Positions 1-64,000 of a stretch of DNA of 64,000 nucleotides are shown piece after piece (the stretch's first letter is position 1; every line of letters begins with the position of its first letter). A program made the position numbers and the translations under genes. The notes beneath the pieces were generated by a model that was not told the DNA's origin, made no database searches, and saw only the letters and a program-made list of their open reading frames with translations. This DNA comes from Calothrix anomala FACHB-343 (GTDB lineage: Bacteria; Cyanobacteriota; Cyanobacteriia; Cyanobacteriales; Nostocaceae), in contig NZ_JACJQG010000016.1 of NCBI RefSeq assembly GCF_014696435.1, forward strand, positions 89,714-153,713, in the 5' to 3' direction.

Positions 1-1
1 T

Positions 2-211
2 AAGCAAATGATGGTTTCTGCGGAACTGCGGCGTCAAAGCAGTCCTTTAGCCAGGATAGTGCGAGATTTTCTGTTTCTCAAGCGTCCGGCGATCGCATTA
101 GCTGTGGGCAGTATGATGCTCTTGGGGACAATCGCTCTCACTCAACAAAACACCAACTACGAACAGTCAATCACTCCCACAACAGAAAACTTGAATGAAA
201 AACTATATTAA
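2..211 (+). CDS. C-terminal part of an unidentified protein (partial, 5' end outside window)
   Basis: The frame is open from the first bases of the window, so this is probably the 3' end of a gene starting upstream. If it is instead a short gene, its start is the ATG at 8 (67 residues). The visible protein has a basic stretch and then one hydrophobic segment at about residues 27-45 that could be a membrane anchor, then a polar tail rich in Asn, Gln and Thr. I recognise no family. The stop is followed by an AT-rich, repeat-containing gap. Confidence 0.4.
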   Translation, partial: KQMMVSAELRRQSSPLARIVRDFLFLKRPAIALAVGSMMLLGTIALTQQNTNYEQSITPTTENLNEKLY

Positions 212-1070
212 GTACAAATACTCTATTAAATGTAATATTATATACTTTTAATAGATTTTCCCAGTATAGCACTAATCACACCGTATACTATCCCCATGAG
301 GATGTATACGGTTGAATTTTTTCAACACTTTAAATTAAGTGGTTCAAGTTAGAGCGATCGCTTATCAATTGATCTAGCTTCTGTAGCCTACCAAAACTAG
401 TAGTCTGGCAACTCAACTTTAAAGGGTAAAGAAACGAACCACGTTCGCGAAGCGTCTCGCAGAGAAGACGCGAAGTACTCAAAGAAAGAGGACAAGAAGA
501 GAACGAGAAAATTTGATGCATCTAGCATAGTTCCCTTGTCAAACTACTAGAAACAAAACTTTTCCATAACCTCCATCAGGTGAAAGATATAGAGAAATAG
601 CCAGCAATTTACTCTCACCCCCCTCAGAATTAATGACGGAGTTTTATCAACAGTGGCAAAAAAATCCTGATAAGGCTGTGGCTTTAATGCAATGCTGATG
701 ACGATGAAGAAGCATCCTCGCCCTATTGATTGGGCGGCGTTAACTGGCTCCCATGCTCTGCGTGGGAGCGATGATCTGTGGGCTACCGCCTCAATTGATC
801 AGAAGACGAGGCAGAGCCTCGCAATACGCATTTCCAGCCGGAGGCTGGAAACGAGATATATAAAGGTTTTGAGCTTAAGTTGACACCAATGGGTAACCCC
901 GCCCCTACGAGTTGCGAGCTTGGTAAGTTAATGATTGGGATGTTTTTTTTATTTGGAAGTCCCTATGAGGAACAACTGACAACTTACAGTAAAAAGCTAA
1001 TGACCAATTGCACCTTTAGTCATTAGCGATTTTTCATTTACCTATAACCCATTATTGATGACTACAAATC
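212..1070. other. Intergenic region with dispersed repeat modules, no convincing gene
   Basis: This 860-bp gap holds several repeat modules. Around 440-480 is a GC-rich palindromic module (ACGTTCGCGAAGCGTCTC followed by AGAGAAGACGCGAAG) of a type scattered through Nostoc-like genomes. At about 801-860 is a hairpin-rich module (GAGGCAGAGCCTC, then CCAGCCGGAGGCTGG) found again almost unchanged at about 61020-61080. At about 890-915 is a GTAACCCCGCCCCTAC module related to the 60.7 kb and 60.9 kb copies. Short open frames here have no start signal and run through the repeats, so I do not call them genes. Confidence 0.5.
801..862. repeat. Dispersed hairpin repeat, copy 1 of 2 in window
   Basis: Two adjacent inverted repeats (GAGGCAGAGCCTC and CCAGCCGGAGGCTGG) lie within a block of about 60 bp that recurs at 61018-61080 with only one or two differences. 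In both places it is followed or preceded by a GGGTTACCCCGCCCCTAC-type module, but in opposite order, so the modules appear shuffled relative to each other. Confidence 0.7.
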
Positions 1071-2426
1071 TCAGTTAGCGAATTCCGCACGCAACTGGTT
1101 AACAACTTGATCCAATCCAACAGAATGGGCGGCTTTAAACAATAAACGATCGCCTGCTTGCACAAATGTCTTTAATCTCGCTACTAATTCTGCATGGGTG
1201 GCAAAGCATTCTGAGGGGATACCTGGGGCACTTTTGGCGATCGCTTCGGCATCGGTACCATCAACTAACACTAATAACCCATCTAATTGCAATTTCTGGA
1301 CTGTTTCGCCAACTCGCTGGTGTAATTGTGGCGATCGCTCTCCTAATTCTTTCATCGCGCCTAAAACGGCAATTTTGCGCTTTCCTGGTGTATCTGCTAA
1401 TAATTGCAAGGCTGCTAGCATAGCTTCTGGTGCAGCATTGTAGGTTTCATCTAAGATTACAATATCGTTGGGTAAAGCAAAACGTTGCGATCGCCCCGTA
1501 GGCATGTCAACTTTAACACCAGTTTGCAGACTAGCCCAATCAATACCCACAACTTGAGCAACTGCCAAAGCTGCTAGGAAATTGGTGGCATTGTGACGAC
1601 CGGGTAAAGGTAGGGGTAGTTGCATATCTCCTACTGTCAGGGTTTGATTATCTACCACCTTTCCTGAGATATCGCCGCCAGATAAGCCGTAAGTGATGAC
1701 TTTTCCTTGCCAAACCTTTGCGGCAGTGGACATTAATAAAGAATTATCCTGATTGAGAATAGCGACGCTATTTTGAGGCATTTGGGCTAATAACTCACAT
1801 TTAGCTTCAGCGATCGCAGTTTCCGAACCGAGTAATTCAATATGTGCCGTTCCGACATTAGTAATAACGCCAATTGTCGGATTAGCGATTTGGGTGAGTT
1901 CAGCAATTTGTCCCTTACCCCGCATCGCCATTTCAATTACAGCAAAATCATGTTCTGGGCTGAGTTCTAAGAGAGTTTTCGGGACACCAATTTCGTTATT
2001 GTAATTTCCATAAGTTTTATGGACTCGTCCTTGAGTGGCTAAAACTGCGGCGATCAGTTCTTTAGTAGTAGTTTTACCGACAGAACCAGTAACACCAATT
2101 ACTGGGATCTTAAAGCGATCGCGCCACCAACGAGCAATTTTTTGATAAGCCTCTAGAGTATTTTTGACTTGTAATACTGGTAATCCGGGATTTTCATATT
2201 CAAAATCAACAATCGCTGCGATCGCACCTTTAGCGATAGCAGCTGCAACAAACTCATGTCCGTCAAACTTTTCACCTCGCAAAGCCACAAACACCTCACC
2301 TGGCTTGAGGATACGAGTGTCTGTTTGGATACCGCTACCCAACTGTGCTAAAGCCGCAGTTGATAAGTTTACAGGCTGTGCTAAAAGAATTTCAACCAGT
2401 TGATTTAAAGTCGCAGAACAAGGCAT
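1071..2426 (-). CDS. murF: UDP-N-acetylmuramoyl-tripeptide--D-alanyl-D-alanine ligase (MurF)
   Basis: MurF adds D-Ala-D-Ala to UDP-MurNAc-tripeptide, the last cytoplasmic step in making the peptidoglycan precursor. The 451-residue length is normal for the family. The N-terminal substrate-binding domain includes the D-T-R motif at about 36-38. The central ATPase carries the Mur-ligase P-loop GVTGSVGKTTTKE at about 111-123. The YNNEIGVP motif follows, and the C-terminal domain has the DETYNAAPEAM motif typical of MurF. It is transcribed alone on the minus strand, with a repeat-rich gap separating it from the regulator gene upstream. It looks intact. Confidence 0.96.
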   Translation of the reverse strand: MPCSATLNQLVEILLAQPVNLSTAALAQLGSGIQTDTRILKPGEVFVALRGEKFDGHEFVAAAIAKGAIAAIVDFEYENPGLPVLQVKNTLEAYQKIARWWRDRFKIPVIGVTGSVGKTTTKELIAAVLATQGRVHKTYGNYNNEIGVPKTLLELSPEHDFAVIEMAMRGKGQIAELTQIANPTIGVITNVGTAHIELLGSETAIAEAKCELLAQMPQNSVAILNQDNSLLMSTAAKVWQGKVITYGLSGGDISGKVVDNQTLTVGDMQLPLPLPGRHNATNFLAALAVAQVVGIDWASLQTGVKVDMPTGRSQRFALPNDIVILDETYNAAPEAMLAALQLLADTPGKRKIAVLGAMKELGERSPQLHQRVGETVQKLQLDGLLVLVDGTDAEAIAKSAPGIPSECFATHAELVARLKTFVQAGDRLLFKAAHSVGLDQVVNQLRAEFAN

Positions 2427-2585
2427 AAGCGAGGAACTGTTTTAAAGCATAAATTAATGAAATATGGTCAATGGTCAAGGGTCATTAGTCAATAGTCAGA
2501 GAGGCGATGAACCCTTGTCTGTACAATTTGTCCCCCTTGTCCCCCTCTGCTTCCTTCTGCCATCTGCCTCCTGCCTTCTGCCTTC

Positions 2586-3815
2586 TCAATTCGGTTTATG
2601 ATCCAACCGGGTAGCTTGCTCTAATGCGGCTTTTTCTTTGGATCTGCGGGCGTAGGGTTGTAATTGCGTGCGATCGCAACCGGTGAGGATGCTCAAGTTT
2701 TCTAAGGTAATTCCCCGCATTAACATTTCTACGCGCCAGGTGTGTTGTGCTTGAGCGATCGCTGGTGGTTGTCCTTGGGGTGTTAACATTCCTTCTGTCC
2801 ACATTTCCCAACGACTGATAATTTCAGATTCGGAAATTGCCTCGCCTAAGCTGTTAAGAAACATCGCCATTTGATTATCTTTCCGACTCTTCAGCCATTT
2901 AATTAAGGGATTGTTAGTATAAGAACCGTACTGTTTCCCTAAAATCCATTGATTTACAGGAACTTGGCGGACTAATCCGGGAGTGGTAATTTGCAAAAAG
3001 TGTCCTTGATCGTCGTAGATTTGATGCGATCGCTGTAAGTTAACTATCTCTGTAGGGGATAAGCCGGCTGCAAATAATATATAAGCTAAAGCCGAATCTT
3101 GCAGTCCTAATCTCTTGGCTTGGCGCAAAATTTCATGGACTAACGCCGCAGGTAAATCAGCTACCTCTATACTGACATCATGTTCTACACCATAATTAAT
3201 TGCTAATTCTGGTGAAGGTGACATCGCACCACGTAAAAACAATTCCACTAAGTTCTCTAAAAAATCATCTCTGTCTTCCCAGAGTTCGTGAAATTCGCTA
3301 GTAAACTCGATTACGGCGTAGCCTAATAGCATCCCATTCAGCAAACTGGCTAATTTTTCTGCCGGTAGATAGGTATTTAAGTGTCCTTGCTCAATTACTG
3401 TAGCTAAGTATTGAGCAACATAGCGGTTAGCTTCGGTTAAACCCCTCCCCAAGGCGCGACGATTTTCGGCTGGGTATCGATCGGCTTCACCCACTACAGA
3501 TCTGACAAACTCCGGTACCCGCTCTAGTGCAAGCAAGCTATCACTTGCATAATCCTTCAGGGCTTGATAAACGCTACCTGGGGGACTAGCGCGCCGTACT
3601 AAGGATTCCCCTAAGTTCTTAAAAGCCGCAGATTCTTCCAAAACAGCTAACATCAGCCCATGTTTATTACCAAAGTGGCGAAATAACGTCACTTCATTTA
3701 CTTCTGCTTTTTCGGCAATTTGCCGGGTAGTAGTATTGCTGACTCCTTGGGCTGTAAATAGTTCCAGCGCTGCTTGAATCAGGCGTTGACGAGCTGAATG
3801 GGTGGGAGATGCCAT
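2586..3815 (-). CDS. TetR/AcrR-family regulator with a C-terminal tyrosine-recombinase-like domain
   Basis: I place the start at the ATG at 3815 (MASPTHSARQ, 409 residues), because the HTH begins right there; a longer frame to 3872 runs through operator-like palindromes. Residues 8-55 are a clear TetR HTH (ALELFTAQG, TTTRQIAEKAEV, LFRHFGNK). The TetR ligand domain extends to about 205. The remaining 200 residues are not typical TetR: from about 221 they follow the layout of a tyrosine recombinase/XerC-like catalytic domain, with an AAGLSPTEIVNL box, an HTWR box, a GCD box where integrases have GH, and a final PYARR tyrosine box. The first catalytic Arg appears replaced (GLS instead of GLR), so recombinase activity is unlikely. 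Divergent from the desaturase gene, it may regulate that gene and itself. Confidence 0.85.
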   Translation of the reverse strand: MASPTHSARQRLIQAALELFTAQGVSNTTTRQIAEKAEVNEVTLFRHFGNKHGLMLAVLEESAAFKNLGESLVRRASPPGSVYQALKDYASDSLLALERVPEFVRSVVGEADRYPAENRRALGRGLTEANRYVAQYLATVIEQGHLNTYLPAEKLASLLNGMLLGYAVIEFTSEFHELWEDRDDFLENLVELFLRGAMSPSPELAINYGVEHDVSIEVADLPAALVHEILRQAKRLGLQDSALAYILFAAGLSPTEIVNLQRSHQIYDDQGHFLQITTPGLVRQVPVNQWILGKQYGSYTNNPLIKWLKSRKDNQMAMFLNSLGEAISESEIISRWEMWTEGMLTPQGQPPAIAQAQHTWRVEMLMRGITLENLSILTGCDRTQLQPYARRSKEKAALEQATRLDHKPN

Positions 3816-3827
3816 AAAAATAAATAA

Positions 3828-3844
3828 TGCAAGTAGCACTTGCA
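3828..3844. promoter_or_regulatory. Perfect palindrome, candidate operator for the TetR-like regulator
   Basis: The 17-bp sequence TGCAAGT-AGC-ACTTGCA is a perfect 7+3+7 inverted repeat lying 13 bp upstream of the regulator's start codon, in the divergent regulator/desaturase intergenic region. TetR-family proteins usually bind such palindromes and repress their own gene. Binding is inferred from position and symmetry only. Confidence 0.6.
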
Positions 3845-3874
3845 GATAAAGAAAGAAGTTGTTAGGATACAAAT

Positions 3875-3889
3875 GTAAGTGATACTTGC
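3875..3889. promoter_or_regulatory. Second, related palindrome (operator-like)
   Basis: GTAAGT-GAT-ACTTGC repeats the half-sites of the 3828-3844 palindrome with one mismatch and the same 3-bp spacer. The two sites are centred 46 bp apart (about four to five helical turns), which would suit cooperative binding between the two divergent promoters. Confidence 0.5.
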
Positions 3890-3998
3890 TCTACTTTACT
3901 GTAACTAACTTATACAGAACGGGTAATTCCCTTGTCACCAATGCAAGAGTACATCCGCAAAAAGCAGATCGCTTAATTCATCATCAACAGGAATTTTT

Positions 3999-4853
3999 AT
4001 GACTGCAAAATCTCTGACGTTCACCCCCGAACAAGGAACGTCAAAGCTCAGTTGGACGAACGTATTATTTTTTGGTACAGTTCATCTGTTAGCGCTCTTA
4101 GCGCCTTGGTTTTTTTCTTGGTCAGCATTAGGTATACTGCTGTTTTTGCACTGGTTACTCGGCAGCATTGGGATTTGTTTGGGATATCACCGACTTTTGA
4201 GCCATCGGAGTTTCCAAGTACCGAAATGGTTAGAATATGCGATCGCTACCATTGGTGCTTTAGCATTACAAGGGGGGCCGATTTTCTGGGTGGGTGGACA
4301 CCGTCAGCATCACGCCCATACTGAAGATATCAACTTAGATCCTTACTCTGCCACAAAAGGGTTTTGGTGGAGTCACATGTTATGGATTTTTTACCCCCGT
4401 ACAGAATTCTTTGATGCAGAAACTTATCAAAAATACGCCCCAGATTTAGCCCGTCAACCATTTTACCGTTGGTTAGATCGCTACTTCTTGTTATTGCAAA
4501 TCCCCTTGGGTGTGTTGTTATATGCTTTAGGCGGTTGGTCTTTCGTAATTTATGGGATGTTTGTCCGCGCTGTTTTATTATGGCACTCCACTTGGTTTGT
4601 CAACTCAGCAACTCATAAATGGGGCTATCGTACCTTCGATCATACAGATGATTCCCGCAATCTTTGGTGGGTATCCTTGGTAACTTATGGTGAAGGATGG
4701 CACAACAACCATCACACTTATCCCCATGTTGCCAAATCTGGATTTGCTTGGTGGGAAATCGATATTACTTGGTGGAGTATTAAAGCACTGAAGACTTTAG
4801 GTTTAGCGAAGAAAGTCATTATGCCACCTTCGAGTAGCGCTAGCCAAGGATAA
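3999..4853 (+). CDS. desC: Acyl-lipid delta-9-type fatty acid desaturase
   Basis: This membrane di-iron desaturase would introduce the first double bond into acyl chains of membrane lipids, using ferredoxin as electron donor in cyanobacteria. The 284-residue protein has the three histidine boxes: HRLLSH (about 64-69), HRQHHAHTE (about 101-109) and GWHNNHHTYP (about 232-241). Hydrophobic segments lie between the boxes, as in DesC/Des9. The spacing and short length fit the delta-9 group rather than DesA (delta-12) or DesB (omega-3). It is divergent from the TetR-like gene; the two palindromes between them suggest direct control by that regulator. An inverted repeat follows the stop codon. Confidence 0.92.
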   Translation: MTAKSLTFTPEQGTSKLSWTNVLFFGTVHLLALLAPWFFSWSALGILLFLHWLLGSIGICLGYHRLLSHRSFQVPKWLEYAIATIGALALQGGPIFWVGGHRQHHAHTEDINLDPYSATKGFWWSHMLWIFYPRTEFFDAETYQKYAPDLARQPFYRWLDRYFLLLQIPLGVLLYALGGWSFVIYGMFVRAVLLWHSTWFVNSATHKWGYRTFDHTDDSRNLWWVSLVTYGEGWHNNHHTYPHVAKSGFAWWEIDITWWSIKALKTLGLAKKVIMPPSSSASQG

Positions 4854-4882
4854 ATTGTCAGCAAATTAAAGTTTATCTCCTA

Positions 4883-4910
4883 TGCCCACAGCGCGATCGC
4901 ACTGTGGGCA
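4883..4910 (+). terminator. Inverted repeat after the desaturase gene, possible terminator
   Basis: TGCCCACAG and CTGTGGGCA form a perfect 9-bp stem around a HIP1-containing loop (CGCGATCGCA), 30 bp after the desaturase stop. The 3' side lacks a strong T-run, so termination is plausible but not proven. Confidence 0.45.
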
Positions 4911-5005
4911 AAATTATCTCGATCAATTTCAGCACATAATACTTGCAGCGATTACGGGAATACTGAAATAAAGACGAATCGCCAGATTTGGGTAATTTGC
5001 ATTTT

Positions 5006-7669
5006 ATGAATTCGCCCTTTATTCTCACTATTGCTGGAATATTTGCAACTACACATCTGATATTGACTCAACCTTGTTACCCCCAGGCGATCGCCCCAGA
5101 TGGTAGTCTGAATACAAATGTTACTTCTACTGATGGGTTAAATTTTTCCATTACGGGTGGTAATCAAGCTGGCGGTAATCTTTTTCATAGCTTTAGCGAA
5201 TTCTCTGTACCTAATGGTGGTTCTGCTAATTTTAATCATGCAGCCTTTATTCAAAATATTATCAGTCGCGTGACTGGGATCGTGCCTTCTCATATCAATG
5301 GCATAATCCATACTCAGGGAAATGCTAATTTATTCTTAATTAATCCTAATGGCATTATTTTTGGTGCTAATGCCAAATTAAATATTGGTGGCTCATTTTT
5401 GGCAACTACTGCTAAAAGTTTACAGTTTGCCGATGGCAAAGAATTTAATACAAATATAGATAAAAATCCTCCATTATTAAGTATTAATGTTCCTATCGGA
5501 TTACAATTTTCTAGTAATTCAAAACCTATCCAAGTACAAACAGCTAATCTGAGAGTTTCCATCAATCAAACTCTCGCCCTGATTGGTGGTGACGTTAATA
5601 TTAATGGCAGTCAATTAACTGCCGATAGCGGTCATATTGAACTCGGTGGAATAGCCGATGCAGCCACGGTTGGATTTTCATTAAACGCGAATCATTCACA
5701 ATTCAATTTTCCTGACAATATTAACAGAGCTAATGTATCAATCACAGATAATTCTTTAGTCACAACCAGTGGTGATGGTGGCGGTAGCATTCAACTGACA
5801 GGAAAGCAGTTAATTATTGAAAATTCCTGGGTAAAAGCGGATACATTAGGTAATATTTCTGGCGCAAATTTAAAATTAAATGCTTCAGATTCAATCATAG
5901 TTTCAAGCAACAGAACAACCGGACTGTTTACAGATGGATTATTTGCCACAACTAGTGGTAGTGGTGATAGCTTAGGCATCACAATTAATACTAGAAATCT
6001 TCAGGTTAAAGGCGAATCTCGCATATCTACCGCTACTTTAATAGGTTCATCTGGTAAAGGAGGTAATTTAACTATTAATGCGCAAGCAGCAGTTGAATTA
6101 ATGGGTGCTGACTCTGATGATTTTTCTTTATTTACTGGGTTATTAGCAGATACTTCTGGAACTGGTAGCGGGGGAAATTTAACAGTAAATACCGGGCGAT
6201 TATTCGTGCATCACGGAGCGCAAATATCTGCTGCAACTATAGCAGATGCCACAGGTGGAAACTTGACAATTAATGCTGCTAATAGTGTGGAATTAATCGG
6301 AGTCACAGATTCTGATTCCTTCAGTAGTGGTTTGTTTACAGCAGTTCAAGAAGGTAAAGGACAAGGTGGTGATTTAATAGTTAACACTAAGAAGTTAATT
6401 ATTCATGATGGGGCACAAATTTTTGCAGGTACTGCAGCCGCAGGAAATAGTGGAAATATTATCATTAATGCTATAGACTCTGTCAACGTCAGCGGAGTAT
6501 CCCTGATTCAGAAAATTCCTGGTGGTCTTTTCAGTGGTAGTAATCCCAATACTACTGGCAATGGAGGCAATATTAACATTAATACGCGGGAATTAATAGT
6601 AGAAAATGGAGGTAATATTGCTGTTGAAACCCTTGGCTCTGGCAAGGGAGGAATCCTCACAATTAATGCCACTGATGCTATTAAATTAATAGGGCAAGGT
6701 TCGCTGAGAACAGATCCGTTAGATGAAAGCAAATTAATCCCAACATTTAGTAGCCTATCTGCTAGCGTTTTAGATAGTGAAAATCATCATCCGGCTGGTA
6801 ACTTAGAAATTTCTACAGGTAAATTCTTAGTTCAGGGCGGTGCTAGGTTAAGTGTAGATAACGAAGGTAAGGGTAAGGGGGGAAATATTAATATTCAAGC
6901 TGACTCTATAGAACTAGATAATAGAGGGAATCTACAACAAGATTTAGGAGGAATTCAAGCCACAACTAAATCTGGTGAAGGAGGTAATATTATCTTACAT
7001 ATTCAAGATATTTTATTAATGCGGAACGGTAGCAAAATTACTACTGATTCTACAGGTGGTAATGGTAATGGTGGAGATATTAATATTACTTCTGGGTTAT
7101 TAGTTGCTGCTGATAATAGCGATATTACAGCTAATGCAATTGCTGGTAGAGGTGGGAATGTGCAAATTACAACGCAAGGAATATTTGGGATTGAATTTCG
7201 TCCCGAACTCACTGATAAAAGCGAAATTACAGCTAGTTCTCAGTTTGGTTTAAGTGGAACTGTAGAAATTAAAACTTTAGCTGTCGATCCTAGCAAAGGA
7301 ATTGCTGTTTTACCAACACAGCCAAATGATGCTTCAACATTAATTACTCAAAGTTGTGGACAAAATAATCCCGCAACATCCAGCCGTTTAACTATCATTG
7401 GAAGAGGTGGTTTACCACAAAATCCAGAGGTAGCTTTGGGTGGGGATCTCACTTTGCAAGATATCCAAACAGTCCCCATTTACAGCAGTAGCGATCGCAC
7501 TAGAGGAGTTACTGCTTTTGCCAGTCTACCACTACCTCACTCTGATGAAATTGTCGAAGCTCAAGGACTGATAGTAACGCCCCAAGGAGATGTTGTTTTA
7601 ACTGCACAGGTACTAGTACATACCCCTCATAATTCTGGATTACCCTCAGCTACTTGTAATTCAAATTAG
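5006..7669 (+). CDS. Filamentous-haemagglutinin N-terminal domain exoprotein (two-partner secretion TpsA type)
   Basis: I start at the ATG at 5006 (MNSPFILTIAG, 887 residues) because it opens directly into a signal peptide (about 1-28, ending near the CYPQA motif); the TTG at 4988 lies upstream of that. The N-terminal 30-180 region has the TPS secretion-domain motifs: GGNLFHSFSEF, SRVTG, NANLFLINPNGIIFG and ANLNIGGSFLATTA-like text. The rest is a repetitive beta-helix with many GGNL/GGNI-x-I-N/T repeats and ends in an ESP-like cyanobacterial C-terminal region. It would be exported across the outer membrane by a TpsB (Omp85-type) partner, which is not in this window. The role (adhesion, biofilm, competition) cannot be told from sequence. 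Confidence 0.88.
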   Translation: MNSPFILTIAGIFATTHLILTQPCYPQAIAPDGSLNTNVTSTDGLNFSITGGNQAGGNLFHSFSEFSVPNGGSANFNHAAFIQNIISRVTGIVPSHINGIIHTQGNANLFLINPNGIIFGANAKLNIGGSFLATTAKSLQFADGKEFNTNIDKNPPLLSINVPIGLQFSSNSKPIQVQTANLRVSINQTLALIGGDVNINGSQLTADSGHIELGGIADAATVGFSLNANHSQFNFPDNINRANVSITDNSLVTTSGDGGGSIQLTGKQLIIENSWVKADTLGNISGANLKLNASDSIIVSSNRTTGLFTDGLFATTSGSGDSLGITINTRNLQVKGESRISTATLIGSSGKGGNLTINAQAAVELMGADSDDFSLFTGLLADTSGTGSGGNLTVNTGRLFVHHGAQISAATIADATGGNLTINAANSVELIGVTDSDSFSSGLFTAVQEGKGQGGDLIVNTKKLIIHDGAQIFAGTAAAGNSGNIIINAIDSVNVSGVSLIQKIPGGLFSGSNPNTTGNGGNININTRELIVENGGNIAVETLGSGKGGILTINATDAIKLIGQGSLRTDPLDESKLIPTFSSLSASVLDSENHHPAGNLEISTGKFLVQGGARLSVDNEGKGKGGNINIQADSIELDNRGNLQQDLGGIQATTKSGEGGNIILHIQDILLMRNGSKITTDSTGGNGNGGDINITSGLLVAADNSDITANAIAGRGGNVQITTQGIFGIEFRPELTDKSEITASSQFGLSGTVEIKTLAVDPSKGIAVLPTQPNDASTLITQSCGQNNPATSSRLTIIGRGGLPQNPEVALGGDLTLQDIQTVPIYSSSDRTRGVTAFASLPLPHSDEIVEAQGLIVTPQGDVVLTAQVLVHTPHNSGLPSATCNSN

Positions 7670-8186
7670 ATAATTGAGTAACTTTACTTAGCAGATATTT
7701 GAGATGTTAATTGTTATAGATTGAATAAAGTTCCGAGCTAAAAATAACCGTATTATTACTGAGAAATAATTTCTTTAAAATGGGAAAAATGAATTTATGT
7801 TAAAGAAAAAATAATTGTATGACAATTATATATTGCCACACAAAATCAGGATTTTTGTGGCTTTCAAAGCTAATATACATTAATTGCTATTGCCGCAGGC
7901 AGCAATCTCAGTAACTCTATTTTAAAGCATAGATAAACTCTGCATAGTGTTAGTAAATTGCTATTAGCATGTCTAGCTTAAAGTTGATTTAACAATAGAG
8001 AATTTACAGGGAAGCAGAAATTGTCAACAATATGATTAAATAACGGTTGTACTAGGTTGTAACTATTTCAATCTGGAAAAGATATCAGCATGATTTCATA
8101 CCTCATTGCCGATATCAATGATGAATGCCAGATAAATTTGCTGCGTTTTTTGTTGGCAATTAGTTTATAAATAAAAGGTTCAATGT
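7670..8186. other. AT-rich intergenic region before the S74/TOMM genes
   Basis: 517 bp of low-GC sequence with no supported gene. I looked for a small TOMM-type precursor peptide here and found none. The last 20 bp hold AAAAGG at 8173-8178, a ribosome binding site for the ATG at 8187. The promoter of the following genes probably lies here, but no clear -10/-35 pair stands out. Confidence 0.4.
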
Positions 8187-8753
8187 ATGCTAAGTAACTC
8201 CCAGAATTTAACCAGTACAGAAAGTCTGATTGCAGATCTCAACGATCAAGAATTAGCCGATTGTGTCGGTGGCTGTGATATTGCAGTTACTCTTGGGGAA
8301 CAAGAGGTAGCAACAGTCCCACTAGTTGAATCAAAATTATTAGGCTATACCAGTATCAATGCAGGCGTGAAAATTATCAATCAAGCTCTAGATTTAGGAG
8401 TCACTTACGATCCTAATGGCTCAAAGCGCTTCTTGAGCGATCGCAATGTCAAAGAAGCCGTCGCTGAGATTGATGTTCACGATATCCTCAAGGGAATTGT
8501 GGATTTACCCATCACCACTTGGAAATATAAAAACCAAGATGAAACAATTCGTCATATAGGCCCGATGGCGCAAGACTTTGCAGCGACGTTTAACTGTGGT
8601 GAAAGCGATCGCTTTATCAATGCTGTAGATGCTAATGGTGTCGCTTTAGCTGCAATTCAAGCACTTTACCAACTGATGCAGCAAAAAGATTCCCAAATCA
8701 GAGAACTGCAAATACAGTTACTGCAACTACAGCAACAGATAACTGATAAATAG
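8187..8753 (+). CDS. GG-leader protein with C-terminal S74/endosialidase-chaperone-like domain (copy 1)
   Basis: The 188-residue protein begins with a leader of RiPP/bacteriocin type, LIADLNDQELADCVGG (residues 14-29), ending in Gly-Gly. A variable segment follows (about 30-77: one Cys at 30, several Ser/Thr). From about 78 to 165 there is a domain with the layout of the intramolecular chaperone of endosialidases and phage tail spikes (Pfam Peptidase_S74): GSKRFLSDRNVKE, W-K-Y-K, RHIGPMAQDF, VDANGVALAAIQALYQ. A C-terminal coiled coil (165-188) is rich in Gln and Leu. In known S74 proteins the coiled coil and chaperone help trimerise a fibre, and cleavage occurs before the Ser of the L-S-D motif. 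Next to copy 2 and a TOMM cyclodehydratase, it may be a modified or exported substrate; that role is inference. Confidence 0.8.
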   Translation: MLSNSQNLTSTESLIADLNDQELADCVGGCDIAVTLGEQEVATVPLVESKLLGYTSINAGVKIINQALDLGVTYDPNGSKRFLSDRNVKEAVAEIDVHDILKGIVDLPITTWKYKNQDETIRHIGPMAQDFAATFNCGESDRFINAVDANGVALAAIQALYQLMQQKDSQIRELQIQLLQLQQQITDK

Positions 8754-8829
8754 GCTCAATTTATCGCAAAAATGCCATTAATTAGCCAATATTGTCCATA
8801 TCTAATTTCAAACGATCATCAGGAAAATT

Positions 8830-9360
8830 ATGTACAATGATGACCAAAACCCTGTACCCACAGTCAGCTTAATTGAAGAATTAACGGATGATGAATTAGC
8901 AAATTGTGTTGGCGGTACTGGCTATATTAATCCTGCAGAACAAGAAATTCCTGGAAATCATGGCACACTAAACGCTCTCGGTTTACAGGATAACCTACAT
9001 CTATATTTAGATCCTGATGGCTCAAAGCGTTTCTTGAGCGATCGCTATGTCAAAGAAGTTGTAGCTGATGTCGATGTTCAAGCTATTCTTTTGGGAATTG
9101 CCAATTTACCCATAACTTCTTGGAAGTATAAAAACCAGGATGAAACAATTCGCCATATCGGCCCGATGGCGCAAGACTTTGCGGCAATTTTTAACTGTGG
9201 TGAGAGCGATCGCTTTATTAATAGCGTAGATGCTAATGGTGTCGCTTTAGCGGCAATTCAAGCACTTTATCAAAAAATACAAGGGCAAGATTTACAAATC
9301 AATAGCCTAAGTCAGCAAATTAGCGAAATAAAACAAAATTTGCTAATCAAGTCCCAATAA
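8830..9360 (+). CDS. GG-leader protein with C-terminal S74/endosialidase-chaperone-like domain (copy 2)
   Basis: A 176-residue paralogue of the preceding gene. The leader is SLIEELTDDELANCVGG (13-29), with Gly-Gly at the same residues (28-29) as copy 1. The middle segment (30-60) is shorter and quite different: it has no Cys or Ser and only two Thr, so few residues could form azoles. The S74-like domain (from about 64) is nearly identical to copy 1 (FLSDRYVKEV, W-K-Y-K, RHIGPMAQDF, FNCGESDRF, VDANGVALAAIQALYQ), and the end is again a coiled coil. The pattern of conserved leader, variable middle and conserved tail is what a duplicated substrate family would show. Copy 2 ends 53 bp before the TOMM enzyme gene, which suggests co-transcription. 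Confidence 0.8.
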   Translation: MYNDDQNPVPTVSLIEELTDDELANCVGGTGYINPAEQEIPGNHGTLNALGLQDNLHLYLDPDGSKRFLSDRYVKEVVADVDVQAILLGIANLPITSWKYKNQDETIRHIGPMAQDFAAIFNCGESDRFINSVDANGVALAAIQALYQKIQGQDLQINSLSQQISEIKQNLLIKSQ

Positions 9361-9413
9361 ATTCTTGTTTTCGCAAAAAACCTTTACTGTGTTTATATTG
9401 CACAGCAAAAATT

Positions 9414-11639
9414 ATGCTCATCCAGCCGAAGTTTTACGAGCATTTTCATATTGAATTATCTCCTCCCAAAACTGTATTTTTATTAAGTGAAAAAGGGCAT
9501 TTTGTCCTGAATGGGCGTTTATATTACCTTTTAGCACCCCTACTTAATGGACTTTACACAGTAGAGGAAATCATTCAACAATTGCAAGGACAAGCTAAGG
9601 CTGATGAAATTCTTTATGGTTTAGAACAATTGCATCGTAAAGGTTATATTACCAACGCAGATAACATTCCACCTCATGAATCTGCTTTTTGGGGACTGCT
9701 AAATCAAGATGCTAACTCGGTTACCCAAGCGCAAAAAGCAGCTAAAGTTAGCATTACCACCTTTGGTAGCGTCAAATCACAGCCATTAACTGCAATTTTA
9801 GAATCTCTGAATATTCCCTTGGCGGATACTGGTAAATTTGCTGTGGTGGTTACAGATGACTATCTTCAACCAGGATTAGCACAATTTAACCACGAAGCTT
9901 TACAACAGCAGCTTCCTTGGTTATTAGTCAAACCTGTAGGTAGTGTAATTTGGATTGGCCCCATTTTTCGTCCTGGCGTTACAGGTTGCTGGGAATGTCT
10001 CGCACAGCGTTTAAGAATGAATCGTGAGGTTGAGTCTTTTTTACAAGAACAAAAGCAAACCCTCAACCCATTTTTGATTTCTCGTGCGGCGTTACCTTCA
10101 ACTGTAGATACTGCGCTGAATTTAGCAGCTACAGAAATTGCTAAATGGTTAAGTAATCCCGAAAATCATACCCTAGAAGGGACATTATTAACTTTTGATT
10201 TAATCAATCTCAATATTCAACGCCATACTTTAGTTCGTCGTCCCCAATGCGATTGTTGCGGCGAAATAGCCTATCAGCAACCACAACCTCAACCATTGGT
10301 ATTAACTAGCCAACCCAAGCAATTCAGCGATGATGGGGGGTATCGCAGTTGTTTACCAGAGCAAGCTTGGCAAAATTACGAACATCATATAAGTCCGGTA
10401 ACTGGCGTAATTAAAAATATATTTCAACCCTTCCAGAACAACGAGCTGATTCACGCCTATGTTGTTGAGCATAGTTTACCGTATAAAGGCAGAAGGTTAG
10501 AGGATTTACGTCAAAAAAGCTTTGGTAAGGGGAAAACAGCCGCCCAAGCGAAGATGAGCGCCTTAGGCGAAGCAATTGAACGCTATTGTGGAGCTTTTAC
10601 GGGAGAAGAACCAAGGGTGAAAGCTGCTTATGCTAATTTGCAAGAATTGGCGATTCATCCTGATAAGTTTATGCATTATAGCGCCAATCAATACCGCGAT
10701 CGCCAAATTTGGAATCAGCAACACCATGTTATTCAATGGATACCCGATCCCTTTGATGAAAGTCAAGAAATAGAATGGTCGCCGCTTTGGTCGCTAAATC
10801 AGCGACAATTTAAATATCTGCCAACAGCCTATTGTTATTATGGCTATCCTCTCCCAGAAAACCACAACTTTTGTTTTGCAGATACTAATGGTACAGCTGC
10901 GGGAAGTTGTAAAGAAGAGGCTATTCTTCAGGGATTTATGGAATTAGTCGAGCGGGATGCAGTAGCTATTTGGTGGTATAACCGACTAGCAAAACCTGGG
11001 GTAAATCTCCAAAGTTTTGACGAGCCGTATCTAAATAAATTACATACATACTATAAATTTATCGGTCGTGATTTGTGGGTATTAGACTTAACTACCGATT
11101 TAAATATTCCCACATTCGCTGCAATTTCTCGCCGCTACAATCAACAGCCAGAAGATATTTTATTTGGCTTTGGTACTCACTTTGATGCCAAAGTTGCTCT
11201 GTTACGTGCTGTTACAGAAATGAATCAGATGGTATTTCTCTCTAGTGGTGGAAATCCTCAAGCTTCTGCCAAATTTAGCCGTCAAGATATACAGTATTGG
11301 TGTACGACTGCTACATTAGAAAATCAGCCTTACTTAGCACCGGATATTAATGCTAGACTCAAAGTTTACACAGATTATGCTCCCTACCATAGTAATGATT
11401 TGCAACAAGATGTAATTAATTGTGTAAATTTAGCTGCAACAAAAGAGCTAGAAATATTGGTTCTAGAGCAAACACGCCCAGATATTGCTATACCTGTTGT
11501 GAAAGTTGTGGTTCCCGGCTTGCGTCACTTTTGGGCACAGTTTGCACCAGGACGATTGTATGAAGTTCCCGTAAACATGGGATGGTTAAAAGCAGAACTT
11601 CCAGAAACTCTGCTTAATCCAATTCCTATGTTTTTGTAA
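9414..11639 (+). CDS. Fused TOMM cyclodehydratase: leader-binding/ThiF-like domain plus YcaO domain
   Basis: This 741-residue protein fuses the two parts of a TOMM (thiazole/oxazole-modified microcin) cyclodehydratase. Residues 1-85 look like a PqqD/RRE-type leader-binding winged helix (GHFVLNGRLYYLL, LEQLHRKGYI). Up to about 290 is the E1/ThiF-like part, with a putative zinc site from C192, C195, C279 and C282 (CWEC and CDCC). From about 345 is the YcaO domain: SFGKGKTAAQAKMSALGEAIERYCG, DTNGTAAGSCKEEAILQGFMELVERDA, and a C-terminal Pro-rich tail ending PIPMFL, as in azole-forming YcaO proteins. YcaO enzymes use ATP to activate peptide amides, giving azolines from Cys/Ser/Thr or, in other clades, thioamides or amidines. 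No dehydrogenase, protease or transporter gene is adjacent, so the product is unknown. Confidence 0.88.
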   Translation: MLIQPKFYEHFHIELSPPKTVFLLSEKGHFVLNGRLYYLLAPLLNGLYTVEEIIQQLQGQAKADEILYGLEQLHRKGYITNADNIPPHESAFWGLLNQDANSVTQAQKAAKVSITTFGSVKSQPLTAILESLNIPLADTGKFAVVVTDDYLQPGLAQFNHEALQQQLPWLLVKPVGSVIWIGPIFRPGVTGCWECLAQRLRMNREVESFLQEQKQTLNPFLISRAALPSTVDTALNLAATEIAKWLSNPENHTLEGTLLTFDLINLNIQRHTLVRRPQCDCCGEIAYQQPQPQPLVLTSQPKQFSDDGGYRSCLPEQAWQNYEHHISPVTGVIKNIFQPFQNNELIHAYVVEHSLPYKGRRLEDLRQKSFGKGKTAAQAKMSALGEAIERYCGAFTGEEPRVKAAYANLQELAIHPDKFMHYSANQYRDRQIWNQQHHVIQWIPDPFDESQEIEWSPLWSLNQRQFKYLPTAYCYYGYPLPENHNFCFADTNGTAAGSCKEEAILQGFMELVERDAVAIWWYNRLAKPGVNLQSFDEPYLNKLHTYYKFIGRDLWVLDLTTDLNIPTFAAISRRYNQQPEDILFGFGTHFDAKVALLRAVTEMNQMVFLSSGGNPQASAKFSRQDIQYWCTTATLENQPYLAPDINARLKVYTDYAPYHSNDLQQDVINCVNLAATKELEILVLEQTRPDIAIPVVKVVVPGLRHFWAQFAPGRLYEVPVNMGWLKAELPETLLNPIPMFL

Positions 11640-11734
11640 AACTTTGATTAAGAAGATTAGTAAAATAACTTATCTGTAATGTTATAGGTATTAATAAAAT
11701 TATCGATATTTATATAATACCTTATATTTAAATT

Positions 11735-12676
11735 ATGAAGTTTAAGATAACTAGCGATCAAGCTAGTATTTTCCCATCTAAAAGACAACCATTTATCGGC
11801 AAAAGTTATCAAGAAAATTTTGTGAATATTTTTGATGCTTATCCCGATTTGATTTTGTTAACAACCTTGGGCAAGGGTTCTTGCGTAGAAGTAAATCAAA
11901 CTTTTTTAAATATCACAGGCTACAGCCGGGAAAATGTCATCGGTACGCCAATTACAGTTTTGGATATGGGATTAACCATTGACAGTTATGCGCAAATCAA
12001 AAAAAAGTCCCAGACACAGGATTTTATCCAAAATTTAGAAATTGAATTTTGTTTAAAGTCTGGGGAAAAACGCATCGGGTTGCTATCTGTTAAGCGCTTA
12101 GAATGGTTCGGCAAAACTTATTTACTAAATGTGATTCGTGATATTACAGAGCGGAAACAAATAGAAGATGATTTACGCCGCATAGCTATGCACGATCCCT
12201 TGACAGGTTTACCCAATCGGGCTTACTTTATGCAGCAATTAGATTATGTCATTGAATCGCTGCAATATCATCCTGATTCTTGTTCTTATATTCTCTTTTT
12301 AGATTTGGATGCATTTAAAGCAATTAATGACAATTTCGGTCATGCTATGGGAGATAAATTATTAGTTGAAATTAGTCAGAGGCTCAGAGCAATACTCAGA
12401 TGGGGAGATTTTATTGCGCGTTTAGGTGGTGATGAATTTGTGATTCTGCTGGAGGATGTGCAAAATTTTCGTTATGCTACGCGCATTGCTAATCAAGTAA
12501 TTACTGCACTTAAACAACCAATGTTATTCAATGGGCAGAAAATTTCTTGTTCGGTGAGTATTGGGATATCCATGATTTCTGATGCGGAAAAATCACCGGA
12601 GGAAATATTAGATAAAGCTGATGCGGCAATGTATCAGGCGAAAGCGTTTGGTAAGAGTCGGTATCATGTGGGTTAG
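11735..12676 (+). CDS. PAS-GGDEF protein, probable diguanylate cyclase
   Basis: Makes c-di-GMP from two GTP, presumably under control of its sensor domain. The 313-residue protein has one PAS domain (about 28-145: FDAYPDLILLTTLGKGSCVEVN, FLNITGYSRENVIG, then the PAC tail DITERKQ) and a GGDEF domain (about 150-312: HDPLTGLPNR, FLDLDAFKAIND, GDKLL, ARLGGDEF, MYQAKAFGKSRY). The catalytic motif G231-G-D-E-F is intact. A product-inhibition I-site R-W-G-D (222-225) lies the canonical five residues before it. There are no membrane segments. It begins 95 bp after the TOMM gene on the same strand; a functional link is possible but unproven. Confidence 0.92.
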   Translation: MKFKITSDQASIFPSKRQPFIGKSYQENFVNIFDAYPDLILLTTLGKGSCVEVNQTFLNITGYSRENVIGTPITVLDMGLTIDSYAQIKKKSQTQDFIQNLEIEFCLKSGEKRIGLLSVKRLEWFGKTYLLNVIRDITERKQIEDDLRRIAMHDPLTGLPNRAYFMQQLDYVIESLQYHPDSCSYILFLDLDAFKAINDNFGHAMGDKLLVEISQRLRAILRWGDFIARLGGDEFVILLEDVQNFRYATRIANQVITALKQPMLFNGQKISCSVSIGISMISDAEKSPEEILDKADAAMYQAKAFGKSRYHVG

Positions 12677-12685
12677 AGACGCTAG

Positions 12686-12705
12686 AGACGCGATGAATCG
12701 CGTCT
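12686..12705. repeat. Dispersed palindrome (AGACGCGAT-GA-ATCGCGTCT family), copy 1
   Basis: A nearly perfect 20-bp palindrome followed by GTACAA. The same unit occurs at 55330-55349, 55925-55944 and 63884-63903, always between genes or just past a stop codon and followed by TGTACAA. It may act as a terminator hairpin or be a small mobile repeat. Confidence 0.7.
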
Positions 12706-12710
12706 GTACA

Positions 12711-12750
12711 AGAAGAAAAAATCCTCCGCTATGCGATCGCTTAGGGAGGA
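12711..12750 (-). terminator. Rho-independent terminator of psaB
   Basis: Read on the minus strand, TCCTCC pairs with GGAGGA around a HIP1-containing loop and is followed at once by TTTTTTCTTCTT. It lies 37 bp beyond the psaB stop codon. Confidence 0.65.
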
Positions 12751-12786
12751 AAATGCAAAAGGTCAGAGGATATCAAAAATTTTTAT

Positions 12787-15015
12787 TTAGCCAAATTTAC
12801 CAGCAGTTGAAGAGATGAGGAATGCCGCAAAGGTGAGGACATAACCGACGGTGAAGTGAGCTAGACCTACTAACCAACCTTGAACAATGGAAAGCGCCAC
12901 AGGCTTATCTTTCCAGCGCACTAGGTTAGCGAGGGGAGTACGCTCGTGTGCCCATACGAGGGTTTCAATTAGCTCTTGCCAGTAGCCTCTCCAAGCTATG
13001 AGGAACATAAACCCGGTTGCCCAAACCAGGTGTCCGAAGAGGAACATCCAATCCCAAACAGATTGGTTATTTACACCGTAAGGATTATAGCCATTAATTA
13101 CTTGTGCGGAATTAGCCCAAAGATAATCTCGGAACCAGCCCATGAGATATGTAGAATTCTCGTTAAACTGAGCTATGTTACCTTGCCAAATACCGAGATG
13201 TTTCCAGTGCCAGTAGAAGGTTAGCCACCCCAGAAGGTTTAACATCCAGAAGGTAGCGAGGAAGAAGGATTGCTCCCAAGAGGAGGTTTGACAGGTACCG
13301 CCTCTACCAGGGCCATCACATGGGAAGGTAAAACCGAAGTCCTTTTTATCGGGCATCAGCTTTGTTCCACGAGCATCCAAGGCACCCTTGACGCAAATTA
13401 GGGTGGTGGTATGCAAACCGAGAGCGATCGCGTGGTGAACCAAGAAATCGCCAGGGCCGATGGTTAAGAAGAGGGAGTTAGTACCGGAGTTAATCGCATC
13501 TAGCCAACCAGATAACCAGACGTTACCGTGGTTAGGCCAAGCTGTATAAGCAATACTATCTGGATTAGATAGCAGCGCATTCATGCCATAAAGCGCTTTA
13601 CCGTGAGCAGATTGTACAAACTGAGCAAACACAGGCTCAATTAGAATTTGCTTTTCGGGAGTGCCAAAGGCAACTACAACATCGTTGTGAACATATAAAC
13701 CGAGGGTATGGAAGCCTAAGAATAGCGATACCCAACTCAGGTGGGAGATAATCGCCTCTTTATGCTTGAGTACGCGCTCCAGAACATTGCCCTTGTTTTG
13801 CTCTGGGTCGTAATCACGTATCCAGAAAATTCCAGCATGGGCGAAAGCACCAATCATCAAAAATCCAGCTATGTATTGATGATGGGTATACAGTGCCGCC
13901 TGTGTTGTGTAATCCTTCCCCATGAAGGCGTAAGGAGGCATTGCGTACATGTGCTGCGCCACCAAAGACGCGGCTGTACCTAGAGCTGCTAAGTGTATAG
14001 ACAGCTGAAAGTGCAGCGAGTTGTTGTAGGTATCGTATAACCCTTGGTGTGGGAGGTTAAATTGACCTTCTGTTTGCACGCCAAAGAAATTTCTGGCGTT
14101 GAGCATTTCTTTGATGCTGTGACCAATCCCAAAGTTAGTCCGGTATTGGTGACCGGCGATGATGAAAATTACTGCGATCGCTAAATGGTGATGCGCCATA
14201 TCAGTCAACCACAGCGATTCAGTCTGGGGATGGAAGCCACCCAAAAAAGTCAAAATTGCTGTCCCGGCACCTTGGGATGTCCCAAATAGATGCCCTGCTG
14301 TATCTGGATTTTGAGCGTAAACGCCCCAGTTACCCGTCCAGAATGGTGTTAAACCTGCTGGGTGAGGTAAGGTGCTGAGGAAATTGCGCCAACCTACGTG
14401 AACACCACGTGATTCGGGAATAGCAACGTGTATTAAGTGACCAGCCCAAGCCAAGGAACTGACACCAAATAAACCTGCCAAGTGGTGATTTAAACGAGGT
14501 TCTGCACTCTTAAACCAACTCAGACTAGGACGATACTTTGGTTGTAAATGCAACCAACCAGCAAATAGGAACAATGCTGCTAACAGTAGTAGAAACACTG
14601 AACCCATGTACAGGTCGTTGTTTGTCCGCATCCCGATGGTATACCACCAGTGATAGACCCCGGAATAAGCAATATTAACGGGATTGCTAGCACCGGCTTG
14701 GGTAAACGCATCAATTGCTGGTTTACCAAAGTGAGGGTCCCAAATCGCATGAGCGATGGGGCGAATATGTAGGGGATCTTTAATCCACTGTTCAAAGTTA
14801 CCTTGCCAGGCTACATGGAACAACAGGCTAGAAGCCCACAGAAAGATGATTGACACATGACCAAAGTGGGTAGCGAAAATCTTTTGGTATAGATTTTCTT
14901 CAGTCATGCCATCATGGCTTTCAAAGTCATTACCCTGAGCCATCGCGTACCAAATCCGACGAGTAGTCGGATCTTGCGCGAGATCCTGGCTAAATTTCGG
15001 AAATTTTCTTGCCAT
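12787..15015 (-). CDS. psaB: Photosystem I P700 apoprotein A2 (PsaB), stand-alone divergent copy
   Basis: PsaB and PsaA form the heterodimeric core of photosystem I, binding P700, the A0/A1 acceptors and, between them, the FX 4Fe-4S cluster in the thylakoid membrane. This 742-residue protein starts [12 protein letters not shown] and ends [12 protein letters not shown], as PsaB proteins do, and keeps many membrane helices and conserved His ligands. The FX loop [10 protein letters not shown] is intact. But psaB normally follows psaA directly, and no psaA is present here. The protein also departs from usual PsaB text at several conserved places: [15 protein letters not shown] after the FX loop, where most have CDISAWD, and a different segment near [15 protein letters not shown] read it as an extra psaB paralogue, of a kind some heterocystous cyanobacteria carry, possibly used under special conditions. 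Confidence 0.93.
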
Positions 15016-16267
15016 GTATTTTAATCAAATCCTCCCTAAACGCTATTTCAAGTTGCTACTTCTCCCGAGTCAGCAACACGAAAGCAATTGAATAGATAAC
15101 CTTTTGGCTTAAATCGGAGGTTAATTCCATAGAACAGCTGGCAAACATCAGGATGAAACATCCATAATGACTAAGTTCATATACTTAGTCCTTATGATGG
15201 TGCAACTCATGCGTATAGGTGTAATCAAAAAATTATTAGCAATTATTTCCATCACACTTAAGGCGTAGATTAGTATTAAATCAACTTGTAGCCCTGAACA
15301 CAAAGCAGATTTTCTAATAGGAATTAGGTAGAATTTCCCTAGAAATTAATTAGCTATATTGCAATAGGGTTCAGTTAAGATATTTGTAGGGGCACGGCGC
15401 TAGTAAGATTCTCTAGTTGTGAAATATATTGTGGGTGCCGTGCCCCTACGATATAATCCATCCCAGCCTAACTGAACTGTATTGATCTATATTGCAGAGA
15501 ATGCTTATTGAATAAATATTTGACAAGTAAATGCATAATTTAATTTAATTAAAAATCAAATATCATTTTTAGATTTAGGTAGTCTTCTTAATAAGAATTA
15601 AATTAATTTTTATTTTTTTTGACCTAGAATAGTGGCAATATAAATGCTTGAAGTTATATAAAATATTGCAAAATTTTTATTGGATAAATACAAAAATATT
15701 TAACTCAATTTATTTGAGATTAAACCTGGTTCAGTAATTAAATATTTATAGTGATGACTTCAGTCCTTACTTGCAGACTCAAGCTGTTAATCGGCAATTC
15801 ATTTTAATATCTTTACAACGCTTAACATTTTGATTGATTGCCATGCTAGATCCCCGACTTCTTTAAGAAGTCGAGGATCTGACTACCACAAACTTCTCAC
15901 AGTCAATTTAAGACAGTCAATCAGGGAAAAATCCCACAACTAAGCATGAAAATTTGTCTTTCCATGCCCAATGCCCCATGCCCCATGCCCATTTTAAAGT
16001 TAGACAGATGCAAAAAAAATTCATGCAAACAGACTCAAGCCTCAAGATACTGAGAAACGACCGCTAAAAATCCTGTTTACCTGGGCTATGCACCAATCAG
16101 GGCACAAGCTGGTATATTGTTCAAAAAGATATATCTCAGCGATCTCCTCAGCTACTTGGCCGGAGATTATGCCATCTTGTCTTCAATTAGATACTATTGA
16201 TGCTAGATAATGGGAAAGCTTTGACATTTACTTGCCCATCTAGAGCGGAAGAACAGAATTAACTACT
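15016..16267. other. Long AT-rich intergenic region between psaB (-) and aspS (+)
   Basis: A 1252-bp divergent intergenic gap. It holds nested inverted repeats at 15370-15476, a small repeat near 15850-15885 (CCCCGACTTC, then GAAGTCGAGG) and a GCCCCATGCCCATT-type tract at about 15964-15993. The rest is very AT-rich (15520-15760 especially). No ORF is convincing. The psaB promoter should lie in the first few hundred bases and the aspS promoter near the right edge. Confidence 0.5.
15370..15476. repeat. Nested hairpin repeat (GTAGGGGCACGGC family), copy 1
   Basis: Inner arms GTAGGGGCACGG (from 15386) and CCGTGCCCCTAC (ending 15449) enclose an AT-rich spacer. Outer arms TTCAGTTA (15370-15377) and TAACTGAA (15469-15476) form a second, independent inverted repeat around it. 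The same inner arms recur at 48399-48462, 51963-52024 and 60596-60659 and, with changes, at 39974-40036 and 43380-43441. Confidence 0.75.
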
Positions 16268-18055
16268 ATGCGAACTCACTATTGCGGCGAACTCCGAAAA
16301 GAAGATATTGGAGAAACTGTTACCTTGTACGGATGGGTAGACCGTCGCCGCGATCATGGGGGCGTGATATTTTTAGATTTACGCGATCGCTCTGGCATTG
16401 TCCAGATTGTCAGCGATCCGCAACGCACCCCAGATTCCTATGAGCCAGCCAATGCTCTGCGGAATGAATACGTTGTCGCAATCACTGGAAGGGTGACACA
16501 ACGTCCCGACGAATCCCTCAATCCTCGCCTACCTACAGGTGAAGTGGAAATCTACGCGGATAAAATTGAACTACTCAATGGCGTTCGCAAGCAACTACCA
16601 TTCCAAGTTTCCAGCGCTGATACTGAGTCAGTGCGGGAAGAATTACGACTAAAATATCGTTACTTAGATTTGCGACGCGATCGCATGGCGCGAAATATCC
16701 AATTGCGTCATCAAGTTGTAAAAGCTATGCGTCGCTTCTTGGAAGACGTAGAAGGCTTTATTGAGATTGAAACCCCAGTACTGACTCGTTCTACCCCAGA
16801 AGGCGCTAGAGATTACATCCTTCCCAGTCGCGTCAACCCCGGTGAGTGGTTTGCTTTACCTCAATCACCGCAATTATTTAAACAATTGCTGATGGTATCC
16901 GGTATGGACAGATACTATCAGGTGGCTCGTTGCTTCCGCGATGAAGATTTACGCGCTGACAGACAACCAGAATTTACTCAGTTAGACATGGAAATGAGTT
17001 TCATGTCCCAAGAGGAAATTATGCAACTAAATGAGAAATTAGTTGCTTATATCTTCAACGCTGTCAAAGGAATTGATATACCCCATCCATTCCCCCGACT
17101 TACCTACGCCGAAGCAATGGAACGCTATGGTAGCGATAAACCAGATACCCGTTACGATTTGGAACTAGTTAATGTTTCAGATATTTTAAAAGATTCGGGT
17201 TTCAAAGTCTTCCGCGATGCGATCGCTCATGGTGGTGTCGTCAAAATTTTACCCATTCCCAACGGTAACGATGCGATTTCTAATGTCCGCATCAAACCAG
17301 GCGGTGATATTTTCAAAGAAGCGAGTGAAGCTGGCGCTAAAGGTTTAGCTTACATCCGCGTGAGAGAAGACGGTGAAATTGACACAATTGGGGCGATTAA
17401 AGACAACCTCAGCCCCGAACAAAAAGCCGAAATTTTACGCCGTACAGGTGCAAAAGCCGGTCATTTGCTATTATTTGGGGCGGGTGATGTAGCTACAGTT
17501 AATAAAACTTTAGATAGATTACGCCAGTTTGTTGCTAAAGAATTTGGGTTAATCGATTCCGAAAAAATTAACTTGCTCTGGATTACCGATTTCCCTATGT
17601 TTGAGTGGAATGCAGATGAAAAACGTTTAGAAGCATTACACCACCCCTTTACAGCACCCCATCCCGATGATTTACACGATTTAAAAACCGCCCGCGCCCA
17701 AGCTTACGATTTAGTTTTCAATGGCTTTGAAGTTGGCGGTGGTAGTCGGCGGATTTATCAGCGAGATGTACAAGAACAGGTGTTTGAAGCGATAGGTTTA
17801 TCACCTGAAGAAGCTCAAAATAAATTTGGCTTTTTGTTAGAAGCTTTTGAATATGGAACACCGCCTCATGGTGGTATCGCCTATGGTGTAGATCGGTTAG
17901 TCATGCTATTAGCTGGCGAAGAATCGATTCGCGATGTCATCGCTTTTCCGAAGACACAACAAGCACGCTGTTTGTTAACAGATGCGCCTTCTGGAGTTGA
18001 TGCGAAGCAGTTAAAAGAATTGCACGTTGCTTCAACTTTCAAACCAAAAACTTAG
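16268..18055 (+). CDS. aspS: Aspartyl-tRNA synthetase
   Basis: Charges tRNA-Asp (or tRNA-Asp and tRNA-Asn if non-discriminating) with aspartate. The 595-residue length fits the bacterial-type enzyme. It has the N-terminal OB-fold anticodon-binding domain (about 1-105, [23 protein letters not shown]) and class II catalytic motifs: motif 1 region around FIEIETPVL, motif 2 [19 protein letters not shown] (about 218-236), and motif 3 [12 protein letters not shown] near residue 540. The inserted GAD domain characteristic of bacterial AspRS lies between motifs 2 and 3 (about 290-420). Single gene with a long upstream gap; no anomaly seen. Confidence 0.97.
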
Positions 18056-18328
18056 GCGATAATTTGTAATTTGTAATTCGTAGTCAGGACTTTAGTCTTT
18101 TATTTGCAAACACTAAAGTGCTGACTACGAATTAATTTTCATCAATCAGGGTAAAATCTCGCCCTGATATTTTTTTGTCTCTAGAATAGTTCGATAATTC
18201 TTCAACTCTTCATCGCTGACCACCTTCGAGGTAAAAATACTCATACCAATTTGAAGAATGATTGCTACAAATGTAGGTTGGGTTGAGGAACGAAACCCAA
18301 CACCCCAACGCCTTGTATATGTTGGGTA
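18056..18328. repeat. Intergenic region with a GTAGGTTGGGTT-type repeat
   Basis: The segment at about 18271-18330 (GTAGGTTGGGTTGAGG, then GAAACCCAACACCCC, then CGCCTTGTATATGTTGGGT) is a dispersed repeat with internal complementarity. A related copy in rearranged order is at about 43243-43362. It ends at the stop codon of the convergent Arr-like gene and could contribute to termination. Confidence 0.55.
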
Positions 18329-19048
18329 TCAGTCCTCGATTGCTTCAACACCAAGTTGCTTCAGTCGCTCAAGGTTATTCTTCATGGTCAGGATCGCTTC
18401 TGGAGAGTGCCCCTGCCAATCCATGACCTCGCCCATAACCCGCAGTGGCTCCCGCGAGCGGTATGACTTCGTCGGATTACCTGGGAATTTCTTGTCCGTC
18501 ACATTGGGGTCATCCTCGATCTGCCCGATCGGTTCCACGATGTAGATTCTGCCGCGTCCCTCGCCAAGAGCTAGTTCAGCCCCCCAGGTTGCTGCATCCA
18601 AAGTGGCAGCCAAATAAACGTAGCTCGCCTTCTTCCTCTGACCGTAGTTAGAGTAATAACCGGGTTCGATTAGGTCTCCTGGCTTCAAGTCTGCCCTTGT
18701 ACCATGATAAAGAGTCCACTCCGTGACCACTCCCGTGACTCGCAACGGCTCGCGGGAGCGGTATGACATCGACAGATGCTTCGGAAACTTCTGCTCGGTG
18801 AGTTCGGGGGCATTTTCAATCTGACCGAGCGGCTCTACGATGTAGACTTTGCCGTGACCAGATCCCTTTGCTAGCTCTGCCTCCCAGATAGCCGCATCCA
18901 GGTTAGGGGTTAGGTAGACATAGGTTGCCATCCTATCCCGCTCATCCACATCCGGGGGATTGCAGGACTCGATCAGGTCTCCTAGCTTCAGGTCTGCCTT
19001 TGTACCGTGGTAGAACTGCTGCTTCCTCAGATCGTTGATCGCTGCCAT
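18329..19048 (-). CDS. arr: Tandem-domain rifampin ADP-ribosyltransferase-like protein (Arr)
   Basis: Arr enzymes inactivate rifamycins by transferring ADP-ribose from NAD+ to the C23 hydroxyl. I start at the ATG at 19048, preceded by AAAAGGAG 8-9 bp upstream, giving 239 residues; a longer frame exists but lacks this site. Usual Arr proteins are about 140 residues with one domain; this one has two in tandem, offset by about 100 residues. Domain 2 (113-239) is a complete Arr: H115 (LYHGTRADLKPG), Y143/Y145 (SYVYLAATLDAA), E178-D-D-P, and the usual WQGHSP...LERLKQLG tail. Domain 1 (11-111) keeps H14 and Y43/Y45 but has E-N-A-P in place of E-D-D-P, and so probably lacks the catalytic Asp. The higher GC content and Arr's scattered occurrence suggest transfer. 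Confidence 0.9.
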   Translation of the reverse strand: MAAINDLRKQQFYHGTKADLKLGDLIESCNPPDVDERDRMATYVYLTPNLDAAIWEAELAKGSGHGKVYIVEPLGQIENAPELTEQKFPKHLSMSYRSREPLRVTGVVTEWTLYHGTRADLKPGDLIEPGYYSNYGQRKKASYVYLAATLDAATWGAELALGEGRGRIYIVEPIGQIEDDPNVTDKKFPGNPTKSYRSREPLRVMGEVMDWQGHSPEAILTMKNNLERLKQLGVEAIED

Positions 19049-19152
19049 CGGCTTGCTCCTTTTACTGTTCGACTGCATTGAAATCACGGGATAGTTATAA
19101 CTGTCCCTGACGACTAATACATCTTTCCAATAGCCGAGCTATCATCTAAAAA

Positions 19153-20355
19153 TCATAAAAATCGAAACCACCAAGATTTATTTTTGACCTTGTACTTGGC
19201 ATACCAATTACATATTAGATAAAGAATAAAAACTATGACAATCCATACCAGATAAACATACTGTAAATCATATCCATAATTTTCTGGCATGGCTCTAGAT
19301 GATAGATAGGGCAAAGTTATTGCCTTAAACCCATATTTAGGTAAGGCTAGCAAAATGGCAGAAAAATGTATCAACCAAAGATGAATAATGTAAAAGAATA
19401 ATGGCACCCTCCCCAAAACAATCAGAGGTTTGAGAAATGATAAATTTTGCTTTTCAAATATATAAAGTAGTAAAAAAGCTATCCCCAGTGTAATTAATAA
19501 ATAAGCTAATGATGGGGGATATTTATTACAATTGATAAATGATAATATGGTTTTCAAAAATGTAGATTGAACTAACCAAGGTTGTGGATCGCCATAAATA
19601 TTTATCCCTCTGATAACTACAAAGCTAAAAATTAAACCCCAACCCAAATTTTGTAACCAACGGAGACGTTGAGTCTTTGGTTTAGTCATCACATATCCAA
19701 AGGCATAGCCACATACCATTACTCCAACCCAAGGGATAAGTGGATAAACCAAGAAAAAGCGAATTCCTGATGTCGATATAAACATTGTCCGCTCGTGAAG
19801 AAATGACCAAATCCAGCCAAAATTTCCTAGTTGTTTAGCTTGCACACTATCAAGCAAATTATGTCCAATAATCAGTAGGACTCCAAATATAGCTATATTT
19901 CTCATGGGGAACTGGATTAGTAGGGCTAAAACAACCATAGACCAGCCAATTGCCCATAGTACTCCTGCCATAAAAATACCAGGAGAAAATGTCCATGCCA
20001 AACTAACTATACTTAATTCCAAAAATATTAGCCAAAATCCCCTTATCAATAAAAAATGAGCTAGCTCTTGCTTTGTTTTTCCTCTTTTTAAGGAAAGATA
20101 AGCAGCCACACCTGCAAGGAAAATAAATGAAGGGGCACATAAATGGGTAATCCATCTCGTCAAAAATAGAAGAATATTTGATTTTTCTATATCTAACGCA
20201 TCAAAACGAACATTAGAAAAAAAATCTCTGGTATGATCTAATGTCATCAAAACCATCACCAAACCACGTAGTAAATCTATTGATACGAGGCGTTTAGTTC
20301 TGAGTTGAGCGTCATTTTTATGGTCGTTATTAGAAGCATTTGAATATATATCCAT
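19153..20355 (-). CDS. Multi-pass membrane protein of the HGSNAT / DUF1624 acyltransferase family
   Basis: A 400-residue protein with about ten hydrophobic segments. The N-terminal part carries the family signature RLVSIDLLRGLVMVLMTLDHTRDFF (about 22-46, with conserved Arg and Asp-His), as in heparan-alpha-glucosaminide N-acetyltransferase-like proteins and bacterial DUF1624/YeiB relatives. These are thought to move an acetyl group across a membrane to a sugar or other acceptor, but the substrate here is unknown. A polar N-terminal tail of about 20 residues precedes helix 1. It is downstream of the Arr gene's start on the same strand (105 bp apart in the order HGSNAT then Arr), so the two could share a transcript. 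Confidence 0.8.
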   Translation of the reverse strand: MDIYSNASNNDHKNDAQLRTKRLVSIDLLRGLVMVLMTLDHTRDFFSNVRFDALDIEKSNILLFLTRWITHLCAPSFIFLAGVAAYLSLKRGKTKQELAHFLLIRGFWLIFLELSIVSLAWTFSPGIFMAGVLWAIGWSMVVLALLIQFPMRNIAIFGVLLIIGHNLLDSVQAKQLGNFGWIWSFLHERTMFISTSGIRFFLVYPLIPWVGVMVCGYAFGYVMTKPKTQRLRWLQNLGWGLIFSFVVIRGINIYGDPQPWLVQSTFLKTILSFINCNKYPPSLAYLLITLGIAFLLLYIFEKQNLSFLKPLIVLGRVPLFFYIIHLWLIHFSAILLALPKYGFKAITLPYLSSRAMPENYGYDLQYVYLVWIVIVFILYLICNWYAKYKVKNKSWWFRFL

Positions 20356-21044
20356 AATTACAACTTACTCTGAGAGCCAATTAGCCTAATTTCTTTTACC
20401 CTGAAGATGCGCCAGTGCGTGGAATGCTAACTAGTGATTAGACAGAATTTTTCTGGATATGGTTTTTTGTATGTCCCCTCGGAAAGGTTAAATTTATGCC
20501 TTCTGTAGAATCAACGCAACTACCGACGGCATTTATGCAAATTTATAAATAAGTTATATTTCTTTACTTAATGTCAGGAATCGCTATGCCAAAGAAGATT
20601 TTTTAAGCTTAGGAATCTGCATCTGCTGCAACCGCACAAGAATGTTGCGCAGTAATGGCTATTGAAATCCTTGCCAATCAAGCTTTTGAGCAGGCTAATC
20701 AATGGGATAATGATTTATGAGGAAATACGTAAGTATTTAAATATGATTTATAAAACTTGTTTTTAGTCTATATATTATGCAAAGTATATAATATTAACCT
20801 CAAAATTCAATTAATATGAGTATTTAAACATACATTTACATATTCAGTGTTTTTTAACGTATGATTCCGAATTCCTATATAGCTTTTTAAACACAATAAA
20901 AAAGCTATATTTTTGGCGGGAATAATTTATTTTTGATTGTTATTTGATTTATTTACGATAGTTCTGAATTGCTTATGAGTGTAGTTTATTTATGTTACTT
21001 CTTGAAGTGCGGAATGTGGGATTATATGAATTATCCCATGCCCT
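20356..21044. other. AT-rich intergenic region, no convincing gene
   Basis: Nearly 700 bp of low-GC sequence between the membrane protein gene and the small gene at 21107-21262. A short ATG frame at 20658-20720 (about 20 residues, rich in Gln and Asn) has no supporting features and could be debris of an older gene. Nothing else stands out. Confidence 0.4.
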
Positions 21045-21073
21045 ATAAAAAACAAAACCCGCAGATGCGGGTT
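21045..21073 (-). terminator. Rho-independent terminator of the small gene at 21107-21262
   Basis: On the minus strand, AACCCGCA-TC-TGCGGGTT is followed by TTGTTTTTTA, an 8-bp stem with a T-rich tail, 33 bp past the small gene's stop. Confidence 0.8.
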
Positions 21074-21106
21074 GGTATACAGAAACTATACAAATAAAAG
21101 CTTGAT

Positions 21107-21262
21107 TTAGCCAAAGTAGCGCATTTCCGCTTCTAATTGCCGAACTAGATTTTCATCACCTTTGGATCTAGCTACTTGCAAGCGGCGCTCAATATCGCGT
21201 TGAATATTTTGTTTGTGTGCTTCTTTGGCTCTGTTAGCAGCTTGTAGTCTATTTGTATTCAT
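21107..21262 (-). CDS. Small conserved cyanobacterial protein (51 residues)
   Basis: A 51-residue frame starting with ATG at 21262 (MNTNRLQAANRAKEAH) and ending EAEMRYFG. It is highly charged and predicted to be all-helical, with the core ERRLQVARSKGDENLVRQLEAE. It resembles small conserved cyanobacterial proteins of unknown function, from memory of the family's general look. The strong terminator directly downstream (21045-21073) supports a real gene. No function can be given. Confidence 0.7.
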   Translation of the reverse strand: MNTNRLQAANRAKEAHKQNIQRDIERRLQVARSKGDENLVRQLEAEMRYFG

Positions 21263-21380
21263 AATGATTACCTGGTTAAGTTTTCATTCTTTTATTTCGT
21301 TTCCCTAATATAGCACAAATTTCGTAGCGTTTGTTACAGAAATAATTACTTTTTTGCATGTGTATAGATATACGTCTACC

Positions 21381-22223
21381 ATGACCATAGATCGAGCAAT
21401 CATCTCTGATGCATCTTCACCGCAGCAACAAAAATTACCACAACCCGGTATTGTGACGTTATTGAGCGATTTTGGCGATCGCGATATTTATGTAGGAGTA
21501 ATGAAAGGTGCGATCGCGCAAATCAACCCCAACCTCAAAGTTATCGATTTAACCCACCAAATTCCGCCGCAAAATATTGCTGCTGCTAGGTTTTGTTTAA
21601 TGAATGCTTATCCTTATTTTCCTGTAGGGACAGTACATATAGCGGTGGTAGATCCGGGTGTGGGCAGTAGTCGTAGAGCGATCGCAATACAATGTGCTAT
21701 GGGATTTTTAGTAGGGCCGGATAATGGGCTATTTAGTGGCGTACTCAGTCAAAATATAGCGATCGCAGCCGTTGAGTTAACAAATTTTAACTATTGGCGC
21801 AATTCCCAACCAAGTAACACATTTCACGGGAGAGATATTTTTGCGCCGGTGGGAGCTAATTTAGCTAATGGTGTACCAATTCAAGAATTAGGAACAGCTA
21901 TCGATCCCGCAACCTTGGTACAGCTTAATATTGGTGAATGTCAGCAAACAGCCAGTGGTTTCTTGGGTAATATTCAATATATTGACCACTTTGGTAACTT
22001 AGTGAGTAACATTCCGGGGAGTTACGTTCAAGGTAAAAGCTGGTATGTGCAAGTGAGGGATCTGACTATTCCTGGTGGTGAAACATATAGTAATGTGGGG
22101 ATAGGAGAAGCGATCGCTTTAGTTGAGAGTAATGGCTGGGTAGAAATCGCCATTAATAACGGAAACGCACATTTACAATTACAGATAAACTTGCAAGATA
22201 GTCTAGAAGTCATTAATTATTAG
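21381..22223 (+). CDS. SAM hydrolase / DUF62-family protein (S-adenosyl-L-methionine hydroxide adenosyltransferase)
   Basis: Members of this family split S-adenosylmethionine to adenosine and methionine using water; a few relatives are fluorinases or chlorinases. I choose the ATG at 21381 (MTIDRAIIS, 280 residues) over the TTG at 21354. N-terminal domain motifs are LLSDFGDRDIYVGVMKGAI, DLTHQIPPQNI, VVDPGVGSSRR and GPDNGLFSG; the C-terminal beta domain has QYIDHFGNLVSN. These fit the hydrolase type. It is followed after 36 bp by a DUF2301 gene and then a DUF218 gene, a likely operon. Confidence 0.9.
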   Translation: MTIDRAIISDASSPQQQKLPQPGIVTLLSDFGDRDIYVGVMKGAIAQINPNLKVIDLTHQIPPQNIAAARFCLMNAYPYFPVGTVHIAVVDPGVGSSRRAIAIQCAMGFLVGPDNGLFSGVLSQNIAIAAVELTNFNYWRNSQPSNTFHGRDIFAPVGANLANGVPIQELGTAIDPATLVQLNIGECQQTASGFLGNIQYIDHFGNLVSNIPGSYVQGKSWYVQVRDLTIPGGETYSNVGIGEAIALVESNGWVEIAINNGNAHLQLQINLQDSLEVINY

Positions 22224-22259
22224 ACTAGTTACTAGATACGCCATCCAAATTGATGAATT

Positions 22260-22916
22260 ATGACAACACAAACATTATCCACACCAACAGTTTATCAAGG
22301 TCAGTTTGGGGAATTTATAATTACTCAGAGCGATCGCATCGGTGTTATCGTCTACCGTGGGGGATTAATGGTAGCTGCACTGAGTTTTGCGATCGCTAGT
22401 GCTTTGGTATTATTTAACAATCAGCCGATTAATTACCAGATTCTCACCCTACTCTACGCTTGTTTTACTCTGGCGCTCGGCGTGAGTTTATTTACCATCC
22501 ATATATATATGGTAATGCTGCACCGATTGTTACAGGTTTTTTGGGCAATTGGGACTATTACATCAATAGCATTGGCATTATCTAGCCCTGAACCATTAGC
22601 TATTAATGTTTACAATCATCCCCTTACCTTATTCGGAATAGGTTTTACCTTTGTTGCACTTACAGGTATTTATTTCAAAGAAGCTTTTTGCTTTAATCGC
22701 CTAGAAACTAAATTCTTAACTTTTATCGTTCCATTATTGTTACTCGGTCATTTAGTAGGAATTTTACCAATTCAATGGGAACAAGTTATATTGGGAGCTT
22801 GGGCAAGTTTATTTTTAGTATTTGCTCTGCGGAAGACAGTACAAGCCATTCCTGCAGATATTGGAGATAAATCTGTCTTTGCTTATTTGAAACAACAAAG
22901 TGCAGCAAAAGTTTAA
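22260..22916 (+). CDS. DUF2301-family integral membrane protein
   Basis: A 218-residue protein with six or so hydrophobic helices after a polar N-terminal stretch (YQGQFGEFIITQSDRIGVIVYRGG). The layout and the R-x-G-V-I-V-Y-R-G-G start fit the DUF2301 membrane proteins of cyanobacteria and chloroplast-bearing relatives; function unknown. The stop codon overlaps the next start by one base (TAATG at 22914-22918), so the two proteins are probably translationally coupled. Confidence 0.82.
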   Translation: MTTQTLSTPTVYQGQFGEFIITQSDRIGVIVYRGGLMVAALSFAIASALVLFNNQPINYQILTLLYACFTLALGVSLFTIHIYMVMLHRLLQVFWAIGTITSIALALSSPEPLAINVYNHPLTLFGIGFTFVALTGIYFKEAFCFNRLETKFLTFIVPLLLLGHLVGILPIQWEQVILGAWASLFLVFALRKTVQAIPADIGDKSVFAYLKQQSAAKV

Positions 22917-23599
22917 TGCAGAAAATAAGAAATCGTCGGAGGCTAAAAATTCCGAAAATTTCCTTAATCAAACGCCAAGAAATCTGGACGCTAACGGCTC
23001 CGGGATGGATCATAGCGATCGCTATCATTGCTAATTGCGCAATCTTCACAATTAGTCATATCCATCCCTTTTTAGCTGTGAATTTTCCAGTAAAATCAGC
23101 AGAGATAATGGTGATAGAAGGATGGCTACCAGACTATGCGCTGCAAGAAGCTTTCGCTAAATTCCAAAGTGGTAATTATCGACAAATAATTACTACAGGA
23201 GGTACCTTAGAATTAGGAACTTATTTAGCAGAATATAAAACCTTTGCCGATTTATCAGCAGCCACTTTAAAAAAAATGGGTTTACCGCCTGATAAAGTGG
23301 TAGCTGTATCATCGCCAATGGTAATTAAGGATCGTAGTTATGCATCTGCGATGGAATTGCAGCATTGGCTATCGCAGTCACATTTACACCCAAAATCAAT
23401 TAATTTAGTATCTTTGGATGTGCATACTCGCAGGAGTTGGTTAGTATTTAAAAAAATCCTGTCTCCGCAAATTCAAGTAGGCGCGATCGCCACTAACACC
23501 CAAGAGTACGATCCGCAGCAATGGTGGTTTTATAGCCAAGGTGTACGGTCAGTTATTTATGAAACTATTGCTTATATTTATGCCATATTATTTAATTAA
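22916..23599 (+). CDS. YdcF/SanA-like DUF218 protein
   Basis: A 227-residue protein with a basic N-terminus, one membrane anchor (about 27-48), and then a soluble domain starting VKSAEIMVIEGWLPDYAL. The domain has the TTGG motif (about 93-96), E-Y-K-T-F-A, and the late R-R-S box, which fit the DUF218 (YdcF/ElyC/SanA) family of envelope proteins. Some members affect cell-wall lipid-carrier metabolism; the enzyme activity is unknown. Its start overlaps the DUF2301 stop by one base, so it is the third gene of a likely three-gene operon. Confidence 0.8.
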   Translation: MQKIRNRRRLKIPKISLIKRQEIWTLTAPGWIIAIAIIANCAIFTISHIHPFLAVNFPVKSAEIMVIEGWLPDYALQEAFAKFQSGNYRQIITTGGTLELGTYLAEYKTFADLSAATLKKMGLPPDKVVAVSSPMVIKDRSYASAMELQHWLSQSHLHPKSINLVSLDVHTRRSWLVFKKILSPQIQVGAIATNTQEYDPQQWWFYSQGVRSVIYETIAYIYAILFN

Positions 23600-23629
23600 T
23601 ATTTTTTCACTAAATTACTGAATATATTA

Positions 23630-23729
23630 TACCAATTTAAAAAGACAATCCTACAGATACACAACCCTTAACCCTTGTTCTGTCAGCATTCTTAATTTTG
23701 AATTTTGAATTTTGAATTTTGAATTGGTA
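23630..23729. repeat. MITE-like element with ACCAATT/AATTGGT ends, copy 1
   Basis: The element begins TACCAATT and ends AATTGGTA (terminal inverted repeat). Inside are GACAATCCTACAGATACACAACCC and then a run of TTTTGAA 7-mers. A second copy (23734-23817) follows directly in the same orientation, and a third is at 35588-35658. The pair sits between two convergent genes. Confidence 0.7.
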
Positions 23730-23733
23730 TTAC

Positions 23734-23817
23734 ACCAATTAAAAAAAATAATGCGACAGATACACAGCCCTAAACCTTTGATCTGTCTGCATTTTGAATT
23801 TTGAATTTTGAATTGGT
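23734..23817. repeat. MITE-like element with ACCAATT/AATTGGT ends, copy 2
   Basis: Tandem neighbour of copy 1: it starts ACCAATT, contains GCGACAGATACACAGCCC, then TTTTGAA repeats, and ends AATTGGT. It adjoins the stop codon of the solute-binding protein gene. The internal GCGACAGATA block is also found inside the composite repeat at 48381. Confidence 0.7.
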
Positions 23818-23818
23818 A

Positions 23819-24970
23819 TTACTCAATTTTAATTAAATTAAATAAGGTTTCATACTGCTTATTTGCTTCGGAAGATAAGGGAAGTAAAAATTCGCTTTTA
23901 GCCAAAACTTCTCGATTATTGACTAACAAGTTTCTCAAGGGTTCAGGAAATTCAGCAGCGACAATGTTGGGAGCAATAGGCGAATTAGTTTTACTGAGTA
24001 CAGAAATATCTTTAGCGATCGCACTTTGCAAACAAAAATCCATCCATTGATTAGCTAAAGCTTCTTTCTCTGAACCTTGAGGACGTACCCACAAATCAGC
24101 CCAGATTGCTGTTCCTGATTTGGGAATTACGACGCTGAGGTGGGGATATCGCGACAACAAGGGAATGATATCATCAGACCAGCCAACAGCCAGCCAAGTA
24201 TCCTCAATAATTAACGGTTCTAGATAGGTAGTAGAGTTATAGAACTTGACTTGTTGATTTAAAGCGCGTAGTTCTGATTCTAAATTTGGTACCTTATCGA
24301 TATTCTCTGTATTGTAGGAATTACCTAATTTCTTTAACACCAAACCTATAACTTCTCTGGGGTGGTTGAGGAGAGAAATTCGCGATCGCAATTCACTACG
24401 CCACAAATCACTCCAATCTGTTGGTGTCCATCCTAAATCTTGAAACTTTTCTCGGTTGTAAACTATTACCGTACTACCCCAACGGTAAGGAACCGCCCAA
24501 ACTTTTCCTTGAGGATCGGGATTACCTTGCTCATTGCGGGTTACCAGCTGCTTCCATTGCGCATCTAAAGCTGACCAATTTTTAATTTGCGCTGTATTCA
24601 ATGGTTGAATTAGCTTTTGCTCAATTGCTGCTTTTAGCCAATAATCACCCAATGTTACCACATCAGCTATTGGAGTTTTTTCTGCTTTGATCCAAGGGAT
24701 ATAGCGAGTCCATCCTTGCTCATCCTGAGATTTGGGCTTTTGCTGCCAAGTTTGTAATTGTTTAAATAAATCTTGTATTTGCGCTACAGGAGAAAATTTT
24801 AACTGCTCCTGAGATTTTAACGCTTTCTGAAATTTATTAACTACCTGACCAGGTATAGAACCATTTAATAGCTGTACTTTTAGTTGCGTCTGGTTGTTAG
24901 CGCCACAGCCAATCAAAAGTTGTGAAAGCGCCAATGTACCTGTACCTAATATAAAGGAGCGTCGATCCAT
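23819..24970 (-). CDS. Periplasmic solute-binding lipoprotein (spermidine/putrescine-binding-like)
   Basis: A 383-residue protein with a Tat-like/lipoprotein signal (MDRRSFILG..., lipobox LLIGC with Cys at 22), so probably anchored outside the inner membrane. The mature part follows the PotD-like/ABC-type solute-binding layout: ADVVTLGDYWLKAAIEQKLIQPLN, VWAVPYRWGSTVIVYN, W-S-D-L-W, and a late W-x-D-L-W-V motif. Such proteins deliver polyamines or similar compounds to an ABC importer, but no permease or ATPase gene is next to it, so ligand and partner are unknown. Only the two MITE-like repeats lie between its end and the DUF218 gene. Confidence 0.82.
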   Translation of the reverse strand: MDRRSFILGTGTLALSQLLIGCGANNQTQLKVQLLNGSIPGQVVNKFQKALKSQEQLKFSPVAQIQDLFKQLQTWQQKPKSQDEQGWTRYIPWIKAEKTPIADVVTLGDYWLKAAIEQKLIQPLNTAQIKNWSALDAQWKQLVTRNEQGNPDPQGKVWAVPYRWGSTVIVYNREKFQDLGWTPTDWSDLWRSELRSRISLLNHPREVIGLVLKKLGNSYNTENIDKVPNLESELRALNQQVKFYNSTTYLEPLIIEDTWLAVGWSDDIIPLLSRYPHLSVVIPKSGTAIWADLWVRPQGSEKEALANQWMDFCLQSAIAKDISVLSKTNSPIAPNIVAAEFPEPLRNLLVNNREVLAKSEFLLPLSSEANKQYETLFNLIKIE

Positions 24971-25872
24971 TGAATTTAAACATAAAATTCCATATTATAA
25001 CTCTCTTTTGCCTGTTAGTAGCATAATGGCTTGGGGACTAGGGGCGCTTGGACTGTTTTCCAACCCTAATATTAGACTTAGGAAATTGGGCATGGGAAAG
25101 AGTTAATTATTAGTTAAATTATCATAATTTAAACTGTATCTACTTTAAAAACTCTAAATTTTGCCGATTAGCTTTTATTTCTACAATTTACACTATTCCC
25201 TTGTCAAAAACTCTAATGTTCAAGGTGAATAAGTTTTAACTTAACGATCCTCAATGCAATTCTTCTAGTTTTATCTTGCTTATGGTAGATGATAAGTGTC
25301 TCCTATCTTAATTTAATTATTCAAGAAATTATTCCCTATCCTAAAATAAATTCTGCTTTTTAATTTGCAGTTTTGAATCAGTAATTTAATTATTTATAGC
25401 TGTATCCGTTACTTTTATGAGTTTTGGACTAGCAATTTTTTTAGTTACCTACATCACTCAATTCTTAATTATTTCTTCGGTTTTTAAGTAAATGGTCGTA
25501 GTTCCGTAATCACAACTAGAGATAGCCATCTATAGATAACAGGTGCAACAGAATTATTGGTAACAGGCTCATGTTTATCGTTTAGAGAAGATAGCTGAAA
25601 CAGCCAGGATGACGCAAATTAGCGGTGAAAAAGCAAAAAAGCTGCAAAGATAGCCAAAATAATTCCATTTATTCAAAGGTAATAGCAATTCGCTTCATAT
25701 TTCTTAATATAGTTGTAAAATTTCCTGTCAAAAATATTGAGTTATGTTTATAAGTAATGAAATTAATGTCACATTCCTACAGTGCGTGGGAAAAATTAAA
25801 TAATTCATAAGTATGTTTAAGGTTGCCAGTAAATTGAATAACATAGAGAAAATATGCGGATTAGGGTATTAA
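24971..25872. other. AT-rich intergenic region
   Basis: About 900 bp with little structure. At 25417-25491 a short frame would encode a 24-residue hydrophobic peptide (MSFGLAIFLV...) of the size of a single-helix membrane protein. It has no clear ribosome binding site, matches no small photosystem subunit I recall, and is not called as a gene. The region before 25873 must hold the promoter of the coiled-coil gene. Confidence 0.35.
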
Positions 25873-26250
25873 ATGGAGCCATTACAAAAGCAGATCATGA
25901 CTCTGAGCTATAAACTGGATGCTCTCTGCCAAGTAATTGAGGAACTTGATAATAAAGTCTCTCAAACTTTGTCAGAATGCTCTTTAGCTAGAACCCAGGC
26001 CAGAGAAAGTTATTCAGAAAATAGCGAAGTCGTACATTACCATCAATTCAAAGCAAATATCAATTTCAATCCTGAGATGGAACACAAGGATGTGTTATCA
26101 GACGGGATTTATTCAGATATGAATCGTCAAGGGGGAGAAAGAACCCTGTCGCCAGAAATTCAAATTCAACGATTAACAGCACAATTAACCGCCGCCTACA
26201 ATCGCATCGCCGCCTTAGAAGAACAATTACTGCGGGAGAGAATTCACTAA
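25873..26250 (+). CDS. Hypothetical coiled-coil protein
   Basis: A 125-residue soluble protein. Residues 3-35 (LQKQIMTLSYKLDALCQVIEEL) and 93-123 (IQIQRLTAQLTAAYNRIAALEEQLL) have heptad patterns of coiled coils, joined by a polar middle segment with several His. I recognise no enzyme domain. The conserved-looking C-terminal coiled coil and a normal length for a small cyanobacterial structural or regulatory protein support a real gene. It is convergent with the CobT-like gene 52 bp away. Function unknown. Confidence 0.6.
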   Translation: MEPLQKQIMTLSYKLDALCQVIEELDNKVSQTLSECSLARTQARESYSENSEVVHYHQFKANINFNPEMEHKDVLSDGIYSDMNRQGGERTLSPEIQIQRLTAQLTAAYNRIAALEEQLLRERIH

Positions 26251-26302
26251 GTTTATTTATTGCCCAAGAGATTTACCTGAAATTTCTGAGTCTTGGCATC
26301 CG

Positions 26303-27436
26303 CTATTGGTGATTGAATCTGCTCAAACGCTCAATTTGTTTTTCAATGGCTTCCAAAAGTTGTGGTTGCTGCCAACCTAGACTAAGACTAGCAGCGATCG
26401 CAGCTCCTCCAGCGCCCATGCCTTCTTTCACAAAACCCTGCTCGTAAGCTTGGAGTTGGGGATAACGAGAATCAGCAAAACTCAGTTGAGTCGCTAGTAG
26501 GGGTGGAGCCTCTCCACCCCAAGAGTTGTTTGTTTGAGATAAATTCAGCGCTAATTCCACCGTACCGCCTGTAGGATCTTCGGCTACCCAGCGAGTTGTA
26601 CCCACAACAACCTCTGCTTGTTGCCAAGGTAAATTGTAGGTTTGAGCGATCGCTTTCATCAAGGCATAAACCGCCAACATTTGCGTCCCACCAGCCAGCA
26701 ACACACCACAGCGACGACTAGCCGCGATCGCTATTCCGGCAACTACTACCTGCATCGGATCGCCAACTGCGGCGACTAATTCTAAAGGATCGAGAGAATT
26801 TGCGTTTTCTTGCATCCTAGCTAAACCGGCTTGTACCACAGCCAATTTTTGTTCGTGGTTACAAATTGGATGGCTGCTGTTAACCTTCCCCGCAGCAGCT
26901 ACACCCAAACCCTGTAAAATTGCCAAAGCGGTAGTCGTACCGCCAACTACACATTCACCTAAAATTAAATAACTCTCCTGAAGATTCGCCGCCAACACCG
27001 CACCCCATTGCAAGCCTTGCTCTAGGAGGTGCTGGACTGTTTTTAGTTCCATCGCCGCACCTTGACTTAAACACCGAGCGGGAACTCCGCCCAAATCGAT
27101 TGTGGGTACAGCTGGGGGTTGGTGTAAGCCAGCATTAAATATATAAAGTGGAGTTGGTAACGCCTCAACCACAGCGCGGGAAATCAATACAGGTGAAGCA
27201 CCCGCAATTAAAGGTGGTAAAGGATACTTAGCTTGATGTTCTGCTCCGTAATATAAAAACTCAGCATCAGCACAAGCAGTAAACTTGCGGTCTTCTGGAG
27301 TCTTTCCCGCCGCCGAAATCCCTGGAATTAAGCCAGTTTCCGTAAAACCTAAAATACAAGCAAATACAGGTAAGCGATCGCGATACTTAGCAATCCAGGC
27401 TGCACCCTGGTCTATTTGAGTATAAATATTAATCAT
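26303..27436 (-). CDS. CobT-like nicotinate-nucleotide-dimethylbenzimidazole phosphoribosyltransferase family protein (TIGR00303 type)
   Basis: A 377-residue protein of the CobT-related family found in cyanobacteria and archaea, expected to activate the lower-ligand base for cobamide (pseudocobalamin in cyanobacteria) assembly. Visible motifs include ACILGFTETGLIPGISAAG, FTACADAEFL, FNAGLHQPP, GECVVGGTTTALAILQGLG, and the late LLAGGTQMLAVYAL and EGMGAGGAA boxes. It differs from classic enterobacterial CobT, so exact activity is less certain. Upstream is a GGTCAAT tandem repeat and then the DUF2232 gene. The other cobamide gene here, cobQ, is 21 kb away. Confidence 0.85.
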   Translation of the reverse strand: MINIYTQIDQGAAWIAKYRDRLPVFACILGFTETGLIPGISAAGKTPEDRKFTACADAEFLYYGAEHQAKYPLPPLIAGASPVLISRAVVEALPTPLYIFNAGLHQPPAVPTIDLGGVPARCLSQGAAMELKTVQHLLEQGLQWGAVLAANLQESYLILGECVVGGTTTALAILQGLGVAAAGKVNSSHPICNHEQKLAVVQAGLARMQENANSLDPLELVAAVGDPMQVVVAGIAIAASRRCGVLLAGGTQMLAVYALMKAIAQTYNLPWQQAEVVVGTTRWVAEDPTGGTVELALNLSQTNNSWGGEAPPLLATQLSFADSRYPQLQAYEQGFVKEGMGAGGAAIAASLSLGWQQPQLLEAIEKQIERLSRFNHQ

Positions 27437-27437
27437 A

Positions 27438-27474
27438 GGTCAATGGTCAATGGTCAATGGTCAATGGTCAATGG
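27438..27474. repeat. Heptamer tandem repeat (GGTCAAT)n
   Basis: About five head-to-tail copies of GGTCAAT just upstream of the CobT-like start codon, so they probably lie in its 5' untranslated leader. This is a typical STRR-type heptanucleotide repeat of filamentous cyanobacteria. Related GGTCAA/TTGACC text is at 2463-2495, 51311-51358 and 60501-60540. Confidence 0.75.
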
Positions 27475-27519
27475 TAAGAAAACTATGGACTGTGGACTAT
27501 TGACTCTGGACTCTTGACA

Positions 27520-28308
27520 TTATTCATAATCCATTAAAACCTGTACCCAACGTGGCGGACGGGGGATGGGATTTCCGAGACGATCTAAAAGTAGCCAGGC
27601 GGCGATGTGAACGATAAACAAGTAGATAAAATTATTAAACATAATCAGAGCGATCGCGCCGATTTGAATCCAGAAGATACTGGGATTGGTCAATAAGCCT
27701 AGTTTGAGGAAGATCCACTCTGCTAACTCTGTGACTTGATTGATGGCATAAATCCACAGATCCTCACCAGATAACAAAGATAGTAACCAGACGCGGAAAA
27801 AAGCGCCCAAGGTACCTAGTAGCATACCCAAGGTAATAGAAACTATCCAAGGTACGCGACGGTTCCATGTAGTGCCTAATAACACGCCCATAAAACCAAA
27901 GGGCATAACAAACAATAAACTCCGGACTGGCCCCATTAATACCGCCAGCAGTAACCCAGATGTTACCGCTCCCATCCAAGCGGCTCTACGTCCCCAACGG
28001 AGATAAACTAAAGCAATGGGTACAGGGAAAAATATTCGTAAAACTGGCCCTAAGGGAAAGTAAAAATTAATAAACCAAATTAAGCTAGCAGTACTGGCTA
28101 AAAAAGCCGTTTCCACCATCCTCAAAGGTGCATCAACTTTAAGTTGGGGCGGTTTCAGTGTAGTCTGATTTTCCCACTTTTGGTAATTATCTGGTTTGTC
28201 TAACTCTGGATTTTGGCTAGTTGGTGATTTTGGTGACGGACTTTGCTCCGGCTCTTCTGGCAAAGAATCTAAGATACTCATCAAAACTCCTGGGTCGTTC
28301 TCTGCCAC
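27520..28308 (-). CDS. DUF2232-family membrane protein
   Basis: A 262-residue protein with a polar Pro/Ser-rich N-terminal tail (about 1-58), then about seven hydrophobic helices. Text such as VETAFLASTASLIWFINFYFPLGPVLRIFFPVPIALVYLRWG, with the repeated small residues of the central helices, matches the DUF2232 membrane proteins of cyanobacteria. Related proteins resemble substrate-binding (S) components of ECF transporters, but no ECF module is nearby, so transport is only a possibility. It sits between the CobT-like and Crp-like genes on the same strand, separated from each by repeat tracts. Confidence 0.8.
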   Translation of the reverse strand: MAENDPGVLMSILDSLPEEPEQSPSPKSPTSQNPELDKPDNYQKWENQTTLKPPQLKVDAPLRMVETAFLASTASLIWFINFYFPLGPVLRIFFPVPIALVYLRWGRRAAWMGAVTSGLLLAVLMGPVRSLLFVMPFGFMGVLLGTTWNRRVPWIVSITLGMLLGTLGAFFRVWLLSLLSGEDLWIYAINQVTELAEWIFLKLGLLTNPSIFWIQIGAIALIMFNNFIYLFIVHIAAWLLLDRLGNPIPRPPRWVQVLMDYE

Positions 28309-28339
28309 TTGTCATTGCTCATTTATCCTTTGTTCCAGC

Positions 28340-28372
28340 AAATGACAAATGACAAATGACAAATGACAAATA
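28340..28372. repeat. Heptamer tandem repeat (AAATGAC)n
   Basis: Four or five copies of ACAAATG in the leader region of the DUF2232 gene. The same repeat is at 38910-38938 and, inverted, at 53387-53429. Confidence 0.75.
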
Positions 28373-28427
28373 ACAGCTTTCACGAAAAATGTCCAATCTA
28401 GACGCGCTTTAGCTAAATTGGCAAGTG

Positions 28428-29129
28428 TTAAACGATTGTGCGTTCCAAAGCTAACAAATCAGGAATACAAATGATGTCCTGATCCCGTTTAATCAAGCCT
28501 TTCTTTTCTAACCTAGTCAACACTCTTGTCACCGTTTCCCGTGCTAGCCCGCTTAAACTACTAAGTTCTCGGTGTGGTAAATTAGGTATTTCCGTTCCAG
28601 TCTGAGCTTTTTTTCCTTGTCCTTCTGCCAAAAACAGCAAAGTATCCGCTACCCGCGATTGGCTGTCCGATTCCCGCAAGCGCAAGCGGCGATTAACTTG
28701 GCGTAAGCGTCGCGCCATCAATTGAGCTAATCGCATTCCCGCTAAGGGTTCTGTTTGCAGTAACTTGACAAAATCCTGGGATGGCATACTACCAATTACT
28801 GTAGGTGTCAGGGTAATTACATCGGTAGAACGAGGTACTTCATCGAGTGCCGCCATTTCTCCAAACAATTCTCCCTTACCGAGAATATTCAAAGTTACTT
28901 CTTTGCCTTCTAGGTTATAGGTACGAATTTTAACCCATCCATCGACAATAAAATATACAGAACCACCCCAGTCATTTTCCAGTAAAATTACTTGATTGGC
29001 TGGGTGAGTACGAGTTACAAGATGGGTGAGAGCTGGTTCTACAACCAGTTCGGGCAACCCTTGAAAAAAGGGAGCCGAAGCGATCATCCAGGGATTTGCG
29101 GGCGTCTGTAGGCTATATCGGTCTTCCAT
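28428..29129 (-). CDS. Crp/Fnr-family transcriptional regulator
   Basis: A 233-residue regulator: N-terminal cyclic-nucleotide-binding domain (about 20-140) with GELFGEMAALDEVPRSTDV, including the Glu and Arg-Ser that contact cAMP in CRP-type proteins, then a dimer helix and a C-terminal winged helix (about 160-228) with the recognition motif SSLSGLARETVTRVLTRLEKKGLI. It is not NtcA, whose HTH and sensor residues differ, and it lacks the Cys ligands of FNR. A cAMP-type effector is plausible from the conserved residues but unproven. The downstream same-strand genes (DUF2232, CobT-like) may share a transcript, though the gaps of more than 80 bp argue for caution. Confidence 0.88.
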   Translation of the reverse strand: MEDRYSLQTPANPWMIASAPFFQGLPELVVEPALTHLVTRTHPANQVILLENDWGGSVYFIVDGWVKIRTYNLEGKEVTLNILGKGELFGEMAALDEVPRSTDVITLTPTVIGSMPSQDFVKLLQTEPLAGMRLAQLMARRLRQVNRRLRLRESDSQSRVADTLLFLAEGQGKKAQTGTEIPNLPHRELSSLSGLARETVTRVLTRLEKKGLIKRDQDIICIPDLLALERTIV

Positions 29130-30094
29130 TACAACATTTTGATTACATACTTATTAAATAAAGCTGTTGGGTATACAACAAACGCGATCGCTATGTTCAG
29201 CCTAAGCTATCAAAGCACAGCCCTTTACCAAAATAAAACTAAACTATGATACACAACAAAGCCATATAAACCTAGATAGAATCTGCGCCCAGCCAATTTT
29301 GGCTTTAAAAGTCTTCGGCGTCTAACTCCAAGGAAAGCCCGATGACTTAAGAACATAGGTAGCCAACATTAATGATACTCAAGGGAGTTAATTTTTGCTA
29401 ACCTAAAGCTTTTACCTGTTTTTGGCTGCACTAGGGGCATGGGGCATGGGGCATGGGGCATTGGGCATTGGGCATTGGGCAAAAGTCAAATAGAATTCTT
29501 AATTTTGAATTTTGCGGAAAGTCTGAGCGCCGGCTTCCGGCGATCAGAACTTTCCAAGAGAGAATTTTGAATTTTGAATTATTTGTCTCCCTATCCTCCT
29601 TGTCTTCTTTCCTGGTTCTTTTTCTTCAAGGCTGTATTAATGGCTAGTTCAGTACACAAATGATTTTTTTACCAAAAGTAGTTTCATGAACTGCGATAAT
29701 TTTTTGGTTTTTTTATGCTATGAAATCTGAGAAGCTATAACATTACCTGTTTAATCAAGCGCAAACAGCACCCAGTAGCCTGCTGTGCTGTTGATGCTAC
29801 CAAACAGTTGTTGTCCTCCAAGACTTTTAGTAGCTACCAAGCCAATTTTTGTAAATAGCCATGATGAACTAGGTACGCCAGGAAACATGAAAAATTTATT
29901 TCGTCCCCCTAACCCCTAGTCCCTAGTCCCTAGTCCCTAGTCCCTAATTAACGATTGCCCAGATTGCCAAAAGCGATCGCATGATTAAATTGCACCCAAC
30001 AACTCAACGGGTCAAAGCCAGCCGTTGTAACTTTAATTATTGTAAATTAATTTCCTTGCCAATTTAACGTAAATTTCTACATAAGGTATCTAAA
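29130..30094. other. Repeat-rich divergent intergenic region
   Basis: 965 bp between the Crp-like gene (-) and the 1255-residue gene (+). It contains a GGGGCAT/TGGGCAT tract (29434-29480) and a strong hairpin (GGAAAGTCTGAGCGCCGG, loop CTT, CCGGCGATCAGAACTTTCC at about 29517-29555) flanked on both sides by TTTTGAA repeats. A CCCTAGT tract follows at 29914-29947. A weak ORF through the first tract is discarded. Confidence 0.55.
29434..29480. repeat. GGGGCAT / TGGGCAT tandem repeat
   Basis: Three GGGGCAT heptamers followed by about four TTGGGCA heptamers. The same mixed repeat occurs at about 15964-15993, 38033-38070, 38197-38221, 50694-50722, 53430-53466, 55368-55402, 57855-57884 and 63834-63876, in both orientations. 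Confidence 0.8.
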
Positions 30095-33000
30095 GTGACT
30101 TCTCACCAAGATGAAATTCAAAAATTGATCGCAGATATTGACAACTTACTAACTAGTAATGGTAAGCGTTTGTCTAAGCTATTATCTGGACAGTCTCAAG
30201 AGCCACGAGAGGTTTTAGAACGCACTCGCGACTTTCTCAATAGGTTGGCAGCGACCGCAAATCCACCAGGGGATGAGGTAAATAAAACTGCCGACATCAA
30301 ACCCATATCACCTTTGTTAGCTAGATTTGTCGAACAAAATCTTCAGTCTGTCGATGACAATCAGCAACCACAACCTGAGCCGGTGAACGCCGCGCTATCA
30401 GCACAATTTAATAGTCAAGTTTCGGCGTTAATTCAACCTTTACAAGCAGAATTAGCCAGTTTAATCCAAGAGCGCACGGCGCTGGTACAAGAAATTCGCC
30501 AGCTAGAGCAAAGAAGACTGCAAAACTACTCTCTTAGTCAGCAGTTAGCCAATCAAGAGCAGATTATAAACGAATTTTTACAGGTTTTAGGCAATCGCTT
30601 GCTACCAAGTTTAAGCCAGCAATTAACTCAGGGTTTAACAAATTCGTCAATTGCGGTGAATTCAGATTCTAGTTTATTAGCAACTCCACCCCAAGGAGAG
30701 CAGTTAACCAAGCTAGCCAAGGACTTAGATCAACGCTTATTATCCCTGGATGGTACGGTGAATGTTGTATTTGAAGCACTACAACGCAATATTCTGACTT
30801 ACCATGAATCCCTATCGCAAGCACTGGCGAGAATGCACAATCAAGGATTGCAAGGCGAGCAGGTAATGGCTAGCTTTGTCAATAACTTAACTCAATATCT
30901 CCAACAATATCCAGGCGATCGCACAGATTTATCAGTTAGCAACACCAATATTGATTTAGCTGAAAATCAGACACCAATTCTCCAATCACAACCTGTAGAA
31001 CCCGCTCCTAGCACAGAAGATTTAGATACGGTATTGTCTCAACTCATTGCAGATGAGCCACCACCTACCCCATCAACTCCATCAATCATCCCGAATACCT
31101 TCGAGGTTGATAGTTCTCAAGCTGATGAAGTAGATCAACTTTATGCAAGCTTATTTGGTAGAGAAAATATTCCCAACTTAGTCAGCGAAACAGCAGCGCC
31201 AGTAGTAGCTGAAGATAATTCTGTAGCGGATTTATCAGAGTTGACTCTGAGCGATACCCAACCAGAAACTGCAATTAATCCAGCATCAATTTTACCAATT
31301 CCTGCGCCACCCCCACAGCAAACTGAACCAACGCCAGAGTGGCAAGATTTATTTTTTGAGGAAGTAACAAATACAACTACTGCTCCAGCAGAAGTAGTTA
31401 ATATACCTGAAAATCGGGCTAGTGAATCGGATATTTATACAATTACAGCGCTGACAGAATTACTAGGGGATGAGGTTACGCAACAGGAGGTGCTTCCTGT
31501 ATCAGAAGCCGTACCAGAAATCATTGAAACTACAACCATCACCACTAATACCCCAAAACCAGAAGTAGTGATTCTCGATGAAGAACCAGCTCAATCTTTA
31601 GAAAACTATGTTACTGCTTCTTCCAGGGAAAATTTGCTAGAACCAGAACCAAATTCCAGCATACCGGAGATTAGTTTAGATGAAGAGCAGTTACAGTTAT
31701 TAGATGAAGATTTAGCGCAATTTGATGGGTTACTCAATTCCCCATCCAAACTGATTACTAACTGGGTAAATAGCAACAATCAAAACCATCAAGAACAGTT
31801 ACCTAGCGAAGCAGATAGTGCAGAATTATCACAAATGGGAGCGGGTGCGATTCCCCAAGGGGAGCCAGAGTTAGATTTTAGCCCCATAATTGAAAAAAAA
31901 AAGGAAGACACTACTCCCAGTACCGTAAATCCTTCGTTGTCTGTAGCGCCAAACGCCAATCCTCCAGAAGTATCATCTGCAAATAGTCAGGAATCGCGCT
32001 GGTATTTAGGTATTGATTTAGGCACAACGGGAATTTCTGCGGCATTATTAAATAGTTCAACCTTTGTGGTTTATCCTATCTATTGGTCAGCAGAAAACCA
32101 AGGGGGAAAATCTGCCTTTCAGCAATCATTTAGATTACCAGCAGAGGTGTATTTACCGACGGCTTCTGTAAATCAAAGCGATCGCGAAAATTCCGCCAAT
32201 CAGTCAGGAAAAGCAGCAGATAATTTAACTAATACCCCCTATTCGGCACAGTTGAAACCATATTTACAGTTAGCTATTCCCTATAAAAGCGCCCAACAAA
32301 AATGGGAACCTGTACTGCAATTTAACGAATTTTCAGCAGGGCCATTAGTTTGGGTAGTGCGATCGCTCTCTAAGCTACTATTAACATTAAAATCCGATCG
32401 CCAAAGTACCACCCAAGGTTTAACTGCGGCGGCTGTAGGTTTAGACGAACAAAGCTTTCATCAGATTATCAATAATATTGCCGGAGCAATTTGCACTTGT
32501 CCAGCTAGTTGGTCAGAACAATATCGCTTTAATGTCAGGGAAGCATTACTAACGAGTAAATTAGTCCAACATCCCCAGCAAGTATTTTTTATCGAAGAAG
32601 CGATCGCTAGTCTTTTAAGCGTACTCAATACTGGTAACGGTGAAACTGTACAATTAAGCAGTCCAAAAGGTTTACAGCCGATTCAAATCCACGAACAACC
32701 ATTACTGGGTAATACTTTAGCCCTAAATATTGGTGCTACCGCCACAGAAATGGCATTAATAGATTTAGGTGAAAGCTTGAGCGAATTAACCCATAATGAT
32801 TTTATGCTGCATAGCTTTGCCTATGGTGGTAAAAGTATTGAGCAAGATATTATTTGTCAATTATTAGTACCCCCAAAATCTCGCCAATCGCGCTCAGAAA
32901 CTGGTAGCGAGCAAATTAGCTCTCAGCCAGGATTATGGCGCTCAAATATTCCCGGTTTAGACTACATGCAATGGCAAAGTTTAGGCTTGGAAGAATTAGA

Positions 33001-33862
33001 ACTTCCCCGCGTTGGCGAACCAGATATTAGCGCTCGCGTTCGCCTCCAGCAGCGTTTAGAAAGTTCGCTGTTAGGACAAGCGGTACTTGATGCTGCCCTA
33101 GCTTTGAAATTGATTTTACAACATCAAGAATCTTTTACCTTAGATTTAGCTGACCAGCGTTGGGTATTGCAACGGCGAGATTTAGAAAGCCAAATTTTAG
33201 TTCCCTTTGTGCGTCGCCTAAATCGCGAACTCAACAAATTATTAGTTGCTCGTGGTATTCCCACAGAAGCGATTAATCAAGCTATTTTAACTGGTGGGGT
33301 TGCAGCGATCGCTACTACTAACCGTTGGTTAAAGCAAAAATTACCCAACGCCAAAATTATTCAAGATGCATATTTGGGTGAAAATGGCGCTCCCAATTGT
33401 AGCCGAGTTGCTTATGGTTTAGCGATGTTACCTTTACATCCCCAGGTGTTAGAACTACCCAGACAACAATACACCGATTATTTCCTGTTTACAGAATTAC
33501 TGCGACTATTACCAGAACGTCCCCTATCCTTTAATGAAGTTCTGCAATTATTTGAGGGTAGAGGGATTAACACCCGCACTTGTCAGCAACGCCTGTTAGC
33601 CTTCTTAGAAGGAGAATTACCTGCGGGTTTAATTCCCAGCAGCACAGATGCTGCTTGGCTTACCCCAAGTTCTCAGAATAATCCAGATTATCAGGCGATC
33701 GCATCTGCTCCCTTATTTGAAAAACAAGGTAATCTCACCTATCGCCCTAATTCTCAGCAACTTCTAGCTTTACGTCGCTATTTAGATGCAATTAAAGCTA
33801 GTACTCGTCAATCTTTGGAAGAACCCTATACCCTGAATTTTTCCTTAGAAGTTGCGCATTAG
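30095..33862 (+). CDS. Large protein: N-terminal coiled coil, long acidic linker, actin/Hsp70-like ATPase domain
   Basis: A 1255-residue protein starting with GTG at 30095. Residues 1-265 are helical and partly coiled coil (QPLQAELASLIQERTALVQEIRQLEQRRL). Residues 270-625 are a Pro/Glu/Thr-rich, low-complexity acidic linker. From about 629 a domain of the actin/Hsp70 superfamily begins with phosphate-1-like WYLGIDLGTTGISAALL. Further on are a glycine-rich LALNIGATATEMALID (phosphate-2-like) and AILTGGVAAIATTNRWL (adenosine-like), as in DnaK/FtsA/MreB folds. No Hsp70 substrate-binding domain follows. It is not a normal DnaK. The architecture suggests a cytoskeletal-like or chaperone-like ATPase tethered through coiled coils; function unknown. 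It lies alone on the plus strand. Confidence 0.8.
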   Translation: MTSHQDEIQKLIADIDNLLTSNGKRLSKLLSGQSQEPREVLERTRDFLNRLAATANPPGDEVNKTADIKPISPLLARFVEQNLQSVDDNQQPQPEPVNAALSAQFNSQVSALIQPLQAELASLIQERTALVQEIRQLEQRRLQNYSLSQQLANQEQIINEFLQVLGNRLLPSLSQQLTQGLTNSSIAVNSDSSLLATPPQGEQLTKLAKDLDQRLLSLDGTVNVVFEALQRNILTYHESLSQALARMHNQGLQGEQVMASFVNNLTQYLQQYPGDRTDLSVSNTNIDLAENQTPILQSQPVEPAPSTEDLDTVLSQLIADEPPPTPSTPSIIPNTFEVDSSQADEVDQLYASLFGRENIPNLVSETAAPVVAEDNSVADLSELTLSDTQPETAINPASILPIPAPPPQQTEPTPEWQDLFFEEVTNTTTAPAEVVNIPENRASESDIYTITALTELLGDEVTQQEVLPVSEAVPEIIETTTITTNTPKPEVVILDEEPAQSLENYVTASSRENLLEPEPNSSIPEISLDEEQLQLLDEDLAQFDGLLNSPSKLITNWVNSNNQNHQEQLPSEADSAELSQMGAGAIPQGEPELDFSPIIEKKKEDTTPSTVNPSLSVAPNANPPEVSSANSQESRWYLGIDLGTTGISAALLNSSTFVVYPIYWSAENQGGKSAFQQSFRLPAEVYLPTASVNQSDRENSANQSGKAADNLTNTPYSAQLKPYLQLAIPYKSAQQKWEPVLQFNEFSAGPLVWVVRSLSKLLLTLKSDRQSTTQGLTAAAVGLDEQSFHQIINNIAGAICTCPASWSEQYRFNVREALLTSKLVQHPQQVFFIEEAIASLLSVLNTGNGETVQLSSPKGLQPIQIHEQPLLGNTLALNIGATATEMALIDLGESLSELTHNDFMLHSFAYGGKSIEQDIICQLLVPPKSRQSRSETGSEQISSQPGLWRSNIPGLDYMQWQSLGLEELELPRVGEPDISARVRLQQRLESSLLGQAVLDAALALKLILQHQESFTLDLADQRWVLQRRDLESQILVPFVRRLNRELNKLLVARGIPTEAINQAILTGGVAAIATTNRWLKQKLPNAKIIQDAYLGENGAPNCSRVAYGLAMLPLHPQVLELPRQQYTDYFLFTELLRLLPERPLSFNEVLQLFEGRGINTRTCQQRLLAFLEGELPAGLIPSSTDAAWLTPSSQNNPDYQAIASAPLFEKQGNLTYRPNSQQLLALRRYLDAIKASTRQSLEEPYTLNFSLEVAH

Positions 33863-33918
33863 TTTGGGGACTTGCAAAGAAAAACATCCCCATCATTAAC
33901 TTACCAAGCCCGTAACTC

Positions 33919-33945
33919 GTAGGGGCGGGGTCACCCCGCCCCTAC
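33919..33945. repeat. GTAGGGGCGGGG hairpin between convergent genes
   Basis: GTAGGGGCGGGG-TCA-CCCCGCCCCTAC is a perfect 12-bp-stem hairpin lying between the stop of the 1255-residue gene and the stop codon of the convergent gene, overlapping the latter by one base. It belongs to the GTAGGGGC hairpin family and may serve as a bidirectional terminator. Confidence 0.75.
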
Positions 33946-34643
33946 TAATCCCACCATAGGCGTACCCGACGTTCTTTTTGTAAACGCTCAACTACAGAAT
34001 TCAGATTTGCTTCTCTACCGTTTTCTGTAATTACATCCCCGCAAATACGATATATTCGCTCTGCTAACTCTTTGGGGTTTTCAATCGGTTCGAGAAATAA
34101 TAATTCAACCATAGCGCCGTAACAATCTCGCAGCATGAAAGGATATTCAGCATCTAATTCACGCAACCAACTAATAAAACCTTGCATATCGTGGGGTTCA
34201 TCTTCATCCGCACCAAAATGTTGATGAAAAGTTTCCACCACCAAAAACCGAAAATCCCCAGGAATGAGGCCGATAAAATATTCTGGCTGAGGAATTCCAT
34301 GTCCTAGCCTTGATGAATAGGCTGTAAACCCCATGTAATAAAAACGTTCTTGAACTTGGTCTAATATGTACTCAGCTAAAAGTTGCGATCGCGCACAATC
34401 GCCAAAGACTCCTTTTGGTTGTGATGCTTCGTACCATAATTGAGCTTCAACTACTGTGGGATTTTCTCGCAGAGTGAAAAGCGATCGCTTTTGACTATCT
34501 TGATACCAACGCTTGGCTGTTTCCATCAGTCCAAAATTTACTGCACCTGTTCCCACTGAAAGCACTAAGGGTTGAGGTTCGCATTCACATAGCTTTGAAA
34601 GTTCTAGAATCGCATCGTTATATCCTGGCAAATCTGGATTCAT
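33945..34643 (-). CDS. Conserved hypothetical protein
   Basis: I start at the ATG at 34643 (MNPDLPGYND, 232 residues) rather than the TTG nine bases upstream. The protein is soluble and acidic, with segments such as VLSVGTGAVNFGLMETAKRWYQD, NPTVVEAQLWYEASQPKG and a Trp-rich C-terminus RVRLWWD. I recognise no family, although the conserved-looking blocks and good length support a real gene. It has no same-strand neighbour nearby. The stop codon sits at the edge of the GTAGGGGCGGGG hairpin. Confidence 0.65.
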   Translation of the reverse strand: MNPDLPGYNDAILELSKLCECEPQPLVLSVGTGAVNFGLMETAKRWYQDSQKRSLFTLRENPTVVEAQLWYEASQPKGVFGDCARSQLLAEYILDQVQERFYYMGFTAYSSRLGHGIPQPEYFIGLIPGDFRFLVVETFHQHFGADEDEPHDMQGFISWLRELDAEYPFMLRDCYGAMVELLFLEPIENPKELAERIYRICGDVITENGREANLNSVVERLQKERRVRLWWD

Positions 34644-34875
34644 TCTAGGCAATAGATCTGTCTAGGAAAATTCTACGCATTTTTACACATCACCGACTTT
34701 TTTCATCTCCCGGAAAAACACTGAAACTTTATATTATTTCACTAATTTAAAAAGATTCTGTAAAGTCGCCGTCGAACTTGCAGAAAATTGTCTATATTAG
34801 CACTCAGTACAACTCTCGGTGGAAACGGAAAATACAGTAGTAACGGCTAAGTCCAGTAAAAACCGAAGGCTAATT

Positions 34876-35583
34876 ATGTCCCTATCTACTTTCACTACTG
34901 ACGCTCAAGATTGTATTGTGGATAATTTTACTTTATTGAGTCAAATTAATTCTGTAAATTTAGCACCACAACCTTTACATCCTTCTATCAGCAGCAAAAG
35001 AAAACGATTCATTGATATTCTCGGTGCAATTGTTGGACTCGCGATTACGGCTTTAGTTGCAGTTCCCGTAGCTCTTGCTACATTTATTGACGATCCAGGG
35101 CCGATATTTTATTGCCAAGTGCGTTGTGGTTTAAACGGAAAATCCTTCCGGATGTGGAAGTTCCGCTCAATGGTTGTCAACGCTGACAAACTCAAGCATT
35201 TGGTGAAAAACGAAGCTCAAGGTCACATTTTCAAAGCCGTAGACGATCCCCGCATTACTCGCGTGGGTAAATTTCTTCGTCGTACCAGTTTAGACGAATT
35301 ACCCCAATTTTGGAATGTTTTAAAAGGAGATATGAGCCTAGTTGGTACTCGTCCACCCACGCCTGACGAAGTAATCAAATACGAACCCCGCCACTGGGAA
35401 AGATTGCGCGTCAAGCCTGGTATGACAGGAGAATGGCAAGCTAACGGTCGTTCCAGTATTATCAATTTTGAAACGATCGTCAGTATGGATATCGATTATC
35501 AGCGTAAGTGGTCTATAGGTTACGATCTGGGTCTAATTTTTAAGACTATCCACGTAGTGTTGTTAAAAAGTGGTGCTTATTAA
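34876..35583 (+). CDS. Bacterial sugar transferase (WcaJ-type phosphoglycosyl transferase)
   Basis: Transfers a sugar phosphate from a nucleotide sugar to undecaprenyl phosphate, the first step in building an exopolysaccharide or O-antigen unit. I choose the ATG at 34876 (MSLSTFTTD, 235 residues; AAGG upstream), though a GTG at 34819 would add 19 residues. It has the single N-terminal hydrophobic hairpin (about 54-76) and the catalytic domain signature: DDPGPIFYCQVRCG, FRMWKFRSM, DPRITRVGKFLRRTSLDELPQFWNVLKGDMSLVGTRPP, and the final KPGMTGEWQANGRS. It lacks the extra N-terminal helices of full WcaJ, as short forms do. Other polysaccharide genes are not in the window. Confidence 0.9.
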   Translation: MSLSTFTTDAQDCIVDNFTLLSQINSVNLAPQPLHPSISSKRKRFIDILGAIVGLAITALVAVPVALATFIDDPGPIFYCQVRCGLNGKSFRMWKFRSMVVNADKLKHLVKNEAQGHIFKAVDDPRITRVGKFLRRTSLDELPQFWNVLKGDMSLVGTRPPTPDEVIKYEPRHWERLRVKPGMTGEWQANGRSSIINFETIVSMDIDYQRKWSIGYDLGLIFKTIHVVLLKSGAY

Positions 35584-35587
35584 TAAA

Positions 35588-35658
35588 TACCAATTTGTCA
35601 AAATTCAACAATAAGTATTTTATCTTTCTAATTTTGAATTTTGAATTTTGAATTGGTA
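35588..35658. repeat. MITE-like element with ACCAATT/AATTGGT ends, copy 3
   Basis: TACCAATT ... AATTGGTA with internal TTTTGAA repeats, as in the copies at 23630-23729 and 23734-23817 but with a different inner half. It lies right after the sugar transferase stop. Confidence 0.65.
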
Positions 35659-35938
35659 TGGGTGTGCCTATCTCAAGATGAGATAAAGTTCAACATTATG
35701 AATTCAGACATCCTATTTGATCCGGGAATTCATAATATTGAATTTTGCGTTGTTTAACGTTGCGCGAAAGTCCCCACCTTCAACGAAGTAAGGTGGGGAT
35801 GAATAGCGGGCTACTACGATTGCATCTTTGACCATCATCAACCGTAGGTTGGTAAGGAAAAAGATGTATGAGGAGTAGCCAAATATTTTCCGATTTTACT
35901 TTACTAGCAAGTGTAGATAGTAGTAAGATATATAAATC

Positions 35939-35949
35939 AAGGAGGTGAT
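35939..35949 (+). promoter_or_regulatory. Strong Shine-Dalgarno site of tnpB
   Basis: AAGGAGGTGAT is a perfect match to the anti-SD of 16S rRNA and lies 5 bp before the GTG at 35955. It shows that translation was meant to begin upstream of the in-frame stop at 36000. Confidence 0.7.
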
Positions 35950-35954
35950 ATTGA

Positions 35955-37181
35955 GTGTTGCATAAAGCTGTTCAGGTTCGTTTATACCCATCAAAAGAGT
36001 AAGAAAAACTTTTGACGCAGACATTTGGGTGTTCTCGCTGGTGGTGGAATTACGCTCTAAATAAATCAATTGAGACTTATAAAGAAACGGGTAAGGGACT
36101 GGGACAGTCAGCACTCAATGCGCTTTTACCAAAACTCAAAAAAGAGAAAGATACAGAATGGTTGGCTGATTGTTATAGCCAAGTTTTACAAGCTACTACA
36201 CTCAACTTAACTACTGCGCATAAGAACTTTTTTGACAAACTTGCTGGATTTCCTAAATTCAAATCCAAGCATGGCAAACAGTCGATTCAATATCCTCAGA
36301 ACGTCAAAATTGTGGATGGCAATGTTAAACTCCCCGGCAACATCGGGATAGTTAGAGCCAAAATACATAGACCAATTGAGGGGAAAATCAAAACCGTCAC
36401 TGTTAGTAAAACTCCATCAGGTAAATATCTTGCATCTATTCTGACTGAACTAGAAGGGGAATATCCAACTATTGCAGAAGGAAAGATTTATGGTGTTGAT
36501 TTAGGTTTGAAACATTTTGCTGTTGTAACTGATGGTGAAAAAGTTTCTAAATACGACAACCCTAAACATATTGCCAAGCATGAGAAAAACCTGAAGGTGA
36601 AACAGAAAAAATTAGCACGTAAAGTCAAAGGGAGTAATTCCAGAAATAAGTATCGTAAAGTTGTTGCCAAAGTGTACGAACAAGTTAGTAATTCACGGCA
36701 AGATTTTCTACATAAACTTAGTCATAAGTTAGTCAGCGATAGCCAATCTGTCATAGTAGAGAATCTTCATGTCAAGGGCATGGTTCGTAATCACAAATTG
36801 GCGCTCATCATATCTGATTGTGGCTGGGGAATGTTTACTAATTTTCTAGCCTATAAGCTAGAGCGCAAAGGTGGGAAGTTAGTAGAAATTGATAGATGGT
36901 TTCCCAGTTCAAAACTCTGTTCTAATTGTTTCCATCAAGTCAGTGAGATGCCATTGGATGTCCGTGAATGGATTTGTCCTCACTGTGGCACTCACCATGA
37001 CCGCGACGGAAACGCAGCGATAAATATTAGAGCAGAAGGAATCAGAATGCTAAAGGCGGATGGTTCAGCCGTCTCTGCCGTAGGAGGGGAGGTAAGACCA
37101 AGAATGGGACGAAAGTCTCATTTGCGGCACTCGCCTGTGAGTACGGAAGCCCACAGTGATGGCGTTGCCAACTGTGGGTAG
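35955..37181 (+). pseudogene. tnpB: TnpB (RNA-guided nuclease family) with an early in-frame stop codon
   Basis: TnpB proteins are RuvC-type nucleases guided by an RNA from the element's right end. The normal N-terminus is present from the GTG at 35955 (VLHKAVQVRLYPSKE) behind a perfect SD, but codon 16 is TAA (36000-36002) where relatives usually have Gln (CAA). The frame then continues uninterrupted for 393 codons. RuvC motifs are kept: GVDLGLKHFAVV, VIVENLHVKGM, and HDRDGNAAINI with the catalytic Asp. The zinc finger CSNC...CPHC is also kept. Restart at the TTG at 36012 lacks an SD and would miss the first strand. I call it a recent single-base nonsense pseudogene; readthrough or restart cannot be excluded. 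Confidence 0.85.
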
Positions 37182-37182
37182 T

Positions 37183-38025
37183 TCACCCTTTCACCCCACT
37201 CCCAGTTTCTGTAGGTACAATATAGCGTTGCAAGAAAAGAAACAGTACCAAAACAGGGGCTATAGAAATTACCGAACCCGCAGCTACCAAACGCCAATCT
37301 AAAGAAAACGTACCTGCAAGCTTGGCAACTCCTAATGGAAGGGTATACAAACTTTCGTCTTGAATGACAATCAAAGGCCAAAGAAAGTCACTCCATGAAC
37401 CGATAAAGACGAAGATAGCCAGGGTTACCAAAGCCGGACGAATCGCCGGTAGCATAATAAACCACCACAAACCTAACTCGGAGCTGCCATCCATACGGGC
37501 AGCTTCTTCTATCTCTTTGGGAACGCTCATAAAAGCTTGGCGTAAGAGAAAAATCCCAAAAGCAGAAGCTAAACTCGGAAAAATCATTCCTAAATAAGTG
37601 TTTCTTAAGCCGATTTGCACCGTTAAAATATACAGGGGTATCATCACGATTTGAAAAGGAATCATAATCGTGGCGACAATAGCAGTAAAAATCCAGTCTC
37701 GCCCCCAAAATGAGAGTCTAGCTAAGGGATAAGCCGCTAAGGCGCAAAATAGCAGATTTAAAGCCACAGTTAGTAAGGCTACCAAAGTGCTGTTATATAA
37801 GTATTGGGCAAAAGGTAACGATTGCCACACATGAGAGAAATTATCTAATGTCGGTTGACTGGGTAATAATTGCGGCGGCGACTGCAAGATATTTTCTGTA
37901 GGCGATTTGAGCGAGGTACTGATTAACCAGAGTAAGGGAAATAGAGTTAGGATAGCGATCGCTCCTAACAACCCATACATTCCTAATATTTGCAGCCGTG
38001 ATTGGTGATGTTGTAAGTTAGTCAT
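37183..38025 (-). CDS. Carbohydrate ABC transporter permease (MalG-type)
   Basis: Inner-membrane subunit of an ABC sugar importer. The 280-residue protein has six predicted helices, the periplasmic N-terminal loop with TLFPLLWLISTSLKS, and the cytoplasmic EAA loop EEAARMDGSSELGLWWFIMLPAIRPAL that contacts the ATPase. It ends VKG, as many MalG-like proteins do, so it appears complete even though its TGA stop is formed within the IS right-end sequence. The partner MalF-type permease, binding protein and ATPase are not adjacent here. Upstream is a TGGGCAT repeat tract. Substrate unknown. Confidence 0.88.
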   Translation of the reverse strand: MTNLQHHQSRLQILGMYGLLGAIAILTLFPLLWLISTSLKSPTENILQSPPQLLPSQPTLDNFSHVWQSLPFAQYLYNSTLVALLTVALNLLFCALAAYPLARLSFWGRDWIFTAIVATIMIPFQIVMIPLYILTVQIGLRNTYLGMIFPSLASAFGIFLLRQAFMSVPKEIEEAARMDGSSELGLWWFIMLPAIRPALVTLAIFVFIGSWSDFLWPLIVIQDESLYTLPLGVAKLAGTFSLDWRLVAAGSVISIAPVLVLFLFLQRYIVPTETGSGVKG

Positions 38026-38199
38026 TTGTCAATGGGCATTGGGTATTGGGCATTGGGCATTGGGCATTGGTAAAGGTTGCAAGTATATTTTCGTTTTTTT
38101 ATATATTTTTCTCAACTTACGCAAAATGCGATCGCATTTATATAAACGCCCGCCCGTTCATCATTAACGTTAATATAGTCATCATCCCAATCCTATGCC

Positions 38200-38784
38200 C
38201 TATGCCCCATGCCCCATGCCCTTATATTGAGTTTCTGTAACCACGAAATTTAAAGGTTTATCCCAATGTGCAACGGGTAATTGCGGTAAATAAGCAAAAT
38301 CAAAGATAATTCCGATAGTTGGCTTTGTCGCCCATTCTGGAGAACTCAATAAGCGATCGTAATAACCGCCGCCATAACCTAAGCGATATCCTTGGCGATC
38401 GCAAGCCACGCTAGGAACTAAAATTAAATCAACTTCTTCCGGCTTGATAACTGGCGCGTGGGGATGGGGTTCGCTAATACCATAACTACCGATGGCTAAA
38501 GTATCTTCAGGATTCCAGAGATGCCAATACATAGATTTACCCACACAACGAGGAAATCCCCAACGGTACTGATTATTTGTAAATAGCGGACTTAAATCTG
38601 GTTCTTGGCGAAAACTGAAATAAGCGAGTATGGTTTTAGCTTGGATAAATAAAGGAGAGTTTTGCAGTTGATGACAAATGCGATCGCTTTTTTCTCTCCA
38701 TTCATTAACCGACATTAATTGGCGTTGTTTCAGCAGAGTACGCCGCAGTTTGGTTTTAGCTAATTGCGAATCATCTACGATCAT
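38200..38784 (-). CDS. 5-formyltetrahydrofolate cyclo-ligase
   Basis: Uses ATP to turn 5-formyl-THF into 5,10-methenyl-THF, returning a storage folate to one-carbon metabolism. The 194-residue protein has the family motifs KTKLRRTLLKQRQ (N-terminal ATP-binding basic helix), YFSFRQEPDL, and DLILVPSVACDRQGYRLGYGGGYYDRLL with the Gly-rich loop. The last residues (KGMGHGA) and the stop are encoded by a GGGGCAT-type repeat, so its end has been shaped by the repeat and may be a few residues off the ancestral one. The gene stands alone on the minus strand. Confidence 0.92.
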   Translation of the reverse strand: MIVDDSQLAKTKLRRTLLKQRQLMSVNEWREKSDRICHQLQNSPLFIQAKTILAYFSFRQEPDLSPLFTNNQYRWGFPRCVGKSMYWHLWNPEDTLAIGSYGISEPHPHAPVIKPEEVDLILVPSVACDRQGYRLGYGGGYYDRLLSSPEWATKPTIGIIFDFAYLPQLPVAHWDKPLNFVVTETQYKGMGHGA

Positions 38785-38909
38785 TCTCAGGGACTTATAA
38801 AAATATAGAATATGATTACGTAGCTTACTTCGATGTAGCAGTACTAAGTAAGTGGGCGGGAATAAACCAAACTATCTACGTTACGTCAACATGCTTAAAA
38901 CCCTTACCA

Positions 38910-38938
38910 ATGACAAATGACAAATGACAAATGACAAA
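38910..38938. repeat. Heptamer tandem repeat (AAATGAC)n
   Basis: Four copies of ATGACAA between the cyclo-ligase start and the pentapeptide gene stop; same unit as at 28340-28372 and inverted at 53387-53429. Confidence 0.75.
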
Positions 38939-38952
38939 ACTAAAATCATCCA

Positions 38953-39462
38953 CTAAGGACAAAATAACGTATCTCTTGTATCCCTTCCTGTAGTCGGATT
39001 AGTACCCTTAGCCACTTTACATAATTTTTTCTGCTCATCGGGACGCAACAGCACATCAGTAAAATCTGCACCATCAACAATCGCAGCATCGAATTTCGCA
39101 TTCGCCGCAAAAGCACCTTCTAATACCGCATTGGTTAAATTGGCTTTAATGAAGCGAGCCGAATCTAAAGTAGCATTGCTCAGATTAGCTCCCTCAAAAT
39201 TAGCTGATTCTAAATTTGCAGCAAAGAAACTTACACCACTTAAATTAGCATTACTAAAGTTGCTTTGTTTAAGATTAGCTTTAGTAAAGCTAGAGTCTGT
39301 TAAATCTCTACCTGCGAAATCCGCTCCTATCAAAATTTCCTTATTGTATTCCAATGCCAAAGCCGTAGGCGCAACACCTATAATTGCGGTGATGCCAACT
39401 AATCCCCACAGCAATACACTAAATACAGTTGTCCAAATTCGCACCGTAAATTTCTGCATCAT
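38953..39462 (-). CDS. Secreted or lumenal pentapeptide-repeat protein
   Basis: I start at the ATG at 39462 (MMQKFTVRI, 169 residues), since a longer frame would overlap the divergent YraN gene. A signal peptide with a hydrophobic core (about 10-35, ending VAPTALA) suggests export to the periplasm or thylakoid lumen. Residues 45-135 are pentapeptide repeats of the A(D/N)LxX type (ANLKQSNFSNANLSGVSFFAANLESANFEGANL), which form a right-handed quadrilateral beta-helix. Two Cys near the end could form a disulphide. It resembles lumenal pentapeptide proteins of cyanobacteria and plant chloroplasts; the role is unknown. Confidence 0.82.
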   Translation of the reverse strand: MMQKFTVRIWTTVFSVLLWGLVGITAIIGVAPTALALEYNKEILIGADFAGRDLTDSSFTKANLKQSNFSNANLSGVSFFAANLESANFEGANLSNATLDSARFIKANLTNAVLEGAFAANAKFDAAIVDGADFTDVLLRPDEQKKLCKVAKGTNPTTGRDTRDTLFCP

Positions 39463-39473
39463 ATTTTTAACCA

Positions 39474-39950
39474 ATGACCAACCCTCCTGCATCTCATTAT
39501 CCCGACATTGGGCACTTAGGTGAAGACCTAGTAGCACAATGGCTGCAATCTACAGGTTGGTTAATTCTCCATCGGCGCTTTTTTTGCCGATGGGGAGAAA
39601 TTGATATTATTGCTCAATATGATGATGGCAGAGTTACTCAAAACTCAACCTTGGCATTTGTCGAAGTGAAAACTCGTAGTCTAGGTAATTGGGATTTTGG
39701 CGGGAGAAACGCTATCACCGTCAAAAAGCAAACAAAACTGTGGCGTACTGCGGAAATGTTTTTAGCTCAGTACCCGGAAAAAGCCGATTACCCTTGCAGA
39801 TTTGATGTTGCTATTGTCTCCTGTCTACCAGTAGCAAACAATGTCTCTCAAAGAAACAGTACCCACAAACCTCTAGCAAGTTCATTAGTTGCTGACTACG
39901 AATTCCAACTGCAAGAATATATTGTCGCTGCTTTCGACTCCATAGCATGA
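39474..39950 (+). CDS. YraN/UPF0102-family putative endonuclease-like protein
   Basis: A 158-residue protein with the YraN signature: GHLGEDLVAQWLQSTGWLILHRRFFCRWGEIDIIA, then FVEVKTRS. The E-D...E-V-K layout is that of a restriction-endonuclease-like (PD-(D/E)xK) fold. The biological role of the family is unsettled. The C-terminus is longer than in most YraN proteins. Its start codon is only 11 bp from that of the divergent pentapeptide gene, so the promoters of both must overlap each other's coding regions or 5' ends. Confidence 0.88.
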   Translation: MTNPPASHYPDIGHLGEDLVAQWLQSTGWLILHRRFFCRWGEIDIIAQYDDGRVTQNSTLAFVEVKTRSLGNWDFGGRNAITVKKQTKLWRTAEMFLAQYPEKADYPCRFDVAIVSCLPVANNVSQRNSTHKPLASSLVADYEFQLQEYIVAAFDSIA

Positions 39951-39973
39951 CAATATTTATGGGTTCGCAAACT

Positions 39974-40036
39974 GTAGGGCACGGCGTAGATAAGATATCT
40001 GTATAGACGGGATTCTTGCAAATACCGTGACCCTAC
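39974..40036. repeat. Nested hairpin repeat, GTAGGGCACGGC variant
   Basis: GTAGGGCACGGC ... ACCGTGACCCTAC with flanking CGCAA/TTGCG, lying between the YraN and the 40.1 kb genes. It is a diverged copy of the 15370-15476 family with small deletions in the arms. Confidence 0.65.
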
Positions 40037-40082
40037 TTGCGGATTAATCTATTTTGTGGTAAAGCCTCATAGCTCGCGAAAC

Positions 40083-40472
40083 TCATGCCAAGGTTTCGGG
40101 ACAGTAGCCTAATCCACGAACAAACTGTTGGCGGAATGCCTCAATTTCTTCTCGTTCTGGACTACCATGAGAAACTATGGCTACTTGGTAGCGACGCATC
40201 ACGTCTACAGGACATTGCCCTGCTTCTAAACTCCAAAGTGCCATTTGTACCCGCATTGGTGGCTCGTAGCTAATTCCTAATTCATTCAGGAAAGCCCGGA
40301 AGTCACCATCAACTTGGGGGGAAACTTGACCTTTGAGTTTGATCCTTACCACCCAGCCATCTATTTGGTGAATTACGGTAACGAAAGAAACAGGCATCTG
40401 GGGTCTGCCGTGCAGGTATTGTACGACCCTCAGAGTTAGACTGGCATTTGCCAGGTAATACAAGTATTCCAT
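40083..40472 (-). CDS. Conserved hypothetical protein
   Basis: A 129-residue soluble protein from the ATG at 40472 (MEYLYYLANASL); a TTG at 40496 would add eight residues. The text alternates beta-like and helical segments (VSFVTVIHQIDGWVVRIKLKGQV, EREEIEAFRQQFVRGLGYCP). It is too short for a known enzyme, and I do not recognise the family, although it reads like a conserved cyanobacterial hypothetical. It stands alone, convergent with YraN. Confidence 0.6.
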   Translation of the reverse strand: MEYLYYLANASLTLRVVQYLHGRPQMPVSFVTVIHQIDGWVVRIKLKGQVSPQVDGDFRAFLNELGISYEPPMRVQMALWSLEAGQCPVDVMRRYQVAIVSHGSPEREEIEAFRQQFVRGLGYCPETLA

Positions 40473-40715
40473 GTTGGTGCTTGGGATCAAAGCCAATCCT
40501 ACATATCTATATTCCTCAATAAATCCATGTTTCCGGTAGGGTAAAAGCCCCCGTTTTTAGATAGGGAGGTTTACCCAATTTTTATCTTGGGGTTTCCGTG
40601 TTACGGATTAGTATTAATACTTAATATTTAGGAATGAAATTGAGCAGCTATTCCCGATATTTACCTAAATCAGGAAAACTTACTCCCGACTTCTAGGAAA
40701 GCAGAATAAATCGCT

Positions 40716-41879
40716 ATGAAGCATCAAGTAACACCAAACAACATCAACAAACCTTTGAATCCAGAAGTAACAAATGTGGAATTAGACTGTTCATTAGCGG
40801 GTTACGATTACGAACTGCCGCCCGAACTAATCGCCCAAAATCCAGTTGTGCCAAGAGATAGCTCTCGCCTACTCGTAATAAATTCCCGAAGTATACACCA
40901 TATTTTTAGAGAGTTACCAGAAATTTTACAATCCGGGGATTTACTGCTAATGAATAACAGTAGAGTTATACCCGCTCGTCTATATGGCCGTAAATCTACG
41001 GGTGCAGAAGTAGAGGTTTTACTGCTAGAAGAGCGACGACATAACTGTTGGTTAGCTTTAGTCAAACCGGGAAAACGCTTCAAACGCGGATCGCAAATTA
41101 TTTTTGAACCTAAAGCTCAAGCAGCCATTTCCCCCTCATCCCCTTCATCCCTAACAGCTACCGTCTTAGAAACAGATAAAGCCACAGGCGGAAGGTTATT
41201 GCAATTTGAGTTACCAGAGGGAGTTTCTCTGGTGCAAGTTTTAGATGTATTTGGTGAAGTTCCGTTACCGCCTTACATCACTGCTTCAGAAGCTGACGAC
41301 GAACAGTATCAGACAGTTTATGCCAAACATCCAGGAGCGATCGCAGCACCAACAGCCGGATTACACTTTACGCCAGAATTGCTGGAAAAATTGCGCGATC
41401 GCGGAATTAATCAAGCTTTTATTACCTTGCACGTGGGCGTGGGGACATTTCGCCCGGTAGAAGTGGAAGATGTCACCAGCCACCAAATGCATGAAGAATG
41501 GATTGAAGTTCCCGCTTCTACAGTCGAGCAGATTCGCGCAACGAAAGCCGCAGGCGGGCGGATTATTGCTGTAGGGACAACAGCAGTACGCGCTTTAGAA
41601 GGCGCAGCCCAATCGGGAAGTTTACAACCATTTTGCGGGAAAACTGACTTATTTATCTACCCTGGTTACAAATGGCAGGTAGTAGAAGGTTTAATTACTA
41701 ATTTTCATCTACCACGCTCTAGTTTATTAATGTTGGTTAGCGCTTTAATTGGCAGACAAAGATTATTAGATGTTTACCAAGAAGCGATCGCCTCTCGATA
41801 TCGTTTTTATTCCTTTGGTGATGCGATGTTAATTTTGCCGGAAGCAGTCATAAATTTAAATTCCCAGTCACAAATTTAA
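40716..41879 (+). CDS. queA: S-adenosylmethionine:tRNA ribosyltransferase-isomerase (QueA)
   Basis: Makes epoxyqueuosine in tRNA by transferring the ribosyl part of SAM onto preQ1 at position 34. The 387-residue protein has the family text YDYELPPELIAQNPVVPRDSSRLLV, LLLMNNSRVIPARLYG, KPGKRFKRG, AAPTAGLHFTPELLEKL, TLHVGVGTFRPV, and the final NFHLPRSSLLMLVSAL. About 27 residues before the family start (LAGYDYELPP) look like a non-conserved extension; there is no good internal start, so I keep the ATG at 40716. No other queuosine gene is nearby. Confidence 0.95.
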   Translation: MKHQVTPNNINKPLNPEVTNVELDCSLAGYDYELPPELIAQNPVVPRDSSRLLVINSRSIHHIFRELPEILQSGDLLLMNNSRVIPARLYGRKSTGAEVEVLLLEERRHNCWLALVKPGKRFKRGSQIIFEPKAQAAISPSSPSSLTATVLETDKATGGRLLQFELPEGVSLVQVLDVFGEVPLPPYITASEADDEQYQTVYAKHPGAIAAPTAGLHFTPELLEKLRDRGINQAFITLHVGVGTFRPVEVEDVTSHQMHEEWIEVPASTVEQIRATKAAGGRIIAVGTTAVRALEGAAQSGSLQPFCGKTDLFIYPGYKWQVVEGLITNFHLPRSSLLMLVSALIGRQRLLDVYQEAIASRYRFYSFGDAMLILPEAVINLNSQSQI

Positions 41880-41966
41880 ACTTTTTATTTTTGACTGTTA
41901 ATTTTTCATGTTGTGGTGGGTACTTTAACTTTAAGGATCTAAACAACAAGTAAAGGCCTACCACTC

Positions 41967-43085
41967 ATGTTTAAACAACATCAACTTCCCCAGTGGTTTC
42001 GTAGTTTGTCTCAAGTAGCACTGCACCGGCAGTTGCTCTCAACTTCTGTGGCATTTTTGGTATTGGCTGCACCAACCATAATTAATTTACCCGGAAGCAA
42101 ACTCTTGGCTCAGAACGTTGTAAGTAAAGATCTAGATGCAGCCAGTTTTTTCCAGCAGGGCGTCACCCGCTATAACCGCCAAGATTTGCAGGGCGCAGAA
42201 GATGCTTTCCGTAAAGCTTTACGGCGCGACTCTAAATTAGCGATCGCCAGAAATTATTTAGGCAATATTCTCTTAGAGCAAAACCGCTTGGATGTTGCGA
42301 TTCAAGAATATGCAGAAGCAATTCGCCTCAATCCTAATTATGCTGATGCTCATTACAATCTAGGTTTAGCTTTACATAAACAAGGTCAAAGAGAAGCGGC
42401 GATTACTGCTTATCGTCGCAGTTTGGTAATCGATGCCAAAATGCCAGCCGCTCAATATAATCTAGGTTTGGCACTTTACGAACAAGGACAAATCCCAGAC
42501 GCGATCGCCGCTTACCAAGAAGCAATTAATCTTGATGGTAGTAATGCCAATGCTTACTTTAATTTAGCGATCGCCCTGCAAGATCAAGGTTTGCTTCCAG
42601 AAGCGATCTCAGCTTATCAACAAGCTCTGCAACGAGATCCTAGCAATCCCAGCACTTACAATAATTTGGGCAGCTTGATGGCTATGAACGGGCAAACAGC
42701 TGAAGCGATCGCAGTTTACCAACAAGCTATTCGTCAGAATCCCAAAAATGCTGTAGCTTTCTACAATTTAGGGGTGACTTTATATAATCAAGGTCAGATT
42801 AAACAAGCTAACAGCGCCTTCAAACGTGCCCGTAAAGAATACGAAGACCAAGGTAACATTGCCCAAGCCGACAAACTTGGCGTGTTAATGGTACAAATTG
42901 CCCAAATGTTAGCGCCTCAAACTGCTCAAGCCAATAAACCATCTACGCCTGCGGCTTTATCAACTACTACAAACACAGAAAAGCCAAATCAACCACAAGC
43001 ACCCCAAGCTACCCCAGATACGCCTGCTCCTATTATTATTCCAATTTCGGCACAACCACAGCCTACATCGATGAATTTACCCTAA
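41967..43085 (+). CDS. Exported TPR-repeat protein
   Basis: A 372-residue protein with an N-terminal signal/anchor segment (about 27-50, VAFLVLAAPTIINLPGSKLLAQ), then seven or so tetratricopeptide repeats (about 55-290; repeats of the form A-x-Y-N-L-G-x-A-L-x-x-Q-G and A-I-x-A-Y-x-x-A-I). A Pro/Thr/Gln-rich tail (300-372) follows. TPR domains bind partner proteins, so a scaffold or assembly role outside the cytoplasm is likely; the partner is unknown. It starts 87 bp after queA. Confidence 0.88.
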   Translation: MFKQHQLPQWFRSLSQVALHRQLLSTSVAFLVLAAPTIINLPGSKLLAQNVVSKDLDAASFFQQGVTRYNRQDLQGAEDAFRKALRRDSKLAIARNYLGNILLEQNRLDVAIQEYAEAIRLNPNYADAHYNLGLALHKQGQREAAITAYRRSLVIDAKMPAAQYNLGLALYEQGQIPDAIAAYQEAINLDGSNANAYFNLAIALQDQGLLPEAISAYQQALQRDPSNPSTYNNLGSLMAMNGQTAEAIAVYQQAIRQNPKNAVAFYNLGVTLYNQGQIKQANSAFKRARKEYEDQGNIAQADKLGVLMVQIAQMLAPQTAQANKPSTPAALSTTTNTEKPNQPQAPQATPDTPAPIIIPISAQPQPTSMNLP

Positions 43086-44385
43086 GCTACGTCAACAAGA
43101 GGTAGAAAGCAGTTTTCTGCGGAATTTATCCAAATAGCATTTAATTTCCAGTTGAGGTTGTCAATAGTCAATAGTCAATATGGTGTTTACCATTGGCTGT
43201 AGATTGTTGACAACCTTAATTTTTATGCGCTTCCTGTGTCAGAGGCGTAGGTTGGGTAGAACGAAGTGAAACCCAACATATACAAGGCGTTGGGTGTTCG
43301 ATTACCCTACGCGAAGCCCATCTGCGTCTACATTCCTCAACCCAACCTTGTATATTGTGGGTAGTTTTTAGATGTCTTTGTAGGGGCGGGTTCACCGATA
43401 TCCTCATTTATTAACAAAGATCCAAATAAACCCGCCCCTACAAGGATTAATGAGAATAGCTCATGAATCCCGCCTACCACGCTCCTAAACTCCATCCCCA
43501 AGGGGATGGAGTTTTTCATTTTCTCTCCCCTGCTCCCTTGCCTACAAGGCGATGGGGTATTTTTTGAGTGAGAATTGTCCTATTTTCTAATTCCTATTGC
43601 CTATTTTCTAGATTTCTAACTTACTGAAAACTTTATGAAGTCAAGGTATGCTGAGGTTTTGCTATTAATTATTTGCACTTATAAATAAAGTATAAATAAT
43701 CACTGATATACTATTTATAGTATTGCTAGGAATAGTTAAAATCTAGCATAATTCCCTGAACGTCTAATTTCTTATTGTGCAGCATTATGTAAATTGTCAG
43801 TTTAATTTACTGAAAATTTAGATTAACAAATCTGACTTTGTAATTATTTTATAAACCGCAGAAATACTGTTATCTATCTTGACCATAAAGATTATTTAAA
43901 TTTTAGCAATAATAGCTATAATAAATGCACCCAAAAAATATTGAGGTGTACAATATTTTTTATACAGAGATGGTTAGTTGCATCATGGCTTAGTACACAA
44001 CAGTTTCCCAAGACTTTGAGATCTAGATAAATCATCTGGAATGAAGATATGCTTCCCCAAGTAAATCGGGTTTTGACAGTCTTTGCAAGAAACAAGTTTT
44101 AGCCTAATTTTTTTCTAAGAGAATGAGAATTTATCATCCCATTTATCTGGGATAAATTCTTAGTATCTACAAAGAATACTCAATTCATAAAATAGGAAAA
44201 AATGTGGCTTTTGGCAATTATGAATTACTCACAAGGAGGAAACTCAATAATTTAGATCAAGTCTCCATAATTTTATACAAAGGTTAATGTAACGAAAACT
44301 ATCTAATTCATTGGGAGGTATTCAAGTTCTACGGGATGAAAAGCGCAAATCTAATAGAGATAGGAAACACTAACAAGACTAAACT
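43086..44385. other. Repeat-rich intergenic region
   Basis: 1.3 kb without a convincing gene. It holds a rearranged GTAGGTTGGGT-type repeat (about 43243-43362), a GTAGGGGCGGG hairpin (43378-43443), and a strong hairpin, AACTCCATCCCC-AAGG-GGATGGAGTT followed by TTTCATTTT (43491-43520). The last is of a kind often seen at IS200/IS605 right ends. Sequence from 43600 on is plain AT-rich DNA. Confidence 0.5.
43378..43443. repeat. Nested hairpin repeat, GTAGGGGCGGG variant
   Basis: TTGTAGGGGCGGG and CCCGCCCCTACAA flank an AT-rich spacer of about 40 bp: the same architecture as the GTAGGGGCACGG family with a different inner arm. Confidence 0.7.
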
Positions 44386-44679
44386 TTGGCACTCATAGAC
44401 ATATTTAGCTCTGAGTATGAACCAGGTTTACAATCACAAGATGGTAGTGACAACAGTTTGCAATCCTACAGGTTAGCTGGTGTTTGGAGCTTCTTAGGCG
44501 CGATCGCACAGCAACTCTCCAGATCAAACATCTTTACCAAGGCTGCGTTTAAAAATAATGATTTCCGCAAACTTGAATGTGAGATGTTATGGTATTATGT
44601 TTTTTCCACACTTGTTTATGAATTGATTCTCAAGAGTTGGCGATATGCTTTTGTTAAAGAAAAATTGAGAAAATTTTGA
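44386..44679 (+). CDS. Hypothetical protein (doubtful)
   Basis: A 97-residue frame that would start with TTG. The text (SYRLAGVWSFLGAIAQQLSRS, then a C-terminal aromatic stretch) has no recognised domain, and no ribosome binding site is clear before the start. It includes a HIP1 site, normal for coding DNA here. I list it at low confidence because it lies in a large gap and is longer than nearby chance frames. Confidence 0.25.
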   Translation: MALIDIFSSEYEPGLQSQDGSDNSLQSYRLAGVWSFLGAIAQQLSRSNIFTKAAFKNNDFRKLECEMLWYYVFSTLVYELILKSWRYAFVKEKLRKF

Positions 44680-44970
44680 TTTAGATAAAAGTATGAACGC
44701 CCTTTGATTGCAAAAATTTAATCGCCAAACTTAGCAAAGTTACTTTTGCCGCTATCACTTTCTTTAACGGCAAGTGTGCGCTATTTTTCCTGTCACAACG
44801 GCAAACAATCAACTCTGTCTTTTATATTTTATTGGAAAATGAACAACTTTTGAGAAAACTGGTTTTTTCTTACTAATGGCATACCTGGTTTACTGACACT
44901 AATTATAAGAATATTTTCTTTTGATTCTTTAATTAGATGTTTTTAATGATGTTAATAGATAGCAAATAAC

Positions 44971-45135
44971 ATGATAATGACAAATAAAAAGTGGGCCGTC
45001 AAACGTATAACAGTTAATCTTGCCGCACAGGAAGCGGAGAAGCTGGAACAATATTGTCAGCAGACTGGTAGACCAGCAACCGATGTAATTCGGGAACTGA
45101 TCAGAGGTTTATCTACCGCAGAAGACAATAAATAA
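44971..45135 (+). CDS. Small ribbon-helix-helix (CopG-type) protein
   Basis: A 54-residue protein (MIMTNKKWAVKRITVNL..., a second ATG lies two codons in). The core RITVNLAAQEAEKLEQYCQQTGRPATDVIRELIRGL has the beta-strand plus two-helix pattern of RHH DNA-binding proteins such as CopG and antitoxins. A lone RHH protein of this size may be a small regulator; there is no toxin gene next to it. It lies 257 bp upstream of crtQ on the same strand, so carotenoid regulation is possible but purely positional. Confidence 0.75.
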   Translation: MIMTNKKWAVKRITVNLAAQEAEKLEQYCQQTGRPATDVIRELIRGLSTAEDNK

Positions 45136-45392
45136 ACCAGCAGTTAGGAAGTGTTTGCCAAAATGCGGGAAATACTGATACTGATTCAGTATTTACCGAG
45201 TAAGTGCTGAGTTAGTTAATCCTTTGGTTTGAGGGATGGATGAGGTATTACTCATAACTTAGGACTGCTAGACGATGAGCTTGTGTAATCAAACACTTCT
45301 ATGCCCTGAAATGCTAATTAACTAAATGTCAGTAGCAAATTCCGACACCAGGCCAGTTACAATCTGTAAAGAAACTGAAAAGGGACGACGGA

Positions 45393-46871
45393 ATGCGCGT
45401 TGCAATCGTAGGTGCGGGACTAGCAGGGCTAGCAACTGCTGTTGATTTAGCAGATGCTGGCTGTGAAGTGCAGATTTTTGAGTCCCGTCCGTTTGTGGGT
45501 GGAAAAGTTGGCAGTTGGGTAGATAGCGATGGTAACCACATAGAAATGGGGTTGCATGTATTTTTTGGCTGCTACTATCAACTGTTTGACTTAATGGGCA
45601 AAGTGGGGGCCTTAGATAACTTACGCCTAAAAGAACATACCCACACTTTTATCAATAAAGGGGGGCGCACAGGTGCTTTAGATTTTCGTTTCTTCACAGG
45701 TGCGCCTTTTAATGGCTTAAAGGCATTTTTCACGACTTCCCAACTATCACTACAAGATAAATTACAAAATGCGATCGCCTTAGGCACTAGCCCCATAGTT
45801 AGGGGTTTAGTGGACTTTGACGGGGCGATGAAAACCATTCGCGATTTAGATAAAATTAGCTTTGCTGATTGGTTTCGCCGTCACGGTGGCAGTCAAGGTA
45901 GCATTAAGCGGATGTGGAACCCCATCGCCTACGCTCTAGGCTTTATTGATTGCGAAAATATTTCTGCTCGTTGTATGTTGACAATCTTCCAGTTCTTTGC
46001 TGTGAGAACGGAGGCTTCTATATTGCGGATGCTGGAAGGTTCGCCCCATGAGTACCTACATAAGCCAATCTTGGAATATTTAGCGGCTAGGGGGACTCAA
46101 GTTTATACCCGGCGTCAAGTGCGGGAAATTCAATTTACGGAATCAGAGCAAGACACCCGCGTTACTGGTATCGTAGTTGCCCAAGGCGAGCAAGAAGAAG
46201 TAATTACAGCTGACGCCTACGTCTTTGCTTGTGATGTACCGGGAATTCAGCGAATTATTCCCCAAGAGTGGCGAAAATGGTCAGAATTTGACAATATTTA
46301 TAAATTAGATGCCGTACCTGTAGCCACAGTCCAACTGAGGTTTGATGGCTGGGTGACAGAACTGCAAGATGGGGAAAAACGCAAACAGCTAAATCATGCA
46401 GTGGGTATAGATAATTTGCTTTATACCGCCGATGCTGATTTTTCTTGTTTTGCGGATTTAGCGCTGACTAGCCCATCTGATTATTATCGTTCAGGGCAGG
46501 GTTCATTGTTACAGTTGGTACTGACACCGGGAGATCCGTTTATTAAACAAAGCAACGAAGCGATCGCCCAGCACGTACTTCAACAAGTACACGAACTGTT
46601 CCCCTCATCGCGGGAGTTAAATATGACTTGGTACAACGTAGTCAAACTGGCGCAATCTCTCTACCGCGAAGCGCCGGGAATGGATCTGTACCGTCCCGAT
46701 CAAAAGACACCTATACCTAATTTCTTCTTGGCTGGAAGTTACACCCAGCAAGATTATATCGATAGTATGGAAGGAGCCACTATTTCCGGGCGGCGGGCGG
46801 CAAAAGCGATTCTGGAGAATGTCAGAAACCCCAGCCCTAAAGGGCGGGGCTTGAAAAAAGCCCTAATCTGA
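45393..46871 (+). CDS. crtQ: Plant-type zeta-carotene desaturase (CrtQ/Zds)
   Basis: Converts 9,9'-di-cis-zeta-carotene to (pro)lycopene with FAD, in the cyanobacterial/plant four-enzyme route from phytoene. The 492-residue protein has the N-terminal FAD dinucleotide-binding motif [21 protein letters not shown] with the following acidic end ([15 protein letters not shown]). The family body follows ([27 protein letters not shown]), and the C-terminal FAD box has [27 protein letters not shown]. The tail after about 478 ([14 protein letters not shown]) runs into a GC-rich repeat. It is followed, after a long leader, by the SRPBCC gene, a neighbour pair also known beside zds in other cyanobacteria. 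Confidence 0.95.
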
Positions 46872-47356
46872 CCAGACTAAGTTCTTAACTGAACTACGTT
46901 AGAGGCAAGAGTTAAAGACCTACCAGGGGATGCGTTCGCGCAGCGTCTCCCCTTGGGATAAGCTAGTCCTCTGCTCTAGAACCGAACGATTAAACAGGCT
47001 TAAAGGGGTTAAACCAGTGTCGTTCGGATAGTTACCCCTTCGGGGTTCGGCAGTTGTTCATTTTGGAAACCAAAAAGACCACACTGCCTCACCGACCTCT
47101 AACATTGTCGAAGCTCACATTACCCCGCAAGGGAGGCTCTTTCGAGCAAAACATTATGCGTACAGGGTTGTAAAGTTTGAAACGGTAACTGTCCCGTTGA
47201 AAGTACAAAACAAAAGTACACCGAATGCAGCAACCCCAAGGCGATAATGTGAGTGCGAATAAATTCGCCTGCGCCTTACCCCCATGTCTAAAGCCCGGTA
47301 GCTCTCCACGGCGCGAGGACTTTGGTGAAAAAGTAACCAACTGCAGAGGAAGAAAA
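46872..47356 (+). ncRNA. Long structured-looking leader or small RNA region between crtQ and the SRPBCC gene
   Basis: 485 bp without a plausible gene but with many short stems. CCGAACGA near 46981 pairs with TCGTTCGG near 47021. ACCCCTTCGGGGT at 47034-47046 is a tight tetraloop hairpin. A GGGATGCGTTCGCGCAGCGTCTCCC-like module is at about 46926-46952. The GC content is higher than in most gaps here. This could be a 5' leader of the downstream gene, an independent RNA, or decayed repeats. No known RNA class (RNase P, tmRNA, 6S, riboswitch) fits by its hallmark motifs. Confidence 0.3.
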
Positions 47357-47791
47357 ATGTCAGACTGGTTAGAGCATAGCGTACAGGTAGAAGTAGAGGC
47401 TCCGATAGATTTTGTCTGGAGTCTCTGGTCTGACTTGGAACAAATGCCAAAATGGATGAAGTGGATTGATTCGGTGAAGATATCGCCAGAAGATCCAGAT
47501 ATATCTATTTGGAAACTGAGTACTGGCGGTCTAGATTTTAGCTGGAAATCCCGGATTCTCAAAGTAATTCCCAATCAGATTATTCAGTGGGAATCGATTG
47601 ATGGCTTACCAAATCAAGGGGCGATTCGCTTTTACGATCGCCATAGTAGCAGTATTGTTAAGCTCAGTGTTTCCTATGCCATTCCGGGGATTATTGGCAA
47701 AATCATGGATAATTTGTTTTTGGGGCGGGCGGTAGAATCGACAATTCAAGCTGATTTGGAAAGATTTCGAGAATACGCCCTAAAAAGGTAA
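47357..47791 (+). CDS. SRPBCC (polyketide cyclase/START-like) family protein
   Basis: I start at the ATG at 47357 (MSDWLEHSVQVEVEA, 144 residues), which has AGAGGA six bases upstream. The longer frame from 47225 reads through the leader and is not protein-like. The protein follows the SRPBCC/START layout: HSVQVEVEAPIDFVWSLWSDLEQMPKWMKWIDSV, then a curved beta-sheet and the C-terminal helix ending ADLERFREYAL. Such proteins bind hydrophobic ligands. Next to crtQ, a carotenoid- or lipid-related role is reasonable but unproven. Confidence 0.85.
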   Translation: MSDWLEHSVQVEVEAPIDFVWSLWSDLEQMPKWMKWIDSVKISPEDPDISIWKLSTGGLDFSWKSRILKVIPNQIIQWESIDGLPNQGAIRFYDRHSSSIVKLSVSYAIPGIIGKIMDNLFLGRAVESTIQADLERFREYALKR

Positions 47792-47793
47792 TT

Positions 47794-48012
47794 TTATGCG
47801 GCGTTATAAAATGCTGGTTCTGGAAGCGGATCGCCAGCCGCTTCATAAGCAATAATTAGAGACTCTAATGCTTCAATTCCATTTGCTACTGCTGACTCGT
47901 AAGTATCTCCATGAGTCCGCCAGCTTTGTCCTGGAAAATCAGGAAATCCTACCAAAAAGCAATCATCTTCTTCAGACCACTGAATCACCATCTGGTATTT
48001 AAGTTTACTCAT
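47794..48012 (-). CDS. hicB: HicB-family antitoxin
   Basis: A 72-residue protein with the HicB fold: YQMVIQWSEEDDCFLVGFPDFPGQSWRTHGDTYESAVANGIEALESLI. HicB neutralises the mRNA interferase HicA and often also represses the operon. It lacks an obvious DNA-binding extension, as short cyanobacterial HicB proteins do. The upstream hicA frame overlaps its start (hicA's TAA lies within ATGAGTAA), so the two were coupled. Here hicA is broken, so the antitoxin may now be an orphan. Confidence 0.88.
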   Translation of the reverse strand: MSKLKYQMVIQWSEEDDCFLVGFPDFPGQSWRTHGDTYESAVANGIEALESLIIAYEAAGDPLPEPAFYNAA

Positions 48013-48217
48013 TTTGGCTGTTACCCTCTACTGACTCAATAGCTTGTTTCACTTCCTTTTCTTGGTAGCGTTTAGCATCCGATCCATCTTTGCCTGAAAT
48101 CGTAACTTTTCCATGATAGAGGGGATGTATCCAGTTAGTATGACTTCCTTTTCCTGGTAGTTCTGTAAAACCAGCCTAGAGAAGCATTTGTTTGAGTTCT
48201 CGAATCTTTTTTGGCAT
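48005..48217 (-). pseudogene. hicA: HicA toxin gene broken by an in-frame amber codon
   Basis: Read on the minus strand from ATG at 48217: MPKKIRELKQMLL, then TAG at 48176-48178, then AGFTELPGKGSHTNWIHPLY...VTISGKDGSDAKRYQEKEVKQAIE, ending at TAA 48005-48007. This is a full HicA (dsRBD-like fold, with the GSHTNW segment carrying the active His) interrupted at codon 14. Family members usually have Gln or another residue there, so a CAG-to-TAG change is likely. The rest of the frame is intact, so the break looks recent. Confidence 0.85.
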
Positions 48218-48380
48218 TTTTTTAAGATTTCATTGAGTTATCAAATGCTAGAAAGTTTTCCTCTATTTGGCTATTACATGGGAATACATCTTTGTTGCGC
48301 TTTAGATTCACAAGGTTAAATAAATTTAGAAATTCTCTATCTCCAGAAAATTTGTAATAATACCAATTCAAATAATGTTT

Positions 48381-48476
48381 GCGACAGATAAATTCTTTGT
48401 AGGGGCACGGCATCCACAATCTTTATGGCATATCAAATATTTTACTGGTGCCGTGCCCCTACTACCCATCTGTCGC
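48381..48476. repeat. Nested hairpin repeat (GTAGGGGCACGG family), copy at 48.4 kb
   Basis: Inner arms GTAGGGGCACGGC (from 48399) and GCCGTGCCCCTAC (to 48462) are bracketed by outer arms GCGACAGAT (48381-48389) and ATCTGTCGC (48468-48476). Outside these, ATACCAATT and a matching GGTATAATTTG form a third, looser layer. The GCGACAGATA arm is also part of the MITE-like copies at 23.7 kb. Confidence 0.75.
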
Positions 48477-48658
48477 GTTCTTTTTTCAAAATGGTATAAT
48501 TTGTCAAAATAATATTTACACCAAAATAACCGACGATTGAGGGCAGAAGTTGAGTAGCATTAACTACTAAAGTGCTTGTGTTAAAACACTGTCAGCCTTC
48601 ACATACCAGATATTTTTGACTTTTTACTGATAGCAATCATGGAGGATGTGACTAACCA

Positions 48659-48898
48659 TTACCAAGTCGGATCGCTAAATAGATTAATAGTTAATTGTTC
48701 GCGTCCGGGTGGTATTGCTGTAATACAAGCGCGGATGGTTTCGCCATCTTCTAATTCCACAGTGCAAGCGTGACAAGTCCCCATAAGACAACCAGTGGGG
48801 ATAAATATCCCCGCCCGATCTGCTACTTCTAAGAGGGGTTCCCCGACTTCCGCATTAACTGTGACATCATCTGGTAAAAATTGGACGCGAACACTCAT
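48659..48898 (-). CDS. Small 2Fe-2S ferredoxin
   Basis: A 79-residue electron carrier with the plant-type 2Fe-2S motif: GCLMGTCHACTVEL (C-x4-C-x2-C) and a fourth Cys in IRACITAIP. It is shorter than the main photosynthetic ferredoxin (about 97-99 residues) and lacks several of its flanking residues, so it belongs to a minor ferredoxin class. It starts 15 bp after cobQ ends, on the same strand, so the two are likely co-transcribed. Whether it serves cobamide synthesis is not known. Confidence 0.88.
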   Translation of the reverse strand: MSVRVQFLPDDVTVNAEVGEPLLEVADRAGIFIPTGCLMGTCHACTVELEDGETIRACITAIPPGREQLTINLFSDPTW

Positions 48899-48913
48899 GA
48901 AATAGCAACCTCT

Positions 48914-50389
48914 CTAGGATAAAAAGAGTGTTAAGTCTAAATGATTTTCAATTTCGCTGGCTAGGGAATCTAAAGTTTGCTCTCGCTGTTCGCGGTAGTT
49001 TGCAACACCAGTAGGCAAAGATTTTAAACCCCGTTGTTGACGCAGACGGTTTAACCAAGCGCGTCGCCAAGGCCCGTTATCAAATAGTCCGTGGAGATAA
49101 GTACCCCACACTGATTGACAACTATCCACTAACCCTAAGTTAACATCATCAAACAGGGGTTGATAGGCTTGGTTATCTGCTTGCTGTTCAATGCGCGATC
49201 GCCCTTGATGTATTTCAAACCCATACACTGGTAAGCCCATTTGCGGGAAATTCGAGCTAACTTGGCGCTGACGGGCGATTTTTTGCCCTGTAATTACAGT
49301 TCTGATGGGTAATAAATTTAATCCTTGGTATCTACCGGCTTGTCCTTCTATACCTTCAGGATCGGCAATCATCTGACCTAGCATTTGATAGCCGCCGCAG
49401 ATGCCTAATACTGTACCACCAGAAGCCGCATAATGTTGGATTGCTTCTGCCATACCGCTTTTTTGCAGTACTATCAAGTCAGCAATTGTGGTTTTTGTAC
49501 CGGGGATAATGACGGCGTCTGGATGACCTAATTCTTGCTTGGGGTTGAGATATCTTACCGATACGCTGGGTTCTGATTCTAAGGGGTCAAAGTCGGTAAA
49601 GTTGGAAATTCTCGGTAAGCGTAGGACTGCGATATCTAGGTCAGCTTGGCTTTTATGAGGTTTTCTTTCTAATAGATTGAGAGAATCTTCTGCGGGTAAC
49701 ATGTGTTCCAAGTAAGGAATCACACCAATTACTGGGATACCCGTCCGGTCTTCTAACCATTGTATACCTGATTCTAAGAGCGATCGCTGTCCTCGGAATT
49801 TGTTAATTACTATACCTTTAATTAAATCCCGTTCTTCCTGGTCTAATAACTCTAAAGTCCCAATTACATGGGCAAAAGCACCGCCACGGTCAATATCAAC
49901 TACGAGTATAGTGGGTGCATTTAAATATTTTGCTACCCGCATGTTTGTTAAATCGCGGTGCTTGAGGTTAATTTCCGCAGGACTGCCAGCACCTTCACAA
50001 ACTAATATGTCAAATTCTGTGCCTAAATGTTGTAGGGATTCTTCGATTGTGCGCCAACCAAGCTCAAAATATTGCTCGTAGTAATCTGCGGCGCTGACTT
50101 TACCTACAGGCCTACCTTTGAGAATGACTTGGGAGGTCATATCACCTTGGGGTTTGAGTAAAATTGGATTCATTTCCACCCAAGGGACAACTCCCGCCGC
50201 CCATGCTTGGACTGCTTGGGCGTAGCCAATTTCGCCACCGCTAGCAGTAACATAAGCATTTAAAGCCATATTTTGACCTTTAAAGGGGGCAACTCGCCAG
50301 CCACGCCGCGATAAAATGCGACAAATCGCTGTAGTTATCAATGATTTCCCTGCATGGGATGTTGTCCCCACAACCATAATTGATTTCAT
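48914..50389 (-). CDS. cobQ: Cobyric acid synthase (CobQ)
   Basis: Amidates the corrin side chains b, d, e and g of adenosyl-cobyrinate a,c-diamide using glutamine and ATP. I start at the ATG at 50389 (MKSIMVVGTTSHAGKS, 491 residues), which begins directly with the P-loop; a longer frame from 50455 has no support. The N-terminal synthetase half contains NMALNAYVTASGGEIGYAQAVQA, MNPILLKPQGD and VVDIDRGGAFA; the C-terminal glutaminase half has VLGICGGYQMLG, carrying the catalytic Cys, and YLHGLFDN. It matches the family length and motifs. Likely co-transcribed with the small ferredoxin gene. Confidence 0.95.
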   Translation of the reverse strand: MKSIMVVGTTSHAGKSLITTAICRILSRRGWRVAPFKGQNMALNAYVTASGGEIGYAQAVQAWAAGVVPWVEMNPILLKPQGDMTSQVILKGRPVGKVSAADYYEQYFELGWRTIEESLQHLGTEFDILVCEGAGSPAEINLKHRDLTNMRVAKYLNAPTILVVDIDRGGAFAHVIGTLELLDQEERDLIKGIVINKFRGQRSLLESGIQWLEDRTGIPVIGVIPYLEHMLPAEDSLNLLERKPHKSQADLDIAVLRLPRISNFTDFDPLESEPSVSVRYLNPKQELGHPDAVIIPGTKTTIADLIVLQKSGMAEAIQHYAASGGTVLGICGGYQMLGQMIADPEGIEGQAGRYQGLNLLPIRTVITGQKIARQRQVSSNFPQMGLPVYGFEIHQGRSRIEQQADNQAYQPLFDDVNLGLVDSCQSVWGTYLHGLFDNGPWRRAWLNRLRQQRGLKSLPTGVANYREQREQTLDSLASEIENHLDLTLFLS

Positions 50390-50875
50390 AATGACTTTCG
50401 GTTTTGCAATATAAGGGGCAGAATTTGTAGGTTGAACGGTAATTTGACAATTCACTTGTCAACATTTAACAAGCCAGGGAGTTGATATCAGCAAAGAAGA
50501 TAGAGGTGTTGAGTCACTAACACCAGAGTATACCTTAGTGCTGATGATATCCTCTGTTACCCCATATCTATTGGTTAATCCGTACCTTCACTGTACGCAC
50601 TCAATTAGAGGCTAATGATAAAGGCTTTATAAATGGGGTCGATGCTTGCGTATATATTGTTCCCTTTTAGTTGCTGATGCTAACTTTTTGATTGGGGCAT
50701 GGGGCATGGGGCATGGGGCATTGTGTAAGAGTCAACTGTCAACTGTCAACAATATTCTTCTGCCATGAGGATTTTCAATCTAGTCCCTCATAGGAAAAAC
50801 ACATAACCAAACATGAAAATCTCTAGCCCCTAGTCCCTAGCCCCTAGTCCCTAGCCCCTAGTCCCTATTTTCAAT
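50390..50875. other. Intergenic region with repeats and a long inverted repeat
   Basis: Near 50484-50551, GATATCAGCA and TGCTGATGATATC flank a segment that itself contains GGTGTTGAGTCACTAACACC, a nested stem. Then come a GGGGCAT tract (50694-50722) and a CCCTAG(C/T)C tract (50822-50868). No gene is seen. No cobalamin riboswitch is recognisable upstream of cobQ. Confidence 0.4.
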
Positions 50876-51280
50876 CTAAAAAGGTAATCTTAACCAACGG
50901 GCGATCGCATTTTGTAAGCGATCGCTGAATGAAGGGTTAGGCCAAGTTTGATTTTGGTATTTTTCGGCTAACTTTTGCCCTAGAGGTGTGAGGCGGTAAC
51001 TGTCTGTGATTCCTTGTCCATCAACTTCGCGGCGCAATACACCTACTTGAATTAGCCAATCTAAGGCGTTATCGCAGGCTAATTCTGATAAAAAACGTTT
51101 GCTGTAGTTATTTTTGATGCCATTATTTTGAGCGATCGCACCCAATGATATGCTTTTTTGTTGCATTGCCGCCAATAAAGCTGGATTGAAGGGAGAACAA
51201 ATTAGCGATCGCTCGGCGCGTTCTACAGTAGTTTGAGGATAAGCAAAGGTTTTTGGGGTTGGATAATTAGCAGCAGGCAT
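50876..51280 (-). CDS. Conserved cyanobacterial hypothetical (Npun_F0494-like)
   Basis: I start at the ATG at 51280 (MPAANYPTPK, 134 residues). The text TVERAERSLICSPFNPALLAAMQQKSISLGAIAQNN resembles the conserved cyanobacterial family named after Npun_F0494, as I recall it. The C-terminal half (ALDWLIQVGVLRREVDGQGITDSYRLTPLGQKLA) looks like a winged helix. A DNA- or RNA-binding role is therefore possible, but no function is established. Upstream is a tract of (GGTCAACAGTCAAC)n repeats. Confidence 0.7.
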   Translation of the reverse strand: MPAANYPTPKTFAYPQTTVERAERSLICSPFNPALLAAMQQKSISLGAIAQNNGIKNNYSKRFLSELACDNALDWLIQVGVLRREVDGQGITDSYRLTPLGQKLAEKYQNQTWPNPSFSDRLQNAIARWLRLPF

Positions 51281-51310
51281 TTTGAATTGGGGGATTGTGT
51301 GATGGGCAAA

Positions 51311-51358
51311 GGTCAACAGTCAACGGTCAACAGTCAACGGTCAACGGTCAACAGTCAA
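51311..51358. repeat. Heptamer tandem repeat (GTCAACA/GTCAACG)n
   Basis: About seven copies of GTCAAC(A/G), followed to about 51420 by a looser run of GACT(A/T)(T/G)-rich text (TTTTGACTATGGACTC). It lies in the divergent region between the Npun_F0494-like gene and the peroxiredoxin gene. Confidence 0.75.
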
Positions 51359-51495
51359 GAAATTTTAGGCTGTGAACTATAGACTTTTGACTATGGACTC
51401 TTGACTATGGACTTTTGACTAGTAATTAACTTAATTATTGTAAATTATTGTAAAATTTCAAATGCCCCAACAATCTCAAACAGGGAAGGTTCATT

Positions 51496-51933
51496 ATGCC
51501 TCTAGCAGTCGGTACCGATGCACCTGCTTTTACCGCCAAAGATACTAACGGCAACACTGTCTCTTTATCTGATTTTGCTGGTAAGACAGTAGTTTTATAT
51601 TTTTACCCTAAAGATGATACCCCAGGCTGTACCAAACAAGCTTGTAGCTTCCGGGATGCCCAAGAGAATTATCAAGGTAAGGATGTTGTAGTACTAGGAG
51701 TGAGTGCAGATGATGAAGCTTCTCATCAAGCGTTCACTAGCAAATATAATCTGAATTTTCCTTTACTGGCTGACACCGATAAAAGCCTAATTCAGGCATA
51801 CGATGTTGATGGTGGTGGTTACGCTAAACGTGTAACCTATGTCATTGATCCCAATGGCAAAATTATTCACGTTGACGCCAGCGTTAATACAGCAACTCAT
51901 GCCAGTGATGTTTTAGCTGCTCTGGGGCTATAA
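51496..51933 (+). CDS. Peroxiredoxin, BCP/PrxQ type
   Basis: Thiol peroxidase that reduces hydrogen peroxide and alkyl peroxides with electrons from thioredoxin. The 145-residue protein has the PrxQ motif YFYPKDDTPGCTKQACSFRD, in which the peroxidatic Cys (about 46) and the resolving Cys are five residues apart, as in atypical 2-Cys PrxQ proteins. The rest (VVLGVSADD, FPLLADTDKS, YVIDPNGKI) is the normal thioredoxin fold. A GTAGGGGCACGG-type hairpin follows 30 bp after the stop and may end transcription. Confidence 0.93.
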   Translation: MPLAVGTDAPAFTAKDTNGNTVSLSDFAGKTVVLYFYPKDDTPGCTKQACSFRDAQENYQGKDVVVLGVSADDEASHQAFTSKYNLNFPLLADTDKSLIQAYDVDGGGYAKRVTYVIDPNGKIIHVDASVNTATHASDVLAALGL

Positions 51934-51962
51934 CAATTTTCCTTTAGAAAATACCCCAATTA

Positions 51963-52024
51963 TAGGGGCACGGTAGAGAAAGATTTTTGTGTTTGACAGA
52001 AATCTCCTCTATTCCGTGCCCCTA
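51963..52024. repeat. Hairpin repeat (TAGGGGCACGG family), copy at 52.0 kb
   Basis: TAGGGGCACGG ... CCGTGCCCCTA around an AT-rich spacer, between two convergent genes, 30 bp after the peroxiredoxin stop. Confidence 0.7.
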
Positions 52025-52055
52025 ATTAGTGAGTAATTGATGTTTTGGGATTCCT

Positions 52056-52451
52056 TTAGTTTTTTTCTGGCACTAAGGGCTGTACTGTATTTTCTGGCAG
52101 TCTGATAATCGGTGAATTTTGGGATGCAGTGCCTACGTTACCGCCATTTTGAATTGCTTGTTGTTGTCTTTGTTTAAAGAGGAGAGCGGCTTCGTCTAAT
52201 TGTTGGTTTTGCTGTTCGGCATTCCAATTCAAGGTGCCAAAATTTGCCTGATGTATCAGGTTGAACATGTTGAACTCTGTACCACCGTTACGAGAGAATG
52301 GATCGCCATTATTCTGATTAGGATCGCTGTTGGTGGAATCAATTGTACCGAGTTGAGCGAAGGTAGGTTGAGCGACAAAGAAAGCGGAGAAGCTAACGCC
52401 TGCGACAGTAGCAAGAGCGATTTTTGTCAGGGTGAGAAACATTTTTTCCAT
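52056..52451 (-). CDS. Small exported hypothetical protein
   Basis: A 131-residue protein with a clear signal peptide (about 1-32, ending FVAQPTFAQ). The mature part is polar, rich in Asn and Gln, with a conserved-looking core SRNGGTEFNMFNLIHQANFGTLNWN and a C-terminal Pro-rich end. I recognise no domain; the text reads like a conserved cyanobacterial periplasmic protein of unknown function. It lies 45 bp downstream of the ABC permease gene on the same strand and may share its transcript. Confidence 0.72.
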   Translation of the reverse strand: MEKMFLTLTKIALATVAGVSFSAFFVAQPTFAQLGTIDSTNSDPNQNNGDPFSRNGGTEFNMFNLIHQANFGTLNWNAEQQNQQLDEAALLFKQRQQQAIQNGGNVGTASQNSPIIRLPENTVQPLVPEKN

Positions 52452-52496
52452 GAGGTTTTTACCCTAAAGTTATTGCAAGTGAATCATGCTTATATA

Positions 52497-53384
52497 TTAA
52501 GCAAGAGTTCGTCTTAGTTGGGGTTGAATACTTAATAAAGCGACGACAGCGAAGCCAAGCAATATTAGTAAAGCGCCACCAAAGGTAACAGCACCCCAAG
52601 GAGCTTGCATGACTACGCTACCTAATCCCCAATTGCTATGAAGATACAGATAGCGGATTGGTTCAATAGCGTAACTCAGAGGGTTAAGAGTGGCAACTAC
52701 CTGCAACCACTGGGGCATGAAGGATAATGGTGCTAAAGCCGTACTGGCAAATAATAGCGGTAGGTTGGTGACAAAAATTACGGCGATGAGTTCAATGTGT
52801 CCTGGGAGAGCAAAGGCCAAGCCGAGAGAGATAGCGGTGACACCCAAAGCCAAAAGAAAGACAATTAAGGCGATCGCACCTAACCCAGCTACATCGGGTA
52901 AACCTGCGCCTAAAAATGCGGCTGCTGCCACAATTACCGCCGCTTGCAGTAAACTTTGGCTGATAATAAAGATTGCGGAAGCAAAGACAATCGAAAACCG
53001 CGATGCTAAAGGTGCTACCAGTAAGCGGTTTAAAAAGCCAAACTCCCGGTCAAACATTACAGGCAATCCAGCATTTAAGGCTCCGGCAAATGCTGTAAAA
53101 ACAATTACACCAGCAGCTAAAAATTGACCGTAATTTGTCGTACTGCCAAAAAGTCCTTTGGGAGCATTTTGGAATAATGCGCCAAACAGCACCAGCCACA
53201 TGACAGGCTGAACAATTCCCGCCGCCAAAGTTGAGGGACGGCGTTGCAATTGAATAAACAAGCGACGAGTTAAAGCTAAAGTCTCTTGAACTACTTCACC
53301 AAAAAAATTAGGTTTAGCATCCGCGTAACCTTGCGGTGATGTGGCTGGTTGCCAATTTATCTCAGATTTAGGAGTAACGCTCAT
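52497..53384 (-). CDS. ABC-2 type exporter permease (DrrB-like)
   Basis: Membrane subunit of a two-gene ABC exporter. The 295-residue protein has a cytoplasmic N-terminus, six helices and the ABC-2 text LQRRPSTLAAGIVQPVMWLVLFGALF, FDREFGFLNRLLVAPLASRFSIV and the late LNPLSYAIEPIRYL. It pairs with the ATPase encoded just upstream on the same strand (53616-54635). In cyanobacteria DrrAB-like pairs export lipids or drug-like molecules; substrate unknown. A repeat tract of about 230 bp, TTTGTCA and GGGGCAT, separates the two genes. Confidence 0.88.
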   Translation of the reverse strand: MSVTPKSEINWQPATSPQGYADAKPNFFGEVVQETLALTRRLFIQLQRRPSTLAAGIVQPVMWLVLFGALFQNAPKGLFGSTTNYGQFLAAGVIVFTAFAGALNAGLPVMFDREFGFLNRLLVAPLASRFSIVFASAIFIISQSLLQAAVIVAAAAFLGAGLPDVAGLGAIALIVFLLALGVTAISLGLAFALPGHIELIAVIFVTNLPLLFASTALAPLSFMPQWLQVVATLNPLSYAIEPIRYLYLHSNWGLGSVVMQAPWGAVTFGGALLILLGFAVVALLSIQPQLRRTLA

Positions 53385-53386
53385 AA

Positions 53387-53466
53387 TTTGTCATTTGTCA
53401 TTTGTCATTTGTCATTTGTCATTTGTCATGGGGCATGGGGCATGGGGCATGGGGCATGGGGCATTG
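53387..53466. repeat. Compound heptamer tract: (CATTTGT)n then (GGGGCAT)n
   Basis: Six copies of TTTGTCA followed directly by five of GGGGCAT, in the gap between the two exporter genes. A second tract (53564-53612) consists of CTTGTCCCC/CTTGTCTTC units. Confidence 0.8.
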
Positions 53467-53615
53467 AAACAATTTTGGATTTTGGATTTTAGATTGAAAT
53501 CCAAAAGACGCTCGCGGACTCGCTAACGCTGCGCTATCGCAAATCTAAAATCTAAAATTTCTTGTCCCCCTTGTCCTCCTTGTCCCCCTTGTCTTCCTTG
53601 TCTTCCTTCCAGTCT

Positions 53616-54635
53616 TTATCTCATATTTTGCTTTTTCTCGGCTTTGGGATCGCGATTGGCTACTGCTGCGAGTTCTGCATCCATTAAGGTGCGTCCGGTG
53701 GCGGCGAGGTAGACATCATCTAAGCTGGGGCGAGATTGAGCTATGCCGAAAATGGGTAAGCCTGCTGTATTTAGGGCTTGCTGAATGGTAATTAGGGCGT
53801 CATTTTGCGGTGTTACCACTAAGTTTAGGGAATTACCTTGAGCGCTGTTAATAATTACTTCCTGCACTAATGGCAAAGTTTGCAGCAGGTGTTTGGCTTT
53901 TTCGGCTTCTTCGATGGGGGAGAATTCGCGGATGCGCAAAGTAATGCGATCGCCTCCGACGCGATCTTTTAATTGTGATGGCGTACCTGATGCAATCACC
54001 ACACCGCGATCGATAATCGCCACGCGATCGGCTAGGGCGTCAATTTCTTCTAAATAATGGCTAGTAATTAATACTGTGGTTCCGGAGGCGCGTAACTTCC
54101 GCAAAAATTCCCAGACGATAAAGCGGCTTTCGATATCCAGCCCTACTGTTGGTTCATCTAACACCAACACATCTGGGGCGTGAAGCAATCCCGCCGCTAA
54201 ATCTAGGCGTTTGCGTAATCCGCCTGAATAAGTTCCTGTTTTTTTATCAGCATATTCTTGCAAATTGAGTAAATCTAATACTGTCTCAATTCGCTGTTTC
54301 GCGATCGCTTTGGGGAGGTGATAAAGCGCAGCTTGCAGTTGCAGCAGTTCTCTACCAGTCAGCACCTTATCTAAAGCGACTTCTTGAGCCACATAACCAA
54401 GCTTTTGTCTGGCTACTTTGGGGTTAGCTAACACCGAAATTCCAGATACTTCGATTTTGCCAGCATCCGGGGTGGTGAGCGTACACAAAGCACGCAGAGT
54501 AGTAGTTTTGCCAGCGCCATTGGGGCCAAGCAAGCCAAAGATTTCTCCTGATTCTACAGTCAAGGTGACATCTTTGACGGCTTCAACCGTGCCATAGCGC
54601 TTTTGCAGATTTTCAATTAAAACGGCGGGAGCCAT
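53616..54635 (-). CDS. ABC exporter ATPase (DrrA/daunorubicin-resistance type)
   Basis: I start at the ATG at 54635 (MAPAVLIENLQKRYG, 339 residues). The protein has the Walker A GLLGPNGAGKTTTLRAL, Q-loop, signature YSGGLRKRLDLAAGLL, Walker B PDVLVLDEPTVGLD and switch His (TSHYLEE). The C-terminal domain of about 90 residues (HLLQTLPLVQEVIINSAQG...SRPSLDDVYLAATGRTL) is the one found in DrrA-type ATPases. It drives the permease encoded downstream. The gene order (ATPase then permease) and the intact motifs support a working exporter. Confidence 0.92.
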   Translation of the reverse strand: MAPAVLIENLQKRYGTVEAVKDVTLTVESGEIFGLLGPNGAGKTTTLRALCTLTTPDAGKIEVSGISVLANPKVARQKLGYVAQEVALDKVLTGRELLQLQAALYHLPKAIAKQRIETVLDLLNLQEYADKKTGTYSGGLRKRLDLAAGLLHAPDVLVLDEPTVGLDIESRFIVWEFLRKLRASGTTVLITSHYLEEIDALADRVAIIDRGVVIASGTPSQLKDRVGGDRITLRIREFSPIEEAEKAKHLLQTLPLVQEVIINSAQGNSLNLVVTPQNDALITIQQALNTAGLPIFGIAQSRPSLDDVYLAATGRTLMDAELAAVANRDPKAEKKQNMR

Positions 54636-54850
54636 GACAGCTAATCCCCAACGATACAAATCTCAACAAAGTCTATATATATTGTAGTTGAGGAGTGCCA
54701 GTTAAATAGTTGAATGAGAACATCCTACCAATCCGAGCATTGAGGTATGTCTTGATGTTTTTATATGCAGTACAGTCAAGGTAGAAGTTTTGCGCATTTG
54801 GGATGCCTAGCAATTAAACTTCTATCTTTGTAAAAAAAGTTGATTCTGCC

Positions 54851-55318
54851 ATGCTATCTAACTCCTGTACAAAAAGTGTCCTGGCTCCAGGTATTTTACG
54901 GAAAGTACACCACATTGCACTCAACGTTAAGGATATGCAAGCTTCCCGACATTTTTACGGGACTATTTTAGGATTGCACGAACTCACAGGTGATGAAGTA
55001 CCCGCCACATTAGTTGAACTTGTCGCCGCCGGGAAGGTAGCTAATTTTATTACTCCCGATGGCACAATTATTGATTTGTTTGGCGAACCAGAATTATCAC
55101 CGCCAGATCCCAATCCAGAAAAGACTTTTACTAGAGCTTATCATTTAGCTTTTGACATTGAGCCGCAGTTGTTCGATCAAGCTGTAGCAGTAATCAAAGA
55201 TAATCAAATTGCGATCGCACACGGCCCTGTTACTCGTCCTACAGGTAGAGGTGTCTACTTTTACGATCCTGATGGTTTCATGGTTGAAATTCGTTGCGAT
55301 CCCGAAGATAGTCAATAG
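54851..55318 (+). CDS. VOC-superfamily (glyoxalase/bleomycin-resistance-like) protein
   Basis: A 155-residue protein with the VOC beta-alpha-beta-beta-beta fold: VHHIALNVKDMQASRHFYGTILGL with a possible metal His (about 20-21), then AYHLAFDIEP (second His) and GVYFYDPDGFMVEIRC with the final Glu. These positions match the metal ligands of glyoxalase I/dioxygenase-like proteins. The substrate cannot be told. It is alone on the plus strand and followed by an AGACGCGAT palindrome. Confidence 0.88.
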   Translation: MLSNSCTKSVLAPGILRKVHHIALNVKDMQASRHFYGTILGLHELTGDEVPATLVELVAAGKVANFITPDGTIIDLFGEPELSPPDPNPEKTFTRAYHLAFDIEPQLFDQAVAVIKDNQIAIAHGPVTRPTGRGVYFYDPDGFMVEIRCDPEDSQ

Positions 55319-55329
55319 TCATTTGTTAG

Positions 55330-55349
55330 AGACGCGATAAATCGCGTCT
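55330..55349. repeat. Dispersed palindrome (AGACGCGAT-AA-ATCGCGTCT)
   Basis: Perfect 9-bp arms, then TGTACAATTGTC. Located just after the VOC gene stop codon. A related copy is at 55925-55944, before the next gene cluster. Confidence 0.7.
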
Positions 55350-55409
55350 GTACAATTGTCATTTTCAATGCCCAATGCCCCATGCCCCATGCCCCATGCC
55401 CAATTCCCA

Positions 55410-55895
55410 TCACCATAATTTAATTAACTGTTTACCTTCTAAAAATAAATCAAATCTGTGCATATCTTTTTCTGACTCGAAGGCGGCTATCGGCAAGTAG
55501 TGAAATTGTGCTTTTGTTATATATAGAAAATAAAATTCACCTTTTTTAACTACTTTTATAAAATGCTCATATCTGAGTTTGGTGATACTACCATCTTCAA
55601 AAAATATGGCGATAAAATTTTCATCCATTTCGCAATATCTGTTTTGAAAATTTAAGGCAGAAGTTCTTCCTTCTAGACGTAACCAATAAGGTACAGAGAG
55701 CATGTAAGCTAGGAATCCCAAGAAATATAATAACCACCAACTAAATTTTTGTTGGATGATGGACAAAATAATATCTATAACGGCTAAAACTGAAAATAGA
55801 ATTAAGAAAAATTTCATCCGTTTATAATAATCAACGGCAATAATTCCTCTTAGTTCTTTAGGCGATATTTGAAATTGCTTGGTTTTAATTAGCAT
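55410..55895 (-). CDS. YcxB-like small membrane protein
   Basis: I start at the ATG at 55895 (MLIKTKQFQISPKEL, 161 residues); the ATG at 55910 lies inside a repeat. Two adjacent hydrophobic helices (about 27-70: RMKFFLILFSVLAVIDIILS and WWLLYFLGFLAYML) are followed by a soluble region with TKLRYEHFIKVVKKGEFYFLYI, as in YcxB-like proteins. The function of that family is unknown. It stands alone between two repeat-rich gaps. Confidence 0.65.
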   Translation of the reverse strand: MLIKTKQFQISPKELRGIIAVDYYKRMKFFLILFSVLAVIDIILSIIQQKFSWWLLYFLGFLAYMLSVPYWLRLEGRTSALNFQNRYCEMDENFIAIFFEDGSITKLRYEHFIKVVKKGEFYFLYITKAQFHYLPIAAFESEKDMHRFDLFLEGKQLIKLW

Positions 55896-55924
55896 AATGT
55901 TATTAGTCATTAGTCATTAGTCAG

Positions 55925-55944
55925 AGACGCGATGAATCGCGTCT
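55925..55944. repeat. Dispersed palindrome (AGACGCGAT-GA-ATCGCGTCT)
   Basis: Third copy of the family, followed by TGTACAATTGTCCCCC and a run of CTTGTCC-type units, as at 63884-63903. Confidence 0.7.
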
Positions 55945-56007
55945 GTACAATTGTCCCCCTTCCCTTGTCTTCCTTGTCACCCTTGTCCTCCTTCCCTTCT
56001 CTAGCTC

Positions 56008-57639
56008 CTAGTTGGGCGCAACTACAGGTAATAAAAGTTGAGAATTCGTCTCACCTCCACAACGGATTGTTAAGGTAATAATTTGAGCATTCAGCAAACC
56101 TTCGCTATTAATTACTGCGCCAGTTCCAGAGTTCATGGGGTAGGCGGGAAAACAAGCTGCACTCAAACTCAAGCGCAAAGCATGACCTTGAGGGATACGG
56201 GCACAAGTCGCTTGCAGTTGCATTTTCAACGGTGCGGGATTTGTGCCGATTGGACAATGTATATAACCTTGGGTTAAATTATATACCTTTCCATCAGGAT
56301 GAACCTCAGAGAGGATGGCGCACAAATCGTAACTTGCTCGATCGGCGCTACAAAAGATTTCTAGGATGATATCTCCGGCTATATGTAAGTCTGCTGCAAG
56401 GGGTTCGGTAGTGTAGGTTAATACATCGGCACGTAAATCTAAATGCGATCGCTCAAATACTCCGGCTGGTATCGCTGCATGACCGCCTAAAGCGGGAACC
56501 GGTCGCCAAGGATCGTGAACTAATACATCGGAATTTTGGCTATGAGATTGACGATTGGCGGTGAGGCTTCCGGAATCTTCGCGGATGCTGGCTAAACCAG
56601 TTGTTGACAAGTAATAGAATTTTTGGTTTGATACTTTTAAGCTAGGAAAATTGCGCCAAATATTGCTTCCCATTTCAAATAAGCACACAGGTTCTTCTTG
56701 CAGTAAACCTGTATCGATATCTTTAAGAAATTGATTGAACCAGCGAATTTGCATTATATCTACAGGGCTAGCTGCATTCAATCCGAAGTCAGCATCACCA
56801 ACTTTTCGACCCCAAGGTAAATGCGCCCAAGGCCCGACTAAGAGATGTTGGGGCGTGCTACGGGCTGCCATATCGTCATATAACTGTAGAGTTCCCCGCA
56901 GGTAAGTATCAAACCAGCCGCCAATGTGAAACATGGGCAAATCAACAGATCGTAAGTGGCGTTTGGGTGAAAGTTCTTGCCAGTAAGCTGCGTCTTCTTG
57001 AGAATTAGCTAGCCAATCGTGATAAAAAGATTCTGGGGCGAGAGATTGGAGAATTTCGGGATTATTTACAGGAAGATTACGAGAAAGAGCAAATAATGCT
57101 TGATAGACTACTTTATCTTGACGCAACCGGGCGGTTTCCGTTACTAATTGAATTGCCCATGCTAGATTTGTTTGCAAACAGAATGCGCCGCCTTCATAAG
57201 CCCAATCTGCATATAAATCATAGCCAATCATTGCCGGACATATTGTTTTTAAAGCGGCTGGTTGGTTGACTGCGGCATATAGTTGCGTCATTCCTTGATA
57301 GGAAAAGCCATACATCCCCACCTTACCATTACTTTGGGGAAGGCTCGCCGCCCAATTTACCGTGTCTTCACCGTCGGTAATTTCATGACTAAATAATTTA
57401 AATTCTCCCTCAGAACTGCCTCTTCCCCGGACATCTTGAATCACGACGATGTAACCTTGGGCTGCATACCAAGTAGGATGAGCATATACTACAGTAGATG
57501 CGATCGCTCTACCATAAGGTTGTCTCATTAATAATATCGGAAACTCCCCCTCCCCATCGGGACGGTAAATATCTGCATCTAAGCGTGTGCCATCACGGGT
57601 TTGCATTGATGCTGTTTGCTTGGGAAGAACTGTAAACAT
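56008..57639 (-). CDS. CocE/NonD family hydrolase (X-Pro dipeptidyl-peptidase S15-like)
   Basis: A 543-residue serine hydrolase: N-terminal alpha/beta-hydrolase domain with TRDGTRLDADIYRPDGEGEFPILLMRQPYGR, VIQDVRGRGSSEGEF, and the nucleophile elbow GMYGFSYQGM (Ser at about 120). The C-terminal jelly-roll (about 330-543, LHIAGDIILEIFCSADRASYDLCAILSEVHPDGKVYNLTQG) is typical of S15/CocE proteins. Family members cut peptides, cocaine-type esters or beta-lactam side chains. No signal peptide is seen. The natural substrate is unknown. Confidence 0.9.
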   Translation of the reverse strand: MFTVLPKQTASMQTRDGTRLDADIYRPDGEGEFPILLMRQPYGRAIASTVVYAHPTWYAAQGYIVVIQDVRGRGSSEGEFKLFSHEITDGEDTVNWAASLPQSNGKVGMYGFSYQGMTQLYAAVNQPAALKTICPAMIGYDLYADWAYEGGAFCLQTNLAWAIQLVTETARLRQDKVVYQALFALSRNLPVNNPEILQSLAPESFYHDWLANSQEDAAYWQELSPKRHLRSVDLPMFHIGGWFDTYLRGTLQLYDDMAARSTPQHLLVGPWAHLPWGRKVGDADFGLNAASPVDIMQIRWFNQFLKDIDTGLLQEEPVCLFEMGSNIWRNFPSLKVSNQKFYYLSTTGLASIREDSGSLTANRQSHSQNSDVLVHDPWRPVPALGGHAAIPAGVFERSHLDLRADVLTYTTEPLAADLHIAGDIILEIFCSADRASYDLCAILSEVHPDGKVYNLTQGYIHCPIGTNPAPLKMQLQATCARIPQGHALRLSLSAACFPAYPMNSGTGAVINSEGLLNAQIITLTIRCGGETNSQLLLPVVAPN

Positions 57640-58239
57640 AGGAGGAAGGGGGTTAACAATTCAAAATTCAAAATTCAAAATTCAAAATTAAAGACATTTT
57701 CAGTCTGGGTATAAATCCCCGTCTGAAAATGATACTACGTATAGACGTAGGTGTCTTAAACCCTGTTATTTACGATAAGGGGGACAAGGAATTTTAGATT
57801 TTAGATTTGCGATGGGTGGATTCAAATCTAAAATTTAAAATCCAAAATTGTTTCAATGCCCAATGCCCAATGCCCAATGCCCATTGTCTATTTTTCTAGT
57901 TGTTGTCGACGAAGTTGACAAAAGTAGGAGATTTTGGCACTAATTACCTGTTGATGGCGTCAATTATCTCACTAAGCTCTACTGCATCAGATTTTCTGAT
58001 GCAGTAATTTTATAGGAAAAAGCTAGGTTCAAAACCTCGCCCCTAGTGGGCGAAAGAATCCTTGTTTCCCAAGGTAGGTAGAAACCCCAACGCCAGTTCT
58101 CTCAAGTCGGGACACCCGCCCACGAGACTGGCTCCCCCTTGTGGGTGGCTGTCTTTAATTTTGAATTTTGAATTTTGAATTTTGAATTTTGAATTGATTC
58201 ATGTTTGGATTGTCGGGAATTTTTAGCAAGCTGATTTAG
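57640..58239. other. Structured intergenic region with repeat tracts and hairpins
   Basis: 600 bp without a gene. It holds TTTTGAA-type runs (57657-57687 and 58155-58197) and a GCCCAAT tract (57855-57884). A perfect hairpin CTGCATCAGA-TTT-TCTGATGCAG follows, with TAATTTTA after it (57982-58012), like a terminator with no gene before it on the plus strand. A second structured block (58039-58153) has arms CGCCC/GGGCG and GACACCCGCCCAC / GTGGGTGGCTGTC. A small RNA ending at the first hairpin is possible. Confidence 0.4.
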
Positions 58240-60474
58240 ATGATAATGGTAAATTACATTCGCAATAAAGGTATAAAAATTTTTAGCTTGCTAAGTAAGC
58301 TAATGTCTTTTATTATGCAATTTTCTTTTATTTATAGACTTTCGCGCTTAATTAAGCGATCGCTGTTGATTCTCTTTGCATTATCATTTGCTACAGTATT
58401 GCTGCTCAATCACCTCACCCCAGTAGCAGCGCAAATTTCGCCGTCACCCCAGGAAGAAATTCGCGGGGTATGGCTAACTAATAATGATTTTGACATTTTG
58501 AGCGATCGCGCGAAACTGCAAAACACCATTACAGAACTACGTCGCTTGAACTTTAACACCATTTATCCCCTAGTTTGGAATGATGGTTATACAAAATATC
58601 CCAGCGCTGTAGCTCGACGCGCAGGTATTCCCTTTTATTTTAAAGGTAAAGAAGGGCAAGACATAATTGCAGACATCGTTAATCAAGCCCGTAGTCAAGG
58701 AGTACTCGCTATTCCTTGGTTTGAGTTTGGTTTCATGGCTCCCCTAACTTCCGAACTCGCCGCAAATCATCCCGATTGGCTGACGCAAAAGCAAGATGGA
58801 ACCCAAACTTCTATTAGCGCTGCGGGTGAAGTCGCTTGGCTGAATCCCTTTCACCCAGAAGTGCAACAATTTATTACTGATTTGGTATTAGAAATTATCA
58901 CCCAGTATAACGCTGATGGCATTCAATTTGACGACCACATGAGTTTACCGGTTGATTTTGGCTACGATAAATACACAATCAACTTATATACTCAAGAAAC
59001 TGGTAGCCCACCGCCACCAAATCCCCACGCCCAAGCTTGGAAGCAATGGCGTGCAGATAAAATCACTGCTTTTATGATGCAGCTAAATCGAGCAGTGAAA
59101 GCGAGAAAACCCAATGCAATTTTCTCTGTATCTCCCAATTACTACGATTTTGCTTATAAATATCAACTCCAAGATTGGCTGAACTGGGTAAGGTTGGGTG
59201 TAGTTGATGAGTTAATTGTCCAGCTTTATCGTAACGATTTGGATAGTTTTAATAGTAAACTCACCAGCCCAGAAATTATAGAAACTCAACAATTAATTCC
59301 GACTGGTGTTGGTATTATGACAGGCTTGAGAAATCGCCCAGTTTCTATACAACAAATTCAATCTCAAGTACGGGCGGCACAACAACGGGGTTTAGGTGTA
59401 ACCTTTTTCTATTATGAAAGTCTGTGGGATTATGGACAAGAACCAGTAGCCCAACGCCAAGCAGGTTTTCAAGAAATTTTCCCCAATCCGGTTGTGCGGG
59501 ATACTTCTCAGGTGATTGCGCGTAAGCCTAGCTTTAATAGTATATCTGTTCCTTTATATACTAAAGGTTCCGTTGGGCAACGGGGACGCGGTTATTTTAT
59601 GGAAGTATCTGTTGCTGGGGGTCAACCAAAACGGGTGTTAATCGATACAAATTCTGCTGGGTTGAGAGTTCCGCCGGCATTTCTCGGTAATGCGCCTATC
59701 AATAGAACAGGTCAAATTATCAAAGAAGTTCTCAGTGATGGCACTGTTTTAGAAGGTGAATTAGCTTACACTATTATGCAGATTGGTTTGATCCCTACAG
59801 ATGAACCTATCCCTGTACAAATTGTTACCAGTCGTCAATGTCTGCCGCAAAAACCGAATTGTTCTGCAAAAAGCGGTGGAGCATTTTCTGGTATTATTGG
59901 CGTCAACTATGGCGAAGCTGTACTTCCCTATAATCCTTTGCGGAAACTCCCAGGAAATCTCAGTAGCGGATTGATTATTAGTGGTAATGGTGGCGGTAAA
60001 AATAACGGTAATTTAATTCTGGGTTTAACCGCTAATAATCGCGAAGGTTTTAGCATGGTTCCCTTAAGTCAACAACCTGGGATTAATGATATACCGGGTA
60101 ATAGATGGAACTCGCAACTGAATGGAGTTTGTTTAACTATTGCCGGGACTGCTGTAAAAAATGCCTGCAATAGTATTATGGTTGCGGATACAGGAGTAAT
60201 TAATGCTGCGACAGAATTACAATCTGCTGCTCTTATGGGTAAGCTGAAACCTGGAAGATTGCGTCCGGAAAATGCTGTGAAGGTGACAATTCCGGGAATT
60301 TTTGACTACAGTGTCAAACCAGGAAATCGCGACGGATTTAATGTCTGGAGCGTGAATATTAACCCTAAGGCGGAAAATCCTGTAGTTTTAAATCCGGGAA
60401 TTGGATTTTTTGACAAATACGATGTATTGTTTGATCCGGTAAATGGACAACAGGGTTTTCGCAGTCGCAGGTAA
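58240..60474 (+). CDS. Secreted GHL10/DUF187-like glycosidase fused to an aspartyl-protease-like domain
   Basis: A 744-residue protein. The N-terminus has a hydrophobic segment (about 40-62) ending near VAAQ, a signal peptide or anchor; in-frame ATGs at 58246, 58303 and 58315 make the exact start uncertain. Residues 72-415 form the glycosyl-hydrolase-like GHL10 (DUF187) TIM barrel: EIRGVWLTNNDFDIL, LNFNTIYPLVWNDGYT, GVLAIPWFEFGFMAP, DGIQFDDHMSL. These proteins probably act on cell-wall or extracellular glycans. From about 430 a second domain follows with VLIDTNSAGLRV (D469) and MVADTGVINA (D650), the two Asp-Thr motifs of a two-lobed pepsin-like fold; the first is DTNS rather than DTGS. The fusion is unusual, and peptidase activity is unproven. 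Confidence 0.85.
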   Translation: MIMVNYIRNKGIKIFSLLSKLMSFIMQFSFIYRLSRLIKRSLLILFALSFATVLLLNHLTPVAAQISPSPQEEIRGVWLTNNDFDILSDRAKLQNTITELRRLNFNTIYPLVWNDGYTKYPSAVARRAGIPFYFKGKEGQDIIADIVNQARSQGVLAIPWFEFGFMAPLTSELAANHPDWLTQKQDGTQTSISAAGEVAWLNPFHPEVQQFITDLVLEIITQYNADGIQFDDHMSLPVDFGYDKYTINLYTQETGSPPPPNPHAQAWKQWRADKITAFMMQLNRAVKARKPNAIFSVSPNYYDFAYKYQLQDWLNWVRLGVVDELIVQLYRNDLDSFNSKLTSPEIIETQQLIPTGVGIMTGLRNRPVSIQQIQSQVRAAQQRGLGVTFFYYESLWDYGQEPVAQRQAGFQEIFPNPVVRDTSQVIARKPSFNSISVPLYTKGSVGQRGRGYFMEVSVAGGQPKRVLIDTNSAGLRVPPAFLGNAPINRTGQIIKEVLSDGTVLEGELAYTIMQIGLIPTDEPIPVQIVTSRQCLPQKPNCSAKSGGAFSGIIGVNYGEAVLPYNPLRKLPGNLSSGLIISGNGGGKNNGNLILGLTANNREGFSMVPLSQQPGINDIPGNRWNSQLNGVCLTIAGTAVKNACNSIMVADTGVINAATELQSAALMGKLKPGRLRPENAVKVTIPGIFDYSVKPGNRDGFNVWSVNINPKAENPVVLNPGIGFFDKYDVLFDPVNGQQGFRSRR

Positions 60475-60500
60475 AGGGACTTGCAGCTAAATGGATAACT

Positions 60501-60540
60501 TGTTGACGGTTGACGGTTGACGGTTGACTGTCAACAGCGC
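60501..60540. repeat. Heptamer tandem repeat (TTGACGG)n
   Basis: Four TTGACGG units ending in GACTGTCAACAG, between the GHL10-like gene and a nested hairpin repeat. It corresponds to the GTCAAC tract at 51311-51358 in reverse. Confidence 0.7.
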
Positions 60541-60559
60541 TGACGATGGATTGTGCAAC

Positions 60560-60690
60560 TTACAGCAGTTTTCACCTATTTAAACCACATCTGTCGTAGG
60601 GGCACGGCATCGACAATCTTTTGGTATATACAATAATTTTACTGGTGCCGTGCCCCTACAGCGTGGTCTATTTACAGGAAGATGCTGTAA
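60560..60690. repeat. Nested hairpin repeat (GTAGGGGCACGG family), copy at 60.6 kb
   Basis: Inner arms GTAGGGGCACGGC (from 60596) and GCCGTGCCCCTAC (to 60659) are enclosed by ACCAC/GTGGT and by TTACAGCA (60560-60567) with TGCTGTAA (60683-60690). It is the same architecture as at 15.4 and 48.4 kb, with different outer arms. A separate GTAGGGGCGGGGTAACCCCG hairpin follows at about 60729-60749. Confidence 0.75.
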
Positions 60691-60790
60691 AAATATTCCA
60701 ATCATAAACTTACCAAACCCCCAACTCGTAGGGGCGGGGTAACCCCGCATAGGTGTCAATTTAACGTGAAAGGCTTTGTTGCTCAAGATA

Positions 60791-60872
60791 TTCGATCCCC
60801 CTAAATCCCCCTTAAAAAGGGGGACTTTGATTCTTTTCCCCCCTTTTTTAAGGGGGGTTAGGGGGGATCGAA
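60791..60872. repeat. Long C/G-rich palindrome (TTCGATCCCCC ... GGGGGGATCGAA)
   Basis: Arms TTCGATCCCCCTAAATCCCCC and the matching GGGGGGTTAGGGGGGATCGAA close over TTAAAAAGGGGGACTTTGATTC and its partner, giving a double-hairpin structure of about 80 bp. Palindromes of this composition are common in cyanobacterial genomes and may be non-autonomous mobile repeats. Confidence 0.7.
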
Positions 60873-61017
60873 AGTTTATGATGCAAAGAGAGAGAACCCC
60901 AAATACTTACGCTGTATCCATCTAAGCTTAAATTGACACTAATGGGGGTTACCCCGCCCCTACAATTTGGGATAATTTATTTTTTGGAGTTCCCTTATCC
61001 TGAGGCTCCGCCTCAAT

Positions 61018-61080
61018 TTATCAGAAGACGAGGCGGAGCCTCGCAATACGCATTTCCAGCCGGAGGCTGGAAACGAGATA
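61018..61080. repeat. Dispersed hairpin repeat, copy 2 of 2 in window
   Basis: Near-identical to 801-862 (GAGGCGGAGCCTC, then CCAGCCGGAGGCTGG, then AACGAGATAT). Here it is preceded by GAGGCTCCGCCTC, the inverted form of its own first module, and runs straight into the 21-bp tandem repeat. Confidence 0.7.
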
Positions 61081-61087
61081 TTACAAT

Positions 61088-61297
61088 CAATGTTGTGTTG
61101 ATTGCAATCAATGTTGTGTTGATTCGCGTCAATGTTGTGTTGATTGCAATCAATGTTATGTTGATTGTCGTCAATGTTGTGTTGATTGCAATCAATGTTG
61201 TGTTGATTCGTGTCAATGTTGTGTTGATTGCAATCAATGTTGTGTTGATTCGCGTCAATGTTGTGTTGATTGCAATCAATGTTGTGTTGATCGCAAT
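61088..61297. repeat. Ten-copy 21-bp tandem repeat (minisatellite)
   Basis: Ten units of CAATGTTGTGTTGATTGCAAT with variation mainly in the last six bases (ATTGCAAT, ATTCGCGT, ATTGTCGT). Because 21 is a multiple of three, the block is open in more than one frame on both strands, and one plus-strand frame would spell INVVLIA/INVVLIR heptads. There is no start signal or gene around it, so I treat it as a DNA repeat. Each unit has an internal ATCAAT...ATTGAT-like symmetry. Confidence 0.85.
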
Positions 61298-61491
61298 CGA
61301 TATCAAGGTGTCATGTCTCAGACAAGGGACTCCGCGCCGATTGCATCAAAGTGCGATCGCATTATTATACCAATTCTCTGTTGACAAACCAAAATAACGA
61401 AAAAGTTGATGATTATGTCAGAAATTGATATTCTGCACAGAGGATTAATTTCATATCAGTATCTTAAGCTTACTTAGCAATTGATTAATTT

Positions 61492-62706
61492 ATGCGCTCT
61501 CGGCAAAGCATACCGGAAATGTTTGCAACTTTCCTGCAATTTGAGGCAGAACGCTTTAATGGTTGGGTATATGATGCCAAACTGCGGCGCAATATGCAAA
61601 ATCTTTTATTAAAGATATCACATACAAACACATCAGAGAATTTTTGGGCGGTTTACTGGCACAAGGTTTGGCAAACTCAGCCAAATTCCTTGGCGCTGGG
61701 ACATTTATCTGCTTATTTGCAAGAAACTTGTTATTGGGCTGTCAATAAAACTATTCCTCAATTTGCTAGTATACACAGCAATTTAGCTGACTGTTTTCAA
61801 ATTGCGATCGCTCAAGTACCAAAAATCCTCAAAGGCTGCGATCCCGAACAAAAAGCTAGTCTCAAAAGTTATAGTCATGTCGCTTTTGCCAATATTATCC
61901 GCGATGCTTTGCGTCAACAGCAAGAAATTGATTACGCTAACGATTGGGCTTTATTGCTGAAACTCAGCCGCAAGCGACTTGTGGAAGCTTTGCAATCTGC
62001 TGGGCTAAGTGATGAGACAATCGGGCGTTACTTGTTGGCTTGGAAATGTTTTAGCGATGGTTATATTCTCAGTAAATCACCAAATGCCCGCAAGTTACAA
62101 AGACCTGATGACCAAACTTGGGAAATTATTGCTCAATTTTACAACCGCGATCGCTTAACTCAACTTAACCCCCCAGCCCCAGAATCTTCTCCGCAAAGTT
62201 TGGAGAAGTGGTTGATTTTGTGCGCCAAATATGCTAGAGCTTATTTATATCCGGCGATCTCTTCACTTAACGCACCGAAAGTCGGACAGGCAGAAAGTGA
62301 ATTACAAGATGATTTACCAGATAATAGCGAGCATGATTCCTTATTAGAAAACCTCATCGCTGTTGAAGAAGCGGAAACCCAGAAAAATCAACAGCAAGAA
62401 ATTCACAATTTGTTAACTAATACTTTGGTAAACTTGCCAGCGCGATCGCAGGAATTATTGCAACTATATTATCAGCAGGGATTAACCCAACAACAAATTG
62501 CTCAAACCCTGGAAATCCAACAATACCAGGTTTCGCGCCAATTAACCAAGGCGAGAGAATCTTTACTGTTAGCAATTACCAAATGGAGTCAACAAACAGT
62601 GCATATTTCTGTGACTTCCAACGTGGTTAAACATATTAGTGCTGTATTAGAGGAGTGGTTACAGCATTACTTCGCTAATGTGCTAAACCACGCCTCAAAG
62701 GAGTAA
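61492..62706 (+). CDS. Sigma-70-like protein (divergent sigma factor family)
   Basis: A 404-residue protein whose C-terminal part (about 310-368: LVNLPARSQELLQLYYQQGLTQQQIAQTLEIQQYQVSRQLTKARESLLL) is a sigma-70 region 4-type HTH. The N-terminal 300 residues are helical (HVAFANIIRDALRQQQEI could be region 2-like) but lack the strong region 2 motifs of standard sigma factors. It may therefore be an alternative sigma factor or a sigma-derived regulator. It overlaps no neighbour, but its stop is only five bases before the start of the DUF1822 gene, a clear two-gene operon. Confidence 0.82.
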   Translation: MRSRQSIPEMFATFLQFEAERFNGWVYDAKLRRNMQNLLLKISHTNTSENFWAVYWHKVWQTQPNSLALGHLSAYLQETCYWAVNKTIPQFASIHSNLADCFQIAIAQVPKILKGCDPEQKASLKSYSHVAFANIIRDALRQQQEIDYANDWALLLKLSRKRLVEALQSAGLSDETIGRYLLAWKCFSDGYILSKSPNARKLQRPDDQTWEIIAQFYNRDRLTQLNPPAPESSPQSLEKWLILCAKYARAYLYPAISSLNAPKVGQAESELQDDLPDNSEHDSLLENLIAVEEAETQKNQQQEIHNLLTNTLVNLPARSQELLQLYYQQGLTQQQIAQTLEIQQYQVSRQLTKARESLLLAITKWSQQTVHISVTSNVVKHISAVLEEWLQHYFANVLNHASKE

Positions 62707-62711
62707 TCGCG

Positions 62712-63830
62712 ATGTCATCCTTCTGTGTTCCGCCGACTCAACTATGGTTAGAAGTTTCGCCAGAAATGCAAAACCAAGCTTGGCAGCAAAGTCAATCTTA
62801 TCTTAGTGCTGATGGGCGTTGGAATGCCTTTCTCAATCAAGTTTGCGCGAGTAGCTTTTTACCTTGGTTACAAACCGAGTACGCCCCAGAAGCGACTATT
62901 GATAACCAAGTGGGTAATTGGGAATATGTCAATGGTGCGGCGATAAGTTTAGATACAAAGCGCCTGATTTTGATTCCCGATAAAAATTTAGAAACTAGCG
63001 ACTTTCACGTACCCCAGGAATGGATAGATATTCCCCAATGGGCTGGAGATTATTATTTAGCAGTACAAGTCAATCCTGATGGAGAATGGCTGAGAATTTG
63101 GGGTTATACCACCCACGAACAATTGAAAACTCAAGGTAAATATGATGCGCAAACGCGGAGTTACTATTTAGATAGTCAGCAAATGGTGGAAGATTTGACT
63201 GTGTTGTGGGTAGTGCATCAACTCAATCCCCAAGAACAAACCCAAACAGCTATATTACCTTTACCAAATTTATCAGCTACTCAAACAGAAAACCTTTGGC
63301 AAAGGTTAAAAAGTCCCACCATTACCCAGCCGCGCCTAGAATTACCCTTTGAAATTTGGGGAGCATTATTAACAAGTCAAAAACCAGCGCCGCTCAATTT
63401 GCGTCACTGGTTGCAAAATATTGTCACTGAAAGTTGGCAGACAATTGAAACAATTCTCGGTACACAACCAGATTTCGCCTTTAGCTTTCGCCAAGTCAGC
63501 GACACCAACGAACAGCTAATTCAACGTATCAAGGTAATTGAATTACCCGATAATAATTTACCAGTCTTTTTGATGTTGAGTTTAGCCGCAGAAACAGACG
63601 GTAGAGTCAGCATCCGCATTCAATTATTCCCCAGCGATCGCAATTTTTATCTTCCTAGAAATATTAAACTGGCATTAATTGCGGCATCAGGAGAAGTTGT
63701 ACAATCAGTACAAGCAAGAGAAGCAGATAACTCAATTCAACTTAAACGCTTTCGCTGTCCTGAAAACACACGCTTTACTATTCAAGTAAGTTTAGACGAG
63801 TTCGTTTTTACAGAAGAGTGTGTTGGATAG
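62712..63830 (+). CDS. DUF1822-family protein
   Basis: A 372-residue cytoplasmic protein with features of DUF1822: LWLEVSPEMQNQAWQQSQSYLSADGRWNAFLNQVC, IDIPQWAGDYYLAVQVNPDGEWLRIWGYTTHEQLK, LRHWLQNIVTESWQTIETIL, and a C-terminal beta-rich part with NRNFYLPRNIKL-like text. DUF1822 genes in cyanobacteria often follow a sigma-like gene and precede genes for CHAT-domain proteins. Here the pair is complete, but the window ends before any third gene. The role is unknown; a signalling partner of the sigma-like protein is the natural guess. Confidence 0.85.
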   Translation: MSSFCVPPTQLWLEVSPEMQNQAWQQSQSYLSADGRWNAFLNQVCASSFLPWLQTEYAPEATIDNQVGNWEYVNGAAISLDTKRLILIPDKNLETSDFHVPQEWIDIPQWAGDYYLAVQVNPDGEWLRIWGYTTHEQLKTQGKYDAQTRSYYLDSQQMVEDLTVLWVVHQLNPQEQTQTAILPLPNLSATQTENLWQRLKSPTITQPRLELPFEIWGALLTSQKPAPLNLRHWLQNIVTESWQTIETILGTQPDFAFSFRQVSDTNEQLIQRIKVIELPDNNLPVFLMLSLAAETDGRVSIRIQLFPSDRNFYLPRNIKLALIAASGEVVQSVQAREADNSIQLKRFRCPENTRFTIQVSLDEFVFTEECVG

Positions 63831-64000
63831 GAATTGGGCATTGGGCATTGGGCATTGGGCATTGGGCATTGGGCATTTGTCAGAGACGCGATGAATCGCG
63901 TCTGTACAATTGTCCCCCTGCTCCCTGCTCCCTGCCCCCTGCTCCCTGCCTCCTGCCCCCTGCCCCCTGCCCCCTGCTCCCTGCTCCCTGCCCCCTGCCC
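63831..64000. repeat. Compound repeat tract at the right edge
   Basis: TGGGCAT heptamers (63834-63876), the AGACGCGAT palindrome (63884-63903) with TGTACAATTGTCCCCC, then CTGCTCC/CTGCCCC heptamers to the end of the window. No gene signal. Confidence 0.8.

Follow-up and report, generated by a model that had tools for sequence, protein, structure and literature searches.

Known systems and their likeness to the locus

RiPP precursors usually consist of a leader and a core, whose ends are made by separate proteases. Among described systems, those closest to the locus studied here are the cyanobactin heterocyclases LynD, TruD and MusD with their PatE-type precursors, the Nif11- and NHLP-type precursors of cyanobacterial azoles, the bottromycin follower peptide and the intramolecular chaperone domains of endosialidase and MyRF.

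With the cyanobactin systems the locus shares a YcaO protein that is homologous along its full length and an L(X)4L motif in the leader, which passages of PMC12455567 describe as mediating leader binding to LynD and MprC. However, the leader here ends in Gly-Gly and the precursor carries an S74 follower, and no cyanobactin protease or macrocyclase genes of the PatA/PatG type were noticed among the neighbours when ORF lists were checked by eye. Nif11- and NHLP-type precursors, as treated in parts of PMC2887384, resemble those described here in the Gly-Gly site, in a similar leader end and in belonging to sister YcaO lineages, whereas the leader here is short and gave no match to the NCBIfam Nif11/NHLP leader profiles in four precursors (P0001 and P0002 of the window, L106:8770 and L108:11439), and a SagB-type gene is found at none of the 18 loci of the present YcaO clade as compared to 10 of 18 outgroup loci. 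The bottromycin follower is likewise a precursor portion C-terminal to the core that is removed, but passages of PMC10885120 assign its removal to a separate amidohydrolase and describe no canonical leader, whereas the S74 follower of the present precursors probably acts as its own protease. With endosialidase and MyRF the likeness lies in a Pfam match above cut-off and a Ser-Lys pair in register, with the difference that the S74 domain of those proteins belongs to a fibre or a transcription factor, whereas here it follows a double-glycine leader and a short core and is encoded next to a YcaO gene. Among the matches listed from the open-licence literature, no paper joins S74 or intramolecular chaperones with YcaO or RiPPs, and the terms S74, hemagglutinin and double glycine are absent from the main text of PMC4603692.

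Organization and linkage of the locus

In the window, the whole stretch of 64,000 nucleotides from Calothrix anomala FACHB-343 that was analysed, the locus lies entirely on the + strand. Upstream, at about 5006..7669, is a gene for an FHA/TPS exoprotein with a two-partner-secretion domain (PF05860, 8.1e-62; the ORF runs from a TTG at 4988, with the first ATG at 5006), which the preliminary description had not included. It is followed by two genes, 8187-8753 and 8830-9360, whose products each start with a double-glycine leader, continue with a short core and end in a bona fide Peptidase_S74 domain. In precursor A (P0001), the leader (residues 1-29, 8187..8273) ends in Gly-Gly and contains L(X)4L as L18-L23, the core (residues 30-83, 8274..8435) has the C-terminal sequence DPNGSKRFL, its limits being deduced from the Gly-Gly and the S74 site, and the follower (residues 84-188 and stop, 8436..8753) contains S84 and K89 as the expected Ser-Lys pair. 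Precursor B (P0002) has a leader with Gly28-Gly29 (residues 1-29, 8830..8916), a core ending in DPDGSKRFL (residues 30-69, 8917..9036) and an S74 follower (residues 70-176 and stop, 9037..9360). The 741-residue heterocyclase P0003 is encoded at 9414..11639. Coordinates and reading frames had been given correctly in the preliminary description.

The gene pairing proposed there recurs in other genomes. P0003 falls in a supported YcaO clade of 18 genomes, 17 of which have readable upstream DNA while G002 stops at a contig end, and in all 17 readable loci a double-glycine precursor and an FHA/TPS gene stand beside the YcaO gene, with differing flanks. Tolypothrix FACHB-123, outside this count, has the same precursor pair with the YcaO gene. 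Using at least 70% identity for YcaO and a match extending into the leader for the precursor, the 15 YcaO-bearing genomes out of 218 Nostocaceae are exactly the 15 with a leader-bearing precursor, and none of the other 203 has one. Both results disfavour chance neighbourhood. They also bear on whether the YcaO protein modifies another precursor and has nothing to do with the S74 genes next to it, a reading suggested by the Nif11 or NHLP precursors of 16 of 18 outgroup YcaO loci; given the linkage, the co-occurrence and the RRE-binding motif in the leader of the S74 precursors, it is very improbable. The S74 precursors are thus, as far as gene content and motifs can tell, very likely the substrates of the YcaO protein.

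The FHA gene was reciprocal-best in 16 of the 16 other loci against FHA-like frames of its own genome (loci L177-L206), with a thin margin in G003 (545 versus 532 bits); the best own-genome paralogue reached 434 bits in a whole-frame comparison. A C39 peptidase/ABC exporter gene lies within the fetched flank at 5 of 17 loci only, which counts against the pathway proposed below, and exporter relatives at 60-63% occur in the genome of the window away from the locus.

The YcaO heterocyclase

The preliminary description of a fused leader-binding/YcaO protein with TOMM hallmarks is borne out, since CWEC, CDCC and an NPIPMFL tail are all present and P0003 scores above cut-off with TIGR03604 (263 bits, cut-off 219) and TIGR03882 (172.5 bits, cut-off 36.9). 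Further matches are to Pfam YcaO (1.2e-97) and, at the N-terminus, to a winged-helix model, and MusD, LynD and TruD are relatives of P0003 across the whole length (E 9e-221 to 4e-209). These profile and homology matches place P0003 in the LynD/TruD/MusD family as a fused RRE/E1-YcaO heterocyclase, and the YcaO cyclodehydratase with an E1/RRE partner expected of an azol(in)e RiPP (TOMM/LAP) locus is found within this single protein. An FMN dehydrogenase gene, required for azoles only, is found at none of the 18 loci of the clade, and azolines rather than azoles are therefore expected unless such an enzyme acts in trans; a TIGR03605 match above cut-off is located elsewhere in the genome of the window, away from the locus.

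Leader and core of the precursors

The Gly28-Gly29 leader end was found in both window precursors as described before, and the leader consensus proposed for them was exact apart from usual variation (LIADLNDQELADCVGG, LIEELTDDELANCVGG). The Gly-Gly site is present in all 29 linked precursors, and the leader contains L(X)4L in 28 of them and L(X)4I in the remaining one. Cores are 40-54 residues long and each core of a linked precursor has at least two Cys/Ser/Thr residues, such that, at the sequence level, an adjoining precursor with an RRE-binding-type leader and a core with Cys/Ser/Thr, as in TOMM/LAP systems, is found here. The earlier suggestion of RiPP logic held.

A motif DPNGSxR precedes the expected cleavage point in 29/29 linked precursors and in all five unlinked precursors that lack S74. 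The motif was rejected as an ordinary component of S74 domains, as it is missing from all 34 foreign S74 proteins whose site could be read. Conservation of its Ser may reflect a beta-turn rather than chemistry.

The Peptidase_S74 follower and its absence from related precursors

The S74 assignment made in the preliminary description is upheld by Pfam Peptidase_S74, which matches P0001 at residues 84-135 (E 8.6e-11, 42.4 bits) and P0002 at residues 70-121 (7.2e-10, 39.5 bits), in both cases above the gathering cut-off of 22; the forms from G003 and G848 also pass. A profile built from 47 S74 sequences finds MyRF (7dc3, E 5.7e-4) with Ser and Lys in register, and MyRF, according to passages of PMC8326128, is cut before that Ser by the Ser-Lys pair in the trimer only. 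A PDB sequence search with A1 gave no significant match, and an AlphaFold model of P0001 from 16 sequences was unusable (pLDDT 46.5).

Since phage fibres are the most familiar carriers of Peptidase_S74 and other records name such proteins "tail fiber domain-containing", a phage tail-fibre remnant was considered; as none of 50,697 phage records matches P0001 at E 1e-5 and the operon-like unit is conserved across many genomes, the probability of such a remnant is negligible. The Ser-Lys pair, five residues apart as SDRxxK, is kept in 21 of the 21 linked long forms, as expected of an active cutter. This conservation speaks against an S74 trimer that would serve as a non-cutting scaffold, presenting three cores to the YcaO protein and leaving the C-terminus to another protease. 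Such a scaffold is quite unlikely, even though the C-terminal helical region could trimerise and some S74 proteins lack SDxxxK, with none near the match in 30 of 64 foreign loci (S74 loci outside cyanobacteria, on contigs of bacterial species genomes).

The layout of leader, middle segment and S74 domain described earlier stands for both window paralogues but is not universal, as S74 is absent from 8 of the 29 linked precursors, which have the same leader and core as the long forms; five unlinked precursors likewise combine this leader and core without S74. All 13 end 2-7 residues past the position equivalent to the expected cut. The short cores of G321 and G855 compared with G077 gave dN/dS of 0.16-0.27, and by these ratios the S74-free precursors of the three genomes are under purifying selection. 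At least one of the eight linked short forms, that of G776, may instead be a dying gene and not a functional short form, as its dN/dS against G381 is 1.1-1.3 and remnants of a decayed S74 domain follow its stop codon.

These S74-free forms bear on whether the S74 proteins are exported whole as short trimeric stalks partnering the FHA exoprotein, with S74 needed for multi-chain assembly and YcaO decorating the stalk. S74 domains normally build trimeric fibres (passages of PMC8326128), an FHA gene is a neighbour at 17/17 loci and S74 is the most constrained region in many long-form comparisons; against this, 13 related precursors (8 linked, 5 unlinked) have no S74, those of G321, G855 and G077 appear selectively maintained and the core has just 40-54 residues. 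This explanation is held to be unlikely. Of the two roles first suggested for S74, assembly or self-cleavage, the latter, followed by removal, is favoured because the related S74-free precursors end beside the cleavage point, which makes it improbable that the final product is a fibre bearing S74. That S74 cleaves itself and is then discarded is considered probable from these comparisons. At the same time, the existence of S74-free forms means that S74 is dispensable somewhere, which counts against a self-removing follower.

Proposed pathway

On balance, gene content and motifs modestly favour a locus that makes azoline-type RiPPs from precursors with a self-removing C-terminal S74 follower. 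The double-glycine leader would dock via L(X)4L onto the N-terminal winged-helix/RRE of P0003, as PatE does on LynD, and P0003 would cyclodehydrate Cys/Ser/Thr of the 40-54-residue core, with the Cys/Thr next to Gly-Gly and the Ser that is invariant in DPNGSxR as the best common candidates. The core probably carries azolines; however, cyclisation of a Cys/Thr right after Gly-Gly with the Gly carbonyl is, by reasoning, incompatible with a C39 cut there, which counts against this step. S74 would trimerise via its C-terminal helix and cut itself before S84 in precursor A and S70 in precursor B, so that the core would end two residues past the motif. A C39 peptidase/ABC exporter would cleave the leader at Gly-Gly and export the core, which probably acts together with the FHA/TPS exoprotein, and such a partnership of product and FHA protein is given a slight preference. 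We infer all four chemical steps from features read in the sequences themselves, namely the architecture, the linkage, the Ser-Lys pair, the leader motif and the S74-free forms.

If true, a follower acting as both protease and oligomeriser would represent a processing principle new to RiPPs, useful for peptide release with a defined C-terminus, and the natural S74-free versions offer a ready comparison for the contribution of the tail. With its constant FHA neighbour, the locus would also connect a modified peptide with an exoprotein that is secreted or displayed on the surface, a context in which azoline chemistry is unusual.

S74 domains in other settings

Among the matches listed from a phylum sample, S74 frames mostly have several hundred residues and few are below 200, some of these lying at contig ends. 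Five loci in which S74 follows Cys-rich stretches were considered as additional RiPP candidates; the domain lies in frames of about 1000 aa (L019, L021), 475 aa (L043) and 231 aa (L038) and in a contig-end fragment (L030); no RiPP enzyme was seen by eye among the neighbours of L019, L021, L030 and L043.

A leader-core-S74 layout next to an RRE (PqqD) gene was also found at L063, in the MAG Acidimicrobiia nzgw82, where a lasso-type leader and an asparagine-synthase-type cyclase replace YcaO, both with matches below NCBIfam cut-offs. Within its class, 1 of 295 genomes besides its own matched the lasso-S74 protein, in the S74 part only. It is conceivable, and tentatively suggested, that S74 was recruited independently in azoline (YcaO) and lasso-type pathways, where it would hold precursors as trimers during modification and then cut itself, setting the product C-terminus without a separate protease.

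Roseobacter plasmid proteins resembling the lasso-S74 protein were set aside as candidates; they have about 400 residues and, in two of three plasmids, are encoded beside type II secretion genes.

Conserved FHA-precursor-YcaO unit

The window (G000:C53:89714-153713) lies in a genome of 9.24 Mb. Of the named organisms in the genome scan, Calothrix brevissima NIES-22 is the closest to it. The locus begins with an FHA/TPS exoprotein gene (about 5006-7669), followed by precursor A (8187-8753), precursor B (8830-9360) and the gene for the YcaO protein (9414-11639), which is related to MusD, LynD and TruD along its whole length. Each precursor contains a leader of 29 residues ending in Gly-Gly, a core of 54 (A) or 40 (B) residues and a Peptidase_S74 domain. 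YcaO is immediately followed by the gene for a PAS-GGDEF protein (11735-12676); in 9/9 same-genus loci a gene of similar N-terminus and length takes this place, and none was seen in the other clade groups.

A tree of 33 YcaO proteins, built from the 18 window-group members and from 15 of the 18 outgroup loci that were fetched, separates the window group from the remainder with 100/100 support. In 17/17 clade loci, the eighteenth (G002) being left out due to a contig end, the YcaO gene has one or more GG-leader precursors and an FHA/TPS gene as neighbours, the FHA gene having the same orientation in 15 and the opposite one in G026 and G003. Since flanking genes vary among the clade groups, FHA, precursor(s) and YcaO form a conserved unit. 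In each of the 16 other loci, the FHA protein has the window's FHA protein as its top match when the competitors are the window genome's own FHA-like frames (loci L177-L206), with a clear margin in 15 (686-1585 bits vs 414-476) and a thin one in G003 (545 vs 532 bits). FHA-like frames are numerous in the window's genome, with 86 matching pieces.

Among 218 Nostocaceae genomes, with at most 15 candidate places scored per genome, YcaO was found at 70% identity or more in 15, the next best being 56%, and precursor matches reaching the leader occurred in exactly the same 15; two further genomes matched only the S74 part. Of 388 genomes in the class sample 8 matched, with the leader covered only in G000, G003 and G077. 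This is a recurrent RiPP-type system with a narrow taxonomic range and a constant FHA neighbour, in which the precursors are predicted with considerable confidence to be substrates of the YcaO protein. That the product partners the FHA exoprotein is a prediction we favour slightly.

Leaders, core residues and sister loci

PatE binds LynD through L(X)4L and an NHLP leader binds MprC likewise, according to passages of PMC12455567. L(X)4L is present in 28/29 linked precursors (those beside YcaO), the remaining one having L(X)4I; the two precursors of locus L004 are outside this count and inside alignment A1. In the outgroup (18 fetched loci with YcaO at 56% identity or less), 5 loci carry a Nif11 precursor and 11 an NHLP-type one. 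Of these 16 precursors, 6 pass the NCBIfam cut-off and 10 fall below it (E 3.5e-6 or better); neither kind was seen by eye in L115 and L171. With flank lengths unequal between the sets, a SagB-type dehydrogenase gene occurs in 10/18 outgroup loci and in 0/18 clade loci within the fetched flanks. TIGR03605 matches over cut-off exist elsewhere in the window's genome, and therefore oxidation in trans is possible.

Preceding the expected cleavage point, [DN][PT]x[GQ]SxR is present in 29/29 linked and 5/5 unlinked precursors, and the narrower D[PT]x[GQ]SxR in 28/29 linked precursors and in 0/34 foreign S74 proteins having a readable site. In 4/29 cores Cys, Ser and Thr are limited to the motif Ser and the residue after Gly-Gly, which is Cys in 23/29 and Thr in 5/29, G026 having GGG. 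Should these cores be modified by the YcaO protein, the motif Ser would, judged from these sequences, be the best common target; the plain alternative is its retention for a structural turn instead of modification. Modification, in the form of azolines borne by the core, is predicted as fairly likely.

S74 follower and precursors without it

In MyRF and endosialidase the catalytic Ser is accompanied by a Lys five residues on, and MyRF must be a trimer to be cleaved, the cut falling immediately N-terminal to the Ser, as stated in parts of PMC8326128. SDRxxK is conserved in 21/21 linked long forms, and a profile of 47 S74 regions matches MyRF 7dc3 (E 5.7e-4; a non-cleaving form, judged by sequence) with Ser and Lys in register. 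Invariance of SDxxxK in 34 foreign S74 members carries no weight, because they were chosen for its presence; in 30/64 foreign S74 loci no SDxxxK was seen close to the profile match. Small S74-related proteins of about 130-220 aa in L034-L067 (many from Rhodococcus and relatives) likewise have no SDxxxK close to the match and are probably non-cleaving.

S74 is carried by 21 linked precursors (two per genome in nine genomes of the same genus, a single one in each of G848, G847 and G003) and is missing from 8 (two each in G321, G077 and G855, a single one in each of G776 and G026). Five same-genus genomes, G722, G723, G724, G725 and G359 (L226-L230), also have a third short precursor, which is unlinked; it lies in the same chromosomal context in 5/5, with neighbours that look like ribosomal protein genes from ORF reading. 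The motif Arg precedes SD by 2 residues in long forms (3 in G848 and G847, and 5, from reading the sequence, in G003) and the stop by 5-9 residues in linked and 4-5 in unlinked short forms, whose stops thus lie 2-7 residues past the usual cleavage site. Beyond the stop, remnants of a decayed S74 score 24 bits in each of two frames in G776; those in G077 are weak. Short cores of G321/G855 vs G077 gave dN/dS of 0.16-0.27, and the G776 copy may be decaying, because its values vs G381 are 1.1 (leader) and 1.28 (core). Long-form pairs, with few sites, gave 0-0.54 (mostly 0.3 or less) for S74 and 0.14-0.88 for the core, and within one genome A and B are far more alike in S74 than in the core.

The follower is unusual for a RiPP-type system and probably self-cleaving; that S74 cuts itself off and is then discarded is a prediction with good odds. 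The whole proposal, joining substrate relation, discarded self-cleaving follower, azolines and FHA partnership, is held with a slight lean in its favour.

Export genes and a parallel outside cyanobacteria

A C39 exporter lies within the fetched flank in 5/17 loci (G726, G381, G077, G026 and G003, the last an NHLP-type double protein), and the window's genome has three, 60-63% identical to the locus exporter of G381. A ShlB-type TpsB gene is in the flank of 3/18 clade loci.

Tandem S74 proteins with a lasso-type leader are encoded in the MAG Acidimicrobiia nzgw82 (L063:7890-8273 and 8341-8763). The 140-residue protein (NF033521 16.0 bits, below the cut-off of 19) shares 77% identity with its tandem copy across residues 15-140, and is directly followed by genes for PqqD (PF05402 4.7e-17) and for a lasso cyclase of the asparagine-synthase type (NF033535 244 bits, E 2.9e-72, below the cut-off of 525). 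The layout is the same as in the window, and the RiPP type differs. The whole protein occurs only in its own genome of 296 in that class, and the arrangement may be an assembly error or a rare oddity, since it comes from one MAG. In L019, L021, L030, L038 and L043, on contigs of Acidobacteria, Chloroflexi and Thermomicrobiales, the S74 site directly follows short Cys-rich stretches.
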